Shown one piece after another: positions 1 to 64,000 of a stretch of DNA of 64,000 nt. Source of the DNA: Lachnospiraceae bacterium. Its GTDB lineage: Bacteria; Bacillota; Clostridia; Lachnospirales; Lachnospiraceae. Position numbers and translations under genes: made by a program. The number at the start of each line of letters is the position of its first letter. The stretch's first letter is position 1. The notes below the pieces were generated by a model. That model was given only the letters and a program-made list of their open reading frames with translations. It did no database searches and was not told the DNA's origin. The stretch is from assembly GCA_018056425.1 (NCBI GenBank), contig JAGPFR010000008.1:1-64000 (forward strand). Direction: 5' to 3'.

Positions 1-387
1 CTTAAGGATCTCCACGGGATTCTCAGATGCATAAAGTGCCTTAACGGGATCGGTTACTCTGTACTCTGCATAGAAATCTACGTGAAGGAAATTGTAATCG
101 GAAGTGATCATCATCGCTTCCTCACCTGCTCCGGTAGAGTTATAACCGATGCTGAAACCGTTAATGGTGGTCGATACCTTATCGACCGTCTGTATAAAAG
201 GTATCTTAAAGTGCAGTCCGGGAGTGGTCACCGCCTGCGGGGATCCGAATGTACAAACAACGGCCTGTTCTTCTTCTCTTATGGAATAGAACGATCCGCT
301 TACAATGATCAGGGCCAATAATACTATGACCACGATCGATACGATCTTTTTTGTCTTTTCGACATTGACTTTATTTTTCGTCTTCAA
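1..387 (-). CDS. hflK: HflK-like SPFH-domain membrane protein, N-terminal part (runs off the window)
   Basis: Only the first 129 residues are present; the 3' end lies beyond base 1. A short lysine-rich cytoplasmic tail is followed by one membrane segment (about residues 14-35) and then the start of an SPFH/Band-7 domain with the typical EEEQAVVCTFG and TTPGLHFKIPF stretches. Proteins of this family form membrane assemblies that modulate the FtsH protease; ftsH itself is at 32-34 kb here. The start is taken as TTG at 387, because a GAGGAG ribosome site lies just upstream and the nearby ATG runs straight into a stop. It begins 20 bases after the fumarase beta gene, so it is probably in the same operon. 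HflK versus another SPFH paralogue cannot be settled without the rest. Confidence 0.8.
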   Translation of the reverse strand, partial: MKTKNKVNVEKTKKIVSIVVIVLLALIIVSGSFYSIREEEQAVVCTFGSPQAVTTPGLHFKIPFIQTVDKVSTTINGFSIGYNSTGAGEEAMMITSDYNFLHVDFYAEYRVTDPVKALYASENPVEILK

Positions 388-407
388 CTTCTTCTCTCCT
401 CTTTACA

Positions 408-959
408 TTATTCGACTCTGTACTTTTTCTGAGATTCTTCGTACAGATCGAGTCCTTCGTGATCTATGACTACGATCACGGGGAAGTCTTTAACCTCGAG
501 TTTGCGTATTGCCTCGGTTCCCAGATCATCATATGCAATGGTTTCGGACGAGATAATGCACTTGCTCAGCAGCGCTCCCGCACCGCCTACGGCGGCAAAA
601 TAAACCGCTCCGTTTCTGATGATCGCATCCTTTACTTCCCGGGTTCTCTTTCCTTTTCCGATCATTCCGATAAGGCCGAGATCAAGAAGTTCGGGAGCAT
701 ATTTATCCATTCTGCTTGCGGTGGTGGGACCTGCAGATCCTATCGGCCTGCCTTCTCTGGCGGGTGAAGGTCCCATGTAATATATAGTCTGTCCCTTGAT
801 ATCAAAGGGGAGTTCCTCGCCTTTGCGAAGTGCCTCATACATTCTTTTGTGTGCTGCATCTCTTGCGGTATATATGGTACCCGTAAGATATACATAGTCT
901 CCGCATTTAAGCGAAAGTGCGTCCTCTTTTGAAAGAGGCATGTTAATCTTTCTGTCCAT
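408..959 (-). CDS. Class I (Fe-S) fumarate hydratase, beta subunit
   Basis: This 183-residue protein matches the C-terminal (beta) half of iron-sulfur hydro-lyases: a GDYVYLTGTIYTARDAAHKR stretch near residues 20-40, the YYMGPSPA block, and GPTTASRMD near residues 77-85, which helps bind substrate. With the alpha subunit encoded just upstream it should interconvert fumarate and malate in the cytoplasm, in a reductive or branched TCA route. Two-subunit forms are usual in Clostridia and archaea. The gap to the alpha gene is 9 bases, so translation is probably coupled. Tartrate dehydratase is built the same way and cannot be excluded from sequence alone, but fumarase is the more likely role. Confidence 0.9.
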   Translation of the reverse strand: MDRKINMPLSKEDALSLKCGDYVYLTGTIYTARDAAHKRMYEALRKGEELPFDIKGQTIYYMGPSPAREGRPIGSAGPTTASRMDKYAPELLDLGLIGMIGKGKRTREVKDAIIRNGAVYFAAVGGAGALLSKCIISSETIAYDDLGTEAIRKLEVKDFPVIVVIDHEGLDLYEESQKKYRVE

Positions 960-968
960 GATGCCTCC

Positions 969-1811
969 TTAAAGTTCTCTTACGCTGTGACGGTTTACGT
1001 GACAGCAGATATTAACGGCAACGGGAAGCCCTGCAATATGTGTTGGATATGTCAGGACATTAACCGCAAGGGCGGTCATTCTTCCTCCGAGGCCGCCGGG
1101 ACCGATTCCGGATTTATTTATCCTGTCCAAAAGTTCGACCTCAAGATCCCTGACATAAGGAATATCCGAATGGGAGCCTGCTTCTCTCAAAAGAGCCTTC
1201 TTGGAAAGAAGTGCCGCTTTTTCAAATGTACCGCCGATTCCGACACCTACGACCATGGGAGGGCAGGCATTGGGGCCCGCATCTCCTACTGCGGTAAGCA
1301 CCGCATTCTTTACACCCTCGATTCCCTCGGCAGGCTTTAACATAAAAATCCTGCTCATGTTCTCGCTTCCGAATCCCTTGGGAGCAAGAGTAAGTTTGAA
1401 TCCGTCTCCCGGAACGATGTCGTAATGGATCACCGCAGGAGTATTGTCCCTGGTGTTGATCCTTTCTATCGGGTCGTTTACGACCGATTTTCTCAGATAG
1501 CCTTCCGTGTATCCTTTTCTGACACCTTCATTGATGGCATCGGAAAGGGATGAGCCCGTGACATGAACGTCCTGACCCATCTCAACAAAAACGACCGCCA
1601 TTCCGGTATCCTGACAAATGGGGATCGTTTCTTCATCGGCTATTTTCAGGTTCTCACGCAATTGCGAAAGAACCTGTTTTCCTAAGGGTGATTCTTCCTG
1701 ATCTCCGGCTCTTTTGAGTGCCGCCTCCATATCGGGGGTAAGATAGTGATTTGCCTCTATGCACATCTCTGCAAGGGCTGCTGTGATTGATTCTGAACTG
1801 ATCTCTCTCAT
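969..1811 (-). CDS. Class I (Fe-S) fumarate hydratase, alpha subunit
   Basis: The 280-residue alpha subunit holds the [4Fe-4S] cluster. Three cysteines sit at the expected spacing: Cys66 in ICQDTG, Cys183 in NACPPMVVGVGIGG, and Cys269/270 near the C-terminus. In the known family the cluster directly activates the substrate hydroxyl and is oxygen sensitive, which fits an anaerobe. The gene overlaps the HIT gene by one base upstream and is followed by the beta subunit after 9 bases, so the set is one operon. Tartrate dehydratase alpha is the main alternative. Confidence 0.92.
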   Translation of the reverse strand: MREISSESITAALAEMCIEANHYLTPDMEAALKRAGDQEESPLGKQVLSQLRENLKIADEETIPICQDTGMAVVFVEMGQDVHVTGSSLSDAINEGVRKGYTEGYLRKSVVNDPIERINTRDNTPAVIHYDIVPGDGFKLTLAPKGFGSENMSRIFMLKPAEGIEGVKNAVLTAVGDAGPNACPPMVVGVGIGGTFEKAALLSKKALLREAGSHSDIPYVRDLEVELLDRINKSGIGPGGLGGRMTALAVNVLTYPTHIAGLPVAVNICCHVNRHSVREL

Positions 1812-2221
1812 TATCTGGTAAGCTCTTCCTTTATCTTAACGAGTTCTTCGGAAGAAGGTGATGTGGGCTCCCACTGGATCTTCTGACCGTCATTATTATA
1901 TCTGGGAATCAGATGAAGGTGAAAATGACGGACTGTCTGGCCCGCTGCTTCTCCGTTATTCTGCACGACATTAAGTCCGTCCGCACCGAGCGTCTCCATG
2001 ATGTGCTTTCCGAGCTTCTTGGCAAGTTTAAATGCCTCGGCCGCGGTATCATCAGGGAGTCCGAAAAGGTCATCCGCATGCTCCTTGGGAAGAATAAGAG
2101 CATGACCCTTGGTTGCGGGGCCGTTATCGAGGATAACGTTGAACTTATCGTCCTCATATATTGAATTGGTCGGAAATACTCCGTTAGCCAATTTGCAGAA
2201 AATGCAATCGTCTTTGATCAT
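1811..2221 (-). CDS. HIT family nucleotide hydrolase/transferase
   Basis: The protein has 136 residues, the usual size of a bacterial Hint-type protein. The histidine triad HFHLHLIP carries His99, His101 and His103, and an N-terminal CIFCK pair (Cys6, Cys9) with the later histidines forms the zinc site found in many Hint proteins. Family members hydrolyse phosphoramidates such as AMP-lysine; the physiological substrate is usually unknown. It lies between the flavodoxin-SCP2 gene (17 bases upstream) and fumarase alpha (one-base overlap), which shows co-transcription but does not give a specific partner. Confidence 0.92.
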   Translation of the reverse strand: MIKDDCIFCKLANGVFPTNSIYEDDKFNVILDNGPATKGHALILPKEHADDLFGLPDDTAAEAFKLAKKLGKHIMETLGADGLNVVQNNGEAAGQTVRHFHLHLIPRYNNDGQKIQWEPTSPSSEELVKIKEELTR

Positions 2222-2238
2222 CTTAAAACCTCCGTTTA

Positions 2239-3237
2239 TCAGTGCGTGAAAACAAGAACTTTATCAAGTCCGCCGAGCAGTGAGAAATTACCCTGCATTC
2301 CGGCCATTGCCCCGGACATAAATGCTCTTTGGAAAGTCATTCTGCCGGATACTATATCTTCCATCACATCGCGCTTCATGGTCATCTTAACATCTGCGGC
2401 AGGCGCTTTATCATACTTAACATCAAGCTTTGCACCTGAAATCTCAATGATCAGATCGTTCTTTTTTTCCGCGATATCGACCACAAACACTCCGGAAACA
2501 TCGGCTGAGGGCTTGAATGCTCTCTTGATATCTCCGATATACTCCTCTTCACTTCCGGCATCTTCACTCATAAGCATGCCTTTGAAATGAACGGCAAGTT
2601 CCTGAATGTCTTCTTTTTGAGTCTTTACATAGTTCTCATCGGAAACATACTCTGAAAGCTGCTCTGCCTCGGGAACCGACAAATGAAGCGGGTTGGGTGT
2701 TCCGACTCTTTCGGTAAGTGCATTCTTACTGGAAGGGAAGGTCTTTTCCCTCTGATTGACTCCGCGATAGAGTCTTTCTGCCTGAGCCTCGATAAGAGCT
2801 ATATAATCCTGGTTCACCTCAAGATCAAGCGGGTTATCGATATAACCGGAAAGACCGGTCAGCACTTTTCCTCCGAGGGTCTCCCATGCATTGGAAAGAT
2901 CCGCGATAACCTGTCTCTCGCCGTAAGTTTTGGCAATGACTATCGGCATCATGTAAATCTCACTGATCCTTGATTTATCACCAAACTGCCAGACGGAGTC
3001 CAGAAACTCAAGCATATATCCGCCCATGCCGAACCACTCGACGGTGGATGCCAGAACTATTCCGTCGGCATCCTTAACGGTCTGGGACAGGGTAGGGATC
3101 GTATTCTTAAATTCATAGAGGTTGTAAAGCACAACATTAACGCGGAGTTCTTCGAGAACCTTCTGCATTCTCTCTATAACAGGACGGGTCGGATCGTCGA
3201 TCACGCCTCTTCCGCCATAATATATATGTATGACCAT
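2239..3237 (-). CDS. Flavodoxin-like/SCP2 two-domain protein
   Basis: Residues 1 to about 165 look like a flavodoxin or NADPH-dependent FMN reductase fold: an N-terminal beta strand, DADGIVLASTVEWFGMGG in the position that binds flavin phosphate, and MMPIVIAKTYGE. Residues from about 215 to the end resemble an SCP2 sterol-carrier domain, including KRDVMEDIVSGRMTFQRAFMSGAMAGMQGNFSLL, which is typical of the hydrophobic-tunnel fold. The pairing suggests a redox protein that also holds a lipid-like ligand; substrate and partner are unknown. The start ATG has an AAGGAGTC ribosome site. It lies 24 bases after the upstream gene and 17 before the HIT gene. Confidence 0.75.
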   Translation of the reverse strand: MVIHIYYGGRGVIDDPTRPVIERMQKVLEELRVNVVLYNLYEFKNTIPTLSQTVKDADGIVLASTVEWFGMGGYMLEFLDSVWQFGDKSRISEIYMMPIVIAKTYGERQVIADLSNAWETLGGKVLTGLSGYIDNPLDLEVNQDYIALIEAQAERLYRGVNQREKTFPSSKNALTERVGTPNPLHLSVPEAEQLSEYVSDENYVKTQKEDIQELAVHFKGMLMSEDAGSEEEYIGDIKRAFKPSADVSGVFVVDIAEKKNDLIIEISGAKLDVKYDKAPAADVKMTMKRDVMEDIVSGRMTFQRAFMSGAMAGMQGNFSLLGGLDKVLVFTH

Positions 3238-3261
3238 ACAGACTCCTTTCAGACCCTTCGA

Positions 3262-3921
3262 TTATACATCCTTAACGGCAAAATAAAAAACCCCGGGAAG
3301 ATATCCCGTACCTTCAAGTGCTTCCAGGATTCTGATCATCCGCTCATCTATCATATGATACACTCCTGTGATCGAATTTTCCCAGGGCATCATCTCAAGA
3401 TAATCCCTGTCATCACCGGTCACGGAAGACAATACTCTTCTCCAGTCAGAACCGTTTCTGGTCTTGAGCCGTCCGAAATCCAGACTGACGTAATCGGGAC
3501 CTCCGGATGTATTCCGGGCCAAAAACTTAACTATAAATCTCGTCTCATTACGATTGATGGGAGTAAAAATATCGTGTCCATCCTTATATACTTCCTTCCT
3601 GAAGGAATACTCCCGGACTTCCTCTGCCTCCCTGGGAACCTTGATAAAGGATTGTTTTCCGTAGGCATCGGTCTGTTTGACATAAGTGGACCTGACGGAT
3701 CCCGCGCCGGAACCGGGAGCCTTCAGCAGGATGACATCTTCGGTTTTATAACAGTCCCACAAAACCCTGCCTATTTTTTCAAGAGGAAAAGGAAAAACCA
3801 GAGAAGCCTGAATCTCGCGAATGGAATAGCCAAGAGAAGCAAGATGCTTGATCCCATCCTTGCCGGCAAAAGAATCCTTCATATCGGAAAGTGCTTTTTC
3901 GAAATATTTTTCTTCAGACAT
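3262..3921 (-). CDS. Protein of unknown function, first gene of the fumarase operon
   Basis: A 219-residue soluble protein with no signal peptide or membrane segment. I do not recognise its family. Visible traits are a charged helical N-terminus (SEEKYFEKALSDMKDSF), a stretch SIREIQASLVFPFPLEKIGRVLWDCY that could be a helix-turn-helix-like element, and a mixed beta-rich C-terminal half. The chosen start is ATG at 3921, five bases after GGGATGG; an in-frame TTG at 3933 would add four residues. A good sigma-A promoter lies 35-60 bases upstream, so this is the first gene of the operon leading to flavodoxin-SCP2, HIT and fumarase. Codon use is like its neighbours. Confidence 0.7.
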   Translation of the reverse strand: MSEEKYFEKALSDMKDSFAGKDGIKHLASLGYSIREIQASLVFPFPLEKIGRVLWDCYKTEDVILLKAPGSGAGSVRSTYVKQTDAYGKQSFIKVPREAEEVREYSFRKEVYKDGHDIFTPINRNETRFIVKFLARNTSGGPDYVSLDFGRLKTRNGSDWRRVLSSVTGDDRDYLEMMPWENSITGVYHMIDERMIRILEALEGTGYLPGVFYFAVKDV

Positions 3922-3955
3922 TTTCCATCCCAAAGTTTAAGAAACAGTTTCCAAT

Positions 3956-3984
3956 AATATACCATATCTGCATTAACAGGACAA
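3956..3984 (-). promoter_or_regulatory. Sigma-A type promoter of the fumarase operon
   Basis: On the minus strand TTGTCC (3984-3979), a 17-base spacer, then TATATT (3961-3956) with an upstream TG (extended -10). It ends about 35 bases before the start codon of the 219-aa gene. It partly overlaps the terminator of the upstream FHA operon. Confidence 0.6.
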
Positions 3985-4014
3985 AAATACAGCCGAATCG
4001 TTTCGGCTGTATTT
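3983..4014 (-). terminator. Rho-independent terminator after the FHA gene
   Basis: Inverted repeat AAATACAGCCGAA / TTTCGGCTGTATTT with a 3-base loop, followed on the minus strand by a T-rich run. It closes the pilus-type operon. Confidence 0.85.
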
Positions 4015-4021
4015 ATACACT

Positions 4022-5248
4022 CTATGAAAATATCAGCTTCCTTGTCGCGAGTTTGATCTCATCTCCTTTTACGAGTTTTCTTCTTTCATACGGTTTAAGA
4101 CGAAGTCCGTTTTTGAATGTCCCGTTGGTCGAATTGAGATCTTCAACATAGTAATCTTCACCATTTCTGATAATTCTGGCATGCATCCGGCTGATCCCTT
4201 CGTCATTCATAAAAAGATCGACTTCGTCCTCCTTTTTTCCGATAACAAATGACTCTTCCGTTATCACATGCAGAACCTGTCCGGTTTCGGTTGTGAGTCT
4301 CCGTGTTTTTTCCTCTGCGGGCAATTCTACAAAAACGGTACCTTCGATATCCTCATCCGATTCGGGATCCGAATACAACGGTTCCTCCGCGACCGCAACT
4401 TCCGGTTCCGTACCATATCCGTAATCGTAGTCTTCTCTATACTTTCTGTCTTTTGCCCTGATCCTGGATATAAAATCAAAAATCCCGTGTTTTTCGGAAC
4501 TCCCTGCCCCGGACTTATCTTTCCCGGATAACTCGGGTTTAAGCTTTAACGGTTTTTCATCCGGATTTTTAAACGCATTTCCAATCTTCTCTGCCTGGGC
4601 ATATACATCATCCATATCATTTTCATGCGCAGTTTCTTCCGGATCGAAGTAATGCTCCGTATCGTATGGGGCGCCTGTTTCCTTATGTATATTTACAGGC
4701 GCATTCAATTCGGCAATATCCGAATATACTTTATCGCTCAGATAAACATCCCCGCTGCTTTTATATTGCTCGGAAATCGAATACACACATTTAACCAGCT
4801 CTTCGTCCGAATAATCCACGTGATTTACCAGAAAATCCATCATTTCCGACATTCCGTTATCATCATTCAAATACGGAACATACAGATATCCGAACTTTCC
4901 TGTTTTAAGATCCTGATATATATTCTCAGGATTCCAGATAAGGTTTGCCGGATCCAACAGAAATCTGACCGCCTCATTTCTGATCTTTTTCATGGATGAA
5001 AAGAAGGAGACCAGCCAGCTTCTGCCCAAAGGTTTTTTCGAATATAAAGTACTGATATTTTGTCTGGATGTTATGTCATAGTACATATATGCATCCGAAT
5101 CGATGTATCTGATCTCAAATGATAACAATCCCGAAATACCGCCTCTTTTCATAATGCAATATTGGTATTTTCGTTCATCGGGAAGCGCAAGCTCCCTTAT
5201 CCTTACATAATTATTCTTTAACCCCCTGACATACTCACTGACGATCAT
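4022..5248 (-). CDS. DUF6382-type protein with C-terminal FHA domain
   Basis: The N-terminal ~180 residues resemble the module found in Lachnospiraceae FHA proteins encoded with Tad loci (DUF6382, from memory). A low-complexity acidic/charged linker follows. The last ~75 residues are an FHA phosphothreonine-binding domain with the hallmark GISRMHARI, DLNSTNGTFKNG and a closing GDEIKLA strand. There is no kinase in the window, so the phosphopeptide partner is unknown. The start is taken at ATG 5248, six bases after AGAGGAG; an in-frame ATG five codons earlier overlaps the ribosome site. It is the last gene of the operon and ends at a strong terminator. FHA proteins in such loci probably help assemble the secretion machine. 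Confidence 0.82.
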   Translation of the reverse strand: MIVSEYVRGLKNNYVRIRELALPDERKYQYCIMKRGGISGLLSFEIRYIDSDAYMYYDITSRQNISTLYSKKPLGRSWLVSFFSSMKKIRNEAVRFLLDPANLIWNPENIYQDLKTGKFGYLYVPYLNDDNGMSEMMDFLVNHVDYSDEELVKCVYSISEQYKSSGDVYLSDKVYSDIAELNAPVNIHKETGAPYDTEHYFDPEETAHENDMDDVYAQAEKIGNAFKNPDEKPLKLKPELSGKDKSGAGSSEKHGIFDFISRIRAKDRKYREDYDYGYGTEPEVAVAEEPLYSDPESDEDIEGTVFVELPAEEKTRRLTTETGQVLHVITEESFVIGKKEDEVDLFMNDEGISRMHARIIRNGEDYYVEDLNSTNGTFKNGLRLKPYERRKLVKGDEIKLATRKLIFS

Positions 5249-5265
5249 ATGATCTCCTCTCATTT

Positions 5266-5721
5266 TTATTCATCGCTTATCCGGTTTTCTGTTCCCAATG
5301 CTTTTCGAAATGACCTTATTACGAATACCTCGGATACCGCTCTTCTGCTCCTGGTAACCGATAATGACCATGTATCTCCCAATTCACCAAATACCGCCGA
5401 ACCGCTCATGGAGCCGCACCGGCCTGACAGCGTACATTCAACACTATCCGATGTACATGAAACCGACATATCCCCGAAGACCCACGATATGTATTGATCC
5501 TTGTATCTGCTCTGCATCTTCGTAATGGCATATTCAGCCTTTTCCTCCGCATTCAAATCCTGCCTCTCGAGCGTATCGATCACCGCGGATGCAGTATCCA
5601 TTTCCAGCAAAACGGAATCGTATCGGAAAAACCATAATCGTATAACCAGTAAAATAATCAGAAATGAAAAAGGAAGTATCATTGAAGCTTCAACGGTCAT
5701 ATATCCGCCAACATGTTTCAT
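5266..5721 (-). CDS. TadE-like pilus assembly/pseudopilin protein
   Basis: A 151-residue protein with the N-terminal MTVEASMILPFSFLIILLVI segment, the TadE/TadG-like type IV pilin-like membrane helix whose conserved glutamate follows the processing site. The remaining part is predicted outside the membrane. In complete Tad systems such proteins are minor pseudopilins cut by a prepilin peptidase; one is encoded directly upstream with a four-base ATGA overlap. It is 17 bases upstream of the FHA gene. Whether it still functions is doubtful, since other Tad parts are missing or broken here. Confidence 0.78.
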   Translation of the reverse strand: MKHVGGYMTVEASMILPFSFLIILLVIRLWFFRYDSVLLEMDTASAVIDTLERQDLNAEEKAEYAITKMQSRYKDQYISWVFGDMSVSCTSDSVECTLSGRCGSMSGSAVFGELGDTWSLSVTRSRRAVSEVFVIRSFRKALGTENRISDE

Positions 5722-6188
5722 AGAATAAAAAAATTCCCTTCATACAATTTCAGGACAATATACGAGATTGTTACAAACGGTATATAAGGCATTTGTGTTT
5801 TGCCGCTCACTTTTCCGAAACATATCAGTATTCCCGAAAACAAAGTCAGACATATGCACGCAAGACAGATCACGATCATCGAAAATGTACAGTTTTCCAT
5901 CAATCCGATAAGTATCAAAACCGGCCCGTCGCCCCTTCCGATCTTATTCGTATAGAAAGACAAAACCGTAAGAAGTGCTCCCGGGCTTGCCCCCAAAAGA
6001 GCTGTCATCACCCTTCCAAACAGTTCCGTTGGAGGCAAGTACAACATGCTTTCTGCCACGATCAGCAGTAAAACAGCAAGTGAACCGAGCTGCAGCATTC
6101 GTACCGGAATCTTCCTCGTTTTGATATCAAGAACGGACAAAGCAAACAAATAGACAAACCACAAACCTCTGAATATTCCCACTATCAT
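5718..6188 (-). CDS. A24-type prepilin peptidase (TadV/CpaA-like)
   Basis: A small polytopic membrane protein of 156 residues with the two catalytic aspartates of A24 aspartic peptidases: Asp21 in SVLDIKTRKIP and Asp87 in the GRGDG motif. It should cleave the leader of type IV pilin-like precursors at the inner face of the membrane. The start is taken at ATG 6188, which overlaps the stop of the upstream gene by one base and has GAGG eight bases upstream; an earlier in-frame ATG at 6206 has a weaker site. It overlaps the following TadE-like gene by four bases. This is the second prepilin peptidase in the locus. Confidence 0.85.
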   Translation of the reverse strand: MIVGIFRGLWFVYLFALSVLDIKTRKIPVRMLQLGSLAVLLLIVAESMLYLPPTELFGRVMTALLGASPGALLTVLSFYTNKIGRGDGPVLILIGLMENCTFSMIVICLACICLTLFSGILICFGKVSGKTQMPYIPFVTISYIVLKLYEGNFFIL

Positions 6189-7189
6189 CACCCGCACCTC
6201 GAACATGGTCTGTGTGTATCCTCAACATCCGATAACGGGACGGCGGAATAACTTCTGGTCAGGGTATAGCATTCGGACGAATAGTGATATCTGTCTCCTT
6301 CGGAAGTTATGTAGATAATATCCGGGGCATCTCCCGATGTGCATACGCTGCACGGGTAATACTTTCCTCCGTTATTATTTCTGCATTCATCAAGGCTTTC
6401 GTTTTCGACTCCTCTGACCGATAATCTCAGATGGGTACAAGAAGTGGTAACGTGGTACACCTCACTGTCCTGAGTTATATATACAATCTGCTCCTGACTT
6501 AATTCCCCCTCTGTTCCGTCTATCTCATAACCGTTCCACAGGTGCCCGTAAAACCTGCCGGCCATATAGAAATTTCCGGCTCCTATTAAATCAAGCGGGG
6601 TTTTTACAGGATACGAAAGCCTGATATCCACAATATCGCTTTCTTTGCTCAATGTACTTCCGAAAAATATCAGGCTCGAAGAACCGCTCTTTAACGGCCC
6701 TGTTGTAATATAGTTCTCTCCCAGTTCACTTACGATCCGGTATCTGATATATGTTTCCGATAAGAGTTCACCCGCGGCATAGGACATAAATTCCGGTGAT
6801 GAATCATTCGCAGGATCCGGCGATGATTGTTCTTCCGAAACAGAGCCGGATACATGCCCCGTCGATCCGAGTTCTTTTATCGGAACGGTCAACAGACTTC
6901 CGTACAGACATACCTCATTCCCGGCAGAATGAAGAGCATATTCCAGATTTCCGTGTAAAGCTATCATCTGCAGTGAGGAGGAGAGATTAATGAAGAAGAA
7001 CAGAAAACATGGCAATACCACGGCCGCTTCAACGGTCATGCTGCCACGCAGCAGAGATGTCTTCTCTATGCGGAACAGATGAGTAAGAAGGTGCCCCGGA
7101 GAAGGAATTGAGCCCATTTTATATATATTATTATTGTGTGTTTTTCCCATTCCGCATAAAAAAGACATCTCTGCCCTGTTCCTCTTCAT
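6188..7189 (-). CDS. TadE-like surface protein with duplicated Cys/His-rich C-terminus
   Basis: A pilin-like segment MTVEAAVVLPCFLFFFINL lies at about residues 51-69, preceded by a short basic region, as in TadE proteins. The long extracytoplasmic part ends in two copies of a Cys/His pattern: VYHVTTSCTHL...YYPCSVC and RYHYSSECYTL...HRPCSRC. The YHxxxxC...PCxxC pattern resembles small zinc-binding modules of Ada-like type, here in tandem and probably outside the cell. The start is uncertain: ATGs at 7189, 7168 and 7117 are in frame and none has a strong ribosome site, which fits a gene that lost its natural upstream neighbour by deletion. It lies 55 bases after the truncated cpaF. Confidence 0.7.
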   Translation of the reverse strand: MKRNRAEMSFLCGMGKTHNNNIYKMGSIPSPGHLLTHLFRIEKTSLLRGSMTVEAAVVLPCFLFFFINLSSSLQMIALHGNLEYALHSAGNEVCLYGSLLTVPIKELGSTGHVSGSVSEEQSSPDPANDSSPEFMSYAAGELLSETYIRYRIVSELGENYITTGPLKSGSSSLIFFGSTLSKESDIVDIRLSYPVKTPLDLIGAGNFYMAGRFYGHLWNGYEIDGTEGELSQEQIVYITQDSEVYHVTTSCTHLRLSVRGVENESLDECRNNNGGKYYPCSVCTSGDAPDIIYITSEGDRYHYSSECYTLTRSYSAVPLSDVEDTHRPCSRCG

Positions 7190-7243
7190 TGATCTAATAC
7201 TTGAGTTTTCTTGTGATCGAAATCCTGCTTCCGAAATTGCTCT

Positions 7244-7654
7244 TTATGACTGCATTACATCCACGATGGGAGAAGATTCGTTTACGGTTCTGTTGCAACC
7301 GGCTACGATCTGCTGAATGACATCCATCAGTTTTTCTTCCGAATCGAATCCGTTCTCCAAGCGCCCCAGAGCACCCGCCTTTTCCACAAAGACATTTTCA
7401 TGTCCGTTGATCATGATCTCCGTTACATCCTTGTTTTCGATAAAACTCTGTAATATATCAAGGCGCCTGAGCGAATCAAAAACCTCTTTCCCGAGACGTC
7501 TTTTTTCACTTATCGGAAGTCTTCTGAGATTCCCGGATTCCATGATGCAGTCATCTACAAATTCAGATACTTCTTCATCCGTATACTCCCTTCCAAACCC
7601 AAGCCTCTCCCTTACGAGTTCCTTGAGTTCTTCTTTTTCCGATTTCAGATCCAT
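7244..7654 (-). pseudogene. cpaF: Truncated CpaF/TadA secretion ATPase (N-terminal domain only)
   Basis: The 136-residue reading frame matches the N-terminal domain of the CpaF/TadA ATPase through VTEIMINGHENVFVEKAG and NRTVNESSPIVDV, then stops two codons later. Full-length CpaF is about 400 residues or more and continues with the DGSRV segment, Walker A, Asp box and Walker B, all absent here. Only 55 bases separate this stop from the next gene, so no other frame can hold the rest: this is a deletion, not a point frameshift. The start at 7654 has a good GGAGGT site and overlaps the cpaE stop. Without the ATPase core the product cannot power pilus assembly. Confidence 0.85.
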
Positions 7655-8646
7655 CAAAGTACCTCCATTTGTTTTCTGATGAAATCGATAAGTTCTCCGG
7701 TCAGATCCTCCCCGGAAAATGAAGGGACACGGTTGACGGGCGGTATACTGCATTTGATGCTCTTTTCCTTAACATCCCTGTAGTCATACATTTTCAGAAT
7801 GTTCTCATAACTGTCCAGCTTGGTTCTGGCTGTGCGGTCATTACGCGTAAGGGTAAATACCGTATCGCACATTCTCAGTATTCCGAAGAGTCCCCTTACG
7901 CACTCTGAAAGATCCAGGATCACGTACTCATATCCTTCAAGTGAACATATTCTCATCAAAAAAGATTTCCATTCATCCTCTGATATTTCAGTCAGTTCTG
8001 TCCCGGGTACCGCACAGGGTATATAATCAAGCCCTGCGATCGTCCTTACCATGGATTTGAATCTGAACGAAAAAACCGAAGGCGGACTGTTTATGAAATA
8101 CATCAGATCGGATAAATTCCCCGATTTATCCGGAGGGATCAATTCTTCGCTTCCTTCACAGAATTCAAAACTCAGATAAAGCACTCTTCCACGGTCTCCC
8201 AACAGTCTTCCCATCAATACCGAAAAGGTAGTTTGGTAACATCTCCTTACGGGAGAAAATACTCCGATCAGTTTTGCTTTCTTCCCGGATGGATTAACCT
8301 CTGCAACACTGTCTTCATCCGCATCTTTCAGATAGATGTCCAGTATCTTTCTGAGCGTTTCCTCGGCAGGCTGATATTTTTCAGTCGCAGGCTCAGCCAA
8401 AGTTCCGTATCCGTCATTTAAAACAATGATCTTGTCTGCACCGATTCGCTGAAGACTTGCTTTATACGAAGAACTGCTTGTAACCAGCAGCGGTTCTCTT
8501 CCGCCACTGATTTTAAGAAGATCCTCTTCCGAGGTGCACACAGCTATTTTCCACGGAAGTCCGCTGCAACCCATAAGGTACTCGCCCATAAGAGCCGCAT
8601 ATTCCTCGTCTTCGTCATATAAAATCATCACTTTCTCAGATTTCAT
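7654..8646 (-). CDS. CpaE-like MinD/ParA family protein with degenerate P-loop
   Basis: The 330-residue protein has an N-terminal receiver-like region (about 1-115) and a MinD-type deviant P-loop NTPase region (about 125-330), as in CpaE/TadZ, which places Tad pili at the cell pole. The P-loop reads GVFSPVRRCYQTTFS (about 128-142); the family pattern is CGKTT, so the glycine-lysine pair is replaced by Tyr137-Gln138. Nucleotide binding is therefore probably weak or lost. It lies one base after the prepilin peptidase gene and overlaps the truncated cpaF. Together with that truncation it supports decay of the system, though many CpaE proteins are naturally divergent. Confidence 0.78.
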   Translation of the reverse strand: MKSEKVMILYDEDEEYAALMGEYLMGCSGLPWKIAVCTSEEDLLKISGGREPLLVTSSSSYKASLQRIGADKIIVLNDGYGTLAEPATEKYQPAEETLRKILDIYLKDADEDSVAEVNPSGKKAKLIGVFSPVRRCYQTTFSVLMGRLLGDRGRVLYLSFEFCEGSEELIPPDKSGNLSDLMYFINSPPSVFSFRFKSMVRTIAGLDYIPCAVPGTELTEISEDEWKSFLMRICSLEGYEYVILDLSECVRGLFGILRMCDTVFTLTRNDRTARTKLDSYENILKMYDYRDVKEKSIKCSIPPVNRVPSFSGEDLTGELIDFIRKQMEVL

Positions 8647-9150
8647 TCAGTACAACCCTCCGACTCCGAGAAGAGCACTGACAAACATCGGTCCTGCCAG
8701 GGCAACTCCCGCATGTAAGGCAGCTTCGGTATTACAGTGATATCTCTCGACTTTTCCGGTTTTCAAAAAATTATTTACGTATATGATCAGTCTCCGAATT
8801 CTTTTCTTAATCTCTTTCTTATGGATCAATCCGATCACTCCCGCAACGGATGCAATTGAAAATGCCAGAAAAATAAACCATATTGCCCTCGCTGCGCTCA
8901 TAAAACCGCAGCAAACAGCAAGCAGTTTGATATCCCCTGCACCGAGTGCTCCGATCACAAACACGGGATAGAAAATAACCGCGGCAAGAAGCATTCTGAT
9001 AAGTGCATACGGAATGCCTAACGGTTCAGAAATAAACCCGGCATGAATTAACCCTGCGATAAACATCACCAAGATCAAAATGTTGGGAATCTTATGAAAG
9101 AGATGATCAAAAATGCCGGCGACCGCAAGCAGCATGGTCATTATCAGCAT
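8647..9150 (-). CDS. A24-type prepilin peptidase, first gene of the Tad-like operon
   Basis: A 167-residue polytopic membrane protein with the two A24 aspartates: Asp15 in GIFDHLFHKIPN and Asp73 in GALGAGDIK. The GxGD-type motif and about five membrane helices fit TadV/CpaA. It differs from the second peptidase at 5.7-6.2 kb, so each may serve a different precursor class (major Flp pilin versus TadE-like pseudopilins, by analogy). It is the first gene of the operon, 145 bases after the predicted transcription start, and is directly followed by the cpaE-like gene. Confidence 0.85.
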   Translation of the reverse strand: MLIMTMLLAVAGIFDHLFHKIPNILILVMFIAGLIHAGFISEPLGIPYALIRMLLAAVIFYPVFVIGALGAGDIKLLAVCCGFMSAARAIWFIFLAFSIASVAGVIGLIHKKEIKKRIRRLIIYVNNFLKTGKVERYHCNTEAALHAGVALAGPMFVSALLGVGGLY

Positions 9151-9295
9151 ATTTATTCTCCGCTTTTTATTTTGTTCCGGTATCCGGAACGGTTATTTGT
9201 GAGTTGACCGGGAAGATCTTCCCTTATACGAATGCGACATAAACCGCTCTTCGTTCACATCCGAAGACAGAAAGTCTTTCGACAGATGTTATGTA
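9151..9295 (-). promoter_or_regulatory. Structured 5' leader of the Tad-like operon
   Basis: About 145 bases of untranslated leader contain several hairpins: a 5' helix ACATC...GATGT enclosing CGAAAGAC / GTCTTCG (around 9244-9276), the perfect palindrome GGGAAGATCTTCCC (9210-9223), and GTTCCGG-TAT-CCGGAAC (9174-9190) shortly before the start codon. I do not recognise a known riboswitch class; no cyclic-di-GMP aptamer core is evident. The gene-free stretch 9151-9448 holds this leader, the promoter at 9302-9330, a GACAC-TT-GTGTC repeat at 9382-9393 and the fliS terminator. Confidence 0.45.
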
Positions 9296-9301
9296 AGTGC
9301 G

Positions 9302-9330
9302 ATTATATATTCGGTTTTTTGGAACTTCAA
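9302..9330 (-). promoter_or_regulatory. Sigma-A promoter of the Tad-like operon
   Basis: Minus strand TTGAAG (9330-9325), 17-base spacer, TATAAT (9307-9302). The predicted start of transcription is near 9295. Confidence 0.75.
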
Positions 9331-9399
9331 TACTTTTTTGTCATATTTTGAATTTTCGTTAAAACATAACAAAAATAACGTGACACTTGTGTCGCAAAC

Positions 9400-9431
9400 A
9401 AAAAAGAACCCTTTATCCAAAGGGTTCTTTT
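9400..9431 (-). terminator. Rho-independent terminator after fliS
   Basis: Hairpin AAAGAACCCTTT / AAAGGGTTCTTT with a short loop and a T run on the minus strand. It ends the flagellin operon. Confidence 0.85.
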
Positions 9432-9448
9432 ACTATGTGCATATTTTT

Positions 9449-9922
9449 TTATACGAGCATTCCGCGATTGATATTGTTTACGAGATTCTCGTTAATGTCG
9501 TTTTTTCCGTAGGTGAGACCTGCGATAACGGACTCTGAATTTCCCATGACGGCACCGGATGTGTTAAGTCCGACCAGTCCGGCATATGATTCTCTTAAGG
9601 GCTTTATGATATTTCTGATCTCATCAAGGGGCTGAATACTTCTTCTTACACCTGCGGATGAGAGTTTTCTCATGCAGTATCTGTACAGTGAAAGGAGTGC
9701 CTGCGCAGGCTCATATTCCATATGAAGTGAGCACATAAGCTCGTTTACGCAATTTCTCATTCTTGAGATGGATGCATAGAAATCATGATCCTGATCGCTT
9801 TTTAAAGCTTCCTCGGCATCGTCCGCATATGCAAGAACCATATCATAGAGGATCACGACAAGCTCCGTTGAATTTGCCATGCTTATTCTTCTGGTGAATT
9901 CCTGTTTAAGGGTATCCTTCAT
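9449..9922 (-). CDS. fliS: Flagellin export chaperone FliS
   Basis: A 157-residue helical protein with the FliS pattern: MANSTELVVILYDMVLAYADDAEEAL near the N-terminus and RMRNCVNELMCSLHMEYEPAQALLSLYRYCMRKL in the middle. FliS binds the C-terminal helix of flagellin in the cytoplasm, stops early polymerisation and hands it to the export gate. It is encoded 13 bases after flagellin, the usual pairing, and is followed by a terminator. It is somewhat longer than the usual ~130 residues, with an extra C-terminal tail after about residue 122. Confidence 0.88.
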   Translation of the reverse strand: MKDTLKQEFTRRISMANSTELVVILYDMVLAYADDAEEALKSDQDHDFYASISRMRNCVNELMCSLHMEYEPAQALLSLYRYCMRKLSSAGVRRSIQPLDEIRNIIKPLRESYAGLVGLNTSGAVMGNSESVIAGLTYGKNDINENLVNNINRGMLV

Positions 9923-9935
9923 CTGTTATTCCTCC

Positions 9936-11033
9936 TTACTGAAGAAGCTGTAATACGGTTGAGGGTCTGTCATTGGCCTGGGCAAGTACGGAAGTTCCTG
10001 CCTGGGTCATTACTGTATAGGTTGAGTACTTGGTCATTTCCTCAGCCATATCAACATCCATGATTCTGGAGTATGCACTGGTCATGTTCTCTGCGGTAAT
10101 ATCGAGTCTTGCATCGGTATTTTCGAGTCTGTTCTGGTATGCTCCGAGCTGGCCTCTTACGGTGTTTACGAAGGTAAGTGCATTCTTGATCCTCTCAATA
10201 CCTTCTTTTGCACTTTGTTCGGAAGTCATATCGAGTCCTTCGAGACCCATATTGCTCAGATTGATAGCGGGGATCTGCATCTCAAGGATCTGTCCCTCAT
10301 TTGAGCCTACCTGAAGTCTCATGGCACCGATTCCGGTACATTCAACATTAAGATTGGTGATGGTTCCGGTATCTCCTCCCTGAACCTGAAGTTTCATCTC
10401 AAAACCCGCATCTCCGGTAATGGTGATGACATCATCAAGCTTGGATCCCCTGTAAGCGGTGGCATTTCCGCTTCCGTCCACAACACTTACTTCAACATCG
10501 CCTGCTGCATTGGGTGCCCAGGAGATGCTGTTAAAAGTATATGTATCTGCGGGGATTGCTTTTGAATAGGTCAGAACCTTAACATCCGTCTGATCGGTAT
10601 ATGCTTTAAGATCATAGAATCCGTCCAGAAGAGGCTGTGAGTTAAACTCCGTGCTCTCGGATACTCTGTTGATCTCTTCTTTAAGCTGGTCTACTTCCTT
10701 CTGGATCAGATTTCTGTCATCATCGGTAAGAACACCGTGAGACGCCTGAACAGCAAGCTCATTTAATCTCTGAAGCATATCAGTTACTTCGGAAAGAGCG
10801 CCGTCTGCAGTTTCGATAACGGAAATTCCGTCCATGGTATTTTCATCGGCAGTCTGGGTGCCGACTATCTGTGCATTCATTCTTTTGGCCATGGCAAGAC
10901 CCGCCGGGTTGTCCTTGGCACCGTTGATCTTAAATCCGGAAGATAATCTCTGAAGTGAGGCAGAGAGAAGATCGTCATTGTTCTTAAGGGAGTTATTGGC
11001 GATCATAGCCGATACGTTATAGTTAATCCTCAT
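9936..11033 (-). CDS. fliC: Flagellin
   Basis: A 365-residue flagellin. The N-terminal D0/D1 helices read MRINYNVSAMIANNSL and LSSGFKINGAKDNPAGLAMAKRM; the C-terminal D1/D0 part has RGQLGAYQNRLE and ends TQAGTSVLAQANDRPSTVLQLLQ-type residues needed for export and polymerisation. The short central region (about 135-255) is the exposed variable domain. The start codon has GGAGAG seven bases upstream and overlaps the end of the preceding 949-aa gene by 11 bases, so the two are co-transcribed. No other structural flagellar genes are in the window, so the main flagellar locus is elsewhere. Confidence 0.96.
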   Translation of the reverse strand: MRINYNVSAMIANNSLKNNDDLLSASLQRLSSGFKINGAKDNPAGLAMAKRMNAQIVGTQTADENTMDGISVIETADGALSEVTDMLQRLNELAVQASHGVLTDDDRNLIQKEVDQLKEEINRVSESTEFNSQPLLDGFYDLKAYTDQTDVKVLTYSKAIPADTYTFNSISWAPNAAGDVEVSVVDGSGNATAYRGSKLDDVITITGDAGFEMKLQVQGGDTGTITNLNVECTGIGAMRLQVGSNEGQILEMQIPAINLSNMGLEGLDMTSEQSAKEGIERIKNALTFVNTVRGQLGAYQNRLENTDARLDITAENMTSAYSRIMDVDMAEEMTKYSTYTVMTQAGTSVLAQANDRPSTVLQLLQ

Positions 11034-13872
11034 TATAGCTCTCCTTGACTGCCTTCAGGAAATCCCTTGAAATCCCGAACAGCTCCTTACGACCGGCTCC
11101 TTCCCGTCTGTAGATGCCGGCATCCGTGCCGGCCGATTGATTTGCTTTGACCACTCCGATTCCTGAGGAAGTGTCAAAACCCTGATTCTTTAAGTCTGCA
11201 ATAAATATATCGGAAATCGACGCCATTTTCTTAATATCATCATCGGAATTTACCGAGATATAACCTCCGATCGCATTATCGGAAACGTCGATATGTGCCG
11301 AGCATTCCACTCCTTCCGGAGTTTTGAAAGAAATATCGACCGCGGAGGACCCGTCTGAGGAACCTTTGAAGGATATTCTGACCTTGGATATTTCGCCGGC
11401 TATCTCCACAGGTACGAAATACTCTTCAATTCCTTCATCAGCCGCCTTCATGGCTACCGAAATCTGTTTGCCGACCTGCTGCATGGCTTTGACATCGATC
11501 ACGGAACCTGCATCAAAGGTAAGTTCTGAAGCAAGCTGCCTTGCGGATTCCATCAGATTCTTATAAGAATCCACGCTATCTTCGTCATCAGACAGCATCT
11601 CAAGGGCCTTTTCTTCAAGATCCTTAACCCTGTCATCTTCTTTAAGCTGCTTTTTCTTTTCCCCGGAAAGGGCCTTATAGAAATCATCGTCCGCCGAAAG
11701 GAGATTCACCGCAGCGTTGATATTCTCAGGTGTTTCGGGCATACCGGCACCGGTCAGAAGATCAATGCTTTCCTTACCCGCAAAAGCTGATTTTCTGATC
11801 TCCTCAGCCTCTTTTTCATAATATTCACCGGAATTATCCGAAAAAGAAGCCATGATCTGATCGGTTATACTCTTTCCGACGGTTCTGATCTCGGTCAGGC
11901 CGGTGTTTTCATCCACCTTAATGTCCATCCCCTTGAACCTGGAGCTTCTTACCGCCGTAAGCAGATTCGAAAAATCAAGAACGCTTCCTGTTTCGAGAAC
12001 GGCACCGACCGCCGCTCCGTCTTTGGATTCGATCTTATTTATCATTCTGTAGATACCTATGAAGGAATCTCTTTCTTCACGGGTGATCTCTTTATTTTTA
12101 TCGAGGGCATATAAAAACTGTGCATAGTTTTCGGATGCTTTCTCGTATCCGCCCGTCTTAACGACTCTTTCATCAAGGAATTCTTCGATCTCTTCGAAGG
12201 TCCTTTCGAGGGGATTGATGCCGTTTCTGATCATATCGAGGACTGCGGCGGGCTTCATCCTGTCTATGACACCGGTCACGACTCTGTCTGCCTCGGATAC
12301 TCTCTCGATATTTTCTGCGCTGATCTCCATGCGGTTATATGCAAGGATCCTGACGTGACGTCTGTTTTCATCGTTCAGATCAAGGCCCATGTCCGAGATC
12401 ATGCTGTCTATATTGGAAAATGCCTTGGATATTCTGTCTCCGAGATCAGGGCGGACCTGAGTCATAAGAGCTTCATAGCTCTCACCCGCTCTGTGCATAC
12501 GGTCTTTTTCACCGAGAGCGATCTCTTCGAATTCTCCGAATGCCACCTCTGCGGGAACACGCACGGTAAACATTCCGAGTGCGGAAGCAGGTGCATCTGC
12601 CAGTCCGGATACCGCATTATTAACGGTATTCATGAGTCTGTATGCCTTAACTGCATCTTCCGGAGAACCGATGCTCATTCCGGGAGCATTGTCCCCATGG
12701 TCGTTAGCCCCTGCAGTCTCAGGGAAATACTTAACGGCAACTGCCTGCTCGGCTACTTTAAGTTCATTTAAAAGCTCCTCGATCGGAGCGGTATCTATGG
12801 CAAATCCGCTTCTGATCAGCTCTATATTGACCTCAGCAGTCATGGAAAGTCTGATCTCCTGGATCTTTCTCTGCCATGTTATATCTTCGGGCTTTTCGAT
12901 TCCTTCGGAAAAATATTTCTCGAAGGCACCTGCTGCCATTTCATATATACCGGGCTTACCCGAAAGATCGGCATCTTCCGCCTTATAGCCTTCGGAAATA
13001 GCTCTTGCCGCTGCAGCGGCCGCTTTTTGTACGGATATGGGGAACTCGATCCCGTCCAAAACCTTGGATCTGATTATATTTTCGGGGGTAACGGGAAGAG
13101 AATGATCGAAGAGCCACTTTGCCCGCTCAAATCCCTCTTCGGTATCTTCAAGAACCTTTGCGGCTTCCTGCATGCTCTCTTTTATATTCTTCATTTCGGG
13201 AGAATCGAGATCCTCGGAGGGCGCACCGGACCCTGCCGAAGCGGGAGCTGCACTCTTTGCCACGTAAAAATCCCTGACCGTAGGCATAAGTTCGTTTTCG
13301 ATCATATATACGGTTTCACTCTCGGCTGGCTTTTCAAGTCCCGAAGCAAGAGACACCGCATTTTTGACATCTTTGATATTCTCATCGGTCAGGGGAAGAT
13401 CCTCACTCATCAGAGCGTTTTTGATCACGCCCTCAAGTCCTGAGTTTCCGGCACTTTCCAGAATACTGTCATCAAGATCGTCGTTATATCCCCTGATAAC
13501 GGTTCCGCCCTTTGCGGTCTCTGCCTTTACCTTATCAAGGATGGTAACGGACTCCTCCGGGTTCATGTTCCCGAGGTCAAATCCTTCTTCATTTGCTTTT
13601 CGGAGGTCACTTCCCGACATTGTATGGGCCATTACGACGCGGTAATCACTGAGAACGCCTGCCTCCGAAGCAGCAGCATCCTTCTTGATGCCGGCAAGCA
13701 GTGTATGCTTTCCTGCTGCACTTTGAGGGATCTGTGAAGTTCCGATATCTACGAGTGCAGACATGTTTTCAGGGGAAAAAGAAGTCTCTGCGGATTTCTG
13801 TTTCCCTGAAGGCATGTTATTTATATATTTGATCGCGGTGAAATTGTCCTGTCCTTCGAATGTGATCTTCAA
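11023..13872 (-). CDS. Large flagellin-linked protein with FliK-like C-terminus (DUF6240-like)
   Basis: A 949-residue acidic soluble protein of the kind encoded ahead of flagellin in Lachnospiraceae (DUF6240, from memory). It carries repeated short modules around LTDENIKDVKNAV, VTPENIIRSKVL and ETPENINAAVNLL. Near the C-terminus (about the last 120 residues) a VPVEIAGEISKVRISF...GGYISVNSDDDIKKM pattern resembles the hook-length control domain of FliK, which suggests a flagellar export or length-control role; that is inference. The start is taken as TTG at 13872, seven bases after GGGAG. An in-frame GTG at 13945-13947 lies inside a hairpin and is unlikely. It is behind a sigma-D-type promoter and overlaps flagellin by 11 bases. 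Confidence 0.72.
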   Translation of the reverse strand: MKITFEGQDNFTAIKYINNMPSGKQKSAETSFSPENMSALVDIGTSQIPQSAAGKHTLLAGIKKDAAASEAGVLSDYRVVMAHTMSGSDLRKANEEGFDLGNMNPEESVTILDKVKAETAKGGTVIRGYNDDLDDSILESAGNSGLEGVIKNALMSEDLPLTDENIKDVKNAVSLASGLEKPAESETVYMIENELMPTVRDFYVAKSAAPASAGSGAPSEDLDSPEMKNIKESMQEAAKVLEDTEEGFERAKWLFDHSLPVTPENIIRSKVLDGIEFPISVQKAAAAAARAISEGYKAEDADLSGKPGIYEMAAGAFEKYFSEGIEKPEDITWQRKIQEIRLSMTAEVNIELIRSGFAIDTAPIEELLNELKVAEQAVAVKYFPETAGANDHGDNAPGMSIGSPEDAVKAYRLMNTVNNAVSGLADAPASALGMFTVRVPAEVAFGEFEEIALGEKDRMHRAGESYEALMTQVRPDLGDRISKAFSNIDSMISDMGLDLNDENRRHVRILAYNRMEISAENIERVSEADRVVTGVIDRMKPAAVLDMIRNGINPLERTFEEIEEFLDERVVKTGGYEKASENYAQFLYALDKNKEITREERDSFIGIYRMINKIESKDGAAVGAVLETGSVLDFSNLLTAVRSSRFKGMDIKVDENTGLTEIRTVGKSITDQIMASFSDNSGEYYEKEAEEIRKSAFAGKESIDLLTGAGMPETPENINAAVNLLSADDDFYKALSGEKKKQLKEDDRVKDLEEKALEMLSDDEDSVDSYKNLMESARQLASELTFDAGSVIDVKAMQQVGKQISVAMKAADEGIEEYFVPVEIAGEISKVRISFKGSSDGSSAVDISFKTPEGVECSAHIDVSDNAIGGYISVNSDDDIKKMASISDIFIADLKNQGFDTSSGIGVVKANQSAGTDAGIYRREGAGRKELFGISRDFLKAVKESYNED

Positions 13873-13923
13873 ATCAAATCTCCCAATCATATCAATCAGG
13901 GGATCCGTCCCAAACAAACCAAA

Positions 13924-13949
13924 AGGTGAGTGCGTCCATGCACTCACCT
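13924..13949 (-). terminator. 10-bp perfect hairpin: glgB terminator or 5' end hairpin of the flagellin mRNA
   Basis: AGGTGAGTGC (13949-13940 on the minus strand), a 6-base loop, and GCACTCACCT (13933-13924), then a T-rich run. It is 77 bases after glgB, as a terminator would be, but it also starts right at the predicted transcription start of the sigma-D promoter at 13953-13979. It may serve both roles. Confidence 0.6.
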
Positions 13950-13952
13950 ATA

Positions 13953-13979
13953 ATTTCGGCCATTTTACCCGTTTTCTTA
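13953..13979 (-). promoter_or_regulatory. Sigma-D (sigma-28) flagellar promoter
   Basis: Minus strand TAAG (13979-13976), 15 bases, then GCCGAAAT (13960-13953). The known consensus is TAAA-N15-GCCGATAT/A. The position ahead of the FliK-like/flagellin/FliS unit fits a late flagellar promoter. Confidence 0.72.
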
Positions 13980-14025
13980 ACCCCGCAAAAACCGAATATC
14001 CCCTGCAGGGTTTCCTGAAAGCACA

Positions 14026-16011
14026 TCAGAAAGTATAAACAAGTGCGCTGTAAGGATTAACATCGAGCTTGATAGTATTTTCCTGAAGAACAAGGTGCTG
14101 TTTTTCGGATTTGATCTTATCGGGCGCAGATGTTCCGAAGCCTCCGAATCTGTCTTCGTCCGAATTAAGTACAAGCTTATACTCTCCCGCCTTGGGAACC
14201 GGAACCAGATAATTTTCCCATTTCATCGGTGACATATTGAGGATAAAGAGAAGATTTTTCTTGCCGGAATCATCCCTTCTTACGAAGGTAAAGATGTTTC
14301 TGTCGGCATCATCGGCATTCATCCACTCAAATCCTGCCCAGCTGTCATCGATCTTATAAAGGCAGGGATATTTATGATACATTTTTAAAAGTTCGGCCAC
14401 ATAATCCTTCATGCCGGAATTATTTTTTTCTCCGAGCAGGAACCAGTCAAGCTCTCTTGCTTCGCTCCACTCCCTTTCCTGGCCGAAATCCTGACCCATG
14501 AAAAGGAGCTTTTTGCCGGAATGTCCGAACATATATGTATATCCGACCCTGAGATTGGCATACTTATCGATCTTATAGCCGGGCATCTTCTCGACCATAG
14601 AACACTTGAGGTGCACGACCTCGTCATGTGAAAGGGGAAGGATGTAATGCTCACTCTCGTTATAGGTCATGGCAAATGTCATGTTGTGATGAGCACCGCC
14701 CCTCATAACGGGATCGAGCTTCATATATTCACAGAAGTCATGCATCCAGCCCATGTTCCACTTGAAAGTAAAACCGAGGCTCTTGGTTCCGATGGGTCCG
14801 GTTACATTAGGCCATGCTGTGGACTCTTCCGCGATCGTGATAAATCCCGGATAAGTTCCTCTTACGACAGAGTTTAAATGCTGGAAAAATACTATGGCAT
14901 CAAGATTCTTGTTATCACCGAACTTATTGGGAAGCCACTGCCCGTCCTTTTTACCGTAATCCAGATAGAGCATGGATGCTACGGCATCAACACGGATACC
15001 GTCTATATGGAATTCCCTCAGCCAGAAGAGAACATTGGCGATCAGGAAGTTCTTAACCTCGGGTTTTGCGAGATTGAAGATCTTGGTACCCCAATCGGGA
15101 TGCTCTCCCCTTCTCGGATCGGGATCTTCGTAGATACACTGTCCGTCGAATCTTCCGAGACCGTGTGCATCGGTGGCAAAATGAGCGGGAACCCAGTCAA
15201 GGATCACGCCGACTCCGGCTTTGTGCAGCTCATTTATAAGATACATAAAATCTTCGGGAGTTCCGTAACGGGATGTGGGAGCATAATATCCGGTTACCTG
15301 ATATCCCCAGGATCCGTCAAAAGGATGCTCCGCAATACCCATAAGTTCAATATGGGTATAGTTCATTTCTTTCAGATATTCGATGATCCTGGTCGCGAAT
15401 TCGCGGTAGTTGTAGAAACCGTCCTCTGTTCCGTTGGGATGCTTCATGAATGATCCGATATGGCACTCATAAACCGCCATCGGCTCTTTGTAGGGATCTT
15501 TTTTATCGCGTTCTTTTTCCCACTTCTCATCACTCCACTTGAAATTCGAAAGGTCTGCGGTGATGGATGCGGTACCGGGTCTGAATTCCGCCTGATTCGC
15601 ATAAGGATCCGCTTTATAAAGCTTCGATCCATCTTCGGCATAGATAAGGAATTTGTACATCTGACCGGGAGTGATACCTTCAAGGAAGATCTCCCAGATT
15701 CCGACGGGACCGAGCTTTTTCATCTCACCCTCGTCTTCTCTCCAGCCGTTCCAGGATCCGATTACATGTACGGAAAGCGCATTAGGTGCCCATACGGCAA
15801 AGTAGTATCCGGCTTTTCCGTCTTTTACGGAAGGGTGTGCTCCCAGTTTTTTGTATATATCGTAATGGGTCCCCTGCCCAAAAAGATACATATCATCCTT
15901 GGAAATAAAAACTTCTGCCGAGGCAGGCCCGGCAGGAGTTTTTTTAGCAGACGTTTTGCCTGTAGCGGCAGGCTTCACGGTTTTCTTATTGGTTTCTTTA
16001 GCAGATGCCAT
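14026..16011 (-). CDS. glgB: 1,4-alpha-glucan branching enzyme
   Basis: Forms alpha-1,6 branches in glycogen in the cytoplasm. The 661-residue protein has a Lys/Ala-rich N-terminal tail (1-32) not needed by the family, a CBM48-type beta domain (about 50-150), then the GH13 barrel. The catalytic residues are visible: nucleophile Asp342 in GIRVDAVASM, acid/base Glu395 in TIAEEST, and Asp463 in LPLSHDEVVH. The DGSWGYQVTGYYAPTSRYG block is typical of GlgB. Other glycogen genes are not adjacent. It is 22 bases after the upstream TPR gene and may be co-transcribed with it. Confidence 0.95.
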   Translation of the reverse strand: MASAKETNKKTVKPAATGKTSAKKTPAGPASAEVFISKDDMYLFGQGTHYDIYKKLGAHPSVKDGKAGYYFAVWAPNALSVHVIGSWNGWREDEGEMKKLGPVGIWEIFLEGITPGQMYKFLIYAEDGSKLYKADPYANQAEFRPGTASITADLSNFKWSDEKWEKERDKKDPYKEPMAVYECHIGSFMKHPNGTEDGFYNYREFATRIIEYLKEMNYTHIELMGIAEHPFDGSWGYQVTGYYAPTSRYGTPEDFMYLINELHKAGVGVILDWVPAHFATDAHGLGRFDGQCIYEDPDPRRGEHPDWGTKIFNLAKPEVKNFLIANVLFWLREFHIDGIRVDAVASMLYLDYGKKDGQWLPNKFGDNKNLDAIVFFQHLNSVVRGTYPGFITIAEESTAWPNVTGPIGTKSLGFTFKWNMGWMHDFCEYMKLDPVMRGGAHHNMTFAMTYNESEHYILPLSHDEVVHLKCSMVEKMPGYKIDKYANLRVGYTYMFGHSGKKLLFMGQDFGQEREWSEARELDWFLLGEKNNSGMKDYVAELLKMYHKYPCLYKIDDSWAGFEWMNADDADRNIFTFVRRDDSGKKNLLFILNMSPMKWENYLVPVPKAGEYKLVLNSDEDRFGGFGTSAPDKIKSEKQHLVLQENTIKLDVNPYSALVYTF

Positions 16012-16033
16012 CCGGGTACCCCCTTAACTATTT

Positions 16034-18622
16034 CTAGGCAAAATCCCTTTCGCCGAGAATTATCATATCTTCTATATCATAGCGCTTTCCAAGCAGGATA
16101 TCAAAGAAATGTGTTGCGGTTTTCTTTTCGACATGCTTAATGGCATCATCAACGATCTTCTTGACTTCCATTACGGTAACCGCATGTTCATTGGACTGTC
16201 TGAGAGAAATCTGGGTGTGAAGTGCAAGCTCACCCATCTCGTTGATCACATATTCGCGCTCACGTGCATACTTCTTGGCAAATGCAACCAGCTTCTTCTC
16301 GCTGAGTGCTTTTACTTCCATGTATGCCGTGAACATTTCGCAGAGAGTAGGATACATATCCATGAACTTCTCCACGCTTCTCTTTCTGTCTGCGAGAATC
16401 ACGATCATACCCTGATTTTCCTTCATAAGGGCATTTTCGAGTTTCTCGGCTGTCTCCTCGGTGATCGAAGTAATATCACTGATGATAAGTCCGCCACCGT
16501 CAAGAAGCTTCATCGTAGCATCCATGCTCTTTCCGTTAAGGTTCTCACCCTTGATGCGGGCTACCTTTCCGGTAAGGTTCTGGTCGCTGTTTCTAACCTC
16601 TTTCAGAATTCTGATGGCAAGATTTTCTACATCGATTCCGTCATCACCTGCCAATATGGCATTTCCGGTATAGGATGCCATGCTGAGCGAATCGAGGAGA
16701 ACGGCAAGCTGACGCTTTGCGGCTCTGCTCTGGATATAAGGTCCGAAGAGTTCCTTTTCCTCTTTGGTAAGATCTCTGATACTCTCGTCTTCACCGACAA
16801 GACGGATTCTTTCCTGATTGTCACGGATACGCTGCTTGGCTGCTTCATCATCCGCTTCCTTCTCGGTTAGCTCCGCGATAGTGGTAACGGGAATAAGTCC
16901 GGTCTCAAGCTTTGCTTCATCGGGAAGGTCATCGAACTCATTGACTCTTCCTTCGTAGATTGTCTGGCTTGCTTCTTCCTCCTCATCGGATTCTCTTTCG
17001 AGAACTTCGAGAAGTGAATTTAAGATCTCGGTTTCAAAATGATCGAAGAGCTCTCCGGTCTGTTCCTTTACCTGTTCATGGAATTCTTCCTGAAGGCTTC
17101 TTTCAAGCTCTGCCTGTCTGTTTTCCCACTCTTCGAGAACCTGGGCGATATTCATCTGCCCGGTGATCTGTCTTGTGATCTCGGTATCATCGGGAAGAAC
17201 CAGCTTGATCTGTCCGTCCTCACCCTGTGAAAGTGCTGAGGCGATGGATTCGGGAGGCTGCGCGGATGCCGCCTCGCGGAAACGGATCATTCCTGTTTCG
17301 GACATCTGCTCGTAACGGGACATATCCTTGGGATAATATGTATTGATCCCGTCATTTTCCGTAACAAGCCTGTCTTCACTCCGCTGAGCTCTCTCTTTAT
17401 CTTCCTTCGCCGCAAAAGCGGGATACTCTTCTATATCGGGAATGACTCTTGTGTAATCGTCTAAGTTCTCTTCCTCGGAAGGCTCTGCGGATACTGCTCC
17501 GGTCTCCGCAAAAACAGTCTCGGGAGACTCATCAGCGGGAATCTCGGAAGTATCGTAGTCATATTCCTTCTCGCTGGGTTCAGCGAATTCGGGATTATCA
17601 AGACTTCCCGTATCGGGATCGATCATGGGAGCCATAAGAGTTCTGGTTACGTCGCTCCGGGAGGGTTCTCCGACTACTTCCCTGACTGCGGAAGCAAGAG
17701 CTTTCTGAAGATCGATGGTATTGTATTTGCCGACATCCAGTGTTTTAACACGGATCTCGGGCTCGGCAGGAACATCGATTGCCTTGAATATCCTGGTTTC
17801 GTCTGACAGATTAACCTTATCAAGTGCCATCTGTACCTGTGCGGGATCATAAATAACCGTATCGGTAGATACCGCATTGTTTATACGGTCGAGTTCCTCT
17901 GAAGTGATCTCTCTGGTTGCACCCTCTTCCGACTTCGGAATCTCGCGGGTATCCGCGGTCATCTCATCCTGAGCGGATGCCTGCTCTTCTGCCTTGGATG
18001 CAGTTTTTTCTTCCTTCCAGTTATCGAAGATCTTCTGCTGGTCGGGATCAAGCTCTCTGTATTTTTTCTTAAGGAGCATTGCGGCATAGACATATTTTCC
18101 GTCGCCGAATGCTGCGATAAGTTCGTCACATTCTCTTACGCAATCGTTCTCTCTTCCGTCAAGATAATACTGGTAAGCAAGCGTATAAGCCCACTTTTCG
18201 GAATACTCAAGTTTCTTGAGGGTTTCGAGAGTCTCAATCTTCTGGGCCATCTCTACATGCAGCATCTGATCGCGCATGTATTTAAGCTTATAGACTCTTG
18301 AATCGTTCTCACGGGCGATCCTTTCGAACTCGTTATAAGCATAAACGGCCTGAACTATATATTCTTTCTTGATGTAAAGCTTGCAGAGATAGTAGCAGAT
18401 ATTCTTGTTTTCGGGACTCTTTCTGTATGCGAGCCTGAGAAGATCGATGGCATCGTCATATCTCATAACCTTTCTGTAAAGGTCACCTATACGAACAAGC
18501 GTCTCAACGGGCTTTTTCTCCCAATCGATGGTATCTGCTATCGCAGCGGCATCAAAATAGTTCTTTTCATCTATAAGATTGTTTATTTCCTGTAATTTTA
18601 CTTTATATTCGTACTTATCCAC
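16034..18622 (-). CDS. TPR protein with C-terminal degenerate AAA (SpoVK/CbbX-like) domain
   Basis: An 862-residue cytoplasmic protein. Residues 1 to about 170 form TPR-like helical repeats (for example ETLVRIGDLYRKVMRYDDAIDLLRLAYRKSPE). A long acidic, Glu/Ser/Pro-rich region follows to about 610. The C-terminal ~240 residues align by eye with SpoVK/CbbX-type AAA proteins, but the Walker A site reads AGDDGIDVENLA with no GKT, and the Walker B site reads GGGLIISDITSITEE in place of the usual FIDEAYSL. It is therefore probably a pseudo-ATPase scaffold. The start is GTG at 18622 after AGGGGTGG; a longer in-frame ORF upstream overlaps the promoter. Function unknown. Confidence 0.75.
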   Translation of the reverse strand: MDKYEYKVKLQEINNLIDEKNYFDAAAIADTIDWEKKPVETLVRIGDLYRKVMRYDDAIDLLRLAYRKSPENKNICYYLCKLYIKKEYIVQAVYAYNEFERIARENDSRVYKLKYMRDQMLHVEMAQKIETLETLKKLEYSEKWAYTLAYQYYLDGRENDCVRECDELIAAFGDGKYVYAAMLLKKKYRELDPDQQKIFDNWKEEKTASKAEEQASAQDEMTADTREIPKSEEGATREITSEELDRINNAVSTDTVIYDPAQVQMALDKVNLSDETRIFKAIDVPAEPEIRVKTLDVGKYNTIDLQKALASAVREVVGEPSRSDVTRTLMAPMIDPDTGSLDNPEFAEPSEKEYDYDTSEIPADESPETVFAETGAVSAEPSEEENLDDYTRVIPDIEEYPAFAAKEDKERAQRSEDRLVTENDGINTYYPKDMSRYEQMSETGMIRFREAASAQPPESIASALSQGEDGQIKLVLPDDTEITRQITGQMNIAQVLEEWENRQAELERSLQEEFHEQVKEQTGELFDHFETEILNSLLEVLERESDEEEEASQTIYEGRVNEFDDLPDEAKLETGLIPVTTIAELTEKEADDEAAKQRIRDNQERIRLVGEDESIRDLTKEEKELFGPYIQSRAAKRQLAVLLDSLSMASYTGNAILAGDDGIDVENLAIRILKEVRNSDQNLTGKVARIKGENLNGKSMDATMKLLDGGGLIISDITSITEETAEKLENALMKENQGMIVILADRKRSVEKFMDMYPTLCEMFTAYMEVKALSEKKLVAFAKKYAREREYVINEMGELALHTQISLRQSNEHAVTVMEVKKIVDDAIKHVEKKTATHFFDILLGKRYDIEDMIILGERDFA

Positions 18623-18680
18623 GGTTCCACCCCTAGAAAGACAGAAATAAACCACAATATCTATTAATCCAATCTCCGAA

Positions 18681-18710
18681 ATTGTACCATAACTAGTGTG
18701 ATTGTGTCTA
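18681..18710 (-). promoter_or_regulatory. Promoter of the TPR/pseudo-AAA gene
   Basis: Minus strand TAGACA (18710-18705), 18-base spacer, TACAAT (18686-18681) with an upstream TG. A perfect inverted repeat CCACATTTGG-AACA-CCAAATGTGG lies at 18738-18761, about 30 bases upstream of the -35 box, and could be an operator. Confidence 0.5.
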
Positions 18711-18783
18711 TAATTCAAGCCATATTTTGTGTTTTTTCCACATTTGGAACACCAAATGTGGATATGTCAAGGTATGCAGGCAT

Positions 18784-18821
18784 AAAAAAACACCGCCAAA
18801 GCCAGAGCTCATGCGGTGTTT
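18784..18821 (-). terminator. Rho-independent terminator after ksgA
   Basis: AAACACCGC (18788-18796) pairs with GCGGTGTTT (18813-18821); on the minus strand the second arm is followed by a T run. It lies 25 bases after the ksgA stop. Confidence 0.8.
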
Positions 18822-18845
18822 ATATGGTTATGCACATAACGTTCA

Positions 18846-19700
18846 TTATACAAGAAGATCGGACAGAGCAGCGAACTGCTCCAGTGTCAGCGCCTCACCT
18901 CTTATCATGGGGTCAAGTCCGAGCTTTTCAAGTGCCTCTGCGGTCTTTTCCCTGGAGATTTTGGTCTCCGGATTATTCTGTAATGCATTCTGCAGGGTTT
19001 TTCTCCTCTGCATGAAGGATGCTTTGATGATGCGGAACATAAAACCGGGATCATCAGCCTTTACGGGGGGCTCCTCGTAAAGATCGAGTTTTATAACCGA
19101 ACTTCCTACACCGGGCATCGGATAAAAGCACTCGGGAGGAACATCTATCATTATCTCGGGCTTTGAATAATACTGGACCGCAAGGGGTAATGCGCCGTAA
19201 TCTTTGGATCCGGGTCCTTTCTGCATGCGCTCGGCAACCTCGGTCTGAACCATTACGGTTATGCTTTTATACTTTATCCCGCTCTCCAGAAGCGATGTGA
19301 CTATAGGTGTGGTGATGTAATACGGAAGATTTGCTACAACCTTTATATCCTCTCCGGGATAAGTCTGCGCGATTTCATTCATATCGGTCTTAAGAACATC
19401 CGCACAAATGACCCTCGTATTATCAAATCCTTCGAGGACCTCATCCAGCACGGGGATCATCTGCGTATCTATCTCGATGGCGGTAACATGGGATGCTTTT
19501 TCGGCAAGTCTCTTGGTCAGCGCTCCGAGTCCGGGTCCTATTTCCACTATATGGTCCCTGTCACAGACGCCTGCTGCCTCAACTATTTCATCAAGAACAC
19601 CGTCATCCGTCAGGAAATTCTGTCCGTATTTTTTTTGTGCCCTGATATCATGCTTTCGCACGATACTCATGGTAGTGCTTTTCTGATTCGAATTTGACAT
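18846..19700 (-). CDS. ksgA: 16S rRNA (adenine 1518/1519-N6) dimethyltransferase KsgA/RsmA
   Basis: Dimethylates two adjacent adenines in the 3' hairpin of 16S rRNA with S-adenosylmethionine, a late step in small-subunit maturation. The 284-residue protein has the FxxKKYGQNFL entry motif, the SAM-binding VEIGPGLGALT loop and the catalytic NLPYYITTPI. The C-terminal helical domain with QRRKTLQNAL is also typical. The start is given at 19700; an internal ATG ten codons in is possible. It lies five bases after the aminotransferase gene and ends at a terminator. Confidence 0.95.
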   Translation of the reverse strand: MSNSNQKSTTMSIVRKHDIRAQKKYGQNFLTDDGVLDEIVEAAGVCDRDHIVEIGPGLGALTKRLAEKASHVTAIEIDTQMIPVLDEVLEGFDNTRVICADVLKTDMNEIAQTYPGEDIKVVANLPYYITTPIVTSLLESGIKYKSITVMVQTEVAERMQKGPGSKDYGALPLAVQYYSKPEIMIDVPPECFYPMPGVGSSVIKLDLYEEPPVKADDPGFMFRIIKASFMQRRKTLQNALQNNPETKISREKTAEALEKLGLDPMIRGEALTLEQFAALSDLLV

Positions 19701-19705
19701 TTGAC

Positions 19706-20881
19706 TTATGCGTTCTTTGCGGCGCGCAGTTTCTCTACAAAATGCGCAAATCTCTCCATTGCTTCTTCAAGTCTTTCAAGGGAATATGCATAGGATATTC
19801 GTAAGTAACCTTCTCCGCTGTCTCCGAATGCGGTTCCGGGTACTGCAGCAACCTTCTCTTCCTGGAGGAATCTTGTAGCAAACTCGTCACTGGTCATGCC
19901 GAATTCCTTGATACAGGGGAATACGTAAAATGCCCCGAAAGGCTCGAAGCATTCAATATTCATCTCCCTGAAAGCATTGAGAAGGAATCTTCTTCTCATA
20001 TTGTAGCTTTCTCTCATCCTTGCGATATCCGGATCGCCGTTTTTAACCGCTTCTATGGCAGCATACTGGCTGGTCGTGGGAGCACACATTATCGCAAACT
20101 GGTGTATCTTGGTCATCTGTGCAAGGATGTTCTTGGGGCCGCATGCATATCCGAGTCTCCATCCGGTCATTGCGTATGCTTTGGAGAAACCGTTGATGAG
20201 AATGGTTCTCTCCTGCATTCCGGGAAGGGCTGCGATAGATACATGCTTTCCCTTATATGTAAGTTCTCCGTAGATCTCATCGGAAATCACATAAAGATCG
20301 TGCTTAATGATAACTTCCCTGATAGCCTCGAGATCACTCTTTTCCATGATCGCACCGGTAGGATTGTTGGGGAAGGGAAGTACCAGGATCTTGGTCTTTT
20401 CGGTAACTGCCTCTTCAATCTCCTGAGCGGTAAGTCTGAACTCGTTTTCGGGTTTAAGATTTATGATAACCGGCTTGGCACCCGTAAGTACCGCACAGGG
20501 CTCATATGATACATAACTGGGCTGGGGGATGAGTACCTCATCTCCGGGATCGCACATTGCTCTGAGCGCAATATCAATACCCTCGGATCCTCCGACGGTA
20601 ACGAGTATCTCACCTACAGGATCGTACATGATGCCCTGTGTACGCTTTAAATATGCTGCGATCTCTTCTCTGAGCTCTTTAAGTCCCGCATTGGATGTAT
20701 AGAAGGTTTTACCTTTTTCGAGAGCATAGATACCCTCATCCCTGATGTGCCAGGGGGTATCAAAATCGGGCTCTCCTACGCCGAGTGAAATGGCATCTTT
20801 CATCTCACTTACGATATCAAAGAATTTTCTTATGCCAGAAGGCTTTATCTCAACGACTTTCTTTGCAAGAGGATCTCTCAT
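19706..20881 (-). CDS. Class I/II PLP-dependent aminotransferase (aspartate/aromatic type)
   Basis: A 391-residue fold-type I aminotransferase. The PLP lysine is Lys234 in INGFSKAYAMTGWRLGY; PFPNNPTG (169-176), SDEIYGELTY (200-209) and the C-terminal YLRISYAYS with the substrate-carboxylate arginine are in place. It transfers amino groups between 2-oxoglutarate and an amino acid; alanine, aspartate or aromatic substrates are all possible. The gene overlaps the stop of an Lrp-type regulator by four bases, a common pairing in Firmicutes, where the regulator probably controls this operon. Confidence 0.88.
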   Translation of the reverse strand: MRDPLAKKVVEIKPSGIRKFFDIVSEMKDAISLGVGEPDFDTPWHIRDEGIYALEKGKTFYTSNAGLKELREEIAAYLKRTQGIMYDPVGEILVTVGGSEGIDIALRAMCDPGDEVLIPQPSYVSYEPCAVLTGAKPVIINLKPENEFRLTAQEIEEAVTEKTKILVLPFPNNPTGAIMEKSDLEAIREVIIKHDLYVISDEIYGELTYKGKHVSIAALPGMQERTILINGFSKAYAMTGWRLGYACGPKNILAQMTKIHQFAIMCAPTTSQYAAIEAVKNGDPDIARMRESYNMRRRFLLNAFREMNIECFEPFGAFYVFPCIKEFGMTSDEFATRFLQEEKVAAVPGTAFGDSGEGYLRISYAYSLERLEEAMERFAHFVEKLRAAKNA

Positions 20882-21366
20882 GGTGTAACAATCTCCCTCG
20901 TGTCTTCTTTTTTCTTACCAAGTATGGTTCCGTGATCCTTATATTTCTTGAGGATAAAGTGGGTCGCGGTTCCGGTTACGGTTTCAAGTGCGGAAAGTTT
21001 CTCGGTTACGAATCCGGAAACCTCTTTAAGGGTCTTGCCCTCAAGGATTACCATCAGGTCATATCCTCCGGCCATGAGATATACGCTCTCAACCTCGGGA
21101 TAGTTATAGATACGCTCCGCAATGTTATCAAAGCCCTGTCCTCTCTGGGGAGTAACCTTAACTTCGATAAGAGCGGTAACTTTCTCGGTGGAAACATTGT
21201 CCCAGTTGACCATTGTGTGGTAACCGCAAATGGTTCCCTCATCTTCAAGAGCCTTGAGTTCATTTATCGCCGCTTCTTCGGAAACTCCGAGTAACACCGC
21301 CAATTCCTTGGTGTTCATGCGGCTGTTTTTTTCCATAATGCGAAGCAGTTCTTCTCTGAATTCCAT
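20878..21366 (-). CDS. Lrp/AsnC family transcriptional regulator
   Basis: The 162-residue protein has an N-terminal winged helix-turn-helix (MNTKELAVLLGVSEEAAINELKALEDEGTI, about 18-47) and a C-terminal RAM/ligand domain (ALIEVKVTPQRGQGFDNIAERI...VYLMAGGYDLMVIL). Family members form octameric discs that sense amino acids. It shares a four-base overlap with the aminotransferase gene and has an AGGAGG-like site at its start, so it is most likely an autogenous regulator of this pair. The ligand cannot be read from the sequence. Confidence 0.9.
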   Translation of the reverse strand: MEFREELLRIMEKNSRMNTKELAVLLGVSEEAAINELKALEDEGTICGYHTMVNWDNVSTEKVTALIEVKVTPQRGQGFDNIAERIYNYPEVESVYLMAGGYDLMVILEGKTLKEVSGFVTEKLSALETVTGTATHFILKKYKDHGTILGKKKEDTREIVTP

Positions 21367-21400
21367 CTTTTCCTCCTGATCCCATATAGGTATGAAATAA

Positions 21401-21874
21401 TTAATCTGTCCCGGGTCTGTTCATGCAGGACACATCCTCTCCGTTAACGAGAAGCTTGTCCTTTCCGGGTATGATCTCACCTATCCGGACATATCCTTCC
21501 GGATAAGGATAAGTACTGATACTTACGTCCAGATCCGCAGATTCAAGCTCATAGATATTCATACCCAGGGCTTCGCAGATCTCAACCGCTTCCTGATGAA
21601 GAGGTATATCACGTATGTTTACGCAAAATCCGTATTTTTTTTCACCGATATCCCACAAAAGCTTATGAATACTCTCTGTTTTTGCGGATTCGGAATACTG
21701 TGAAAGGATCTTTTCGGACCATTCCGAAAGTCTCTTCCAGATATCCTCTCGGACCCCGTCCGGACATCTCCCGGTTACGATACAGGCTTTGGCCGCACCG
21801 TATGTCCCGGCAAATCCGGATACCGTAATATCAAAAGAGGCGCAAGCAGATGCTGCGCCATTTACATTATTCAT
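21401..21874 (-). CDS. Half-length AIR-synthase/HypE-like protein
   Basis: A 157-residue protein that matches, by eye, only the second half of the ~330-residue AIR-synthase-related (PurM/HypE-like) proteins of Clostridia: FDITVSGFAGTYGAAK corresponds to the start of the second domain, GFCVNIRDIPLHQEAVEICEALGMN to the VDLDKIPVRQETIEICE block, and GEIIPGKDKLLVNGEDV plus RPGTD to the C-terminus. The ATP-binding N-terminal domain with its GDD motif is absent. The start has a GGAGGG site and the frame is intact, so it looks like a stable reduced form, not a fresh break. Function unknown. It lies 34 bases upstream of the Lrp gene. Confidence 0.55.
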   Translation of the reverse strand: MNNVNGAASACASFDITVSGFAGTYGAAKACIVTGRCPDGVREDIWKRLSEWSEKILSQYSESAKTESIHKLLWDIGEKKYGFCVNIRDIPLHQEAVEICEALGMNIYELESADLDVSISTYPYPEGYVRIGEIIPGKDKLLVNGEDVSCMNRPGTD

Positions 21875-21907
21875 TCCGTAGACCCTCCGGCGCCCTCACT
21901 GATTGAA

Positions 21908-22015
21908 TCAGCCAAAGGCAGATGCTATAATCGGAACTATCATTGCAATGGCCAGTATAATAACAATGGCCGCCGCGAGGATTTTCTTATTTTTACGACT
22001 GTGAAAGTTCATCAT
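21908..22015 (-). CDS. 35-residue single-span membrane peptide
   Basis: The frame encodes a basic start (HSRKNKK) and one hydrophobic segment ILAAAIVIILAIAMIVPIIASAF, ending at TGA 21908. It is preceded on the same strand by a good promoter (22051-22080) whose predicted start is about 30 bases before the ATG. The ribosome site (GGG) is weak, and a second ATG follows directly. Small proteins of this shape are common and usually unannotated; function unknown. Confidence 0.5.
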   Translation of the reverse strand: MMNFHSRKNKKILAAAIVIILAIAMIVPIIASAFG

Positions 22016-22050
22016 ATCGAATTACCCTTTATTAACGTATATCGGGGACT

Positions 22051-22080
22051 ATTATAGTATGAAGTATCCTGTTTTTGCAA
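22051..22080 (-). promoter_or_regulatory. Promoter reading towards the 35-aa membrane peptide
   Basis: Minus strand TTGCAA (22080-22075), 18-base spacer, TATAAT (22056-22051). It overlaps the start of the plus-strand 200-aa gene, so the two transcription units face away from each other and may interfere. Confidence 0.55.
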
Positions 22081-22661
22081 GTTTCATAATCTTCATCCTT
22101 CTCGTCAGACACAACATCAGACGAAACAGAAGAATTGAAGAAAATACCGAGAAAGCTTTTTGGGAAAGAGAACGCAAAGCCAACGATGTCCGCAAAAAGC
22201 CTCTCGATGATCTCATCTACGTTAAACCCGATATGTCTTCTTTTCCCATGGATGTTATGGAAGATGACCCTGTGATAGCAGAATGCAGAAATCTTCTTGA
22301 TGAACTGAAAGACTCTAAGATCGTTAATCTGACCGGCATGACAAATACCGATCTTAAGCTTCGCTATGGTGTCGCCAACTTAAAGCTTCTTTCGGAATAC
22401 GATGACCGCTATACCCTTCTCGTTCAGACAATCCAGAAGTGGGCGGACAGATTATGGGAAAACGGATATACCAATGAAGCCATACCTCTTCTGGAAGAAC
22501 AGATCAGAATACATGCCGATGTTACTTCCGCCTACAGAAAGCTCGCGGTCTATTATCGTGAAAATAACGAACCCGATAAGATCGAAAATCTGAGAAAAAC
22601 CGCAGAGACTCTTAATTCATCCAGCAAGACGGTAATACTGCGCTCACTGGATGAAATCTGA
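22059..22661 (+). CDS. Membrane-anchored protein with TPR-like C-terminus, unknown function
   Basis: A 200-residue protein with one N-terminal hydrophobic segment (about 3-18, FASFIIFILLVR), then a basic charged stretch and a soluble helical part. Residues about 140-195 (LWENGYTNEAIPLLEEQIRIHADVTSAYRKLAVYYRENNEPDKIENL) look like one to two TPR units. It is one of few plus-strand genes here and ends at the very base before galK's stop on the other strand. No strong ribosome site is seen (GGGGA 11 bases upstream). The protein is probably cytoplasmic-facing and could mediate protein contacts; the family is not recognised. Confidence 0.72.
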   Translation: MKYPVFASFIIFILLVRHNIRRNRRIEENTEKAFWERERKANDVRKKPLDDLIYVKPDMSSFPMDVMEDDPVIAECRNLLDELKDSKIVNLTGMTNTDLKLRYGVANLKLLSEYDDRYTLLVQTIQKWADRLWENGYTNEAIPLLEEQIRIHADVTSAYRKLAVYYRENNEPDKIENLRKTAETLNSSSKTVILRSLDEI

Positions 22662-23846
22662 TCATATCTCACTCGGACCGTCGCCTATATCCACTACATA
22701 AAAGTCAGCGGCATATCCGATCTTATTCAGATACTCTTCACCGACTTTCTTGATGAAATCATCCACGGATGATCCTTTTACTATGTTTACGGTGCAGCCG
22801 CCAAAGCCCGCACCGGTCATCCTTGCTCCTATAACTCCGGGAACCTTTCTGGCCGCATCCACAAGAGTATCGAGCTCAACACCGGTAACCTCATAATCAT
22901 CCCTGAGGGATTCGTGAGATGCGTTCATCAGCTGACCGAATACCTTGATATCTCCGCGCTTTAGAGCCTCAACCGCAGAAACGGTTCTTCTGTTTTCGTA
23001 TACGGCATGTCTTGCTCTTCTGACTCTAACCTCATCCTTGATAAGGGATTCAAACTTACCGAAGGTTGCTTCATCAAGATCACCCAAAGTCTTAACATCA
23101 AGGAAGGTTCTTATCTCAGACAGCGCCTTCTCACACTCGGCACGTCTTTCGTTATATTTGGATTCTCCGAGGCCTCTTTTTTTGTTGGAACAAACGATTA
23201 CCAGCTTGGCATCGTGAAGGACCACGGGAGCATATTCGTACTGAAGGGTAGCGGTATCAAGGAAGATCGCATTATCCTTTTTGCCCATGGCAATGGCAAA
23301 CTGATCCATGATCCCGCAGTTTACACCGTTATATTTGTTCTCGGAAAACTGTCCTATAAGAGCTATATCCTGATTGGATACGCCTTCAAATCCGAAAAGT
23401 TCACGCAGGAAATATCCGGTAAGAACCTCTACGGATGCAGAAGAAGACAGTCCGGATCCGTTGGGGATATTTCCGTAAAGAACAAGGTCAAAACCTCTGT
23501 CGGCTTTGTATCCCTTTTCTCCGAATGCCCAGATCATACCCCTGGGATATGCAATCCAGTCCTTGTCCTCAAGAGGCTTAAGCTCATCCAGTGAAGAGGT
23601 GATAACTCCCTTATCTTCGAAATTCATCGAATAAAAGCGGAGCTGTCTGTCTTCTCTGAGACGAACAGCCCCGTATGTTCCTATCGTAAGAGCACAGGGA
23701 AATACATGTCCGCCGTTATAATCGGTATGCTCGCCTATCAGATTGACTCTTCCGGGGGCAAAGAAAACCCTTGCTCCTTCCGATGAACCGTACTTATCGG
23801 CAAATACTTCCAAAATCCTGCTTTTTACTTCCTGTGCACTTTCCAT
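22662..23846 (-). CDS. galK: Galactokinase
   Basis: Phosphorylates alpha-D-galactose to galactose-1-phosphate with ATP, the first committed step of the Leloir pathway. The GHMP-kinase signatures are present: PGRVNLIGEHTDYNGG near the N-terminus (galactose binding), GNIPNGSGLSSSASVEV (ATP loop) and GARMTGAGFGGCTVNIV near the C-terminus. The length of 394 residues is usual. An in-frame ATG 17 codons upstream is less likely because alignment with the family begins at MESAQEV. galT and galE are not adjacent. It lies 47 bases downstream of the ybjQ-like gene. Confidence 0.95.
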   Translation of the reverse strand: MESAQEVKSRILEVFADKYGSSEGARVFFAPGRVNLIGEHTDYNGGHVFPCALTIGTYGAVRLREDRQLRFYSMNFEDKGVITSSLDELKPLEDKDWIAYPRGMIWAFGEKGYKADRGFDLVLYGNIPNGSGLSSSASVEVLTGYFLRELFGFEGVSNQDIALIGQFSENKYNGVNCGIMDQFAIAMGKKDNAIFLDTATLQYEYAPVVLHDAKLVIVCSNKKRGLGESKYNERRAECEKALSEIRTFLDVKTLGDLDEATFGKFESLIKDEVRVRRARHAVYENRRTVSAVEALKRGDIKVFGQLMNASHESLRDDYEVTGVELDTLVDAARKVPGVIGARMTGAGFGGCTVNIVKGSSVDDFIKKVGEEYLNKIGYAADFYVVDIGDGPSEI

Positions 23847-23893
23847 ATAAAATACCCCGTATTGATTCTCTGAAGAATTCTCCCCGTCCGAGA

Positions 23894-24214
23894 TCACTGA
23901 ATATAGACTGCGGTACCGCTTGCGGTAACCATGAGCATGCCGTTATCGGTCCCGAGTACCTCATAATCAATATCCACACCCACAACCGCATTTGCTCCCA
24001 TCTGGGCAGCACGCTGTGTCATTTCATTGACCGCCTGCTGTCTGGCCTGGATAAGCTCATCTTCGTAGGTTGAGGAACGGCCGCCGAAGATATTGGAAAG
24101 TCCGGCAACCATATCCTTGATCATATTGACTCCGGCAATAACCTCGCCAAATACAATGCCTTTATATTCAACAATATTGTGTCCTTCTACGCTCGGTGTT
24201 GTGGTGACTATCAT
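23894..24214 (-). CDS. YbjQ/UPF0145 family protein
   Basis: A 106-residue protein with the family pattern: [19 protein letters not shown] at the start, [16 protein letters not shown] and [20 protein letters not shown]. YbjQ-like proteins are small, widespread and assemble into pentamers or decamers in crystal structures; the role is unknown, with heavy-metal binding only suggested. Start is ATG 24214 with AAGGAG seven bases upstream. It follows metY by 19 bases, so it is probably co-transcribed. Confidence 0.9.
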
Positions 24215-24233
24215 AATGTTCTCCTTAAAAAGT

Positions 24234-25502
24234 TTAAGCAAGTGCCTGCTTAAGATCATCGATAATATCATCCGCATTCTCAAGACCCACGCTGAGTCTG
24301 ATAAGATCGGGACCTACGCCTGCTGCCACAAGCTCTTCGTCGGTAAGCTGTCTGTGTGTCGATGAAGCGGGATGAAGTACGCAGGCATGAGCATCTGCAA
24401 CATGAGTTGCTATCATGGCAACTTTAAGCTTTCTCATAAATTCCTCGGCTGCTTTTCTTCCGCCCTTTACGCCGAAAGAGATAACTCCGCAGGTGCCGCC
24501 CGGCATATATTTCTGAGCACGCTCATAATACTTGTCTCCCTTAAGACCGGGATAAGTGATCCATGCAACCTTGTCATTACCCTGAAGGAACTCTGCTACC
24601 TTCTGAGCATTCTCGCAATGTCTGGGCATTCTGACGGCAAGGGACTCAAGTCCGAGGTTGAGATAGAAAGCATTCTGAGGAGCCTGGATACATCCGAGGT
24701 CTCTCATAAGCTGTGCGGTACACTTGGTGATGAATGCGCCCTCTTTTCCGAACTTCTCGGCATAGGTGATCCCGTGATAGCTCTCATCGGGGGTGCAAAG
24801 TCCGGGGAACTTGTCGGCATGTGCCATCCAGTCAAACTTACCGGAATCAACGATACATCCGCCTACCGCTACATCATGTCCGTCCATGTATTTGGTGGTT
24901 GAATGAGTTACGATATCAACTCCCCACTCGAAGGGTCTGCAGTTGATAGGGGTTGCGAAGGTATTGTCTACGACAAGGGGTACTCCGTGCTTATGTGCAG
25001 CCTTGGAGAATTTCTCAAAATCGAAAACGGTAAGAGCGGGATTTGCGATGGTTTCGCCGAATACCGCCTTGGTGTTGGGTTTGAATGCGGCCTCAAGCTC
25101 TTCTTCGGTGCAATCGGGAGAAATGAAGGTGAAATCAATGCCCATCTTTCTCATGGTAACGTTAAAGAGGTTGAAGGTTCCGCCATATATTGAAGAGGAA
25201 GAAATGACATGATCCCCGCAGGTGGCAAGATTGAAGATGGCAAACATATTGGCTGCCTGTCCCGAACTGGTAAGCATTGCAGCGGTTCCGCCCTCAAGTG
25301 CCGCGATCTTTGCGGCAACATAATCATTGGTAGGGTTCTGAAGTCTTGTATAGAAATATCCGCTCGCTTCAAGATCGAAGAGCTTTCCCATATCCTCGCT
25401 GGTGTCATATTTAAACGTAGTGCTCTGAACAATGGGAATCATACGGGATTCGCCGTTTTTGGGTTCGTATCCTGCCTGGATACATTTGGTTTCCTGTCTC
25501 AT
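24234..25502 (-). CDS. metY: O-acetylhomoserine sulfhydrylase (Cys/Met metabolism PLP enzyme)
   Basis: Makes homocysteine from O-acetylhomoserine and sulfide, the direct sulfhydrylation route to methionine. The 422-residue length and the pattern favour MetY over Met[41 protein letters not shown], and the PLP lysine Lys204 in [12 protein letters not shown]. The C-terminal [10 protein letters not shown] and IRLSVGLEN motifs bind the substrate carboxylate. A sigma-A promoter at 25541-25569 drives it; no SAM riboswitch fits in the 39-base leader. The downstream ybjQ and galK genes may share the transcript. Confidence 0.92.
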
Positions 25503-25540
25503 CTTTCCTCCTTAATAAGACCTAAATAAAATCTTTTCTT

Positions 25541-25569
25541 ATTTTATCCCAGCGGGTTTTGCGTATCAA
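25541..25569 (-). promoter_or_regulatory. metY promoter
   Basis: Minus strand TTGATA (25569-25564), 17-base spacer, TAAAAT (25546-25541). Its -35 box lies eight bases from the -35 box of the divergent ABC-importer promoter. Confidence 0.6.
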
Positions 25570-25577
25570 GGAAATAT

Positions 25578-25607
25578 TTGACTAACGGGTGTATATGACT
25601 GTAATAT
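25578..25607 (+). promoter_or_regulatory. Promoter of the TrpXYZ-like ABC importer
   Basis: TTGACT (25578-25583), 18-base spacer, TAATAT (25602-25607). The predicted start of transcription is near 25614, just before the palindrome at 25618-25631. Confidence 0.65.
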
Positions 25608-25617
25608 GTTACATTAG

Positions 25618-25631
25618 CGTACTAAAGTACG
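25618..25631. promoter_or_regulatory. Palindromic candidate operator
   Basis: CGTACTAAAGTACG: two 6-base arms around AA, immediately downstream of the predicted transcription start. The half-site GTACT recalls Trp repressor sites but the spacing is shorter (12 rather than 18 bases), so the regulator is not identified. Confidence 0.45.
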
Positions 25632-25669
25632 TTATTTTGAGGAGTGCCTATTATGGCAGAAAGGATATT

Positions 25670-26668
25670 ATGAAAAAGAATCTTTTCAAAAAAGCGGTTG
25701 CGCTCGCTTCCGCAGCACTGATGACCCTGTCTCTTGCAGGATGCGGACAGTCCCAGTCCTCTTCTTCCAATGAGATCAAGGTTGCTGTTATCAAGCAGCT
25801 CGATCATGCATCTCTTGATGAGATCGCAAACGCCATCACTGCAGAACTTGATGTTCTTGCAGAGACAAACGGAGTAAACATCACCTACACCGTATATTCG
25901 GGACAGAACGACCAGAGTACTCTCAAGCAGATCTCCGATCAGGCAGTAGCAGACGGATGCAGCGTCATCATCCCCATCGCTACCATGGCAGCACAGGTTG
26001 CTGCAACCAGCACCTCTGCTTCCAACACTCCCGTTGTTTATGCGGCTATTTCGGATCCCGAGGGAGCAGGACTTACCGGAATCGAAAATGTTACCGGAAC
26101 CAGTGACATGCTCGATACCGCTACCATCATCGACATGATCTTCACCGCTAACCCCGATGCTTCCAAGATCGGTCTTCTTTATTCCCTTTCCGAAGCAAAC
26201 TCAGCTCTTCCCATTGAGCAGGCTAAAGCTCTTATCGAAGAAAAGGGAGCTTCTTATGTAGAGTACACCGCTTCCACCAATGACGAAGTAGTTGCGGCTG
26301 CATCTTCTCTCATCGCTGAGGGCGTAGACGCTGTCTTCACTCCCACCGACAATGTGATCATGGCAGCAGAGCTTGCAATTTATGAAGACCTTGCCGCAGC
26401 AGGAATTCCCCACTACACCGGTGCTGATTCCTTCGTAAGAAACGGCGGATTTACCACCTGCGGAGTTAACTACACCGCACTCGGAACCAAGACCGCTGAC
26501 CTTGCTTACCAGGCTGTTACCCAGGGAATGGGTGACATGGAAGATTTCTACACCATGGAAGGCGGAATCGTTACCGTAAACACCGAAACCGCTGAGGCTC
26601 TCGGAATTGATTATTCAGGATTTTCCGCATTCGGAGAAATCGTAGAAGTTACCACTTCCGAAGACTGA
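25670..26668 (+). CDS. ABC transporter substrate-binding lipoprotein (TrpX-like, PF04392 type)
   Basis: A 332-residue lipoprotein: the signal peptide ends in the lipobox SLAGC with Cys25. The body matches the two-lobed PF04392 family (KVAVIKQLDHASLDEIANA, TYTVYSGQNDQSTLKQISDQ, PVVYAAISDPEGAGL, FTPTDNVIMAAE). In streptococci the homologous TrpX is thought to bring in tryptophan or a precursor; other relatives have unknown ligands. It starts at ATG 25670 (AAGGATATT site), and is followed by its permease after 68 bases. A T-box leader is absent because the 5' leader is only about 55 bases. Confidence 0.88.
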   Translation: MKKNLFKKAVALASAALMTLSLAGCGQSQSSSSNEIKVAVIKQLDHASLDEIANAITAELDVLAETNGVNITYTVYSGQNDQSTLKQISDQAVADGCSVIIPIATMAAQVAATSTSASNTPVVYAAISDPEGAGLTGIENVTGTSDMLDTATIIDMIFTANPDASKIGLLYSLSEANSALPIEQAKALIEEKGASYVEYTASTNDEVVAAASSLIAEGVDAVFTPTDNVIMAAELAIYEDLAAAGIPHYTGADSFVRNGGFTTCGVNYTALGTKTADLAYQAVTQGMGDMEDFYTMEGGIVTVNTETAEALGIDYSGFSAFGEIVEVTTSED

Positions 26669-26736
26669 TATGGTATATAATAGTATCCGGCTCACCTTTG
26701 AGGGAGCCGGATATTTTTATTTGAGGAGGTTTAGTT

Positions 26737-27666
26737 TTGGCCTATATTATCAAAACCGCTTTGGAACTCGGTCTTTTGTATGCTCCAATACCGCTTGCCC
26801 TGTTTCTCAGTTTCAGAATACTTAACATAGCCGATATGACTACGGACGGATGTTTTGTTTTGGGGGCCGCCGTATCTGTTACATGGGCCGCAGCGGGACA
26901 TCCTTTCTTAGGAATTCCCATGGCTATGGCAGCAGGCGTCCTGGCAGGTTTTGTAACCGCCATGCTCCAGACCAGATTCGGTGTCCCTTCGATACTTGCG
27001 GGAATCATCACCAATTTCGGCCTGTACACCGTTAATCTCATGGTTATGGGATGGAGTTCAAACGTTAATCTCCTTAAAACCGATACCATGTTCACTATTT
27101 TTGCAAAAGGAGCATCCTTTGCGGGAGCTTATTCGGACATGCTCCTTGTCGCCATTATCACAGCAATATCCGCCTCAGCACTGATCTGGTTCCTTTCCAC
27201 CAGACTGGGCCTCTCCATAAGAGCTACCGGCGATAACTCCGATATGGTCAGGGCATCCTCCGTTAATCCCAGATTCACCACCACGGTCGGTCTGTGCGTA
27301 TCCAACTCCCTTACTGCACTTTCGGGTGCAATGGTAGGTCAGTATCAGAATACCGTAGATATCAACAACGGAACCGGAATCGTAGTAATCGCCCTTGCAT
27401 GCCTCATCATCGGTGAGACAATCCTCGGCAAAAAGAACGTTGTCAAAGGCGCTTTCGCCGCAATTCTCGGTTCTATCGTCTACAGAGTGATCTATGCCAT
27501 AGTCCTTAAGACCAGGATAGTTCCGATACAGGGACTCAAACTCGTAACCGCACTTGTTGTTGCATTTGCCATCGCTTTCCCCACCATAAAAGAGTACATT
27601 CACTTTGTCCGTAAAAAGCATATGGCGGCAAAAGCTTCCGTTAAGGAGGAAAACGAAAATGCTTGA
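26737..27666 (+). CDS. ABC transporter permease (TrpY-like, BPD_transp_2 family)
   Basis: A 309-residue membrane protein with about eight to nine hydrophobic spans, related to branched-chain amino acid and sugar permeases (LivH/RbsC type). The cytoplasmic loop LSTRLGLSIRATGDNSDMVRASSVNP is the EAA-like contact with the ATPase. The start is TTG at 26737, seven bases after GAGGAGG; no nearer ATG exists. The 3' end overlaps the ATPase gene by eight bases, so translation is coupled. The substrate is probably the same as for the binding lipoprotein, possibly tryptophan or a related compound. Confidence 0.88.
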   Translation: MAYIIKTALELGLLYAPIPLALFLSFRILNIADMTTDGCFVLGAAVSVTWAAAGHPFLGIPMAMAAGVLAGFVTAMLQTRFGVPSILAGIITNFGLYTVNLMVMGWSSNVNLLKTDTMFTIFAKGASFAGAYSDMLLVAIITAISASALIWFLSTRLGLSIRATGDNSDMVRASSVNPRFTTTVGLCVSNSLTALSGAMVGQYQNTVDINNGTGIVVIALACLIIGETILGKKNVVKGAFAAILGSIVYRVIYAIVLKTRIVPIQGLKLVTALVVAFAIAFPTIKEYIHFVRKKHMAAKASVKEENENA

Positions 27667-28459
27667 GATCAGAAATATCAGCAAAACCTTCGCCCCCGGA
27701 ACGGTAAATGAAAAAAAGGCGATCACCAATTTGTCACTGAATGTTGAAGACGGCGACTTCATCACCATAATAGGTTCAAACGGTGCCGGAAAATCCACAC
27801 TCTTCAATGCCATAGCGGGTTCTTTTTTCGTAGATGACGGATATATATTCCTCGGAGGACAGGACATAACCTATCTTGAGGAGCACAAAAGAAGCCGTGT
27901 CATAGGAAGAATGTTCCAGGATCCTCTCAAGGGAACGGCTCCTTCCATGACGATCGAAGAAAACCTCGCACTCGCATACTTAAGATCTTCCGAGGGAACC
28001 TCTCCTTTCAGCAGGATCTCCTCAAGGGACAAGAAAAATTTCCGCGAGCAGCTCTCAAAGCTCGGAATGGGACTTGAGGACAGAATGAAAGATCCCGTGG
28101 GGCTGTTATCGGGCGGTCAAAGGCAGGCCCTTACACTTCTTATGGCCACGATCGTAACTCCCAAGGTTCTTCTTCTTGACGAACATACCGCCGCTCTCGA
28201 TCCCGGAACCGCGGATAAAGTAATAGAACTCACACAGAGCATCGTCGAAGGCGGACACATCACCTGCCTTATGATCACTCATAATATGAAGCAGGCTTTA
28301 AGCATAGGAAACAGAACTCTTCTTATGAACAACGGACACATCGTTCTAGATGTAAGCGGTGAGGAAAGATCCGCACTCACACCCAAGGACCTTATCGAGA
28401 AATTCAAAAACAAGGTCGGGGAAGAACTTGATAATGACAGAATCCTGCTTTCCACCTGA
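27659..28459 (+). CDS. ABC transporter ATPase (TrpZ-like)
   Basis: A 266-residue ATPase with Walker A GSNGAGKST (39-47), Q-loop FQDPLKG, signature LLSGGQRQ and Walker B VLLLDEHTAALD followed by switch His in MITHNMKQA. The DEHT in place of DEPT is usual for the subfamily that serves PF04392 binding proteins. The start ATG 27659 has GGAGG upstream and lies inside the end of the permease gene. It is the third and last gene of the importer operon and ends before a strong two-way terminator. Confidence 0.92.
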   Translation: MLEIRNISKTFAPGTVNEKKAITNLSLNVEDGDFITIIGSNGAGKSTLFNAIAGSFFVDDGYIFLGGQDITYLEEHKRSRVIGRMFQDPLKGTAPSMTIEENLALAYLRSSEGTSPFSRISSRDKKNFREQLSKLGMGLEDRMKDPVGLLSGGQRQALTLLMATIVTPKVLLLDEHTAALDPGTADKVIELTQSIVEGGHITCLMITHNMKQALSIGNRTLLMNNGHIVLDVSGEERSALTPKDLIEKFKNKVGEELDNDRILLST

Positions 28460-28471
28460 TGAATGCATATT

Positions 28472-28503
28472 AAAAAGAGGACCCTTTAAAGGGTCCTCTT
28501 TTA
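28472..28503. terminator. Bidirectional terminator between the ABC importer and DUF3048 genes
   Basis: AAAGAGGACCCTTT / AAAGGGTCCTCTTT forms a long perfect hairpin with A/T tracts on both sides, placed between converging genes. Confidence 0.9.
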
Positions 28504-28512
28504 AGTTTTTGA

Positions 28513-29748
28513 TCAATAATATCTCGTAAAGGTTTTGTACTCATCCCATACAAGACATATCCAGGTCTTTCCTTTGTTAAGGATTACCTCGTCACCGGTC
28601 TTGGCATCATAATATCTGGTCTGAGCATATACCGATGAATTGTAATTCAGATTCTCGTCAAAGGGAAGGTCCCTTTTCCAGGTAAGAGGAATGCACTTTC
28701 CGTTTGTAAACAAAACACCTTCACCGACTCCCGATACATTGAAGTTCATATATCCCTGATCGTCGAGCTTCTCTCCGGATACAAATTTGATGATCACATT
28801 CGTAACCGCAACCTGTTCTCCGTTATATTCGTCAATATGAGGAGCATCATTCTGATATCTGTAGTAGAGTCTGTCATCCTCATTATATTCGAAGTAGGGA
28901 TTTAACTCACTGTAACCGTTAGGGGAAGACTGATTTCCTCCGCCTCCGGGATAAATGGTATTGCAATCACCGTATCCCTCGTACTCTGCCAGATTTGCGG
29001 AAGTTGCAAATACAAGAGGGAAAGTATAATCGGGTGTCGGATATTTGGTGTCATAACCGAGTCTTGCCACAGCAGAATTATAACCTTCAATGGTCATTAT
29101 TCCGGTGTACTCAAGTGAATATCCGAGTTCCTGACGCTCCTTGTCTCTGGAGAAAGCTTCATCGGCCGTAACATTTACACCCGAAACGGAAGCACTGACA
29201 TTGTCTACCAGATCACTGTTAAGAAGAGGTCCGACATATGCCGCAGCAAGTCCCCAGTTACAATAAATGGCATCATAACTGAGTGCCTCGAGCAGGAAGT
29301 AATGCCTGCTGCTTCGTATGGGCTCGATATATTCAAGATCTCCGTAATTCTGGAAAATGCCCATAAGTCTGGTACAGCTGCATTTTTCCATGGGAGCTTC
29401 ATATACGATATCCGCATAAGAGATTCCGTACTGGGGAAGAGCATTGCGGTTATTGGGTATCATTACCGCCATGGGTCTTCTGTACGCTATCTCTGTATCG
29501 ATCCATTCACCGGTCAGATAACTTTCGATCTGTCCGTCCTTCTCATATCTCTCACCGATAGCCATAAGTCCGGGATCATAAGAAGGTCCGGGGCTTGATT
29601 CGGTCCCGGGTGAAGGAGTCGCAGTGGGTTCAACCTCAGGGGGAGGATCCTGATGAGGCTGATAATCCGAAGGGCTGCAACCGGTAGCCAAAACAGCAAG
29701 TGCCGCAGCCATACATATACTCTTTTTGGCAAATTTCCTGAAATGCAT
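28513..29748 (-). CDS. DUF3048 (YerB-like) lipoprotein
   Basis: A 411-residue lipoprotein: signal peptide with Cys24 in VLATGC, then a Pro/Ser/Thr-rich spacer (about 28-58). The body matches the YerB/DUF3048 family through RRPMAVMIPNNRNALPQYGISYADIVYEAPME, IGIF-like LMGIFQNYGD and EPIRSSRHYFLLEAL, with the C-terminal part ending KGKTWICLVWDE. The molecular role is not established; the protein is anchored on the outer face of the membrane. It is transcribed just downstream of tRNA-Leu on the same strand and ends at the two-way terminator. Confidence 0.85.
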   Translation of the reverse strand: MHFRKFAKKSICMAAALAVLATGCSPSDYQPHQDPPPEVEPTATPSPGTESSPGPSYDPGLMAIGERYEKDGQIESYLTGEWIDTEIAYRRPMAVMIPNNRNALPQYGISYADIVYEAPMEKCSCTRLMGIFQNYGDLEYIEPIRSSRHYFLLEALSYDAIYCNWGLAAAYVGPLLNSDLVDNVSASVSGVNVTADEAFSRDKERQELGYSLEYTGIMTIEGYNSAVARLGYDTKYPTPDYTFPLVFATSANLAEYEGYGDCNTIYPGGGGNQSSPNGYSELNPYFEYNEDDRLYYRYQNDAPHIDEYNGEQVAVTNVIIKFVSGEKLDDQGYMNFNVSGVGEGVLFTNGKCIPLTWKRDLPFDENLNYNSSVYAQTRYYDAKTGDEVILNKGKTWICLVWDEYKTFTRYY

Positions 29749-29790
29749 ATTCTTATATATATCAAAAAAATAATTTTTTACATGTTAAAA

Positions 29791-29874
29791 TGCGGGTAGC
29801 CGGACTCGAACCGGCACGGAGTCGCCCCCGAGGGATTTTAAGTCCCTTGCGTCTACCTATTTCGCCATACCCGC
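29791..29874 (-). tRNA. tRNA-Leu (anticodon TAA)
   Basis: An 84-base class II tRNA: acceptor arm GCGGGTA / TACCCGC with discriminator A, D-arm, anticodon loop ACTTAAAAT with TAA, a long variable arm (CGGGGGCGACTCCG region), and a GGTTCGAGTCC T-arm. The CCA end is not encoded. Confidence 0.95.
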
Positions 29875-29895
29875 ATGCTCAATCTGCAAGTGAGA

Positions 29896-29924
29896 ATTAT
29901 ATCAAACAGATTTATAAAAAGCAA
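29896..29924 (-). promoter_or_regulatory. tRNA-Leu promoter
   Basis: Minus strand TTGCTT (29924-29919), 17-base spacer, TATAAT (29901-29896) with upstream TG. It overlaps the 3' end of the GH13 gene. Confidence 0.65.
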
Positions 29925-32013
29925 GAATCGTGGCTGATTCCGGCGGTACGGTTATATCCAGGATACCGCATTTGAGATTATATTGCTCTCCGCCCATATT
30001 ATAACCGTTTTTGTCCGTAGAAAAAACAGTCTTCATAACACCGCTTCTGGTGGTTCCGATCTCCCAAACGGTCAGGTTCTTGTGAACTTCCGTGTTGTTA
30101 TTGTTGATGATGACCAGGATCTGTTCGTTTCTGTCAAATCTTCCGTATGCGATGAAATTGTAATCACTGTCGACCATCTTGATCGAACCGGTCCTGAATA
30201 CGGGATGTCTGTGTCTGAGTGAGATAAGATCCCTGTGAAAAGAGATCATCTCTTTATCTTCACGTCCCCAGGGATATGTACGCCTGTTATCCGGATCGGT
30301 AAAACCGCATACCCCGGCTTCATCACCGTAATAGATCGGGGGGGATCCCATCCAGGTCATCTGTATGACTACCGCTTCCCTGAATACCGCCTTATCGATG
30401 TTTTTCTCCGCAGCTTCGGGACCCAGTGTTCCGGTTCTTCCGACCATGTGATTGGTTCTGGTAAGGAATCTCGAATGGTCATGATTTGAGAGTTCATTCA
30501 TGGCGGACTGCATACTCGGAGTCGAGAATGTTGCCCCGTGGTGGATCATCGCGCCCCAGAATCCGTCGGCATTTCCGAGAAGATCTTCCCTGAAGTCATC
30601 GGAGTGCTTCTCCATTCCGGTCAGGAACCAGGTAACGGGTTCCATGAACGCATCATAGTTCATTACTGAATCCCATTCATCACCCTGAAGCCATGCCTTT
30701 TTATCCCCATAATGCTCCGCAAGTATCAGAGCATCGGGATTGGCCTCCTTAACCGCGGTTCGGAATCTTTTCCAGAACTTATGGTTATATTCCTGGGAAT
30801 GACCGAGATCGGCAGCTACATCCAAACGCCATCCGTCGGCACAGAAAGGTTCGGAAACCCATTTTGCGGCTATCTTAAGCACGTAATCGACAAGTTCCTC
30901 GGAACCTTCGTAATTGAGCTTGGGAAGCGTATCATAGCCCCACCATCCGTCATAGGAACCGTTGTATGGCCATCCGTTTTCATTGTTGAATGAAAAATAA
31001 TTATGATAGGGGCTTGAAGGACTTACATACGCGCCCTTGTCATATCCCTCTTCGTTCTCGTAAATCCTCTCTCTGTCCATCCACTTGTTGAATGAACCGC
31101 AGTGGTTGAAAACGCCGTCAAGGATCACCTTCATACCGCGTTTATGGGCTTCCTTAACCACTTCGATAAACAGCTCATCACTGGCAGTAAGGTTTGCCAT
31201 ACCGGCTACTCTTCTGATGTATCTCTTTGAAAGCCTGTTCTCAGAAGCTCCGAGTGGAAGTACTTCTCCGCCGTCATCAACGATCCTGCCGAAATGGGGA
31301 TCTATGTGATCATAGTCCTGGATATCATATTTATGGTTGGAAGGTGATACAAAAAGCGGATTAAAATATATTACCTCTACACCCAGGCTCTTAAGATAAT
31401 CCATCTTGTCGAGGACACCCTGAAGATCTCCGCCGTAAAAATTCCTTACATCCATCTGGGAGGGAGGTGCATACCAGTCCTCAACCTTATGAACCGGCTG
31501 GCCTATATAGAGGTATTCGTTATCCAGTACATCATTGGTCTTATCGCCGTTACAGAAACGGTCGACATAGATCTGATACATGACCGCACCCTTGCTCCAA
31601 TCGGGAGTGGAGAATCCGGGGAATACAACAAAATCGTAATATTCGTTGGGATCGGTGACCGCACCCCTGGAATCAAAAAATACCTTCAAAGCGCCCGAGA
31701 TAATCTCGAAATGATAGGAAAGCTTTTTATCCGAAAGCTCTAAACGGGTTTCGTAATAATCAAAATGTCTTTCCGTCTCCGCCTTGGTCATGACAAGTCT
31801 CTTGCCGCCGCTCACGAGAAGGACGACATCGACATTATTCTTGGCCGTTCTGAATCTGACTGTGATCTCTTCACCGGGCTCAGGTTCTTCGGGATTAAGA
31901 TAATTGGATGTGGTATCGGAATAGAGAGCCCTGACATTGAATACGGCTCTCATGGAAAGGATATAATCCTGATTGTTCAGGACCCTCTTCCGATGTATCA
32001 AATCTGCAGACAT
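29902..32013 (-). CDS. GH13 alpha-glucan hydrolase (neopullulanase/cyclomaltodextrinase type)
   Basis: A 703-residue enzyme without a signal peptide, so it acts on maltodextrins inside the cell. An N-terminal starch-binding-like beta domain (about 20-130) precedes the barrel. The catalytic triad is visible: nucleophile Asp398 in GWRLDVAAD, acid/base Glu433 in LILAEHYGD, and Asp512 in LSNHDHSRF. VMYQIYVDRFCNGD and LDGVFNHCG are typical of the neopullulanase/cyclomaltodextrinase group. The start ATG has GGAGG upstream. Its exact bond preference (alpha-1,4 with or without alpha-1,6) cannot be read from sequence. It could work with the glycogen metabolised through glgB. Confidence 0.9.
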   Translation of the reverse strand: MSADLIHRKRVLNNQDYILSMRAVFNVRALYSDTTSNYLNPEEPEPGEEITVRFRTAKNNVDVVLLVSGGKRLVMTKAETERHFDYYETRLELSDKKLSYHFEIISGALKVFFDSRGAVTDPNEYYDFVVFPGFSTPDWSKGAVMYQIYVDRFCNGDKTNDVLDNEYLYIGQPVHKVEDWYAPPSQMDVRNFYGGDLQGVLDKMDYLKSLGVEVIYFNPLFVSPSNHKYDIQDYDHIDPHFGRIVDDGGEVLPLGASENRLSKRYIRRVAGMANLTASDELFIEVVKEAHKRGMKVILDGVFNHCGSFNKWMDRERIYENEEGYDKGAYVSPSSPYHNYFSFNNENGWPYNGSYDGWWGYDTLPKLNYEGSEELVDYVLKIAAKWVSEPFCADGWRLDVAADLGHSQEYNHKFWKRFRTAVKEANPDALILAEHYGDKKAWLQGDEWDSVMNYDAFMEPVTWFLTGMEKHSDDFREDLLGNADGFWGAMIHHGATFSTPSMQSAMNELSNHDHSRFLTRTNHMVGRTGTLGPEAAEKNIDKAVFREAVVIQMTWMGSPPIYYGDEAGVCGFTDPDNRRTYPWGREDKEMISFHRDLISLRHRHPVFRTGSIKMVDSDYNFIAYGRFDRNEQILVIINNNNTEVHKNLTVWEIGTTRSGVMKTVFSTDKNGYNMGGEQYNLKCGILDITVPPESATILAFYKSV

Positions 32014-32056
32014 AAAATCCTCCGATATGTCCGGTACATCTATAAAACCACAAAAT

Positions 32057-32085
32057 ATTGTAGCTCATTTCCCCTGCCTATACAA
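32057..32085 (-). promoter_or_regulatory. Promoter of the GH13 gene
   Basis: Minus strand TTGTAT (32085-32080), 17-base spacer, TACAAT (32062-32057), about 45 bases before the start codon. Confidence 0.55.
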
Positions 32086-32098
32086 GTTAAACGAAAAA

Positions 32099-32130
32099 GA
32101 AAAAAGACAGCCGGGGAAGCTGTCTTTTCT
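32099..32130 (-). terminator. Rho-independent terminator after ftsH
   Basis: AAAAGACAGC (32102-32111) pairs with GCTGTCTTTT (32119-32128), followed by T residues on the minus strand. About 145 bases lie between it and the ftsH stop; I see no gene in them. Confidence 0.8.
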
Positions 32131-32276
32131 CCAGAGAATCTATCTCTTTGGGGTATTTCCAAAACAAAATGTATTGGGGGTACGTGTATATAGTATCATC
32201 CGACCCGATTTTGCAAAATGGCACAGATTCACAAATCTTACTAACACTTTGCACTCTTTTTGTGCAACTCTTACAA

Positions 32277-34094
32277 TCAATTTGCCTCAAAAAGAGCTTC
32301 GAACTCTTCTCTGCCGATTTTTTCCTTTTCAAGAAGGAGTTCTGCGCACTTGTGAAGGATATCCTCATGCTGGAGGATGATATCCTTGGCTTTTCTGTAG
32401 CAGTCATCGATAATGCTTCTTACTTCCTTATCGATCTGTGCCGCAACATCCTCACTGTGGGACTTGGCATGTGCAAGGTCTCTTCCGATGAACACTTCGT
32501 CGTCATCATCGTCATAGCATACAACGCCGATATTGTCGCTCATGCCATAGCGTGTAACCATGCTGCGTGCTTCCTTGGTCGCTCTCTTGATATCGGATGA
32601 AGCTCCGGTCGTGATATCTCCGAAAATGATCTCTTCGGCAATTCTGCCTCCGAGGGTAACCATGATATCCTGAAGCATCTTTCCCTTTGAAAGGAACATC
32701 TCATCACGATCGGGAAGGGGCATCGTATAACCTGCAGCGCCTACTCCGGTAGGAATGATAGATATCGAATAAACAGGTCCGACATCGGGAAGAACATGGA
32801 AAAGAATTGCATGTCCCGTTTCGTGATAAGCCGTGATCTTCTTTTCCTTATCGGAAATAATACGGCTCTTTTTCTCGGTTCCCATTCCGACCTTAACGAA
32901 TGCGTTCTTGATCTGATCTCCGGTAATATATGGACTTCCGGATCTTGCTGCGCCGATTGCGGCTTCATTCATAAGGTTCTCAAGATCCGCACCGGTAAAT
33001 CCCGCGGTGGTACGGGCAATGTTCTCGAGATTGACATCCTCTGCAAGCTTTTTGTTTCTTGCATGGACTTTAAGGATCTCTTCTCTTCCGGCCACGTCGG
33101 GTCTTTGGACGGTAACCTTGCGGTCAAATCTTCCGGGTCTGAGGATTGCAGGATCGAGAATATCCACTCTGTTGGTTGCTGCCATAACAATGATTCCGGA
33201 ATTTTCCTTAAAACCGTCCATCTCAACGAGGAGCTGGTTTAAGGTCTGTTCTCTCTCATCATGTCCGCCTCCGAGACCGGTACCGCGTCTTCGGGCAACG
33301 GCATCTATCTCGTCGATAAAAATAATACAGGGCATGCGCTTCTTGGCTTCTTCAAAGAGATCTCTTACTCTCGAAGCACCGACACCTACGAACATCTCTA
33401 CAAAATCCGAACCCGAGATGGACAGGAAAGGAACCTTGGCTTCTCCGGCAACCGCCTTCGCAAGCAATGTCTTACCTGTTCCGGGAGCACCCTCGAGAAG
33501 GACGCCTTTGGGGATCCTTGCACCGAGGCTTGAATATTTACCGGGATCTTTGAGGAAATCAACAATCTCCGACAGTTCTTCTTTTTCTTCTTTAAGACCT
33601 GCAACATCGGCAAACGTGATCTTACCGTCACCGTTGATGATATTGATCCTGATCTTACCGAAATTCAGCATCCGGCTTCCCTGACTCTGCCCCTGGGCAG
33701 ATCCGAGCAGTGCCGACATCAAGAATACGACTACGAAAGCAAGCAGAATGATCGGGAGTAGTATGTTGACCAGCTGGGTCGAAACCGATTTATCCCTGAT
33801 CACGGGATCGAGTCCCGCTTCTCTCAAAATGCTGTCCGCTTCATTAACATCCGTGACATAGACTCTCTGGGTGGTTCCGCTTTTGAACTTAACCTCTACG
33901 TATCCGCATCTTCCCGAAGAATCCGGGGTGATCTCACAAGCTACAATTTTGCCTTCCGTCAGGTCACTCTGAAGCTGACCGAATGAATAAGAAGAAGAAT
34001 TCTCCCTCAGGGTCTGCAATATCCATACCAGTACGAGTATGAAAAAGATCAGCCACAGGTATGATCTGAACGGGTTTCTAGCACTCTTTTCCAA
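32277..34094 (-). CDS. ftsH: ATP-dependent zinc metalloprotease FtsH
   Basis: Membrane-anchored AAA+ protease that degrades misfolded membrane proteins and regulatory proteins. The 605 residues hold a first membrane span (about 12-27), an extracytoplasmic domain, a second span (about 107-130), the AAA module with Walker A GAPGTGKT (202-209) and FIDEIDA, the SRH region, and the zinc site HETGH (424-428). The start is TTG at 34094, eight bases after GGAGG. It is last in an operon with rqcP, ftsB, tilS and hpt, 19 bases after hpt. An SPFH protein of the type that modulates FtsH is encoded at the left edge. Confidence 0.97.
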
Positions 34095-34113
34095 AATAAT
34101 TCCTCCAAACGGA

Positions 34114-34638
34114 TCAATCGAACTTTACAACACCAATATAGGGCAGGTTTCTGTATCTCTGATCATAATCAAGTCCGTAACCTACCACAAACTCATCGGG
34201 AATCTGAAATCCCGTATAAGCGACATCCACCTCGGTAACACGTCTCGAAGGTTTATCGAGAAGCGTACAGAGCTTAAGGGATCTGGGGCCCCTCTCGGAA
34301 AGCATCTTCAGAAGGTAGCTGAGCGTTCTTCCGCTGTCGACAATATCCTCAACCACGATCACATCCTTATCCTTTAAAGGCTCATCAAGATCCTTAACAA
34401 TCTTGATCAGACCGCTGGATTCGGTTCCGGAACCGTAACTGGATGCGCTCATGAAATCCAGTGAGGTATCAAGCTTGATCCTCTTGGCAAGCTCACACAT
34501 AAAGAAAGCTCCACCCTTAAGAACGCATACAAGATGAACCTGTTTTCCCGCATAATCCCTGGTTATCTGATCGCCGATCTCCTGAATTCTCTTATCTACT
34601 TCTTCTTCACTAAGCATTACTTCGACATGTTCAGCCAT
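34114..34638 (-). CDS. hpt: Hypoxanthine phosphoribosyltransferase
   Basis: Salvages hypoxanthine and guanine to IMP and GMP with PRPP. The 174-residue protein has the PRPP-binding loop VIVVEDIVDSGRTL and the LVCVLKGGAFFMCEL loop, plus the C-terminal IPDEFVVGYGLDYDQRYRNLPYIGVV block typical of bacterial HPRT. It overlaps tilS by eight bases upstream and leads into ftsH. The tilS-hpt-ftsH order is conserved in Firmicutes. Confidence 0.96.
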   Translation of the reverse strand: MAEHVEVMLSEEEVDKRIQEIGDQITRDYAGKQVHLVCVLKGGAFFMCELAKRIKLDTSLDFMSASSYGSGTESSGLIKIVKDLDEPLKDKDVIVVEDIVDSGRTLSYLLKMLSERGPRSLKLCTLLDKPSRRVTEVDVAYTGFQIPDEFVVGYGLDYDQRYRNLPYIGVVKFD

Positions 34639-36070
34639 TTTTTGCCTCCAACACGACTTTTAATATATTTTCTGTTTCGTCTGACAACTTGGCGCTGTCG
34701 CCCATCCTGTAGCCGATGACCCACAGCACTTCACTTCCCACGGCCAATACTCTGATCTTTTCCTTCTCGGAAAAAGAAAGCTTCAGGTCCGTCAGGTAAT
34801 CGCTCACGGACTTTTTGCATTTTTTGCCGTCTCTGTCGCGGATAACAATATAGTCTCCGGTTTTTCTGGGTCTTACCTCATAGACAGGGGAAATATTTAT
34901 TCCTAAATTTGATGCGATGAGGGATATTTTATCACAATCGAAATATTTAGTGTACCTGTTAAGAGGATTTGAGGGCTCATAAAGCGCCTCTTTCTCTTCA
35001 GTGGTCATATCCGATGACTTTATTTCCGAGACGGTAAGTCCGGGCTCTTCCGGTGAAGGCATTTCTTTGCCCGGACGTCTCAAAGTAATCCTGTCATGGG
35101 AAAAATCCACCAAAATCCCGTACGGAAGGTCCAAGTGTTTCCCGGAATCTCCCTTAGAAAGCTCCGTTAAAGCAGCTGCATGGACCTCTCCGATGTCTTT
35201 TTTGCCCGGGGTAAGGGATGTAAGAACCCTGATCGCAAGCATTGAAGCGATCACATCCGGAAGCCGGTTAAATGCCTGCTTATCCATTTCGATAAAACCG
35301 TCCCCGGAATCACAGATCACATCTTCCTGTGCTTTATCCACCACCGTATCGAGATAATCGGTTATATCCCTGAGCTTTGAGCAGGCTCCGGCAATATGGC
35401 GAAGCGCTCCGTTACAAACTTTTTCCGCCTCGGGCAGGATCAGGTTTCTGATACGGTTTCTTGCATACGCATTATCCGCATTTGTCCTGTCCGTTCTGAA
35501 TTTCTGCCCTATCTTTGCAAGATATTCCTCGATATCTGCTCTTGATGCGCTTATCAAAGGCCTTATTATCCGGTCTCTTTTATCGGAGATACCGGAAAGC
35601 CCTCTTATTCCACTTCCCCGGAAAAGATTGAACATGAAAGTCTCTGCGCTGTCCTCGATATGATGCGCAACTGCGATCCGGACACTGCCACCCGGAAGGC
35701 CCTCTTCCGATTCCCAAAGGGCAGCTTCCTTTTCGAAGCTTTCATATCTGATCTTTCTTCCGGCCTCTTCTTCCGAACAACCGCTTTTTCTTGCGATCTT
35801 CGGAATGTCCTTTTTTATCTCTTTAAAAAGAATACCTTCCGCTTCGCAGATATTTCTTACAAATTCAGAATCCTCATCCGCTTCACTTCCGCGGATCATA
35901 TGATTGATATGTATAACCCTGATATGGTCTCCAGGGAGCAATTTCTTCATCAAAAATAAAAGGCAGATAGAATCTGCCCCGCCGGATACTCCTATGACAA
36001 GACGGACAGGTCCGCCTGCCATAATATCATCCATATATTCTTTGCAGACGATCTCGGCTTTTGTTTCCAC
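34631..36070 (-). CDS. tilS: tRNA(Ile)-lysidine synthase TilS
   Basis: Attaches lysine to C34 of the CAU-anticodon isoleucine tRNA so that it reads AUA. The 479-residue protein has the PP-loop SGGADS (29-34), GHHIEDSAET-like HHIEDSAETFMFNLFRGSG, and RNRIRNLILPEAE, followed by the C-terminal TilS domains. The start is GTG, overlapping the ftsB stop by one base, which indicates coupled translation. It is essential in most bacteria. Confidence 0.95.
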   Translation of the reverse strand: METKAEIVCKEYMDDIMAGGPVRLVIGVSGGADSICLLFLMKKLLPGDHIRVIHINHMIRGSEADEDSEFVRNICEAEGILFKEIKKDIPKIARKSGCSEEEAGRKIRYESFEKEAALWESEEGLPGGSVRIAVAHHIEDSAETFMFNLFRGSGIRGLSGISDKRDRIIRPLISASRADIEEYLAKIGQKFRTDRTNADNAYARNRIRNLILPEAEKVCNGALRHIAGACSKLRDITDYLDTVVDKAQEDVICDSGDGFIEMDKQAFNRLPDVIASMLAIRVLTSLTPGKKDIGEVHAAALTELSKGDSGKHLDLPYGILVDFSHDRITLRRPGKEMPSPEEPGLTVSEIKSSDMTTEEKEALYEPSNPLNRYTKYFDCDKISLIASNLGINISPVYEVRPRKTGDYIVIRDRDGKKCKKSVSDYLTDLKLSFSEKEKIRVLAVGSEVLWVIGYRMGDSAKLSDETENILKVVLEAKNG

Positions 36071-36411
36071 TAGTTATCCTCAAGTCGGAAGATTATCTCG
36101 CCTTCGTTTACGAGTCCGAGCTTTTCATGAGCCTGTTCTTCGGCATACGCTTTGGTCTGAACGTACTTCTCGAGTTCGTTCAGTTCCTCGGCTCTATCAA
36201 GTTCGAGTGCGATCTGCTCATCAAGTGCCTGATCCTGCTCCTCATATACACTGAGTCTGGATTTTACATCCTTGATCTGGATCAGAACAACAACGGTGAT
36301 CATCAAAATGATGATCGATGCGGTAATATAACCGTAAGCACCGGATCTTCTGCGGCGCTTTTCCATAGCAGTCTGTTTTTTCTTTTTTGATCTGTTTAAA
36401 GCAGTTGCCAT
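36070..36411 (-). CDS. FtsB/DivIC-family septum formation protein
   Basis: A 113-residue bitopic membrane protein: a basic N-terminus (MATALNRSKKKKQTAMEKRRRR), one membrane span (about 28-47), then a coiled coil (KSRLSVYEEQDQALDEQIALELDRAEELNELEKYV) and the conserved GLVNEGEIIFRLED end. Such proteins join FtsL and FtsQ in the divisome. It lies one base from the S4 gene and overlaps tilS. DivIC is the Gram-positive name. Confidence 0.88.
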   Translation of the reverse strand: MATALNRSKKKKQTAMEKRRRRSGAYGYITASIIILMITVVVLIQIKDVKSRLSVYEEQDQALDEQIALELDRAEELNELEKYVQTKAYAEEQAHEKLGLVNEGEIIFRLEDN

Positions 36412-36650
36412 TATAATTCCTCATACATCGCGTCGGCCTCTTCTTTTTTGACCGTTTCGCGAACATCCGTCACTTTTACCCTGAGTTCTCTGTTTCCGAA
36501 CGAAACACAGATCACATCTCCGACTTTGACATCGGTTGATGCCTTGGCAGGTCTGTCGTTTATCGTAACTCTTCCGGCATCACAGGCAGAATTCGCCACG
36601 GTTCTCCTTTTGATCAGCCTGGAAACCTTCAGATATTTATCGAGTCTCAT
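36411..36650 (-). CDS. rqcP: S4-domain RNA-binding protein RqcP (YabO/Hsp15-like)
   Basis: A 79-residue S4 protein: MRLDKYLKVSRLIKRRTVANSACDAGRV is the alpha-L RNA-binding motif, with a short acidic tail. In Bacillus the homologue RqcP helps RqcH add alanine tails to peptides stuck on 50S subunits. The start is ATG 36650, 14 codons inside a longer frame that has no ribosome site. It shares one base with ftsB downstream. Confidence 0.88.
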   Translation of the reverse strand: MRLDKYLKVSRLIKRRTVANSACDAGRVTINDRPAKASTDVKVGDVICVSFGNRELRVKVTDVRETVKKEEADAMYEEL

Positions 36651-36666
36651 ACCATACCTCTGATAC

Positions 36667-36700
36667 AAAAGTGCACCCGCCTGACAAGTCAAACGGGTGC
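36667..36700 (-). terminator. Terminator after the HU gene
   Basis: GCACCCG (36673-36679) pairs with CGGGTGC (36694-36700); the minus strand then reads ACTTTTG. It partly reads through into the rqcP operon, which has no separate obvious promoter, so termination may be incomplete. Confidence 0.6.
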
Positions 36701-36721
36701 GCTGTTATACACATAAAACAA

Positions 36722-36994
36722 TTAGTTAAGAGCGTCCTTAAGAGCCTTGCCAGCCTTGAACTTAGGAGCCTTTGAAGCTTTAATCTTCATAGCCTTGCCG
36801 GTCTGAGGATTTCTTCCCTCTCTGGCAGCTCTCTTAACAACTTCGAAAGTTCCGAATCCAACAAGCTGAACCTTTTCGCCCTTCTTGAGAGCCTTGGTAA
36901 CTACGTCAGTGAAAGCCTTAACAGCCTTCTCAGCGTCCTTCTTGGTAAGATCAGCGGAATCTGCAACAGCTGCAACCAACTCGGTCTTGTTCAT
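36722..36994 (-). CDS. hup: HU family DNA-binding protein
   Basis: A 90-residue nucleoid protein: [28 protein letters not shown] is the helical dimer part, and [26 protein letters not shown] the beta arm that enters the minor groove. It compacts and bends DNA. The start has an AGGAGG site at the best distance, and the promoter at 37058-37088 has a perfect -35 box, as expected for a highly expressed gene. Confidence 0.97.
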
Positions 36995-37057
36995 GATGTA
37001 ACTCCTCCTGTATTGATGTATGTTTGCGCGGTTTTTTACACGAGAAACCACTAAATT

Positions 37058-37088
37058 ATTATATAAACAGAATATGCTTGTTTGTCAA
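37058..37088 (-). promoter_or_regulatory. HU gene promoter
   Basis: Minus strand TTGACA (37088-37083), 17-base spacer, TATATA (37065-37060) continuing as TATAAT two bases later. Confidence 0.8.
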
Positions 37089-37159
37089 GAAAAACAGGGG
37101 GTTGAGCGTAAAAAACGCAAAAACGGAGTCTGCCTCAAAAAGGCTTTGCCATGCGGTTT

Positions 37160-38497
37160 TTAAGGATTCGCCGCTTCCAGATCTGTGAATGAAAACGACA
37201 TGTCCGAACTGCCTCCGTCGACCGTTATCGTATAGCTCTTTGTGTTATATCCGCTCATGCTTAAAGTAACTACATGCGACCCTTCGGTTTTGGGGAAATA
37301 ACAGGGAACCACTCCCACATAATTGCCGTCAACATAGCATTCCGCGCCCGTCGGGGCATTGATGTAAACCCTGTTATTTGCCGAGGTGGTCTCCTGAGAA
37401 GTCTGACCCGATTCGGACGAAGGTGAAGCGGAACCGTTTCCGCTGACATCCTCGGGTTCTTTTTCCATCGTGATGCTGATGCCGGCACTTTCTTCTCCCA
37501 CACTCAGATATCTGGTAAGCGTCTGGTATCCGTCGCAGGTACACATCAGCTGGTGCAGGCCGTATGTAAGTGAGACTGCCGCCGAGGTATCCGTCTTTTC
37601 ACCGTCTATGTAAAGCGTTGCTTCCGCAGGTGTAATGGAAAAGAGAACAAGCCCTTCCTTGGGAGCTTCGGGTACTACGTCGGACAGATCCAGGATCGTT
37701 TCCAATCCGCGTTTTATGGTTACGCTCCTGTCAACGGTCGTTCCTCCGGCCGATATTGCGACATTATACGTACCCTCCGGAACCGTTAACAGCATGTCAT
37801 CCGTGACCTTTTGGATATTCTTGGTACCTATCTCTATCCATCCGCCGACAAAATACTCATGCCCGGAAAGCCTTAAATAGCCGTGTCCTTTTTCCACATT
37901 GACACTCAGAACGGTTGAGTCTATACCGTGGAAAGTCAGTATATCCGCACTGTTAAGTTCCCTGTAATCCAGCTCTTCCTTACCAGAATAGCAAAACAGA
38001 TCGGCGGATAATTTATATATGTCACTTCCGAGAGTTACTTCGTTCTTGATATCATCGAAAAGGTACTGATCCGTTGCCTCCTTCGTCCAGGCAGATGCGG
38101 ACAAAGAAGCCATTGTCAGATGTCTTTTATCCTTGACAAACCTCAGCTCCAAGATATCTCCCTCGGATAATTGTGAAAGCGAGATCATCTGTCCGTACCT
38201 GTCATAGAATCCCGTAGTTCCGTCATAGCCAAGAGTATATCTCTTACCCAGTTCGGAATTCATAAAAGTAAGGGTTGCGCCTTCAATATCCTTACTTACA
38301 AGTACGGCCGTATCAGTCGAATCATAATCATATGTTCCGTATAATACAAAACCGGTATCCGAAACGGTACTTTCACCCGAAGGTGCGCCTGTTACCGGAG
38401 TTTTTCCGCATCCGCCCAGGCTTGCGAGCACCATTGCACATGCCGTGACAACGGAAATCTTGGTTTTAATGGATTTGAACAAAGAATCAAACAGCAT
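37160..38497 (-). CDS. PEGA-domain lipoprotein
   Basis: A 445-residue exported lipoprotein: hydrophobic signal with the lipobox LGGC (about Cys30). The first ~200 residues form a beta-rich region. Two PEGA modules follow, around EGLVLFSITPAEATLYIDGEKTD...GLHQLMCTCDGYQTL and RVYINAPTGAECYVDGNYVG...GSHVVTLSMSGYNTK, joined by a Ser/Thr-rich linker. PEGA domains occur in surface proteins that may bind cell wall or other proteins; the role is unknown. The start overlaps the cca gene by 11 bases. Confidence 0.82.
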   Translation of the reverse strand: MLFDSLFKSIKTKISVVTACAMVLASLGGCGKTPVTGAPSGESTVSDTGFVLYGTYDYDSTDTAVLVSKDIEGATLTFMNSELGKRYTLGYDGTTGFYDRYGQMISLSQLSEGDILELRFVKDKRHLTMASLSASAWTKEATDQYLFDDIKNEVTLGSDIYKLSADLFCYSGKEELDYRELNSADILTFHGIDSTVLSVNVEKGHGYLRLSGHEYFVGGWIEIGTKNIQKVTDDMLLTVPEGTYNVAISAGGTTVDRSVTIKRGLETILDLSDVVPEAPKEGLVLFSITPAEATLYIDGEKTDTSAAVSLTYGLHQLMCTCDGYQTLTRYLSVGEESAGISITMEKEPEDVSGNGSASPSSESGQTSQETTSANNRVYINAPTGAECYVDGNYVGVVPCYFPKTEGSHVVTLSMSGYNTKSYTITVDGGSSDMSFSFTDLEAANP

Positions 38498-39827
38498 CTT
38501 TCATCCCGCCTGCGATTTTCAACAAGGTTTCTTTTTCATTCAATGAAGGATCATCAATTACTTTATCCAAAAGCAATCCCAGGACTTTACCCAGTCCGGG
38601 ACCGGGATCTATTCCGAGGGCAACCAGATCTTTTCCGTTTACCGCCAGATTTTTGAGGCTGTAGCACTGGTTTTCCTTAAGAACGGTCTCATATCCGGCC
38701 GAATACTGCGCAAGCGTCTCCAGCTTTTCATCTCTTTTGAACATGCTCTGCGCTAAAATATCAGCCCTTTCCACTTCCAGAAGAAGAGGAAAATCTTCTT
38801 CCATCAGCCTGACGCCTTTTCGCACCGCCCTTGGACTGCAGGGGATTCCCTTCCCGAGGTCATGGTACCTGATCAGTCTGCAGACCCTTCTTATAGTATC
38901 ATTATCTAGCTTCCACCTGCGAAGGATTTCTTCGGCCATCTCCGCACCGAGCTGCGCATGACCGTGAAAATGAGTTATTCCTTCATCGTCTATGGTAAGG
39001 GTCTCCGGCTTGGCGATGTCATGGAGAAGCATCGTCAGACGGATTATCCTGTCGTTTTTCGATAATCTTACCGATTCGATCAAATGCTCGCCCACATTGT
39101 ACATATGATGCGGGTGATTTTGTGCGGTCACCATGGCTTTATCGAATTCCGGAAAAAATACCGCAGTCAGTCCCGTTTCGTAAGCTGTCCTTATCATCTC
39201 GGGATGATCCGACGTGAGAAGTTTGATCAGCTCGGTTGTGATCCTCTCGGCGGATACGACCGAAAGGGTTTCGGATCTTTTTTTGATCGAAGAATAAACA
39301 TCCGGGTCGAGTTTATATCCGAGTTTTGCTGCAAATCTCACTGCCCTGAGCATTCTGAGAGCATCCTCGGAAAAACGTTCTTCCGCATTTCCGACGCAGC
39401 GGATGATCCCGTCCCGAAGATCCTGCATTCCGCCGAAAAGATCGATCAAACCGGAGCGGTCATTGTACGCCATGGCATTGATCGTGAAATCTCTTCTTTT
39501 CAGATCATCCTCAAGGCTTGGAACAAAGGTCACTTTATCGGGGTGCCTTCCGTCACTGTATGCTCCGTCCGTGCGATAGGTCGTTACTTCGTATCCTTCG
39601 CTTCCTCTCATTACGGTAATGGTTCCGTGCTGAAGTCCGGTATCCACTGTTCTCTTAAAAAGTGACTTTACCTCAAGCGGAAGAGCATTGGTGGTTATAT
39701 CCCAGTCATCGGGTTCTTTTCCCAGAACGCTGTCCCTGACACAACCGCCGACGATGTAGGCTTCGTATCCCGCATCAAAAAGTGTCTCCAATATATAATT
39801 TACTTCTTTTGGAATCTTTATGTTCAT
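38487..39827 (-). CDS. cca: CCA tRNA nucleotidyltransferase
   Basis: Adds or repairs the CCA end of tRNAs; the two tRNA genes here lack encoded CCA. The 446-residue protein has the class II head GGCVRDSVLGKEPDDWDITT with its DxD metal site, RRDFTINAMAY, the RFSEDALRMLRAVRFAAKL neck, and an HD phosphohydrolase domain (LLHDIAKPETLT...HFHGHAQLGAEMAEE). The HD domain is found in many Firmicute CCA enzymes. It overlaps the PEGA gene by 11 bases. Confidence 0.95.
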   Translation of the reverse strand: MNIKIPKEVNYILETLFDAGYEAYIVGGCVRDSVLGKEPDDWDITTNALPLEVKSLFKRTVDTGLQHGTITVMRGSEGYEVTTYRTDGAYSDGRHPDKVTFVPSLEDDLKRRDFTINAMAYNDRSGLIDLFGGMQDLRDGIIRCVGNAEERFSEDALRMLRAVRFAAKLGYKLDPDVYSSIKKRSETLSVVSAERITTELIKLLTSDHPEMIRTAYETGLTAVFFPEFDKAMVTAQNHPHHMYNVGEHLIESVRLSKNDRIIRLTMLLHDIAKPETLTIDDEGITHFHGHAQLGAEMAEEILRRWKLDNDTIRRVCRLIRYHDLGKGIPCSPRAVRKGVRLMEEDFPLLLEVERADILAQSMFKRDEKLETLAQYSAGYETVLKENQCYSLKNLAVNGKDLVALGIDPGPGLGKVLGLLLDKVIDDPSLNEKETLLKIAGGMKDAV

Positions 39828-39831
39828 ATAT

Positions 39832-39880
39832 CAAAAAAATGCGACCGTAAGAAGAGTCTTGACCTCTGTCTTCCGGCCGC
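39832..39880 (-). terminator. Terminator after the SurA-like gene
   Basis: GCGGCCG (39880-39874) pairs with CGGTCGC (39847-39841), with inner pairing of GAAGA and TCTTC, followed by a run of seven T residues on the minus strand. Confidence 0.75.
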
Positions 39881-39903
39881 AAAAATTTCGGTAATCGGAT
39901 ATA

Positions 39904-41451
39904 TTATTCAGCAGGAGCCGTATTATAAAGCTCTTCCATCTGCTGAAGGAGCTGAGCAGCAGCTTCAACGGATATATACTCGAGGTTTCCGTTAGGATCA
40001 TCAACCGTAAGAGGTTCGGTGATTCCTGCCAGATAATTGTCCATTTCCTCCGACATCAAGATATTCTTAATAGTATAATACCACGAAGGCTTTCCTTCGC
40101 CCACATAATAAACCACATAAGTAACGGATGAAACTTCATCGAAGTAATATGTGGTATCACCGGCAACACGTGAAGCATCGTTTGACCAGGCGCTGAGATC
40201 TCCGGGAAGAGCAGATCCGGTTATTCCCTCATAAAGACCATCCGGTACGTTCTGATCCTGTGCATACTGGTTATAGAGTGAAATGAATGCTTCTTCAGTG
40301 CTTCCTGCGGCAGCATACTCTGAAAGGATCTGAGCTCCGTTATCTTCATTGGTGGAGATGATCCTGAGGGAAAGAGTGGGCTCCTCATCTCTGTATCTTG
40401 CAACGAATCCTACTACGAAATAACTGTTTGATACCTCAGCCTTAACTACGGTAGTATCACCTTCTTTTCTGGAAGGATCAAGGATCCAGTTACGGATCTG
40501 ATAATTTACGACAGCTGACTTTTCGGCTTCATGAACCTCACCATCTTCAAAAACGGTGGTTTCAGCTTCATCGGCAAGTTCCTTGGCAGCATCCATAGCT
40601 GCGTTTACTTCTGCTTCGGAAGGAGTATAGGTTCCGTCCTCTGCTACGGCTGCACCTTCATCTGCAAGATCGGTAGGCTCAGTGGGAAGTTCCGCATCGA
40701 TTCTGACCATCTTATAATCGAAAACATCATAATCGTCGGCATCTTCGGTATAACGTGCTTCGATCTGCTCATCGGTAGGCTCGAAGCTGTTCTGCTTATA
40801 ATCGCTGTACTCGGCAACGAGAAGGGTCTCTCTTACATACTTCTCGATCTTGCTTTCGGTAGCAAATTCACCGAGGGACTCTTTGTAATATGCTCCGACG
40901 CTCATCTCGGCTTCTTTTGCTTCATCTCTCATGCGCTGAGCATAATTGTCATACGCCTCGGTGATATCAGCCGTATAGCCTTCTTTGGCAATCTCCGCAT
41001 TAAGGGCAATGGTCTGCTTAATGCGATCTACAGCTTCCTTCTGGAAATACTGTCTGAAGGTAAGAGTATCGTCATACATCTGGTCTTCGATGGTGTTAAC
41101 ATCCATTCCGTAATATGAGAGAACGGAACTGTAATTATTTATGTATGCATTCTTTACCATGTTGTAGTTGTAGTCATACTCAACACGGCTGATCTGTCTG
41201 CCCCCGATGGTACAGATAGTCTCATTCATCGCCAGATACTTTCTGATAGGGAAAGATGCGATAAATGCGATGATCGCAACAAGGATCACGATACCTGCGA
41301 TCTTCCAGATAAGCTGCTCACGCTTCTCACGCTTTCTGGCCTCCTTGCGCTTCTCCATTTTCATATCATAGTGCGTTTTGACGGTCTTTTCGGCCTTTTC
41401 CGTCTGTTCGGTATTCTCCGTCTTAACGGCACTTTCGGTTTTCTCGGACAT
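39904..41451 (-). CDS. Membrane-anchored SurA/PrsA-like foldase
   Basis: A 515-residue protein with a Lys/Glu-rich cytoplasmic tail (1-47), one membrane span (about 49-68) and a large extracytoplasmic part that starts with ICTIGGRQISRVEYDYNYNMVKNAYINNY, the SurA/PrsA N-terminal chaperone pattern. I see no clear catalytic parvulin site, so peptidyl-prolyl isomerase activity is uncertain. It probably helps fold exported proteins. It lies 67 bases downstream of the second ATP-grasp gene and ends at a terminator, so it may be part of that operon. Confidence 0.72.
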   Translation of the reverse strand: MSEKTESAVKTENTEQTEKAEKTVKTHYDMKMEKRKEARKREKREQLIWKIAGIVILVAIIAFIASFPIRKYLAMNETICTIGGRQISRVEYDYNYNMVKNAYINNYSSVLSYYGMDVNTIEDQMYDDTLTFRQYFQKEAVDRIKQTIALNAEIAKEGYTADITEAYDNYAQRMRDEAKEAEMSVGAYYKESLGEFATESKIEKYVRETLLVAEYSDYKQNSFEPTDEQIEARYTEDADDYDVFDYKMVRIDAELPTEPTDLADEGAAVAEDGTYTPSEAEVNAAMDAAKELADEAETTVFEDGEVHEAEKSAVVNYQIRNWILDPSRKEGDTTVVKAEVSNSYFVVGFVARYRDEEPTLSLRIISTNEDNGAQILSEYAAAGSTEEAFISLYNQYAQDQNVPDGLYEGITGSALPGDLSAWSNDASRVAGDTTYYFDEVSSVTYVVYYVGEGKPSWYYTIKNILMSEEMDNYLAGITEPLTVDDPNGNLEYISVEAAAQLLQQMEELYNTAPAE

Positions 41452-41518
41452 AAAAATCTCCTTTCATACCGGGCGATCTGGTCTATCAGCCCCGCGCATT
41501 GCAATATTCTATCCCATT

Positions 41519-42334
41519 TTAGAGCTTTTGGGAAGATTTTTCACAAATATGACACATATACATATCGGCTATGTCAAGGTCGGTCAAACTGTAGAGCATC
41601 CTTGCACCGGCCGCATCTTCGACCTCATTTACAACCCACTTTCCGTGATCTTTGATAACATCAACCCCGATGTAATCAGCCAGCAGGTAATCCGAGAGCT
41701 TAAGAGCCATGTCGGCAACCTCGGCCGGCGGCTCAGCTAGGGCAGCTTCTCCGCCCAGACTGAAATTACTCCTGAAATCTTTTTGGGAAGTACGGAGAAC
41801 CGAAGCAACTATTTTCCCGCCGAGTATGTACAGGCGCATATCCTGACCCGGGGTATCACACATCTTTTGGATTATCCACTCCGAAGGATTCAGCCCCCTG
41901 ATGATCTCGCGAACTTCCTCATATTTACGGGCCATAAATACCCTGTTTCCGCCATGACCCCTTCTGTGCTTTACAATATAAGGAGCCTTGAACGGGATCT
42001 CGTCTTCGGGAGTATCCCCGGGAACAGTCTCCATTACAGGCATGCCCAATTCGCGGAAAAGATCGTACTCTTCCAGTTTGTCATTTCCTATTCGAACCGT
42101 TTCCGAATTATTAAAGCTCTTGATACCCAGGCCTTCAAAATATCTTGATACCTCTTCGTCCCTGGATCTGTTAATTACAAAAACCGCTTCGGTTTCCTCA
42201 AAAGCCTGCCAGGGGGTTACCAGATCGAGCCTGATACCTTTTTCGGCTGCTTTTTCGGTTAACCGGTCTATAAACCATCTGTTTTTTTCTGCATCCGCTT
42301 CGAAATATACAAGAAGCGCTCTTTTATCTTTCAT
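41519..42334 (-). CDS. RimK-like ATP-grasp ligase, second of a tandem pair
   Basis: A 271-residue ATP-grasp protein: N-terminal pre-ATP domain (about 1-100), then KAPYIVKHRRGHGGNRVFMA (glycine-rich lid) and PSEWIIQKMCDTPGQDMRLYILGGKIVASVLRTSQKDFRSNFSLGG. The C-terminal metal site reads WVVNEVEDAAGARML, where RimK relatives usually have an ExN pattern; this one has Glu-Val-Glu-Asp. Relatives join carboxylates to amines through acyl phosphates. It overlaps the upstream paralogue by 11 bases, so the two proteins are made together. Substrate unknown; a peptide tail or small-molecule ligase are both possible. Confidence 0.8.
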   Translation of the reverse strand: MKDKRALLVYFEADAEKNRWFIDRLTEKAAEKGIRLDLVTPWQAFEETEAVFVINRSRDEEVSRYFEGLGIKSFNNSETVRIGNDKLEEYDLFRELGMPVMETVPGDTPEDEIPFKAPYIVKHRRGHGGNRVFMARKYEEVREIIRGLNPSEWIIQKMCDTPGQDMRLYILGGKIVASVLRTSQKDFRSNFSLGGEAALAEPPAEVADMALKLSDYLLADYIGVDVIKDHGKWVVNEVEDAAGARMLYSLTDLDIADMYMCHICEKSSQKL

Positions 42335-43196
42335 CTACGTGCTCTTTTATATAACTGATTATGTGTTCGGCCATATTTATGCCGGTGCATTCAAGGGTAG
42401 TTTTAAAATGCGGATTTGAGTTGACCTCGCATATGATCGGTCCCTCTTTTCCAAACAAAACGTCCACTCCGGCAAAATCCAGGCCAAGTGCTTTACATGC
42501 GGCAATTGCCAGCTCTTCCTGTTCTTTGGTCGCATCAAATCTTTTCATGCTTCCGCCGTTTGTGATATTCGAACGGAAATCATTGTCATTATATCTGTAC
42601 ATCGAGGCCACAACCCGGTCACCGACAACATTTATCCTGACGTCCCTTCCGGCGGACTCTTCTATGTATTCCTGCATTATAAAGGGATGTTCCTTAAAAG
42701 ATGCTATCAGGACTTCGGCTTCATATGAATTCTTGACCAGATGTACCTGCTGCCCGAAAGATCCCCTGTTTTCTTTGATGATCATCGGGTATCCGATTTC
42801 TTCCTCGGCTTTCCTTAAGAAAGACATATCGGTACAGCCAAAAGTCGGATATGCCTTGGGGGATAGAAATGTTTTGGGCGTTCTTATACCTTCTTCAACA
42901 AGCGCAATGGCTGTCTGGCCTTTATCATCGCAGACCTCAATACTCTGAGACGAGTTAAAAAGTCTGAGTCCGCGCTTTTCAAGGCGTGATGCAAGGAGAA
43001 TATCCTTGTCCCAGAAGATTCCGAAATCGGGAAGTTCATAATCCTCAAATCTGCTCTGAACACTGCAATTAATATCGGATGAGGTCTTCATCTCCAGCTC
43101 GACTCCGACCTTCTTTCCGGCTTCGAGAAGCAGATTATATATCTCACTGAACTTATCCCACTTAACAAATGAATTTACGATTAGCCAACCCTTCAA
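42324..43196 (-). CDS. RimK-family alpha-L-glutamate ligase-like ATP-grasp protein
   Basis: A 290-residue ATP-grasp enzyme with GYPMIIKENRGSFGQQVHLVKN (ATP lid), HPFIMQEYIEESAGRDVRINVVGDRVVASMYR, DFRSNITNGGSM and the metal site PIICEVNSNPHF. The pattern is that of RimK/LysX ligases that add amino acids to a carboxyl end. The start is TTG at 43196, eight bases after GGAAGG. No precursor peptide gene is seen near it. The pair of ligases follows a small XRE regulator by 73 bases, which may control it. Confidence 0.85.
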   Translation of the reverse strand: MKGWLIVNSFVKWDKFSEIYNLLLEAGKKVGVELEMKTSSDINCSVQSRFEDYELPDFGIFWDKDILLASRLEKRGLRLFNSSQSIEVCDDKGQTAIALVEEGIRTPKTFLSPKAYPTFGCTDMSFLRKAEEEIGYPMIIKENRGSFGQQVHLVKNSYEAEVLIASFKEHPFIMQEYIEESAGRDVRINVVGDRVVASMYRYNDNDFRSNITNGGSMKRFDATKEQEELAIAACKALGLDFAGVDVLFGKEGPIICEVNSNPHFKTTLECTGINMAEHIISYIKEHVDER

Positions 43197-43269
43197 TGCA
43201 TTATCCTTCCCGATGCTTACTTATCGCACGAACAGAATTTTATCATAAGCCGGATTTATTGAATATCCT

Positions 43270-43476
43270 TCAGCGAATGATCTCATCCACGGTGAAAACC
43301 TCTTCTATAGGGACGTCAAAGACCTTGGCCACCTTCCATGCCAGTACCAGACTGGGATTGTAGCGTCCGTTTTCGAGATTTCCGATGGTTTCACGGCGTA
43401 CTCCTACCTTAAATGCCAGCTCTTCCTGGTTAATTCCGAGCTTGGCACGGAATTCTTTGATCCTGTTTTTGATCAT
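43270..43476 (-). CDS. XRE-family regulator (small HTH protein)
   Basis: A 68-residue protein consisting almost only of a helix-turn-helix: MIKNRIKEFRAKLGINQEELAFKVGVRRETIGNLENGRYNPSLVLAWKVAKVFDVPIEEVF. Proteins of this size act as dimeric repressors. The start ATG 43476 has AAGGAG at the best distance. It is encoded upstream of the ATP-grasp pair and downstream of the leuA terminator; the 185 bases before it show no other gene. Confidence 0.9.
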   Translation of the reverse strand: MIKNRIKEFRAKLGINQEELAFKVGVRRETIGNLENGRYNPSLVLAWKVAKVFDVPIEEVFTVDEIIR

Positions 43477-43661
43477 CGTGACTCCTTTCCGGTTCAAAAG
43501 AGGTAAATGGATAACATTTTGTGATATATTTGGTGCATTTTGTTTCATTTAACGCTTATATCGTTATATTATCTGCACTTATTGTTATAAATATACCTCT
43601 TTTTCGTTTTTGTCAACCCTTCGATTTATATCCGGGGGCGGATCTTACACAAGCCATATTC

Positions 43662-43696
43662 AAAAAACAGCTCCCGAACCCTTGGATCCGGGAGCC
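43662..43696 (-). terminator. Rho-independent terminator after leuA-araC
   Basis: AGCTCCCG (43669-43676) pairs with CGGGAGCC (43689-43696), then a T run on the minus strand. Confidence 0.85.
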
Positions 43697-43719
43697 GCAA
43701 TATGTGAAAACCCGCTTGT

Positions 43720-45723
43720 TTACTGCTTTCTGTACTGTACAGGGGTTACTCCGTAAGTCTTCTTGAACATTCTGTTGAAATGCTCGACATTTTCGTATCC
43801 GACTTCAAGTGCGATATTTTCGATGGTCTTGGTGGTGTCCTTGAGAAGAGTTTTTGCCCTCTTGAGCTTCTCTAAACGAAGGACATCCTGGAAAGTCTCA
43901 CCGGTCTTTTCCTTAATATATTTTGACAGATAAGGTCTGGAAAGGTGGAATTCCTCAGCCATGGAATCAAGGGAGACATCCTGATAGTTTCTCTGAATAT
44001 AGGTAAGGATCTCGACAAGTCTCTCCTCACGTGCCCTGTTGATGTGCTGGTCGGAAGCAACCTTATTTACACAGCTGACGAGTGCAGCATTGGAAGCCTT
44101 GATGATATCCTCATCGACTCCGACACCCCAATAGGTCTTTCCTTCGGATACTACGCTGACATAGGAAGCCGCCTTGGAGGAACTGGTCTTGGAGATCGCA
44201 TGCTCTTCATATCCGGTCAGTTCATAATCAACTCCCAGATACAGTTTGATGGCGTTACTTACGGAGTCAAGTCTTCCGTTTCCTACGGTAACGACTTTCT
44301 GCTCTCCGCTCTTATCCTTAAAGCTTACGGATGCCTCGATTCCGCCGTTTCCGAGCTGCTTATAGTGTATCTCGGTCGCATCGAATACGGGTCTCGAGGT
44401 TACATATACATCTTCAAAGACTGAAAACATCTCGTCAGGCTTGAGCTCTTTATGCTTTCTGTCGGATACGCCCTTCATCAGGTAGCCGACTTCTTCCTTC
44501 ATCGCTGCGGGAAGGCTGAAGCCGAACTGCTGCTTAAGAACGAATGCGACGCCGCCCTTTCCGGAAGTTGAATTAATACGTATAACATCGGATTCGTACT
44601 CTCTTCCGATATCCGAGGGGTCGATGGGAATATAAGGGATATCCCATCTTACTCCGGTCTTACCTTCGGCGCGGTAATTCATACCCTTGCTGATGGCATC
44701 CTGGTGAGATCCCGAGAAAGCGGTAAATACCAGATCGCCGCCGTAAGGAGTTCTCTCATGGACCTTCATATTGGTAAATCTCTCATAAGCCTCACGGATC
44801 TTCATTATGTTGGAGAAGTCAAGTCCGCTGTCGACACCGTGGGTGATCATGTTCATGGCTACGGTTACAAGGTCAACATTACCCGTTCTTTCACCGTTTC
44901 CGAAAAGAGTACCCTCAACGCGGTCGGCTCCCGCAAGAACGCCCAGCTCTGCATCGGCTACTCCGGTTCCTCTGTCATTGTGGGGGTGTACGGAAAGTAC
45001 GACTCCTTCACGATACTTCATATTATCCGACATGTATTCGATCTGATCTGCAAAAACATGGGGCATTGCTACCTGTACGGTTGAAGGCAGATTGATTATA
45101 GCCTTCTTCTCGGGGGTGGGCTTCCATACATCCAGAACCGCATTGCATACTTCAAGAGCAAATTCGGGCTCGGTCTGTGAGAAGCTCTCCGGACTGTACT
45201 CAAACATAAAGTTTCCGTCAGTCTCATCAGCAAGCTCTTTTAACAATTTGGCTCCGTCCACCGCAATCTTCACGATCTCGGGCTTTTCTTTCTTAAATAC
45301 CTGCTCCCTCTGCTCGACGGAAGTCGAATTATACAGATGAACTATTGCCTTGGGGCATCCCTTAACGGCATCGAAGGTCTTGCGGATGATATGCTCTCTT
45401 GCCTGGGTAAGAACCTGAATGGTCACATCATCGGGAATCATGTTCTTATCTATCAGTGCTCTGATGAATTCAAACTCGGTATCGGATGATGCAGGGAATC
45501 CTACTTCGATCTCTTTAAAGCCGACATCAACGAGAAGCTTGAAAAACTCGAGTTTTACTTCCAGGCTCATCGGATCGATAAGTGCCTGGTTTCCGTCTCT
45601 TAAGTCCACGCTGCACCAGATAGGGGGCTTGGTAATCCTGTCTTTTTTAACCCAATTGTGGTTAAGAACGGGAGGCATATAATATGTAGGCCTGTATTTC
45701 TCACTGATGTTGATCTTACTCAT
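43720..45723 (-). CDS. leuA: 2-isopropylmalate synthase fused to a C-terminal AraC-type DNA-binding domain
   Basis: Residues 1 to about 553 are a complete LeuA of the long type: SVDLRDGNQ (38-46, metal Asp40/catalytic Arg42), HPHND with His246 and His248, NGERTGNVD with Asn282, and the C-terminal leucine-binding domain (about 430-553). It condenses acetyl-CoA with 2-oxoisovalerate, the first step of leucine synthesis. Residues about 565-667 are an AraC/XylS double helix-turn-helix: EEFHLSRPYLSKYIKEKTG and IALEVGYENVEHFNRMFKKTYGVTPVQYR. The frame is continuous, with normal codon use across the joint. Usual LeuA ends near residue 555. The fusion suggests an enzyme that also binds DNA; this is inference. 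The start has AAGGAG next to a 22-bp palindrome. Confidence 0.9.
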   Translation of the reverse strand: MSKINISEKYRPTYYMPPVLNHNWVKKDRITKPPIWCSVDLRDGNQALIDPMSLEVKLEFFKLLVDVGFKEIEVGFPASSDTEFEFIRALIDKNMIPDDVTIQVLTQAREHIIRKTFDAVKGCPKAIVHLYNSTSVEQREQVFKKEKPEIVKIAVDGAKLLKELADETDGNFMFEYSPESFSQTEPEFALEVCNAVLDVWKPTPEKKAIINLPSTVQVAMPHVFADQIEYMSDNMKYREGVVLSVHPHNDRGTGVADAELGVLAGADRVEGTLFGNGERTGNVDLVTVAMNMITHGVDSGLDFSNIMKIREAYERFTNMKVHERTPYGGDLVFTAFSGSHQDAISKGMNYRAEGKTGVRWDIPYIPIDPSDIGREYESDVIRINSTSGKGGVAFVLKQQFGFSLPAAMKEEVGYLMKGVSDRKHKELKPDEMFSVFEDVYVTSRPVFDATEIHYKQLGNGGIEASVSFKDKSGEQKVVTVGNGRLDSVSNAIKLYLGVDYELTGYEEHAISKTSSSKAASYVSVVSEGKTYWGVGVDEDIIKASNAALVSCVNKVASDQHINRAREERLVEILTYIQRNYQDVSLDSMAEEFHLSRPYLSKYIKEKTGETFQDVLRLEKLKRAKTLLKDTTKTIENIALEVGYENVEHFNRMFKKTYGVTPVQYRKQ

Positions 45724-45736
45724 ATTTACTCCTTCT

Positions 45737-45758
45737 GCAGATATATTAATATATCTGC
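45737..45758. repeat. 22-bp perfect palindrome next to the leuA ribosome site
   Basis: Arms GCAGATATATT / AATATATCTGC. The palindrome ends directly at the AAGGAG of leuA, so an RNA hairpin or a bound protein here could limit translation or transcription. Confidence 0.7.
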
Positions 45759-45777
45759 CCTGAACAGTTATGAATTT

Positions 45778-45806
45778 AAAATACTCCTCTAAAATTTAAA
45801 AATCAA
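45778..45806 (-). promoter_or_regulatory. Candidate leuA promoter
   Basis: Minus strand TTGATT (45806-45801), 17-base spacer, TATTTT (45783-45778). The -10 is weak, as often seen for activator-dependent promoters. Confidence 0.45.
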
Positions 45807-45809
45807 GAG

Positions 45810-45842
45810 GTATTTTAATCTAAAGTTCAGATGTATTTTAAT
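45810..45842. repeat. Direct repeat ATTAAAATAC upstream of the leuA -35 box
   Basis: Read in the direction of leuA, ATTAAAATAC occurs at 45842-45833 and again at 45819-45810, period 23 bases. An inverted relative (GTATTTTAAAT) overlaps the -10 box at 45774-45784. Direct repeats about two helix turns apart next to the -35 box are typical of AraC-family sites; the region is A/T-rich, so chance is possible. Confidence 0.5.
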
Positions 45843-45886
45843 GCGTACAACAGGGAAATGCCGTTTTTGCGGGATTTTGGCAAAAT

Positions 45887-45924
45887 AATAAGTCAATTTC
45901 TTCTCCAAAAGAAATTGACTTATT
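45887..45924 (-). terminator. Terminator after the Smr gene
   Basis: A 16-bp perfect stem AATAAGTCAATTTCTT / AAGAAATTGACTTATT with loop CTCCAA, followed by TATTTTG on the minus strand. Confidence 0.75.
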
Positions 45925-45948
45925 TTAACATATCTTATTGATTTATCT

Positions 45949-46197
45949 CTAATATAATTCTTTTAAAACCAGGATTGTAATCCCTTGATTATCACCGGGC
46001 ATTATACGTTTGACTTTCTTATCATACCTGAAACTGTCATATATCATATCTCTAAGGTTTGTTCCCCTGTTAAACCCATGGATAAGACGTATCTGATATG
46101 TACCGCTTCCTGCTTCCGAAAGAACTTTTTCTATTTTTTTCTCCGCTTCCTCACGCCTCATTCCATGAAGATCCACGGTAATAAAAGGTTCGTCCAT
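45949..46197 (-). CDS. Stand-alone Smr-domain protein
   Basis: An 82-residue Smr (small MutS-related) domain: TVDLHGMRREEAEKKIEKVL, IRLIHGFNRGTNLRDMIYDSFR. The DLHG and HG motifs are the nuclease core of MutS2 C-termini. Stand-alone Smr proteins act as RNA or DNA nucleases; some cut mRNA at stalled ribosomes. The start has an AAGGAG site. It is complete, not a broken mutS2, since the fold starts at residue 6 and no MutS sequence is upstream. Confidence 0.85.
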   Translation of the reverse strand: MDEPFITVDLHGMRREEAEKKIEKVLSEAGSGTYQIRLIHGFNRGTNLRDMIYDSFRYDKKVKRIMPGDNQGITILVLKELY

Positions 46198-46386
46198 CCG
46201 TACTCCTTTCGATTCGGAAGTGTATTATGACATTGGTATTTTAACATACATAAGTTTCTCAGAATAACAAAAAATGCCCATTTTTTATGCAAGAAAACGG
46301 TATCGGGTTTCCGGCAAATGATGTATTATATGAAAAGACACTGATTTTGGGTGTACGGGGTATTTTATTATATAGGAGGTTTCACT

Positions 46387-47022
46387 ATGCAGTTAATCTC
46401 AGTTCACAGCAAAGAATTCGAAAAGTACGGAAAGGTTTTAACCGGATACGATGTATCTTCATTGCAGGACGCGATGAATAAGATAGATCTTCCCGCAGAG
46501 GGAGTTGCTTACGAGCCCGGAATCGATAGCCTTGAAGCTTGCACCGATCTTTACAAGGATTTCACGGACCGTGCTTACGGCGGAATGCCCATTCAGGTAG
46601 GCATGTGCTGGGGAAGAAACACCAAGCTCAACTGTCTTGAGTATCACAGAGGAAGCGAGCTCAACATCGGAACCACTTCATTCGTTCTTCTCCTTGCCAA
46701 GGCAGAGGACATTCACGACGGAAAGCTTGATACCAAGGATGTTGTAGCATTTAAGGCTGATGCAGGCGATGTTGTTCTCGTGTACGAAGACAGCCTTCAC
46801 TATGCACCCTGCCAGTGCGACGGAAATGACGGATTCCGCGTTGCCATTGTTCTTCCCAAGGGAACCAACACCGAAAAGCCCGCTCTTAAAGAAGGAAATG
46901 ACGAGGATAAACTCCTTTGGGCCCGCAACAAGTGGCTCATAGCTCATCCCGAGAGCTCTGAGGCTTCTGACGGAGCTTATGTAGGCCTTACCGGCAAGAA
47001 CATCGATATTGCAGTCGACTGA
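46387..47022 (+). CDS. DUF4867 cupin-like protein
   Basis: A 211-residue soluble protein matching DUF4867: GYDVSSLQDAMNKIDLPAEGVAYEPGIDSLEA at the start, then a cupin-like core MCWGRNTKLNCLEYHRGSELNIGTTSFVLLLA and DAGDVVLVYEDSLHYAPCQ. These two blocks correspond to cupin motifs 1 and 2 and could bind a metal or sugar-like ligand; no activity is established. The start has TAGGAGG seven bases upstream. Codon use is strongly biased, which suggests high expression. It stands alone on the plus strand with its own terminator. Confidence 0.85.
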   Translation: MQLISVHSKEFEKYGKVLTGYDVSSLQDAMNKIDLPAEGVAYEPGIDSLEACTDLYKDFTDRAYGGMPIQVGMCWGRNTKLNCLEYHRGSELNIGTTSFVLLLAKAEDIHDGKLDTKDVVAFKADAGDVVLVYEDSLHYAPCQCDGNDGFRVAIVLPKGTNTEKPALKEGNDEDKLLWARNKWLIAHPESSEASDGAYVGLTGKNIDIAVD

Positions 47023-47038
47023 AGATCCGAATGATAAA

Positions 47039-47072
47039 AAGAGCAGATCACACAATGATCTGCTCTTATTTT
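47039..47072. terminator. Bidirectional terminator between DUF4867 and the ABC operon
   Basis: AAGAGCAGATCA / TGATCTGCTCTT, a 12-bp perfect stem with a 5-base loop and T runs on both strands. Confidence 0.9.
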
Positions 47073-47085
47073 ATTGCATTTTTGA

Positions 47086-47841
47086 TCACTCGGATGCTTT
47101 CGCCTGTTCTTTTTCTGCTTCGGAAGGCGCTGCGCTTTCCTGCGCAGGGGCTTCCTGATCGCTTTCTCCGCCGACAATCTTTCCGCTGTCGAGGAGAACG
47201 GTTCTGGTTCCGTACTCCGCGCACTTCTCAGAATGGGTTACCTGAAGGATGGTAAGGCCTTTTTCTTTGTTAAGTCTTGCGAAGAGCTCCATGATCTCTG
47301 CGGTTGATTTGGAATCGAGGTTACCGGTGGGCTCGTCCGCAAGGATGATCGAAGGATTGCCGAGGATCGCTCTTGCGATCGCTACTCTCTGCTGCTGTCC
47401 TCCGGAAAGCGTTGCGGGCATTGCCTTTCTCTTCTCGGTAAGACCGGTGATCTCAAGGATCTCATCAAGCTCTTTCTTAAGCTCACTCTTTTTCCTGCCG
47501 TTTACGGTCATGGGAAGAAGGATGTTATCCTCAACATTTAAGTTCATGACCAGGTTATAGAACTGGAATACAAATCCGATATTTGCGAGTCTGAGTTTGG
47601 ACAGTTTATTGTCCTTAAGGGCCCTGATATCTTCTCCGCAAACCTCGATTTTGCCTTCAAAATCCCTGTCCAGTCCGCCGATCAGATACAGAAGGGTCGA
47701 TTTTCCTGATCCGGATGCACCCATGAGAGATACAAACTCGCCTTCATTTACATATAAACTGCAATTATCAAGAACTTTATTAATATTGGTTCCTTTACCG
47801 AAGGTCTTGCTCACTTCTGCAACATCTATAATTTTCTTCAT
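47086..47841 (-). CDS. MacB/LolD-type ABC transporter ATPase
   Basis: A 251-residue ATPase: Walker A GASGSGKST, Q-loop FQFYNL, signature LSGGQQQRVAIARA and Walker B IILADEPTGNLD, the hallmark of the LolD/MacB/FtsE group. A Glu/Ala-rich tail (about 225-251) follows, not needed by the family. It starts at ATG 47841, seven bases after GGGAGA. Last in an operon with the FtsX-type permease (42 bases upstream), an M13 peptidase and a membrane protein; it ends before a strong terminator. Confidence 0.93.
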   Translation of the reverse strand: MKKIIDVAEVSKTFGKGTNINKVLDNCSLYVNEGEFVSLMGASGSGKSTLLYLIGGLDRDFEGKIEVCGEDIRALKDNKLSKLRLANIGFVFQFYNLVMNLNVEDNILLPMTVNGRKKSELKKELDEILEITGLTEKRKAMPATLSGGQQQRVAIARAILGNPSIILADEPTGNLDSKSTAEIMELFARLNKEKGLTILQVTHSEKCAEYGTRTVLLDSGKIVGGESDQEAPAQESAAPSEAEKEQAKASE

Positions 47842-47883
47842 TATCATTTCTCCCTGAAATAATTATCCTGAAATCACTGCCGA

Positions 47884-50349
47884 TCATTCATATTTAAGCT
47901 GTTCCGAAAGCTTCATCTTCTTCAGATTTTTGATGGGGAACAGTGTGGTCAAGGTAAATACCACTATCATAGCGACATAAACCAAAAATACCGTTAACGG
48001 TTTATAGTTAAAATACATCATAACGGATTCCGAATTGTCGACAGCTCTCTTGATAACGGCTACAAGAAGCAGCCCAATAAGAGTTCCGGAAGTAACTGCA
48101 GTGACCGAAGTTATAAGCATCTCTCTGAATAAGACGCCCGAAAGTGTACGTTTGCTCATGGAAGTCGAAACCATTACCGCACATTCCTTTTTTCTTCCTT
48201 CAAAACCGATAAGCTGGTTTGTGATCATTCCGATACAGGTCATGCCCATTGCCACGGCGATCACGATAAAAAGAACTCTTGCAGAGGATGCATTATCCTT
48301 TTCATTTTCTTCTATCAGCTCCGCTTTGGTCTGTACTTTGGATACCGAACCGACGGCATATTTATCGATCATATCTCTTACGCCTTCCGGATCGTCGCTT
48401 TGGATAAGGATATATCCGGGATTGTCGTGATATATGCTCTTGTATTCATCCTCAGATATCAGGAAATTATTTTTGACGGACTCATAATCATCCATCTTAA
48501 AGAAGGAGACAACTACGTATTCTTTTTCGATGGGAAATACACCGGATGAATTGAATGTAAGCTTAATGGTATCCCCGATGGACACATTGTTTCGGCCTGC
48601 CCAGACTTTCTCCACACATATGGTTCCTTCTTCAAGAGAATCGGGGATTTCATCGAATGCATGGAAGAATCGGAATCCGCCTTCGGGAAGTCCGATGACC
48701 TGACAGGTTTTTTCCGTTTCATCATCGCCTACCATCACATAGTCCAGTGAGTGATAGACATACTCAAGATCATTAACACCGTCCAGATACTGAATGAATG
48801 AAAGCTGCTTCATATTGCCTGAACAGGTAACGATGGTATCGCAATCATAAATATCCGCATTGAACAATCCGGACATAGCCATTGCGATAACATATATAAG
48901 GATGCACATGGCAGCGGATGTGGCGCACAATACTCCGCTTCCCACGGTACTCTTCCTGGACATAGCCTCTCCGGAAGCAAGATACATCTTGCCGTTTTCT
49001 CTTTTTTCAGAGATCCGGGATAACAGTCCTGTAACGAGCTTGAGGAGTCTGGGAAAAAGAAGTGCCAGAGCAATCACGGATGTGATAAGGCAAAGGCCCG
49101 CTCCGAAAAGAGTTTTACCGAAAATAAGTGAAAGAATCGCTATAACGCACATAACTATTCCGGTAAAGGTTCCGCTCTTGCTGAATTTATACTCCGTATC
49201 CCTGTTATCAAAAATGATGTCCCTGATGGAGGTGTTCAGCGCTTTAAGAACCGCCTTAAGAGGGATCAGACACTCTATTAAAACGGCGGATATAATTACT
49301 GTCGCGATCAGAGCAACCGAAACTTCGGGAATATCAAATTCCACTTCCAGTCCCTGCGACGATACATCAAAAAGCGTCGACATCATGGGGCCTCTGAAAG
49401 ATAAGTAAAGCCATACTCCCGGGATACTTCCGATAAGGGCATACATGACATTTTCCATCAATAGAACACCGGCAGTCTGTGCCGAGCTCAGACCGAGGCT
49501 TCTGAGAGTTCCGATAAAGGACATTCTCTCTCCTACGATCCTCTCGCAAATGGAGAAGGTGATAAAAACCACAAGCAGGAAAGTAATGGCAAATAGAATG
49601 AACAAAATGCCATATAGTTCATTCATAAGTTCCTCCATCTCTCCGGTCATCGCATATCTCGAAACATTGTCCGACTGGAATTCTTCTTTGAGAATATTTT
49701 CCGCTTCATCGATTTTTGTATTATCGATGATGTCTATCATCATTGTTCCGGACACAGGTTTTCCGCATGTAAGAATATCCGCAGACTCTTCATTGACTAC
49801 TCCCGTATAATCCTGGAACAGGAGATTTTTAAGGTCTGCCTTAACGATATCAATGACTTCAAATTCATGAATATCTCCGGCAAGATCGTGTACCCGGGCC
49901 ATATCTCCCACACCGTATCCGCAGGCTTCGGCAACCTTATCGGTTATAATGATCTCTCCGGTCTTAAGATTCGGATCATCAAGATAGCCCATTGAAACTG
50001 CCATCTCGGGATCGATGCCGTATATATAAAGGGTTTCCATCTTTACATATGCATACTCGCCTTCAATATCGGTATAGATGGAATCGTTAACTCCCCTGAG
50101 CCTGAACGCATTATACTCGGGAAGACCTTCCGGCAGCTTGGAAAACTCACAAACCTTCATGTACACGCCAAGATCCGCCTCTCCACTCATAACACTTAAG
50201 AGATTGTTGATCAGATTCTTTTCCGTCTTGGCAAGGTCGAAACAAAACATTGCGGAAAGTGCACAGAAAAAGATCGAGAAAATAACCAGAAGTGATCTTA
50301 AGGGCTTTCCGAATGTATTTTTTATTACTGTCTTTAAAATAATTCTCAT
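47884..50349 (-). CDS. FtsX/MacB-type ABC permease
   Basis: An 821-residue membrane protein with two FtsX modules: an N-terminal span, a large extracytoplasmic domain (about 45-230), membrane spans near 240-370, a second span group near 390-470, another outer domain, and final spans near 690-815. This layout is that of BceB/MacB-like transporters that act on peptides, lipoproteins or antibiotics at the outer face of the membrane. Start has GGGAGGG. No BceRS-type two-component system is adjacent, so it is less likely to be a bacitracin-type detoxifier. Confidence 0.88.
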   Translation of the reverse strand: MRIILKTVIKNTFGKPLRSLLVIFSIFFCALSAMFCFDLAKTEKNLINNLLSVMSGEADLGVYMKVCEFSKLPEGLPEYNAFRLRGVNDSIYTDIEGEYAYVKMETLYIYGIDPEMAVSMGYLDDPNLKTGEIIITDKVAEACGYGVGDMARVHDLAGDIHEFEVIDIVKADLKNLLFQDYTGVVNEESADILTCGKPVSGTMMIDIIDNTKIDEAENILKEEFQSDNVSRYAMTGEMEELMNELYGILFILFAITFLLVVFITFSICERIVGERMSFIGTLRSLGLSSAQTAGVLLMENVMYALIGSIPGVWLYLSFRGPMMSTLFDVSSQGLEVEFDIPEVSVALIATVIISAVLIECLIPLKAVLKALNTSIRDIIFDNRDTEYKFSKSGTFTGIVMCVIAILSLIFGKTLFGAGLCLITSVIALALLFPRLLKLVTGLLSRISEKRENGKMYLASGEAMSRKSTVGSGVLCATSAAMCILIYVIAMAMSGLFNADIYDCDTIVTCSGNMKQLSFIQYLDGVNDLEYVYHSLDYVMVGDDETEKTCQVIGLPEGGFRFFHAFDEIPDSLEEGTICVEKVWAGRNNVSIGDTIKLTFNSSGVFPIEKEYVVVSFFKMDDYESVKNNFLISEDEYKSIYHDNPGYILIQSDDPEGVRDMIDKYAVGSVSKVQTKAELIEENEKDNASSARVLFIVIAVAMGMTCIGMITNQLIGFEGRKKECAVMVSTSMSKRTLSGVLFREMLITSVTAVTSGTLIGLLLVAVIKRAVDNSESVMMYFNYKPLTVFLVYVAMIVVFTLTTLFPIKNLKKMKLSEQLKYE

Positions 50350-50364
50350 TCTTTCATCCCTCCC

Positions 50365-52359
50365 TTAATGCCATCTCGAGATCCTGTCCTCGGGAGCAAT
50401 ATACATTCCGTCTCCTTCGGCTACGTCGTACGTCTCATAGAAACAATCAAGAGTTGAAAGAATCGCATTTACCCTGATGTATGAAGGGCTGTGCGGATCC
50501 GAATCTATCTGATCTATAAGCATGGAATCAACACATTTCTCGGACCATATAGTCGCATAATTGGTAAAGAGAAGCTGTCTCTCCTCGTTGTTATGTGTCA
50601 GTGATGTTATACATTCCATCGCACCGAGATCCGCATAGTTCTCGCCCAGGGTTTGCTCGCCGTCAACATGATATACCCCGAAAACAGTGAAATTGTCTTC
50701 AAAATATCTGACTGCTGATTCATTTCTCGCAACAAGTTTGTCGTAATCCTCGGATGAGATCCAGGATGGATCGTACTTTCCGTCCGCATCAAAAAGAATA
50801 CAGTTACTGTCAAAGGCATGTCCCATCTCGTGGGCCACTATCATTCCGAGCCCGCCAAGATTGGTATAATAATCGGCATTAAGATCAAAGAAGGGTGAAT
50901 TCATTATTGAAACGGTTATATTAATATTGTTGTATGCCGGATTATAGCATGCATTCATAATCTGCATCGCCATCATGACGGACTCTCTGTCAAATTCATC
51001 ATCCAGAGATCCGAAGGTTTCCTTGACGGACTGTCTGGTATAGCTGAGGTATAATTCGAAATAATCCTTCCCGGTGATGTTTTTATATTCGGAATTATCA
51101 TGTCTTTTGACATCGGCGCCGGTTACATAAACTATATTTTCCAGCTTTTCCAGCAGACCTGCTCTGGTTTTTTCGCTAAGCCAATCCGCATCATTTATTA
51201 GATGTCTGTAGCCTTCCTTTATGTCATCACACATTGCGATCAGAGCATCATCCATCGCCTCGGAATAATACTTCTCTACATAAAGGGGATCTGTTTCCGA
51301 AGTGAACACGTCATATATCTCATTGATCACTCTTTCTTCATCGGATGAATAATCAACGGTAGTGTATTTTTCCAGCGCATCATATCCGTACACGATAAAT
51401 CTGCGATATCTGTTGATGAGATTTACCATTTCCCAGGCTTTAAGCGCATCGAGTCTTTCTTCTGTCAGGATCTCTCCCAGAAAACTGAGCTGACCCGGAT
51501 CATAAATGCCGAACTCATCCAGATGTTTTGCATCAACTCCCAGTTTGAGAATATATCCCTCTATGTCGATTCCGGGAAGCAGTTCTTTTATCTGATCTGC
51601 GGAATAGACGTTGAAATAGGTAAACGGCATTGCGGCTTCCGCAACATCCATATCCGTCTTGTTGAACAGATCCAGTGCGATATATCCGAATCCGTTTCCG
51701 GCATTATCCGAATACTCTGCATCATGTCCCATAGCCTTCATTGCGGCACTGCCGTAGTCTTTAAGAGAATTCAGACTTCTGTAAGAATCTTCCAGATCCT
51801 TGAACATTACATCGACAATACCCGTATACTGTCCAAAAACAAGAATCCTCTCACCTGATGCCAGATAATTCTCACTGACGGACAGGTTAAAAATATTACC
51901 GATTCCATACTCTTTCTGAAGCTTTGCATCCAGTTCAAGATACTCTTCGATGGTTTCAACCGAATCGATTTCATGAAGAAGCGCATCCAATTGGGCAGGA
52001 ACGGGGCTGTTTTCAAAATCATACTCAACGAATTTATCGTAAGCATTCTTGATGATGTATTCCTCGGAGCCGGCTTCATATCCGCTTCCTGCAGCAACTT
52101 CCCTTATGATATCTTTAACCTGGTTCTCCACCAGCTTCGTATCAAAACCTGAGCCCGCAGCCATTGCGCCATATTCAAATTCGGCATTGGCGAGTCTTTC
52201 TTCGTTAATGAAACGATAATAATCATCCTGAGCCCTGGCAGGAGGAAGTTCTATAACTTCACTTTCCTGCTCTTCGGGAATGTCCATGGTAATCCCGCAT
52301 CCGCTCAGCATGCCGATTGCCATACTGATGCAAAGCATTATCCCGATCTTTTTTCTCAT
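50365..52359 (-). CDS. M13-family zinc metallopeptidase lipoprotein
   Basis: A 664-residue lipoprotein: signal with Cys21 in MLSGC, then the M13 (neprilysin/PepO) layout, starting DDYYRFINEE. Near the C-terminus the zinc motif HEMGH (510-514) and ENYAD (573-577) with the third ligand Glu573 are complete. M13 enzymes cut short peptides. Lipid anchoring places it outside the cell. The start is taken at ATG 52359, since the ATG at 52365 touches the GGAGG site. It lies between the 165-aa membrane protein and the ABC permease in one operon, which suggests peptide processing linked to the transporter. Confidence 0.9.
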   Translation of the reverse strand: MRKKIGIMLCISMAIGMLSGCGITMDIPEEQESEVIELPPARAQDDYYRFINEERLANAEFEYGAMAAGSGFDTKLVENQVKDIIREVAAGSGYEAGSEEYIIKNAYDKFVEYDFENSPVPAQLDALLHEIDSVETIEEYLELDAKLQKEYGIGNIFNLSVSENYLASGERILVFGQYTGIVDVMFKDLEDSYRSLNSLKDYGSAAMKAMGHDAEYSDNAGNGFGYIALDLFNKTDMDVAEAAMPFTYFNVYSADQIKELLPGIDIEGYILKLGVDAKHLDEFGIYDPGQLSFLGEILTEERLDALKAWEMVNLINRYRRFIVYGYDALEKYTTVDYSSDEERVINEIYDVFTSETDPLYVEKYYSEAMDDALIAMCDDIKEGYRHLINDADWLSEKTRAGLLEKLENIVYVTGADVKRHDNSEYKNITGKDYFELYLSYTRQSVKETFGSLDDEFDRESVMMAMQIMNACYNPAYNNINITVSIMNSPFFDLNADYYTNLGGLGMIVAHEMGHAFDSNCILFDADGKYDPSWISSEDYDKLVARNESAVRYFEDNFTVFGVYHVDGEQTLGENYADLGAMECITSLTHNNEERQLLFTNYATIWSEKCVDSMLIDQIDSDPHSPSYIRVNAILSTLDCFYETYDVAEGDGMYIAPEDRISRWH

Positions 52360-52361
52360 GA

Positions 52362-52859
52362 TCATCCTCCAAAACTTACATTTTCGGATATTTCTTCATC
52401 CGATTCTTTTCTGATAATTCCGAATCTTCCGATAGCAACTACAATAAGCACACCCGCGGTCAGAGTAAAAGGAGCAGTGACTACGGATATGGCTGTATTC
52501 ATGCTTGAATATGCAACCAGATACTTTTCACCCTGCCGGGCGATGATAACATTTTCAACAAATCCCCCGTATAAATTCACCATGCCGCGAATACAGTACA
52601 CAACCAGCATGATGATTCCGATCACGCGGTTATATTTTCCGTTTGCCGCCTGCATAATGACCAAAAATACAATGTACAGACCCAGAACCACCACACTTTT
52701 TAATATTGACTGAGGGAAAACATTGCCCTCATATTCAACCGTTGTAAATATCGGAAGGATAGCCTGTGTGTTCAGTGCACAAAGAACACTCAGTAATATG
52801 GAAATTCCATATACAACTATCCCTGCGACCATGGGTATTTTCACTCTTTTATCTAACAT
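52362..52859 (-). CDS. Four-span membrane protein, first gene of the M13/ABC operon
   Basis: A 165-residue membrane protein with four hydrophobic spans (about 8-30, 48-68, 77-95, 125-150) and short loops. I do not recognise the family. It has an AGGAGG site and stops inside the ribosome site of the M13 gene, so translation is probably coupled. It could be an accessory subunit of the ABC transporter. Confidence 0.65.
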   Translation of the reverse strand: MLDKRVKIPMVAGIVVYGISILLSVLCALNTQAILPIFTTVEYEGNVFPQSILKSVVVLGLYIVFLVIMQAANGKYNRVIGIIMLVVYCIRGMVNLYGGFVENVIIARQGEKYLVAYSSMNTAISVVTAPFTLTAGVLIVVAIGRFGIIRKESDEEISENVSFGG

Positions 52860-52883
52860 TTGAAGCCTCCTTTTATATGCATC

Positions 52884-52910
52884 GTTTCAAAGGATAGTTT
52901 CCGATGAAAC
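52884..52910. promoter_or_regulatory. Candidate operator upstream of the M13/ABC operon
   Basis: GTTTCA (52884-52889) and TGAAAC (52905-52910) form an inverted repeat within 30 bases of the start of the 165-aa gene; ATAGTTTCC also occurs twice, at 52894-52902 and 52971-52979. A promoter TTGTAT-18-TATTAT (minus strand, near 52920-52950) lies between them. The XRE regulator encoded next door is a candidate binder. Confidence 0.4.
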
Positions 52911-53006
52911 ACACAGTTTTCATAATACTATGCTGGATTATACGAATACAACATATTTAATGATAAATTAATAGTTTCCAAAAACAAATTATATATAAGC
53001 TCCAAG

Positions 53007-53035
53007 AAAGGGCTGATACATATGATCAGCCCTTT
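53007..53035 (-). terminator. Terminator-like hairpin after the XRE membrane regulator gene
   Basis: AAAGGGCTGAT / ATCAGCCCTTT, an 11-bp perfect stem with a 7-base loop; the T tract is short (TTTCTT), so strength is uncertain. Confidence 0.55.
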
Positions 53036-53048
53036 CCATGATTCATTA

Positions 53049-54203
53049 TTAAAAACTGGGGATTCCCAACTCTTCTCTCCGTCTGAGTGCGTAAGGATTA
53101 TTGGTACTTACATCCAGTCCTTCGAGAATATGCTCTTCGGGAAGATAATCTCCGGGATCAAGATCCATGAAGTAATTACAGAACCATATTCCGACATATG
53201 TGATCTCGGTATTATCCGCCGCTGCTCCTTCCGGAATCATCGCATATACAAAACCGTAATACTCATCCGCATCCATGGCGATAATATCGTATCCTTCGGG
53301 CTCTCCCGTTACATTATAGTAATCGAGATATTCCTCTTCCACACCTATCGATTCAAGTCTTGCGATCTCTGCGGCATAATCATCAGGTGTATAATCCACT
53401 ACAAGATCCGTGACAAACTGAGGGTCCCAGGGATTATAGTAAACAACCATGAAATCCTTAGGATCCATGTCAGAAGTAATTGTTTCGGGGTAGATCCTGA
53501 ACATTTCTTCATCCAGCTGATGAAATATCTGATAATCACCATCGTCGTCTATGGTTGTGTTGAAGTAATTGTCGTAATTTTCGATATCGTCATATACTTC
53601 TATCTTCTCAAACCATACCGACAGAATCAAAAGTCCGACAGCAACAAATATCCAAAGCAGTCTTATCAGCGCATACGCAAGGAGAACTCCGACCACTATT
53701 ATTACCGTGGTGAAAAATCCCTTTTTGTTTTTAACTATCTTCTGAAGAACTCCCGTAACATAAAGCGTGATCACTGCCATTACGCCCAGTCCGAGTATGG
53801 ATACAATAAGTGTTGCTACATTTTTGGCATCATATTCAAACTTAATTGACTGAAGTACTATTGATGCCGCCAATAATACAATCCCTATGATCGAAACTAT
53901 CTGTACAAATGTCAGAAGCTTGCTTTTTTCCTTGCCTGCATAAGCCGCCATATGTTCGGCGACTTCCCTTACTTCATTGTTCATCATCTCGCTTTTCCTT
54001 TCTCCGTCTATGATTTCCCTTACATCAACTTCGTAAAAGTCCGCTATCTCGACAAGCAGAGAAATATCCGGAAGATTGCTTCCGGTTTCCCATCTGGATA
54101 CAGATCTGGAACTTACGTTAAATACCTGAGCCAGTTGTTCCTGGGTCATCTGCTTTTCGTTGCGAAGCATTTTTAAAAATTGTCCTGTTTTTTTCTGATC
54201 CAA
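53049..54203 (-). CDS. Membrane-bound XRE-family regulator
   Basis: A 384-residue protein: an HTH_3 domain (about 5-60, MLRNEKQMTQEQLAQVFNVSSRSVSRWETGSNLPDISLLVEIADFYEVDVREII), a linker, four or five membrane spans (about 95-215), and a C-terminal domain of about 170 acidic residues that probably faces outside or the membrane. Such one-component membrane regulators sense a signal and act on DNA directly. The start is TTG 54203, seven bases after AGGAGG; the longer frame to 54296 has no site. It is next to the M13/ABC operon on the same strand and probably regulates it. Confidence 0.8.
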   Translation of the reverse strand: MDQKKTGQFLKMLRNEKQMTQEQLAQVFNVSSRSVSRWETGSNLPDISLLVEIADFYEVDVREIIDGERKSEMMNNEVREVAEHMAAYAGKEKSKLLTFVQIVSIIGIVLLAASIVLQSIKFEYDAKNVATLIVSILGLGVMAVITLYVTGVLQKIVKNKKGFFTTVIIVVGVLLAYALIRLLWIFVAVGLLILSVWFEKIEVYDDIENYDNYFNTTIDDDGDYQIFHQLDEEMFRIYPETITSDMDPKDFMVVYYNPWDPQFVTDLVVDYTPDDYAAEIARLESIGVEEEYLDYYNVTGEPEGYDIIAMDADEYYGFVYAMIPEGAAADNTEITYVGIWFCNYFMDLDPGDYLPEEHILEGLDVSTNNPYALRRREELGIPSF

Positions 54204-54352
54204 CTTGCGACCTCCTTTCACGATTGATTTTGGGAAAAAATGTCGGAAAATACCACGACACAAAGCGAGAAGTGCCTGTTTTTCACGGCCGGACAAGGTA
54301 TGTCCTGTAGAAAAATCCTTAAAAACTATACCATAATAGGGAGTTTTCTACA

Positions 54353-54387
54353 AAAAAAATCCGGCTGGCATTTGCCAACCGGATTTA
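54353..54387 (-). terminator. Rho-independent terminator after phosphoketolase
   Basis: AAATCCGG..TGGCA pairs with TGCCAACCGGATTT (stem with one mismatch/bulge), followed on the minus strand by a run of eight T residues. Confidence 0.88.
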
Positions 54388-54434
54388 AATAAAGGAGTTT
54401 ATGAACTTGAAAACTGTTTAATAGAATTAATAAT

Positions 54435-56828
54435 TTATTTGTGCTCCCACTTCCATCCGGCAACTTCGGGAAGATCTTCGCCGTACTGGTGGATGTACTG
54501 GGTGTGCTCAACAAGCTTGTCGCTCATCTTCTGATAGAGGTAAGCACCTCTGTTTCCGAGCTGAGGAAGATTCTTAAGTGCAAGCTGTACAAGGTGGAAA
54601 CGATCCACATGGTTCTGAACACGTACATCGAAAGGAGTGGTGATGGTACCTTCTTCTTTGTATCCTCGTACATGCATGAGACGGTTGTTGTGACGTCTGT
54701 AAGTAAGCTCATGTACAAGTGATGCATATCCGTGGAAAGCAAATACAACGGGCTTATCCTGGGTGAAGAGCATATCGTACTCGGCATCCTGAAGTCCGTG
54801 AGGATGCTCGTTAGCAGGCTGGAGCTTGAAGAGATCGACTACGTTGATAAAACGGATCTTAATCTCGGGGATCTCACTCTTGAGGATTGAAACTGCTGCA
54901 AGAGCCTCAAGGGTAGGAGTCTCACCTGCACAGGCAAATACGATGTCAGGATCCTGTCCCTGATCGTTGGAAGCCCACTCCCAGATTCCGATACCCTGAG
55001 TGCAGTGCTTTACTGCTTCGGGCATGGAGAGCCACTGAGGTCTGGGATGCTTAGATGCTACGATTACGTTTACATAGTTACGTGAACGGATGCAGTGATC
55101 GAAGCATGAAAGCAGGCAGTTAGCATCGGGGGGAAGATAGAGTCTTACGACGTCTGCCTTCTTATTTGCGATGTGATCCATGAATCCGGGATCCTGGTGA
55201 GTGAATCCGTTGTGGTCCTGCTGCCATACGGTTGATGCCATGATAAGGTTGAGGGAAGCGATCTCCTCTCTCCAGGGAAGCTGGTTGCTTACCTTGAGCC
55301 ACTTAGCATGCTGTGCAGCCATTGAGTCGATGATACGAGCGAATACTTCGTAAGTTGCGAAGAATCCGTGACGTCCGGTGAGGAGATATCCCTCGAGCCA
55401 GCCCTCGCACATGTGCTCGGAAAGCATGGAGTCCATAACTCTTCCGTCTGCTGCAAGGTGATCGTCATCGTCATAACGCTCTGCGTTCCAATCACGGTTC
55501 TCTGCCTCGAATACGGCATTGAGTCTGTTGGAATTGGTCTCATCGGGTCCGAAAATTCTGAAGTTCTTAGCTTCTTTATTAAGCTTGAAGATATCTCTTA
55601 CGAACTTACCGAGCTCGATCATATCCTGACCGTCGCGCTCGCCGTGTCCCTGCGTATCAAATGCATAATCCCTGAAATCGGGAAGTCTGAGGTCTCTGAG
55701 AAGAAGTCCGCCGTTTCCGTGAGGGTTAGCACCGATTCTTGCATTTCCTACGGGAGCGAGAGATCTGATATCCTCGAATGCTCTTCCGTTCTCATCGAAG
55801 AGCTCTTCAGGCTTGTATGAACGGAGCCAATCCTCAAGAATCTTAAGGTGCTCTTCAGGCTTCTCCATGGAGATGGGTACCTGGTGAGCAAGGAAGTTTC
55901 CTTCGATCTTCTTGCCGTCAACTACCTTGGGGCCGGTCCATCCCTTGGGAGTGCGGAGTACGATCATGGGCCAAACGGGACGAGTGGTGTCGCCGGTGGT
56001 ACGAGCATGCTCCTGAATAGCCTTGATCTTCTCAATAACAGTATCGAGAGTCTCAGCCATGAGCTTGTGCATGGTCATGGGATCGTCGCCTTCTACGAAG
56101 TAAGGCTCCCATCCGTTGCCGTGGAAGAAATCTACGATTTCCTGATGGCTCATTCTTGCGAATACGGTAGGGTTAGCAATCTTGTATCCGTTGAGGTGCA
56201 TGATAGGAAGGACTGCACCGTCGGTTACGGGGTTAAGGAATTTATTTGACTGCCATGAAGTAGCGAGAGGTCCGGTCTCAGCCTCACCGTCTCCTACAGT
56301 TACTGCAGCGATAAGATCGGGGTTATCGAAAACTGCACCGAATGCGTGAGCAATTCCGTATCCGAGCTCACCACCCTCGTTGATGGAACCGGGAGTTTCG
56401 GGTGCGCAGTGTGAAGGCATTCCTCCGGGGAATGAGAACTGCTTGAACAGTTTCTGCATACCGGATTCATCCTCTGAAATATTGGGATAAACCTCGGAAT
56501 AAGTTCCGTCGAGGTAGTCATTTGCGATATAGAAGTTTCCGCCGTGTCCGGGACCTGAAAGAAGAATAAGGTCGAGATCATATCTCTTAATGACACGGTT
56601 TAAGTGTACGAAGACAAAGTTCTGTCCGGGTACGGTTCCCCAATGTCCTACGATCTTTTTCTTAACCTGATCGATAGTAAGGGGCTTTCTGAGAAGGGGA
56701 TTCTCAAGCAGGTAAAGCTGTCCTGCTGCGAGATAGTTGGCTGCACGGAACCATCTGTCCATACGGCCGAGCAGTTCATCGGTAATCGGTCCCTTTTCGG
56801 GGATCATCACATCTGAATTTTCGTTCAT
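54435..56828 (-). CDS. xfp: Phosphoketolase (xylulose-5-P/fructose-6-P)
   Basis: Splits xylulose-5-phosphate (or fructose-6-phosphate) with phosphate into acetyl phosphate and glyceraldehyde-3-phosphate (or erythrose-4-phosphate). The 797-residue length is typical. Signatures include [38 protein letters not shown] (thiamine diphosphate binding) and [11 protein letters not shown] near the N-terminal half; the C-terminal half has [13 protein letters not shown]. Whether it uses F6P cannot be told from sequence. It gives an extra acetate/ATP route from pentoses. It is a single-gene unit: GAAAGGAG site, TATAAT -10 at 56883-56878 with a poor -35, and a strong terminator. Confidence 0.96.
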
Positions 56829-57030
56829 GGAAATACTCCTTTCTTATGTACGTCCTGAATGTCCATACGAATCTGCCATTATAATACTTTATAATTATTC
56901 ATTTGTATCTCAGCCTATTGGTATTTTTTGAGCAATTTTTGCTAAATTTTTCACTTTCTTTTTATGAGCATTTACCTAATTTGAAAAATTATAACCAAAA
57001 AGTGTCGCGCAATTTGGTGTTTTGTTGGCT

Positions 57031-57063
57031 AAAAATAGCGATACTTTTCAGAAAAGTATCGCT
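57031..57063 (-). terminator. Rho-independent terminator after the ABC-2 permease
   Basis: AGCGATACTTTT / AAAAGTATCGCT, a 12-bp perfect stem with a 3-base loop and ATTTTTA on the minus strand. The rest of 56829-57099 is A/T-rich; apart from the xfp -10 box I see nothing else in it. Confidence 0.88.
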
Positions 57064-57099
57064 AAATCACTTAAATATATACAACAACTACTTAAAAAC

Positions 57100-58248
57100 T
57101 TAATTGCTTTTTATTTCATATTTCCTATATATGAAATATCCTCCGAATATCATAAAAAATGACAATGCAATATACGCGACCGGAGCTACTTTATATGAAT
57201 TGAAAAAATGTCCTGCGAATTTAAACAATCTGAATTCATATACAAATCTGGGTGTGATCTGAATGGCCGGGAATAATGAGATCCACTTGGAGAGAGTTTT
57301 CATTTTCATCGGGATATTTGTTCCCAGGGCAAAGATCACAAAATATCCACCGAGCAAAACCCCCATCGATGCAAGAGAATTTCTGAGTACCTCGGATACA
57401 AACATGGCAATTGCCGAGATAAATACAGATCCGCATACCGTAAGTATGATCAAGACTACGATTGCCTGTCCGCATGTCATATTCAGCTGTGTAAACGGAT
57501 ATTCGATCTGAACCGGAATATCAAGACCCGTAAATCCGTAGGCTACGCCTACATATGTTATAAATCCTCCGAGAAATACCGCTACGGAAAAAAGGCAAAA
57601 GCTCATCCCTGCAAGGATCTTCGCAAAATAGAGCTCTTTTTCTCCGTTAATACTTGAGCGGATCATGGGATCGGTTTTCCTCTGACTTTCAACAGAAAAC
57701 ACCGAAGCAAGTCCGAGTCCTACCACAAAGAGCATCATGAGCATTGTATTGCAGATCCCGTTTTCAAGTCCGAAAGCTACGTACAGATCATGCCATACGA
57801 AGGGTTTATCGACTTCCTCTTCACGGGCTTTCCAGTAATCGATCTCTTCCTGAGTCAGATATGACTCCGTATACGCTTCATCTATGGTCTCAAGTCTTTT
57901 CTCATAGATCAAATCTTCCGTAATATCTTCAAGAACCGCATGATATCCGACAATATCTTTGATCCATTCTTCCATCGAATCATAGGCGATGTCTTTTTCA
58001 TCAGTGACAACACCGTACTCATCCGTTACCGCACTCCACTCGGAAAGCAGCTTATCATCAACCGGGCGATAGTTTATGGTCTGATACTCGGCAAGAGTTT
58101 CAAGATCAATATTTCCTCTTACCTCGAATTCTCCCTGTATAAAAGAAAACACAAAGAAGATCAAAAACGTTACTATGGTGACCTTATTTCTGAGAATCTT
58201 TAAAAGTTCATATTTATACAATGTGCCGAAGCACGAATTTTTCTTCAT
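57100..58248 (-). CDS. ABC-2 type transporter permease
   Basis: A 382-residue membrane protein: a first span (about 20-38), a long outer domain of about 115 residues (about 40-155), then five spans (about 160-180, 205-235, 250-290, 295-315, 340-375). This is the ABC-2 layout. Such subunits export small molecules, lipids or peptides; the substrate is not evident. It starts 12 bases after the ATPase stop with an AAGGAG site, and its gene ends at a strong terminator. Confidence 0.8.
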   Translation of the reverse strand: MKKNSCFGTLYKYELLKILRNKVTIVTFLIFFVFSFIQGEFEVRGNIDLETLAEYQTINYRPVDDKLLSEWSAVTDEYGVVTDEKDIAYDSMEEWIKDIVGYHAVLEDITEDLIYEKRLETIDEAYTESYLTQEEIDYWKAREEEVDKPFVWHDLYVAFGLENGICNTMLMMLFVVGLGLASVFSVESQRKTDPMIRSSINGEKELYFAKILAGMSFCLFSVAVFLGGFITYVGVAYGFTGLDIPVQIEYPFTQLNMTCGQAIVVLIILTVCGSVFISAIAMFVSEVLRNSLASMGVLLGGYFVIFALGTNIPMKMKTLSKWISLFPAIQITPRFVYEFRLFKFAGHFFNSYKVAPVAYIALSFFMIFGGYFIYRKYEIKSN

Positions 58249-58260
58249 TTACAGACTCCT

Positions 58261-58950
58261 TTATTCATACTGCTTAAGATAGAATTCCTCCAGACTTCCG
58301 TCGGATTCTTTCCATACACCCTGCCAGCAGATCTGACCGTCCTTCATCATGATCAGTCTGTCCGCCACATGCTCTATATCGGAAACGATATGTGTTGAAA
58401 GTAAAACAACGGATTCTTTGCCGAGTTCACCGATAAGATCCCTGAACCTGACTCTTTCTTTGGGATCGAGTCCTGCTGTGGGCTCATCTAAGATAAGCAC
58501 TTCGGGTCTGTTGATGATTGCCTGTGCAATTCCTACTCTCTGCTTCATTCCGCCCGAATACTTTCTGATCTTCTTATCTGCGGCTTCTTCAAGTCCGACT
58601 ATCTCAAAAAGTTCCGCACATCTGGCCTTTGCGGATTTCTTATCCAGTCCTTTAAGCGCGCAGAAATACATCAGAAATTCCCTTCCGGTAAATTCGGGAT
58701 AATATCCGAAATCCTGAGGCAGATATCCGAGTACATTTCTGTAATCCTCACTTTTAACGGACATATCATCGTAAGAAATCTCTCCGCTTGTGGGAGTGAG
58801 AAGTCCGCTGAGCATACGCATAAGTGTTGTTTTGCCCGCACCGTTTGCTCCGAGAAGTCCGGTCACACCCTTCTCCAGACTCAAACTTATTCTGTCCACC
58901 GCTATCTTGTTATCATATTGCTTGGTAAGTCTGTCAGCTTTTAATTCCAT
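58261..58950 (-). CDS. ABC transporter ATPase (ABC-2 partner)
   Basis: A 229-residue ATPase: Walker A GANGAGKTT, Q-loop LPQDFGYYPEF, signature YSGGMKQRVGIAQA, Walker B LILDEPTAGLD and switch His in LSTHIVSDIE. The LPQDFGYYPEFT pattern is typical of the group that drives ABC-2 permeases in Firmicutes. It overlaps the preceding membrane protein gene by ten bases and is followed by the permease. Confidence 0.94.
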   Translation of the reverse strand: MELKADRLTKQYDNKIAVDRISLSLEKGVTGLLGANGAGKTTLMRMLSGLLTPTSGEISYDDMSVKSEDYRNVLGYLPQDFGYYPEFTGREFLMYFCALKGLDKKSAKARCAELFEIVGLEEAADKKIRKYSGGMKQRVGIAQAIINRPEVLILDEPTAGLDPKERVRFRDLIGELGKESVVLLSTHIVSDIEHVADRLIMMKDGQICWQGVWKESDGSLEEFYLKQYE

Positions 58951-59657
58951 ACCAAAGTCTCCGTCTCAATTGTTTTTCTTACTTCAAATACATTTAGTGC
59001 AAAAAGAAGGGCTGCCACAAAGATCAAATATCTCATATCCAAACTTTGGAAAAATCCGTTACTGTACAAAGTCGTATGTATGCATGTTACGCAAACCGCA
59101 ACCGCTACAAACGAATACCTGTTGTTTCTTCCGAACTCGCTTCTCTCAACGATCAGACTGATGATCGAAGTTATAAACCAAGGGATCAGAAGCATCGATC
59201 CCGATACCGCGATTCCGTATGGATTGTTTATTCCGATCAGGGCCGAGATTACTGCAGTCAGCATGAGCTGAAATGCGGATATCAGGGTCATCCTTGCAAA
59301 GAAAACTCCTTTTGCGGAAAACTTCGTAACCTCCTCAAGTTCGGATACGCCATGGTACTCGGATCTGAACACTTCCAGTATCGACAATCCCGCCATAAAA
59401 GGCATAAGTCCCGCAATTACAAAGAGCTTATCTTCACTTTCCACATAAGGGAAATAGAAAGTAGCCGCGATCAGAAGGGATATGATCCAAATCCTTTTAC
59501 GGATATATCCTGCCTGCATCATTACCAGTTTGATATGTCCGGTTTTTTCACTCCCGGTTTCTTTTTTGTACCTTCTGATAAATGCGTCCTTGGATGCATG
59601 ATCGGGAGATTCGGTATTTATTTGTAACAGTTGTTTTAACTCTCTGTCCTTCATCAT
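58941..59657 (-). CDS. Membrane protein between ECF sigma and ABC genes (possible anti-sigma or ABC subunit)
   Basis: A 238-residue protein: a charged cytoplasmic N-terminus of about 50 residues (KDRELKQLLQINTESPDHASKDAFIRRYKK), then about six membrane spans (50-70, 80-95, 115-145, 150-170, 185-200, 208-225). It has no clear family. Its place directly after the sigma factor, two bases after the stop, is where anti-sigma factors are usually encoded; but its many spans also fit a second permease subunit. Both are inference. Confidence 0.68.
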   Translation of the reverse strand: MMKDRELKQLLQINTESPDHASKDAFIRRYKKETGSEKTGHIKLVMMQAGYIRKRIWIISLLIAATFYFPYVESEDKLFVIAGLMPFMAGLSILEVFRSEYHGVSELEEVTKFSAKGVFFARMTLISAFQLMLTAVISALIGINNPYGIAVSGSMLLIPWFITSIISLIVERSEFGRNNRYSFVAVAVCVTCIHTTLYSNGFFQSLDMRYLIFVAALLFALNVFEVRKTIETETLVWN

Positions 59658-59659
59658 AC

Positions 59660-60097
59660 TTACTCCTCCAGATACTTAACCAGTTCCGACTTGGCGTTGT
59701 TTAACCTTCTGTAAAGTGCAAACCTTGAAAGTCCCGTGATCTTACATATCTCGGAAAGGGGCTCATCGTTTACAAAACGGAGGATCATTAATTCCCTATC
59801 CTCTTCGCTTAATTTTCCGAGAGCCTTTGCAACAGCTTCCCTGTCCACAACGCTCTGCTCAAAGCCTCCGTCAGCAGGTTCAACCGTTTCTTCTTCAAGG
59901 CTTACGGTTTTCACTTTTCTGTATTCGTCGATACACAGATTTCGAGCTATGGTATAGAGATAATGTTCGGGTCTGGTGCAGGTACTTTTTAAATACTTAA
60001 GGAAGGTTTCCTGGGTCAGATCTTCCGCAAGGGTTTTGTTTCCGACTTTGTAATAGCAATACCGGTATATTTTGTCGTAATACTCTTCAATTTCCAT
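59660..60097 (-). CDS. ECF-type RNA polymerase sigma factor
   Basis: A 145-residue sigma-70-family factor with region 2 (IYRYCYYKVGNKTLAEDLTQETFLKYL) and region 4 (LSEEDRELMILRFVNDEPLSEICKITGLSRFALYRRLNNAKSEL), and no regions 1 or 3. It directs polymerase to a small regulon, most likely the operon it heads, since no separate promoter is evident for the following genes. Start ATG has GGAG upstream. Region 4 is the DNA-binding helix-turn-helix for the -35 box. Confidence 0.92.
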   Translation of the reverse strand: MEIEEYYDKIYRYCYYKVGNKTLAEDLTQETFLKYLKSTCTRPEHYLYTIARNLCIDEYRKVKTVSLEEETVEPADGGFEQSVVDREAVAKALGKLSEEDRELMILRFVNDEPLSEICKITGLSRFALYRRLNNAKSELVKYLEE

Positions 60098-60163
60098 GGA
60101 AATTTCTCCTGCACCTCCCTTCTGTAATGATAGACGTATGACCTTATAGAAATGTGCGCCGAT

Positions 60164-60198
60164 TATAAAAAAAAGAAGTCCGATAAACAGACTTCTTT
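60164..60198 (-). terminator. Terminator after tRNA-Arg
   Basis: AAAGAAGTC (60172-60180) pairs with GACTTCTTT (60190-60198); followed on the minus strand by a run of T residues. Confidence 0.82.
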
Positions 60199-60200
60199 CA

Positions 60201-60274
60201 CGTTCCCGGGCGGATTCGAACCGCCGGCCTTTCGCTTAGGAGGCGAACGCTCTATCCTGCTGAGCTACGGAAAC
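60201..60274 (-). tRNA. tRNA-Arg (anticodon CCT)
   Basis: 74 bases: acceptor GTTTCCG / CGGGAAC with discriminator G, anticodon stem TTCGC / GCGAA with loop CTCCTAA giving CCT, T-arm GGTTCGAATCC. The CCA end is not encoded. It starts one base after the stop codon of the DUF3881 gene, so it is cut from that operon's transcript. Confidence 0.93.
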
Positions 60275-60275
60275 A

Positions 60276-61178
60276 TTATTCTATAGGAACATCAGGTTCT
60301 TCGGGATAATTGATGCTTCCCTGAAGCCAGACGATACCTTTAAATCTTCTGCCCGGAACAGGTTCGCCGAGCAAATCCATTATATTGATGGCAACATCAA
60401 ATGTCAAATCGTTAACAAGGAGCGTGAGGATATAAACCTCTTCCTTAGAGATGTTGTTTAAGATCCTTCGAACCTTAACGATCTCACCTAAAATGTTATA
60501 TTGATCACACTCGACACCGTAAGGCATGATGCTGGTGTAAACGATGCTGTAGATGTCTTCATGTCCGACTCTTCTGGATACTTCACTGTACAGATCCATA
60601 TCCTGCATGGTCAGCTCTTCGATAGCTTCTTCATTGCCGGTTCTTGCATTTTTCAGAAGTCGGTATCTTTCAACCTTCTGAAGTTTTGTTTTGACTTCAT
60701 CATCTTCGGATTCTTTTCCCGCAGGGAGTAAGATTGTTCCTTTGATAGATAGTCCTGCAAGTGTCAGGGTGGTTCCTTTAATGGGAAGACGTCCCGAAAC
60801 CTGGGCACTGATGTAAGGGATCTTATTCTGAATGAAAAAAATAAGGGACATGCCGAGTCTTACATCATCACATATTCCGGCATAGGAATCTCTCGCCGCA
60901 TGCCTTTCGACAGAAACGTCTTCGGTCGAAGTGATCCCGGTTCCTTTAAGATAAGGAAAATAATAATCGGTATGGAAAAGATCGTCCTCACTGAATGTTC
61001 CGGCGGCAGTTATGCCGATGCCTTCACCGACATCTCTGGAAAACTCCGCGAGCATAACGTCATCAAGGGACATGGTATAGCCCCTTGAGTCATTTTTCTT
61101 GACGCTCTGGAGCACCAGGTCCTTGATGTCTTCTCTTTTTATTTTACTAAAGCCGATGGCTCTCAGAAATTTATGCAT
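60276..61178 (-). CDS. DUF3881 family protein
   Basis: A 300-residue soluble protein starting MHKFLRAIGFSKIKREDIKDLV, a pattern I associate with DUF3881 proteins found in Lachnospiraceae. It has an alternating alpha/beta composition without membrane spans; a stretch ISAQVSGRLPIKGTTLTLAGLSIKGTILLPAGK is the most conserved-looking part. Function unknown. It lies nine bases after serS and directly before tRNA-Arg, so it belongs to the parB-DUF4446-serS operon. Confidence 0.82.
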   Translation of the reverse strand: MHKFLRAIGFSKIKREDIKDLVLQSVKKNDSRGYTMSLDDVMLAEFSRDVGEGIGITAAGTFSEDDLFHTDYYFPYLKGTGITSTEDVSVERHAARDSYAGICDDVRLGMSLIFFIQNKIPYISAQVSGRLPIKGTTLTLAGLSIKGTILLPAGKESEDDEVKTKLQKVERYRLLKNARTGNEEAIEELTMQDMDLYSEVSRRVGHEDIYSIVYTSIMPYGVECDQYNILGEIVKVRRILNNISKEEVYILTLLVNDLTFDVAINIMDLLGEPVPGRRFKGIVWLQGSINYPEEPDVPIE

Positions 61179-61187
61179 TTAAGTTGA

Positions 61188-62516
61188 TCAATTCTTAGGC
61201 TCGATTTTGGTCTTTCCGCCCATGTAAGGCTGAAGAGCCTTGGGAATATTGATGCTTCCGTCCTCGTTAACATTATTCTCGAGGAAAGCGATAAGTCCTC
61301 TGGGCGTTGCAAGTACGGTATTGTTAAGAGTATGAACAAGGTAAGTTCCGTTTTCGCCCTTTGTTCTGATGCCGAGTCTTCTGGCCTGAGCATCTCCTAG
61401 GGTAGAGCATGAACCGACCTCAAAATACTTCTGCTGTCTGGGGCTCCATGCTTCAACATCGCAGGACTTAACCTTAAGATCTGCAAGGTCTCCGCTGCAG
61501 CACTCGAGTGTTCTTACGGGGATATCGAGACTTCTGAAGAATTCAACGGTATACTGCCACATCTTGTTGTACCAGTCCATTGATTCTTCGGGCTTGCAGA
61601 GAACTACCATCTCCTGCTTCTCGAACTGATGAACTCTGTATACACCTCTCTCCTCGATTCCGTGAGATCCGACTTCTTTTCTGAAGCAGGGTGAATATGA
61701 GGTGAGACACTGAGGAAGTTTATTCTCCTCAATGAGCTGTCCCTGAAATCTTCCGATCATGGAGTGCTCACTGGTTCCGATAAGATAAAGATCCTCTCCC
61801 TCAATCTTATACATCATGGCTTCCATTTCCTTGAAGCTCATAACGCCGGTAACAACATTACTTCTGATCATGAAAGGAGGGATGCAATAAGTGAATCCCT
61901 TATCGATCATGAAATCTCTCGCATAGCTGAGCATTGCGGAGTGAAGCCTTGCAGCGTCACCGATGAGATAGTAGAATCCGTTTCCGCTGGTACGTCCGGC
62001 AGCATCCTTATCAAGTCCTCCTATTCTTTCAAGAATGTCAGCATGATAAGGAACTTCAAAAGAAGGAACTACGGGGTCTCCGAATTTCTCGTTTTCTACA
62101 TTTTCGCTGTCATCCTTACCGATGGGAACGGACTCATCGATGATATTGGGGATGACCATCATGATCTTGGTGATCTTCTCACCAAGATCTTCTTCCATCT
62201 TCTCGAGCTCTTCAAGTCTCTTGGCACCTGCTTCGACTTCTGCCTTTTTGGCATCAACTTCTGCCTTGAGTTTTTCAACCTCTGCAGTATCTCCGGTGCT
62301 CTCAGCTTTCTTCATTCTGCCCATAAGACCGCCTATCTCCTTGGAGACTGCGTTTCTCTTATTTCTTAAACTGTCACCTTCCTGTTTTGCCTTACGGACC
62401 TGATCGTCAAGTTCCGCTACTTCATCAACAAGTGAAAGCTTCTCATCCTGGAATTTCTTTTTGATATTTTCTTTTACAAGATCAGGATTTTCTCTTATGA
62501 GCTTAATGTCTATCAT
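61188..62516 (-). CDS. serS: Seryl-tRNA synthetase
   Basis: Charges tRNA-Ser. The 442-residue class II enzyme has the N-terminal coiled-coil arm (about 30-110, rich in Lys/Glu), class II motif 2 FRKEVGSHGIEERGVYRVHQFEKQE and motif 3 GTYLVHTLNNTVLATPRGLIAFLENN. The start has a GAGG site. It is about 15 residues longer than the usual ~425, mainly in the arm. Co-transcribed with parB and DUF4446. Confidence 0.97.
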   Translation of the reverse strand: MIDIKLIRENPDLVKENIKKKFQDEKLSLVDEVAELDDQVRKAKQEGDSLRNKRNAVSKEIGGLMGRMKKAESTGDTAEVEKLKAEVDAKKAEVEAGAKRLEELEKMEEDLGEKITKIMMVIPNIIDESVPIGKDDSENVENEKFGDPVVPSFEVPYHADILERIGGLDKDAAGRTSGNGFYYLIGDAARLHSAMLSYARDFMIDKGFTYCIPPFMIRSNVVTGVMSFKEMEAMMYKIEGEDLYLIGTSEHSMIGRFQGQLIEENKLPQCLTSYSPCFRKEVGSHGIEERGVYRVHQFEKQEMVVLCKPEESMDWYNKMWQYTVEFFRSLDIPVRTLECCSGDLADLKVKSCDVEAWSPRQQKYFEVGSCSTLGDAQARRLGIRTKGENGTYLVHTLNNTVLATPRGLIAFLENNVNEDGSINIPKALQPYMGGKTKIEPKN

Positions 62517-62540
62517 TTTCTTTTCCTCGCTTAAAGCTTT

Positions 62541-63059
62541 TTATTTTTTTAATGCTTTGTTCAGTGCTTCGATCTCTTCTTTTCCGAGTTCGTGTTCGCA
62601 CTTTCCTTTTTCAATGACTCTGGTATATACATATCCGCCTTCGGTGGAATATACATTATTGATCAGAACTCCGTTATCTTCCTCATCGAGGATTACTACT
62701 ACGGCACTCATCTCACCGCCGAGTTCTTCATAAGCATCGTATCTTACGATACCCATTTTCTGATATACGCCTTTGAGTCTTCCGAAGATCTTTCTGATGT
62801 CATCGGAATTTCTGGATGAATCTTTGAGGAGCTTTTTGTTGTCCTCGATTATCTGATCGAGTTCCTCTTCAAGACTCTTTCCGTCTTCACCGGATGTAAG
62901 AGCATCTATCCTTTCGGAAAGGATTGATATCTGTTTTTTATTCTTCGAATTCATTACGATCAGAATGATGATCGCAAGGAAGCATACACAAAGAACTATA
63001 ACCCATATTCCGGGATCAAGATTTCCCAGACCGAGCATACTTAATATACTGCTTTGCAA
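62541..63059 (-). CDS. DUF4446 family membrane protein
   Basis: A 172-residue protein with one N-terminal membrane span (about 16-37), a coiled-coil region (about 38-88) and the conserved C-terminal domain KMGIVRYDAYEELGGEMSAVVVILDEEDNGVLINNVYSTEGGYVYTRVI. DUF4446 genes are commonly found next to parB and serS in Clostridia, as here. No function is established. It starts 28 bases after the parB stop. Confidence 0.9.
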   Translation of the reverse strand: MQSSILSMLGLGNLDPGIWVIVLCVCFLAIIILIVMNSKNKKQISILSERIDALTSGEDGKSLEEELDQIIEDNKKLLKDSSRNSDDIRKIFGRLKGVYQKMGIVRYDAYEELGGEMSAVVVILDEEDNGVLINNVYSTEGGYVYTRVIEKGKCEHELGKEEIEALNKALKK

Positions 63060-63087
63060 CGCGGCACCTCCAAATGTGACACTAATG

Positions 63088-63984
63088 TCAGCTTCTTAAT
63101 TTTGCTGCTATACGATCGAGATCTTCATTATTATAGAATTCGATCGTTACGGTGCCTGCTCCGTTTCCTTTGCCTGAGATAGAAACCTTGGTTCCGACTG
63201 CCATCTTCAGATTCTCTTCCATGTCGTGATAGAATACCTTAAGTGCTTCATCGGTAACAGGTCTGGGCTTAACGGGTTTCTTAAGCGAATTGACAAGCTT
63301 CTCTACATCACGGACATTGAGTCTTTCATCAATAATCCTCTGAGCAACTTCTTCCTGCTTCTCTGTATCTTCAATTGCTAGAAGAGCTCTTCCGTGTCCG
63401 GCTGAGATCAGATCTTCGATGAGCATTTCCTGAACTTTGTCTGAAAGTTTGAGAAGTCTGATGGAGTTGGTAATAGCAGATCTGCTCTTTGAAAGCGTTT
63501 CGGCTATTTCATCCTGAGTAAGATCGTACTCATCGACAAGTCTCTTGAATCCCTGTGCTTCTTCAATGGGATTGAGATCTTTTCTCTGCATATTCTCGAT
63601 AAGTGATATCTCGAGAATCTCTTTCTCACTATAGTTTCCGATAATTACGGGAACTTCTTTTAATCCGGCAAGTTTGGATGCTCTCCATCTTCTCTCACCG
63701 GCGATTATCTCATAATGATCTCCCCTGTCCTGAACAAGAATGGGGCTGATAAGTCCGTGGATCTTAATTGAATCAGCCAGTTCCTGAAGAGCATCCTCAT
63801 CGAATTTTCTTCTGGGCTGTTTTCTGTTGGGTTCAACCTTATTGATACTTACCATGGTACGGGAATCATCGTTTTCACTTTTTGATTTTTCCCTTGCGGC
63901 TTTGGTATTTTCTTCAGCCGTATCATTTTTCACCACATTGGGTATCAGTGCATCAAGTCCCTTGCCAAGTCCCTTCTTTGCCAT
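63088..63984 (-). CDS. parB: Chromosome partitioning protein ParB/Spo0J
   Basis: A CTP-dependent DNA clamp that loads at parS sites and helps segregate origins. The 298-residue protein has the N-terminal MAKKGLGKGLDALIP, the CTPase box GERRWRASKLAG, the NMQRKDLNPIEEAQGF element, and the HTH LTQDEIAETLSKSRSAITNSIRLLKL, plus a C-terminal dimer domain. The start ATG has GGAGGG upstream; parA is expected just beyond the right edge. I found no parS-like 16-mer in the window by eye. Confidence 0.97.
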   Translation of the reverse strand: MAKKGLGKGLDALIPNVVKNDTAEENTKAAREKSKSENDDSRTMVSINKVEPNRKQPRRKFDEDALQELADSIKIHGLISPILVQDRGDHYEIIAGERRWRASKLAGLKEVPVIIGNYSEKEILEISLIENMQRKDLNPIEEAQGFKRLVDEYDLTQDEIAETLSKSRSAITNSIRLLKLSDKVQEMLIEDLISAGHGRALLAIEDTEKQEEVAQRIIDERLNVRDVEKLVNSLKKPVKPRPVTDEALKVFYHDMEENLKMAVGTKVSISGKGNGAGTVTIEFYNNEDLDRIAAKLRS

Positions 63985-64000
63985 TTTTCCCTCCGAAAAA

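Follow-up and report, generated by a model that had tools for sequence, protein, structure and literature searches.

A gene that joins leuA to an AraC-type regulator lies on the minus strand of the 64,000-nucleotide stretch of DNA analyzed here, referred to as the window. The open reading frame (43720..45723, stop included) runs unbroken on the minus strand from an ATG start at 45723 through 667 codons, with no internal stop. The encoded protein of 667 residues comprises an HMGL-like catalytic domain (residues 35-311, 44791..45621; PF00682, 250 bits), the post-catalytic IPMS_D2 domain (residues 330-397, 44533..44736; PF22615, 104 bits), the allosteric LeuA_dimer domain of leucine feedback (residues 426-555, 44059..44448; PF08502, 83 bits), a junction delimited by the Pfam boundaries and an AlphaFold2 model (residues 556-587, 43963..44058), and an AraC/XylS double helix-turn-helix (HTH; residues 588-667, 43723..43962; PF12833 and PF00165). 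All LeuA domains and the AraC/XylS domain exceed their curated Pfam cut-offs, with HTH_18 scoring 81.4 bits at residues 588-667 (cut-off 33.6) and HTH_AraC 59 bits at residues 628-666, and the protein matches NCBIfam NF002991 (2-isopropylmalate synthase) with 788 bits against a cut-off of 455. An earlier note on this DNA had read LeuA and an AraC-type HTH in one frame, a reading borne out by the 667 residues without a stop and by the scores of both parts.

In the AlphaFold2 model of the fusion (mean pLDDT 79.6, pTM 0.54), confidence is 81-88 in the HTH part and below 50 in stretches near the active site. The feedback domain closes with a helix that runs to residue 558, and the HTH part opens with one starting at 567; as modeled, the LeuA_dimer domain is intact and stands about ten residues from the HTH part. 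A fold search retrieved Mycobacterium tuberculosis LeuA (PDB 1SR9 and 3FIG) as the nearest solved enzyme, the leucine-bound 3FIG being approximately 45% identical to the fusion, while the C-terminus resembles solved AraC-type domains such as those of XylR and YesN. R42, D43, H246, H248, N282, and H340, which we take to be active-site and metal residues by analogy with the M. tuberculosis enzyme, are invariant in 50 fusions and are the same letters in 1SR9. The 50 aligned fusion proteins likewise show no variation in the motifs of the catalytic and feedback domains or in the core residues of the HTH. The fusion is the sole LeuA found in its own assembly, which is 90.8% complete.

A ribosome-binding site, AGAAGGAG, was read at 45729..45736 on the minus strand. 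Right after the stop codon lies a terminator hairpin with a T-run (43667..43698, minus strand; 14 pairs, folding z -4.75), in a region where the count of terminator-like sites is not above that of shuffles; given this hairpin, the gene is probably transcribed alone. Membership of the window's leuA in a leuCDB operon was ruled out by the terminator directly 3′ of it, leuC being located on another contig. Across the retrieved loci, leuC lies downstream of leuA in 0 of 79 fusion genes and in at least 8 of 38 HTH-less genes, counts that are lower bounds as many loci cover only 1.5 kb downstream. Two adjacent overlapping frames occupy 41519-43196 on the minus strand, downstream of leuA, and the counterpart of the upstream one in locus L064 is a RimK-family ATP-grasp ligase. 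On the other side of the gene, an inverted repeat, AAGTCAATTTCTTCTCC...GAAATTGACTT (approximately 45887-45925), lies immediately upstream of the candidate operator described below; it is kept in several genus members and is perhaps the terminator of the upstream gene.

The fusion is widespread in the family. A homologue search for both domains in one protein, as suggested in the earlier note, recovered it in at least 68 of 299 sampled family genomes, in which the match reaches residue 665-667 without a stop; a LeuA match was found in 270 of the 299, among the matches listed. Rather than the separate leuA and araC genes that the same note had contemplated for close relatives, 28 of 31 genus genomes carry LeuA and HTH in one frame, 27 of them full-length or nearly so. 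The fusion of G007 begins at a contig end yet reads through into the HTH, and the exceptions are G023 (split over two frames), G028 (residues 1-370 only), and G013 (no LeuA found). Outside the family, fusions were seen in three (G538, G402, and G540) of 391 genomes sampled from the class. Records bearing the fusion include Dorea sp. 5-2, Faecalicatena contorta ET55, Sporofaciens musculi, and Lachnospiraceae bacterium P6A3 and AC2028. Four genomes (G052, G538, G402, and G138) encode a second, unfused LeuA, 49-53% identical to that of the window, beside the fused one. In eight own-genus comparisons, dN of the HTH is 0.010-0.159 against a dS of 0.70-2.78, several dS values being near saturation, and the domain appears to be under purifying selection; it changes about four times faster than the catalytic part in five more distant own-genus pairs. 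HTH-only relatives are mostly long proteins, membrane-bound by appearance, and one light scan of viral contigs with the HTH found no relative that would point to a viral source.

Reading of leuA upstream regions revealed a repeated element composed of two TTAAAATnnATCA half-sites in tandem, a direct repeat 23 bp apart that ends at the −35. This putative operator was modeled as a 37-column matrix with two TTAAAATnnATCA half-sites and a threshold of 12 bits, which 59 of 84 distinct leuA upstreams and 0 of 1680 shuffled sequences exceed; the fusion upstreams supplied its training sequences, which partly accounts for the high rate among them. A uniform procedure was applied to 123 distinct leuA genes, with identical proteins counted once and upstreams shorter than 300 bp left out (2 of 81 fusion rows, leaving 79). 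The operator was found upstream of 75 of 79 fusion genes, within 700 bp in 72 and 714-825 bp upstream, before a T-box, in L040, L075, and L078, while the fusion upstreams L013, L016, L021, and L068 hold weaker sites (9.6, 6.3, 4.7, and −1.8 bits). It was found at 0 of 38 HTH-less leuA genes. Four of the 42 genes with fewer than 641 residues do have it, each HTH-bearing or cut: leuA and the HTH are split by a frame change in L061 and L096, an HTH frame stands directly behind the leuA stop in L214, and L210 is cut at a contig end inside the HTH. The co-occurrence of operator and HTH is the best evidence that the enzyme may regulate its own gene. In L096 (7600-7990) and L214, LeuA and the HTH adjoin in different reading frames and the operator is retained, an arrangement that could reflect fission, an assembly error, or frameshifting in translation.

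The window's own candidate operator (45806..45842, minus strand) is a weak example with 18.2 bits in the matrix, comprising two TTAAAATnnATC-like half-sites, 23 bp apart, as a direct repeat at about 45829-45842 and 45806-45819. It is not significant with the sequence-only model R1 (6.2 bits, E 1.4). With 150 of 1707 candidates scored, an R1 scan of the own genome gave a best E of 0.24, with 0 of 10 matches at leuA; R1 is too weak for own-genome scans.

Pattern searches extended the comparison to whole genomes. A degenerate operator pattern allowing up to two mismatches, with the reversed pattern as a control, had a match ahead of the fusion leuA in 20 of 20 fusion genomes, many of which belong to the training set. 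It also matched in 3 of 14 non-fusion genomes, each time with two mismatches. The reversed pattern gave 10 matches in the same 34 genomes, and many of the additional two-mismatch matches are thus background. In two further genome sets, 28 leuA-proximal sites have 27-letter sequences absent from all training sequences. The degenerate pattern misses 6 of 19 HTH-bearing genomes (G289, G321, G164, G052, G185, and G231), has no match in 11 of 35 genomes of another set, and in G245 matches solely at leuC. A pattern specific to the genus, which tolerated up to three mismatches, matched once and only once in 13 of 31 genus genomes, every time upstream of the fusion leuA, and its reversed form had 0 matches in the 31; in the window, it matches 45806-45841 with two mismatches. 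Of the 18 genomes without it, 14 carry fusions 74-79% identical to the window's; G007 has no upstream DNA, no LeuA was found in G013, and G026 and G027, with fusions 97 and 91% identical to the window's, have degenerate operator sites without a genus-pattern match.

Promoter anatomy was compared at 76 loci. The best −10 match, usually an extended TGnTAnnAT, lies 22-23 bp after the operator in 55 of them, so that the second half-site borders or overlaps the −35, which is often a poor hexamer. Such a layout, with a half-site at the −35, is that of AraC-type class II activation. For the window, a −35 TTGATT touching the second half-site (45801..45806, minus strand; read from sequence) and, 17 bp after it, a −10 TATTTT (45778..45783, minus strand; chosen by eye at the same offset as in relatives) are proposed; both are absent from the list of a generic promoter scan, and the automatic −10 pick for this locus is another site. 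A second, weaker operator exceeds the 99th percentile of shuffles in 32 of the 76 loci. In 19 of these 32, chiefly Dorea-like (e.g., L104, L073, and L069), this second copy is displaced 73-75 bp downstream, which keeps it in helical phase with the first at a distance of about seven turns and places it over the likely transcription start, where it could limit or repress. It is absent from most of the other loci, the window's included.

Many leuA genes of these bacteria are preceded by a T-box leader, an RNA that senses uncharged tRNA. The T-box motif occurs at 32 of 38 HTH-less leuA genes and at 12 of 79 fusion genes, each of the latter with an operator upstream as well; these counts come from a regular expression that misses variants such as TGGTAACGCG, and Rfam was run on 37 loci. 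RF00230 is absent at gathering score from the 64-kb window and from L001, and T-box control of the window's gene was ruled out on that ground. Operator and T-box leader stand in tandem upstream of leuA in L030, L042, L044, L087, L095, and L240, upstream of a transporter gene in L309, and upstream of ilvB in L246 and L312; judged from sequence, such tandems appear to be two sensors in series, one protein and one RNA.

On a quick maximum-likelihood tree of the LeuA part, in which many forks are open, the HTH changes seven times, a pattern that would fit a single gain and about six losses if L214 is scored as one of them, with L061, L096, and L210 left out of the count. An independent-pairs test on this tree had only 3 pairs on starred branches, too few for significance. 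Six genomes (G219, G137, G215, G103, G114, and G142) encode a LeuA that groups among the fusions yet is HTH-less, and none of the six has an operator at leuA. In a search of the whole genomes, the pattern was absent from five of them, while the sixth has a single two-mismatch site that lies within an open reading frame. A T-box motif is present at leuA in four of the six; Rfam confirms the T-box in L213, L219, and L221 and not in L208, which was also scanned. In L219, a Clostridiales-1 RNA (RF01699; 5722-5885) is located between the T-box and the HTH-less leuA.

Away from leuA, three pattern searches yielded 27 matches in HTH-bearing genomes, 8 of which precede leucine or branched-chain genes; of the 9 with at most one mismatch, 6 are at leu/ilv genes. 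The operator precedes leuC, with zero mismatches, in G236, G504, G545, and G667, all of one genus, and lies 82-84 bp from the start in the three that were measured. It also precedes leuC in G245, leuB in G047, ilvH-ilvC in G072, and ilvB-ilvN-ilvE in G220, where a T-box lies in between. NCBIfam confirmed the first gene for 7 of the 8 sites; leuC of G504 was identified by its N-terminus, the same as in G236, and ilvN and ilvE of G220 and ilvC of G072 were assigned by reading their sequences. Two-mismatch sites occur at a bile-acid-symporter-like transporter with a T-box (G220) and at glutamate dehydrogenase (G260), and the remaining matches lie inside genes or at unrelated genes, e.g., a nitroreductase-like gene (G326) and an efflux gene (G225). 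Altogether, 19 of the 27 are not assigned to leu/ilv genes, including three that were unread (G311, G151, and G098). Among 23 fusion genomes examined, only G236 has an operator at leuC, from which the common target appears to be leuA itself, and none was seen at leuC of the own genome and two genus relatives. The model TIGR00170, which matched 1 of 31 genomes, describes a LeuC type other than that of these bacteria; a protein query located leuC-like genes in 30 of 31, those of G261, G167, and G102 at 42-45% identity only.

We consider it likely that the fusion is a trigger enzyme, a LeuA dimer that would autoregulate leuA as a leucine-relieved activator, with its feedback domain serving as the effector domain of an AraC-type regulator. 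The enzyme part and the HTH reside in one chain, and the operator goes with the HTH. In the proposed mechanism, the C-terminal LeuA_dimer domain would double as dimerization and effector domain, and the two HTH domains of the dimer would bind the two directly repeated half-sites, 23 bp apart, that end at the −35 of its own leuA promoter, and would make contact with RNA polymerase in the manner of class II activators. Under leucine shortage, the dimer would activate its own gene and, in some lineages, leuC, leuB, ilvB-ilvN-ilvE, or ilvH-ilvC; leucine on the feedback domain would both inhibit the enzyme and weaken activation. The earlier note had proposed an enzyme that reads its end product and controls transcription. 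The transcriptional part of that proposal gains from a conserved operator whose presence tracks the HTH throughout the family, strong comparative evidence for the predicted DNA targeting, while leucine as the signal that switches DNA binding is inferred from domain identity and the leu/ilv operator sites, and activation rather than repression from promoter geometry. We lean, with less assurance, toward a broader version, in which one leucine site would set both enzyme inhibition and DNA binding, the protein sensor displaced or joined the T-box, and a small branched-chain regulon arose in some genera.

The sign of control could be the reverse: leucine-bound LeuA-HTH might shut leuA off at the operator, with leucine as co-repressor. 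End-product repression is the commoner logic for biosynthetic genes, and the second, weaker site 73-75 bp downstream, over the likely start in chiefly Dorea-like loci, would serve it. We nevertheless hold autorepression to be unlikely, since the main site abuts the −35 and keeps a constant distance to an extended −10, a geometry that, with the many poor −35s, suits activation, and since most other loci, including that of the window, have no second site. Similarly doubtful is a signal other than leucine, namely the catalytic state, with 2-ketoisovalerate, acetyl-CoA, or 2-isopropylmalate in the active site. An enzyme sensing substrate or product could couple flux to transcription, and 2-isopropylmalate is the co-activator of yeast Leu3, which offers a precedent; the HTH, however, is joined directly to the leucine-feedback domain and not to the catalytic domain. 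Far less probable is an HTH that is a passenger without a regulatory role, with the upstream repeat serving some other regulator. These genomes are rich in AraC-type HTH domains (the own genome has eight more weak matches), and another regulator with the same operator is conceivable, but the invariance of the HTH core residues in 50 fusions and the missing operator at all 38 HTH-less leuA genes and in the six lineages that lost the HTH argue against it. An assembly or sequencing error joining leuA to a neighboring araC gene, which the fragmented source assembly (84 contigs) might invite, is refuted by the recurrence of the same single frame in dozens of independent assemblies across genus, family, and named records.

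A full-text literature search, with most subscription journals outside its reach, returned no description of a LeuA-AraC fusion, and neither "AraC" nor "fusion" appears in PMC9026213. The earlier note includes neither the operator nor the relation to the T-box leader nor the wide distribution. In this gut and rumen lineage, a transcription factor appears to have recruited as its effector domain the allosteric domain of a textbook feedback-inhibited enzyme, together with an operator. Ordinarily an enzyme is inhibited by feedback and its gene controlled through two distinct devices, each with a receptor of its own; if the favored leucine-relieved activator is correct, one receptor would be common to enzyme activity and gene expression, the fusion would be a leucine-responsive switch of natural origin, and it would account for the way in which many Lachnospiraceae may regulate leuA in the absence of a T-box. 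The gain, loss, and T-box coexistence would further constitute an evolutionary experiment in how RNA and protein sensors replace each other.

Compared with LeuA itself (NF002991; M. tuberculosis LeuA), the fusion has the same enzyme and feedback domains, above the NCBIfam cut-off, but carries approximately 100 extra residues that form the AraC-type HTH, as well as an operator at its promoter. With AraC/XylS regulators such as AraC, XylS, MelR, and RhaS, it shares the plan of an effector and dimerization domain, a short linker, and a C-terminal double HTH. Direct-repeat half-sites at the −35 are typical of AraC promoters and recur in the fusion operator, the window's own site being weak; the difference is that the effector domain here is a whole metabolic enzyme with an allosteric domain, and that the half-sites are spaced by 23 bp. 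Trigger enzymes are known from PutA, BirA, NadR, and Escherichia coli Ada, the last of which has an AraC-type HTH and activates its own gene. These proteins combine an enzyme and a transcription regulator in one chain and are autoregulated, as proposed for the fusion, which is distinct from them as a feedback-inhibited amino-acid enzyme whose end-product site adjoins the HTH. Lastly, the T-box leader (RF00230) of leuA has the same presumed job of tuning leuA to leucine supply, but whereas the T-box is an RNA that senses uncharged tRNA, the fusion would perform it as a protein sensor.
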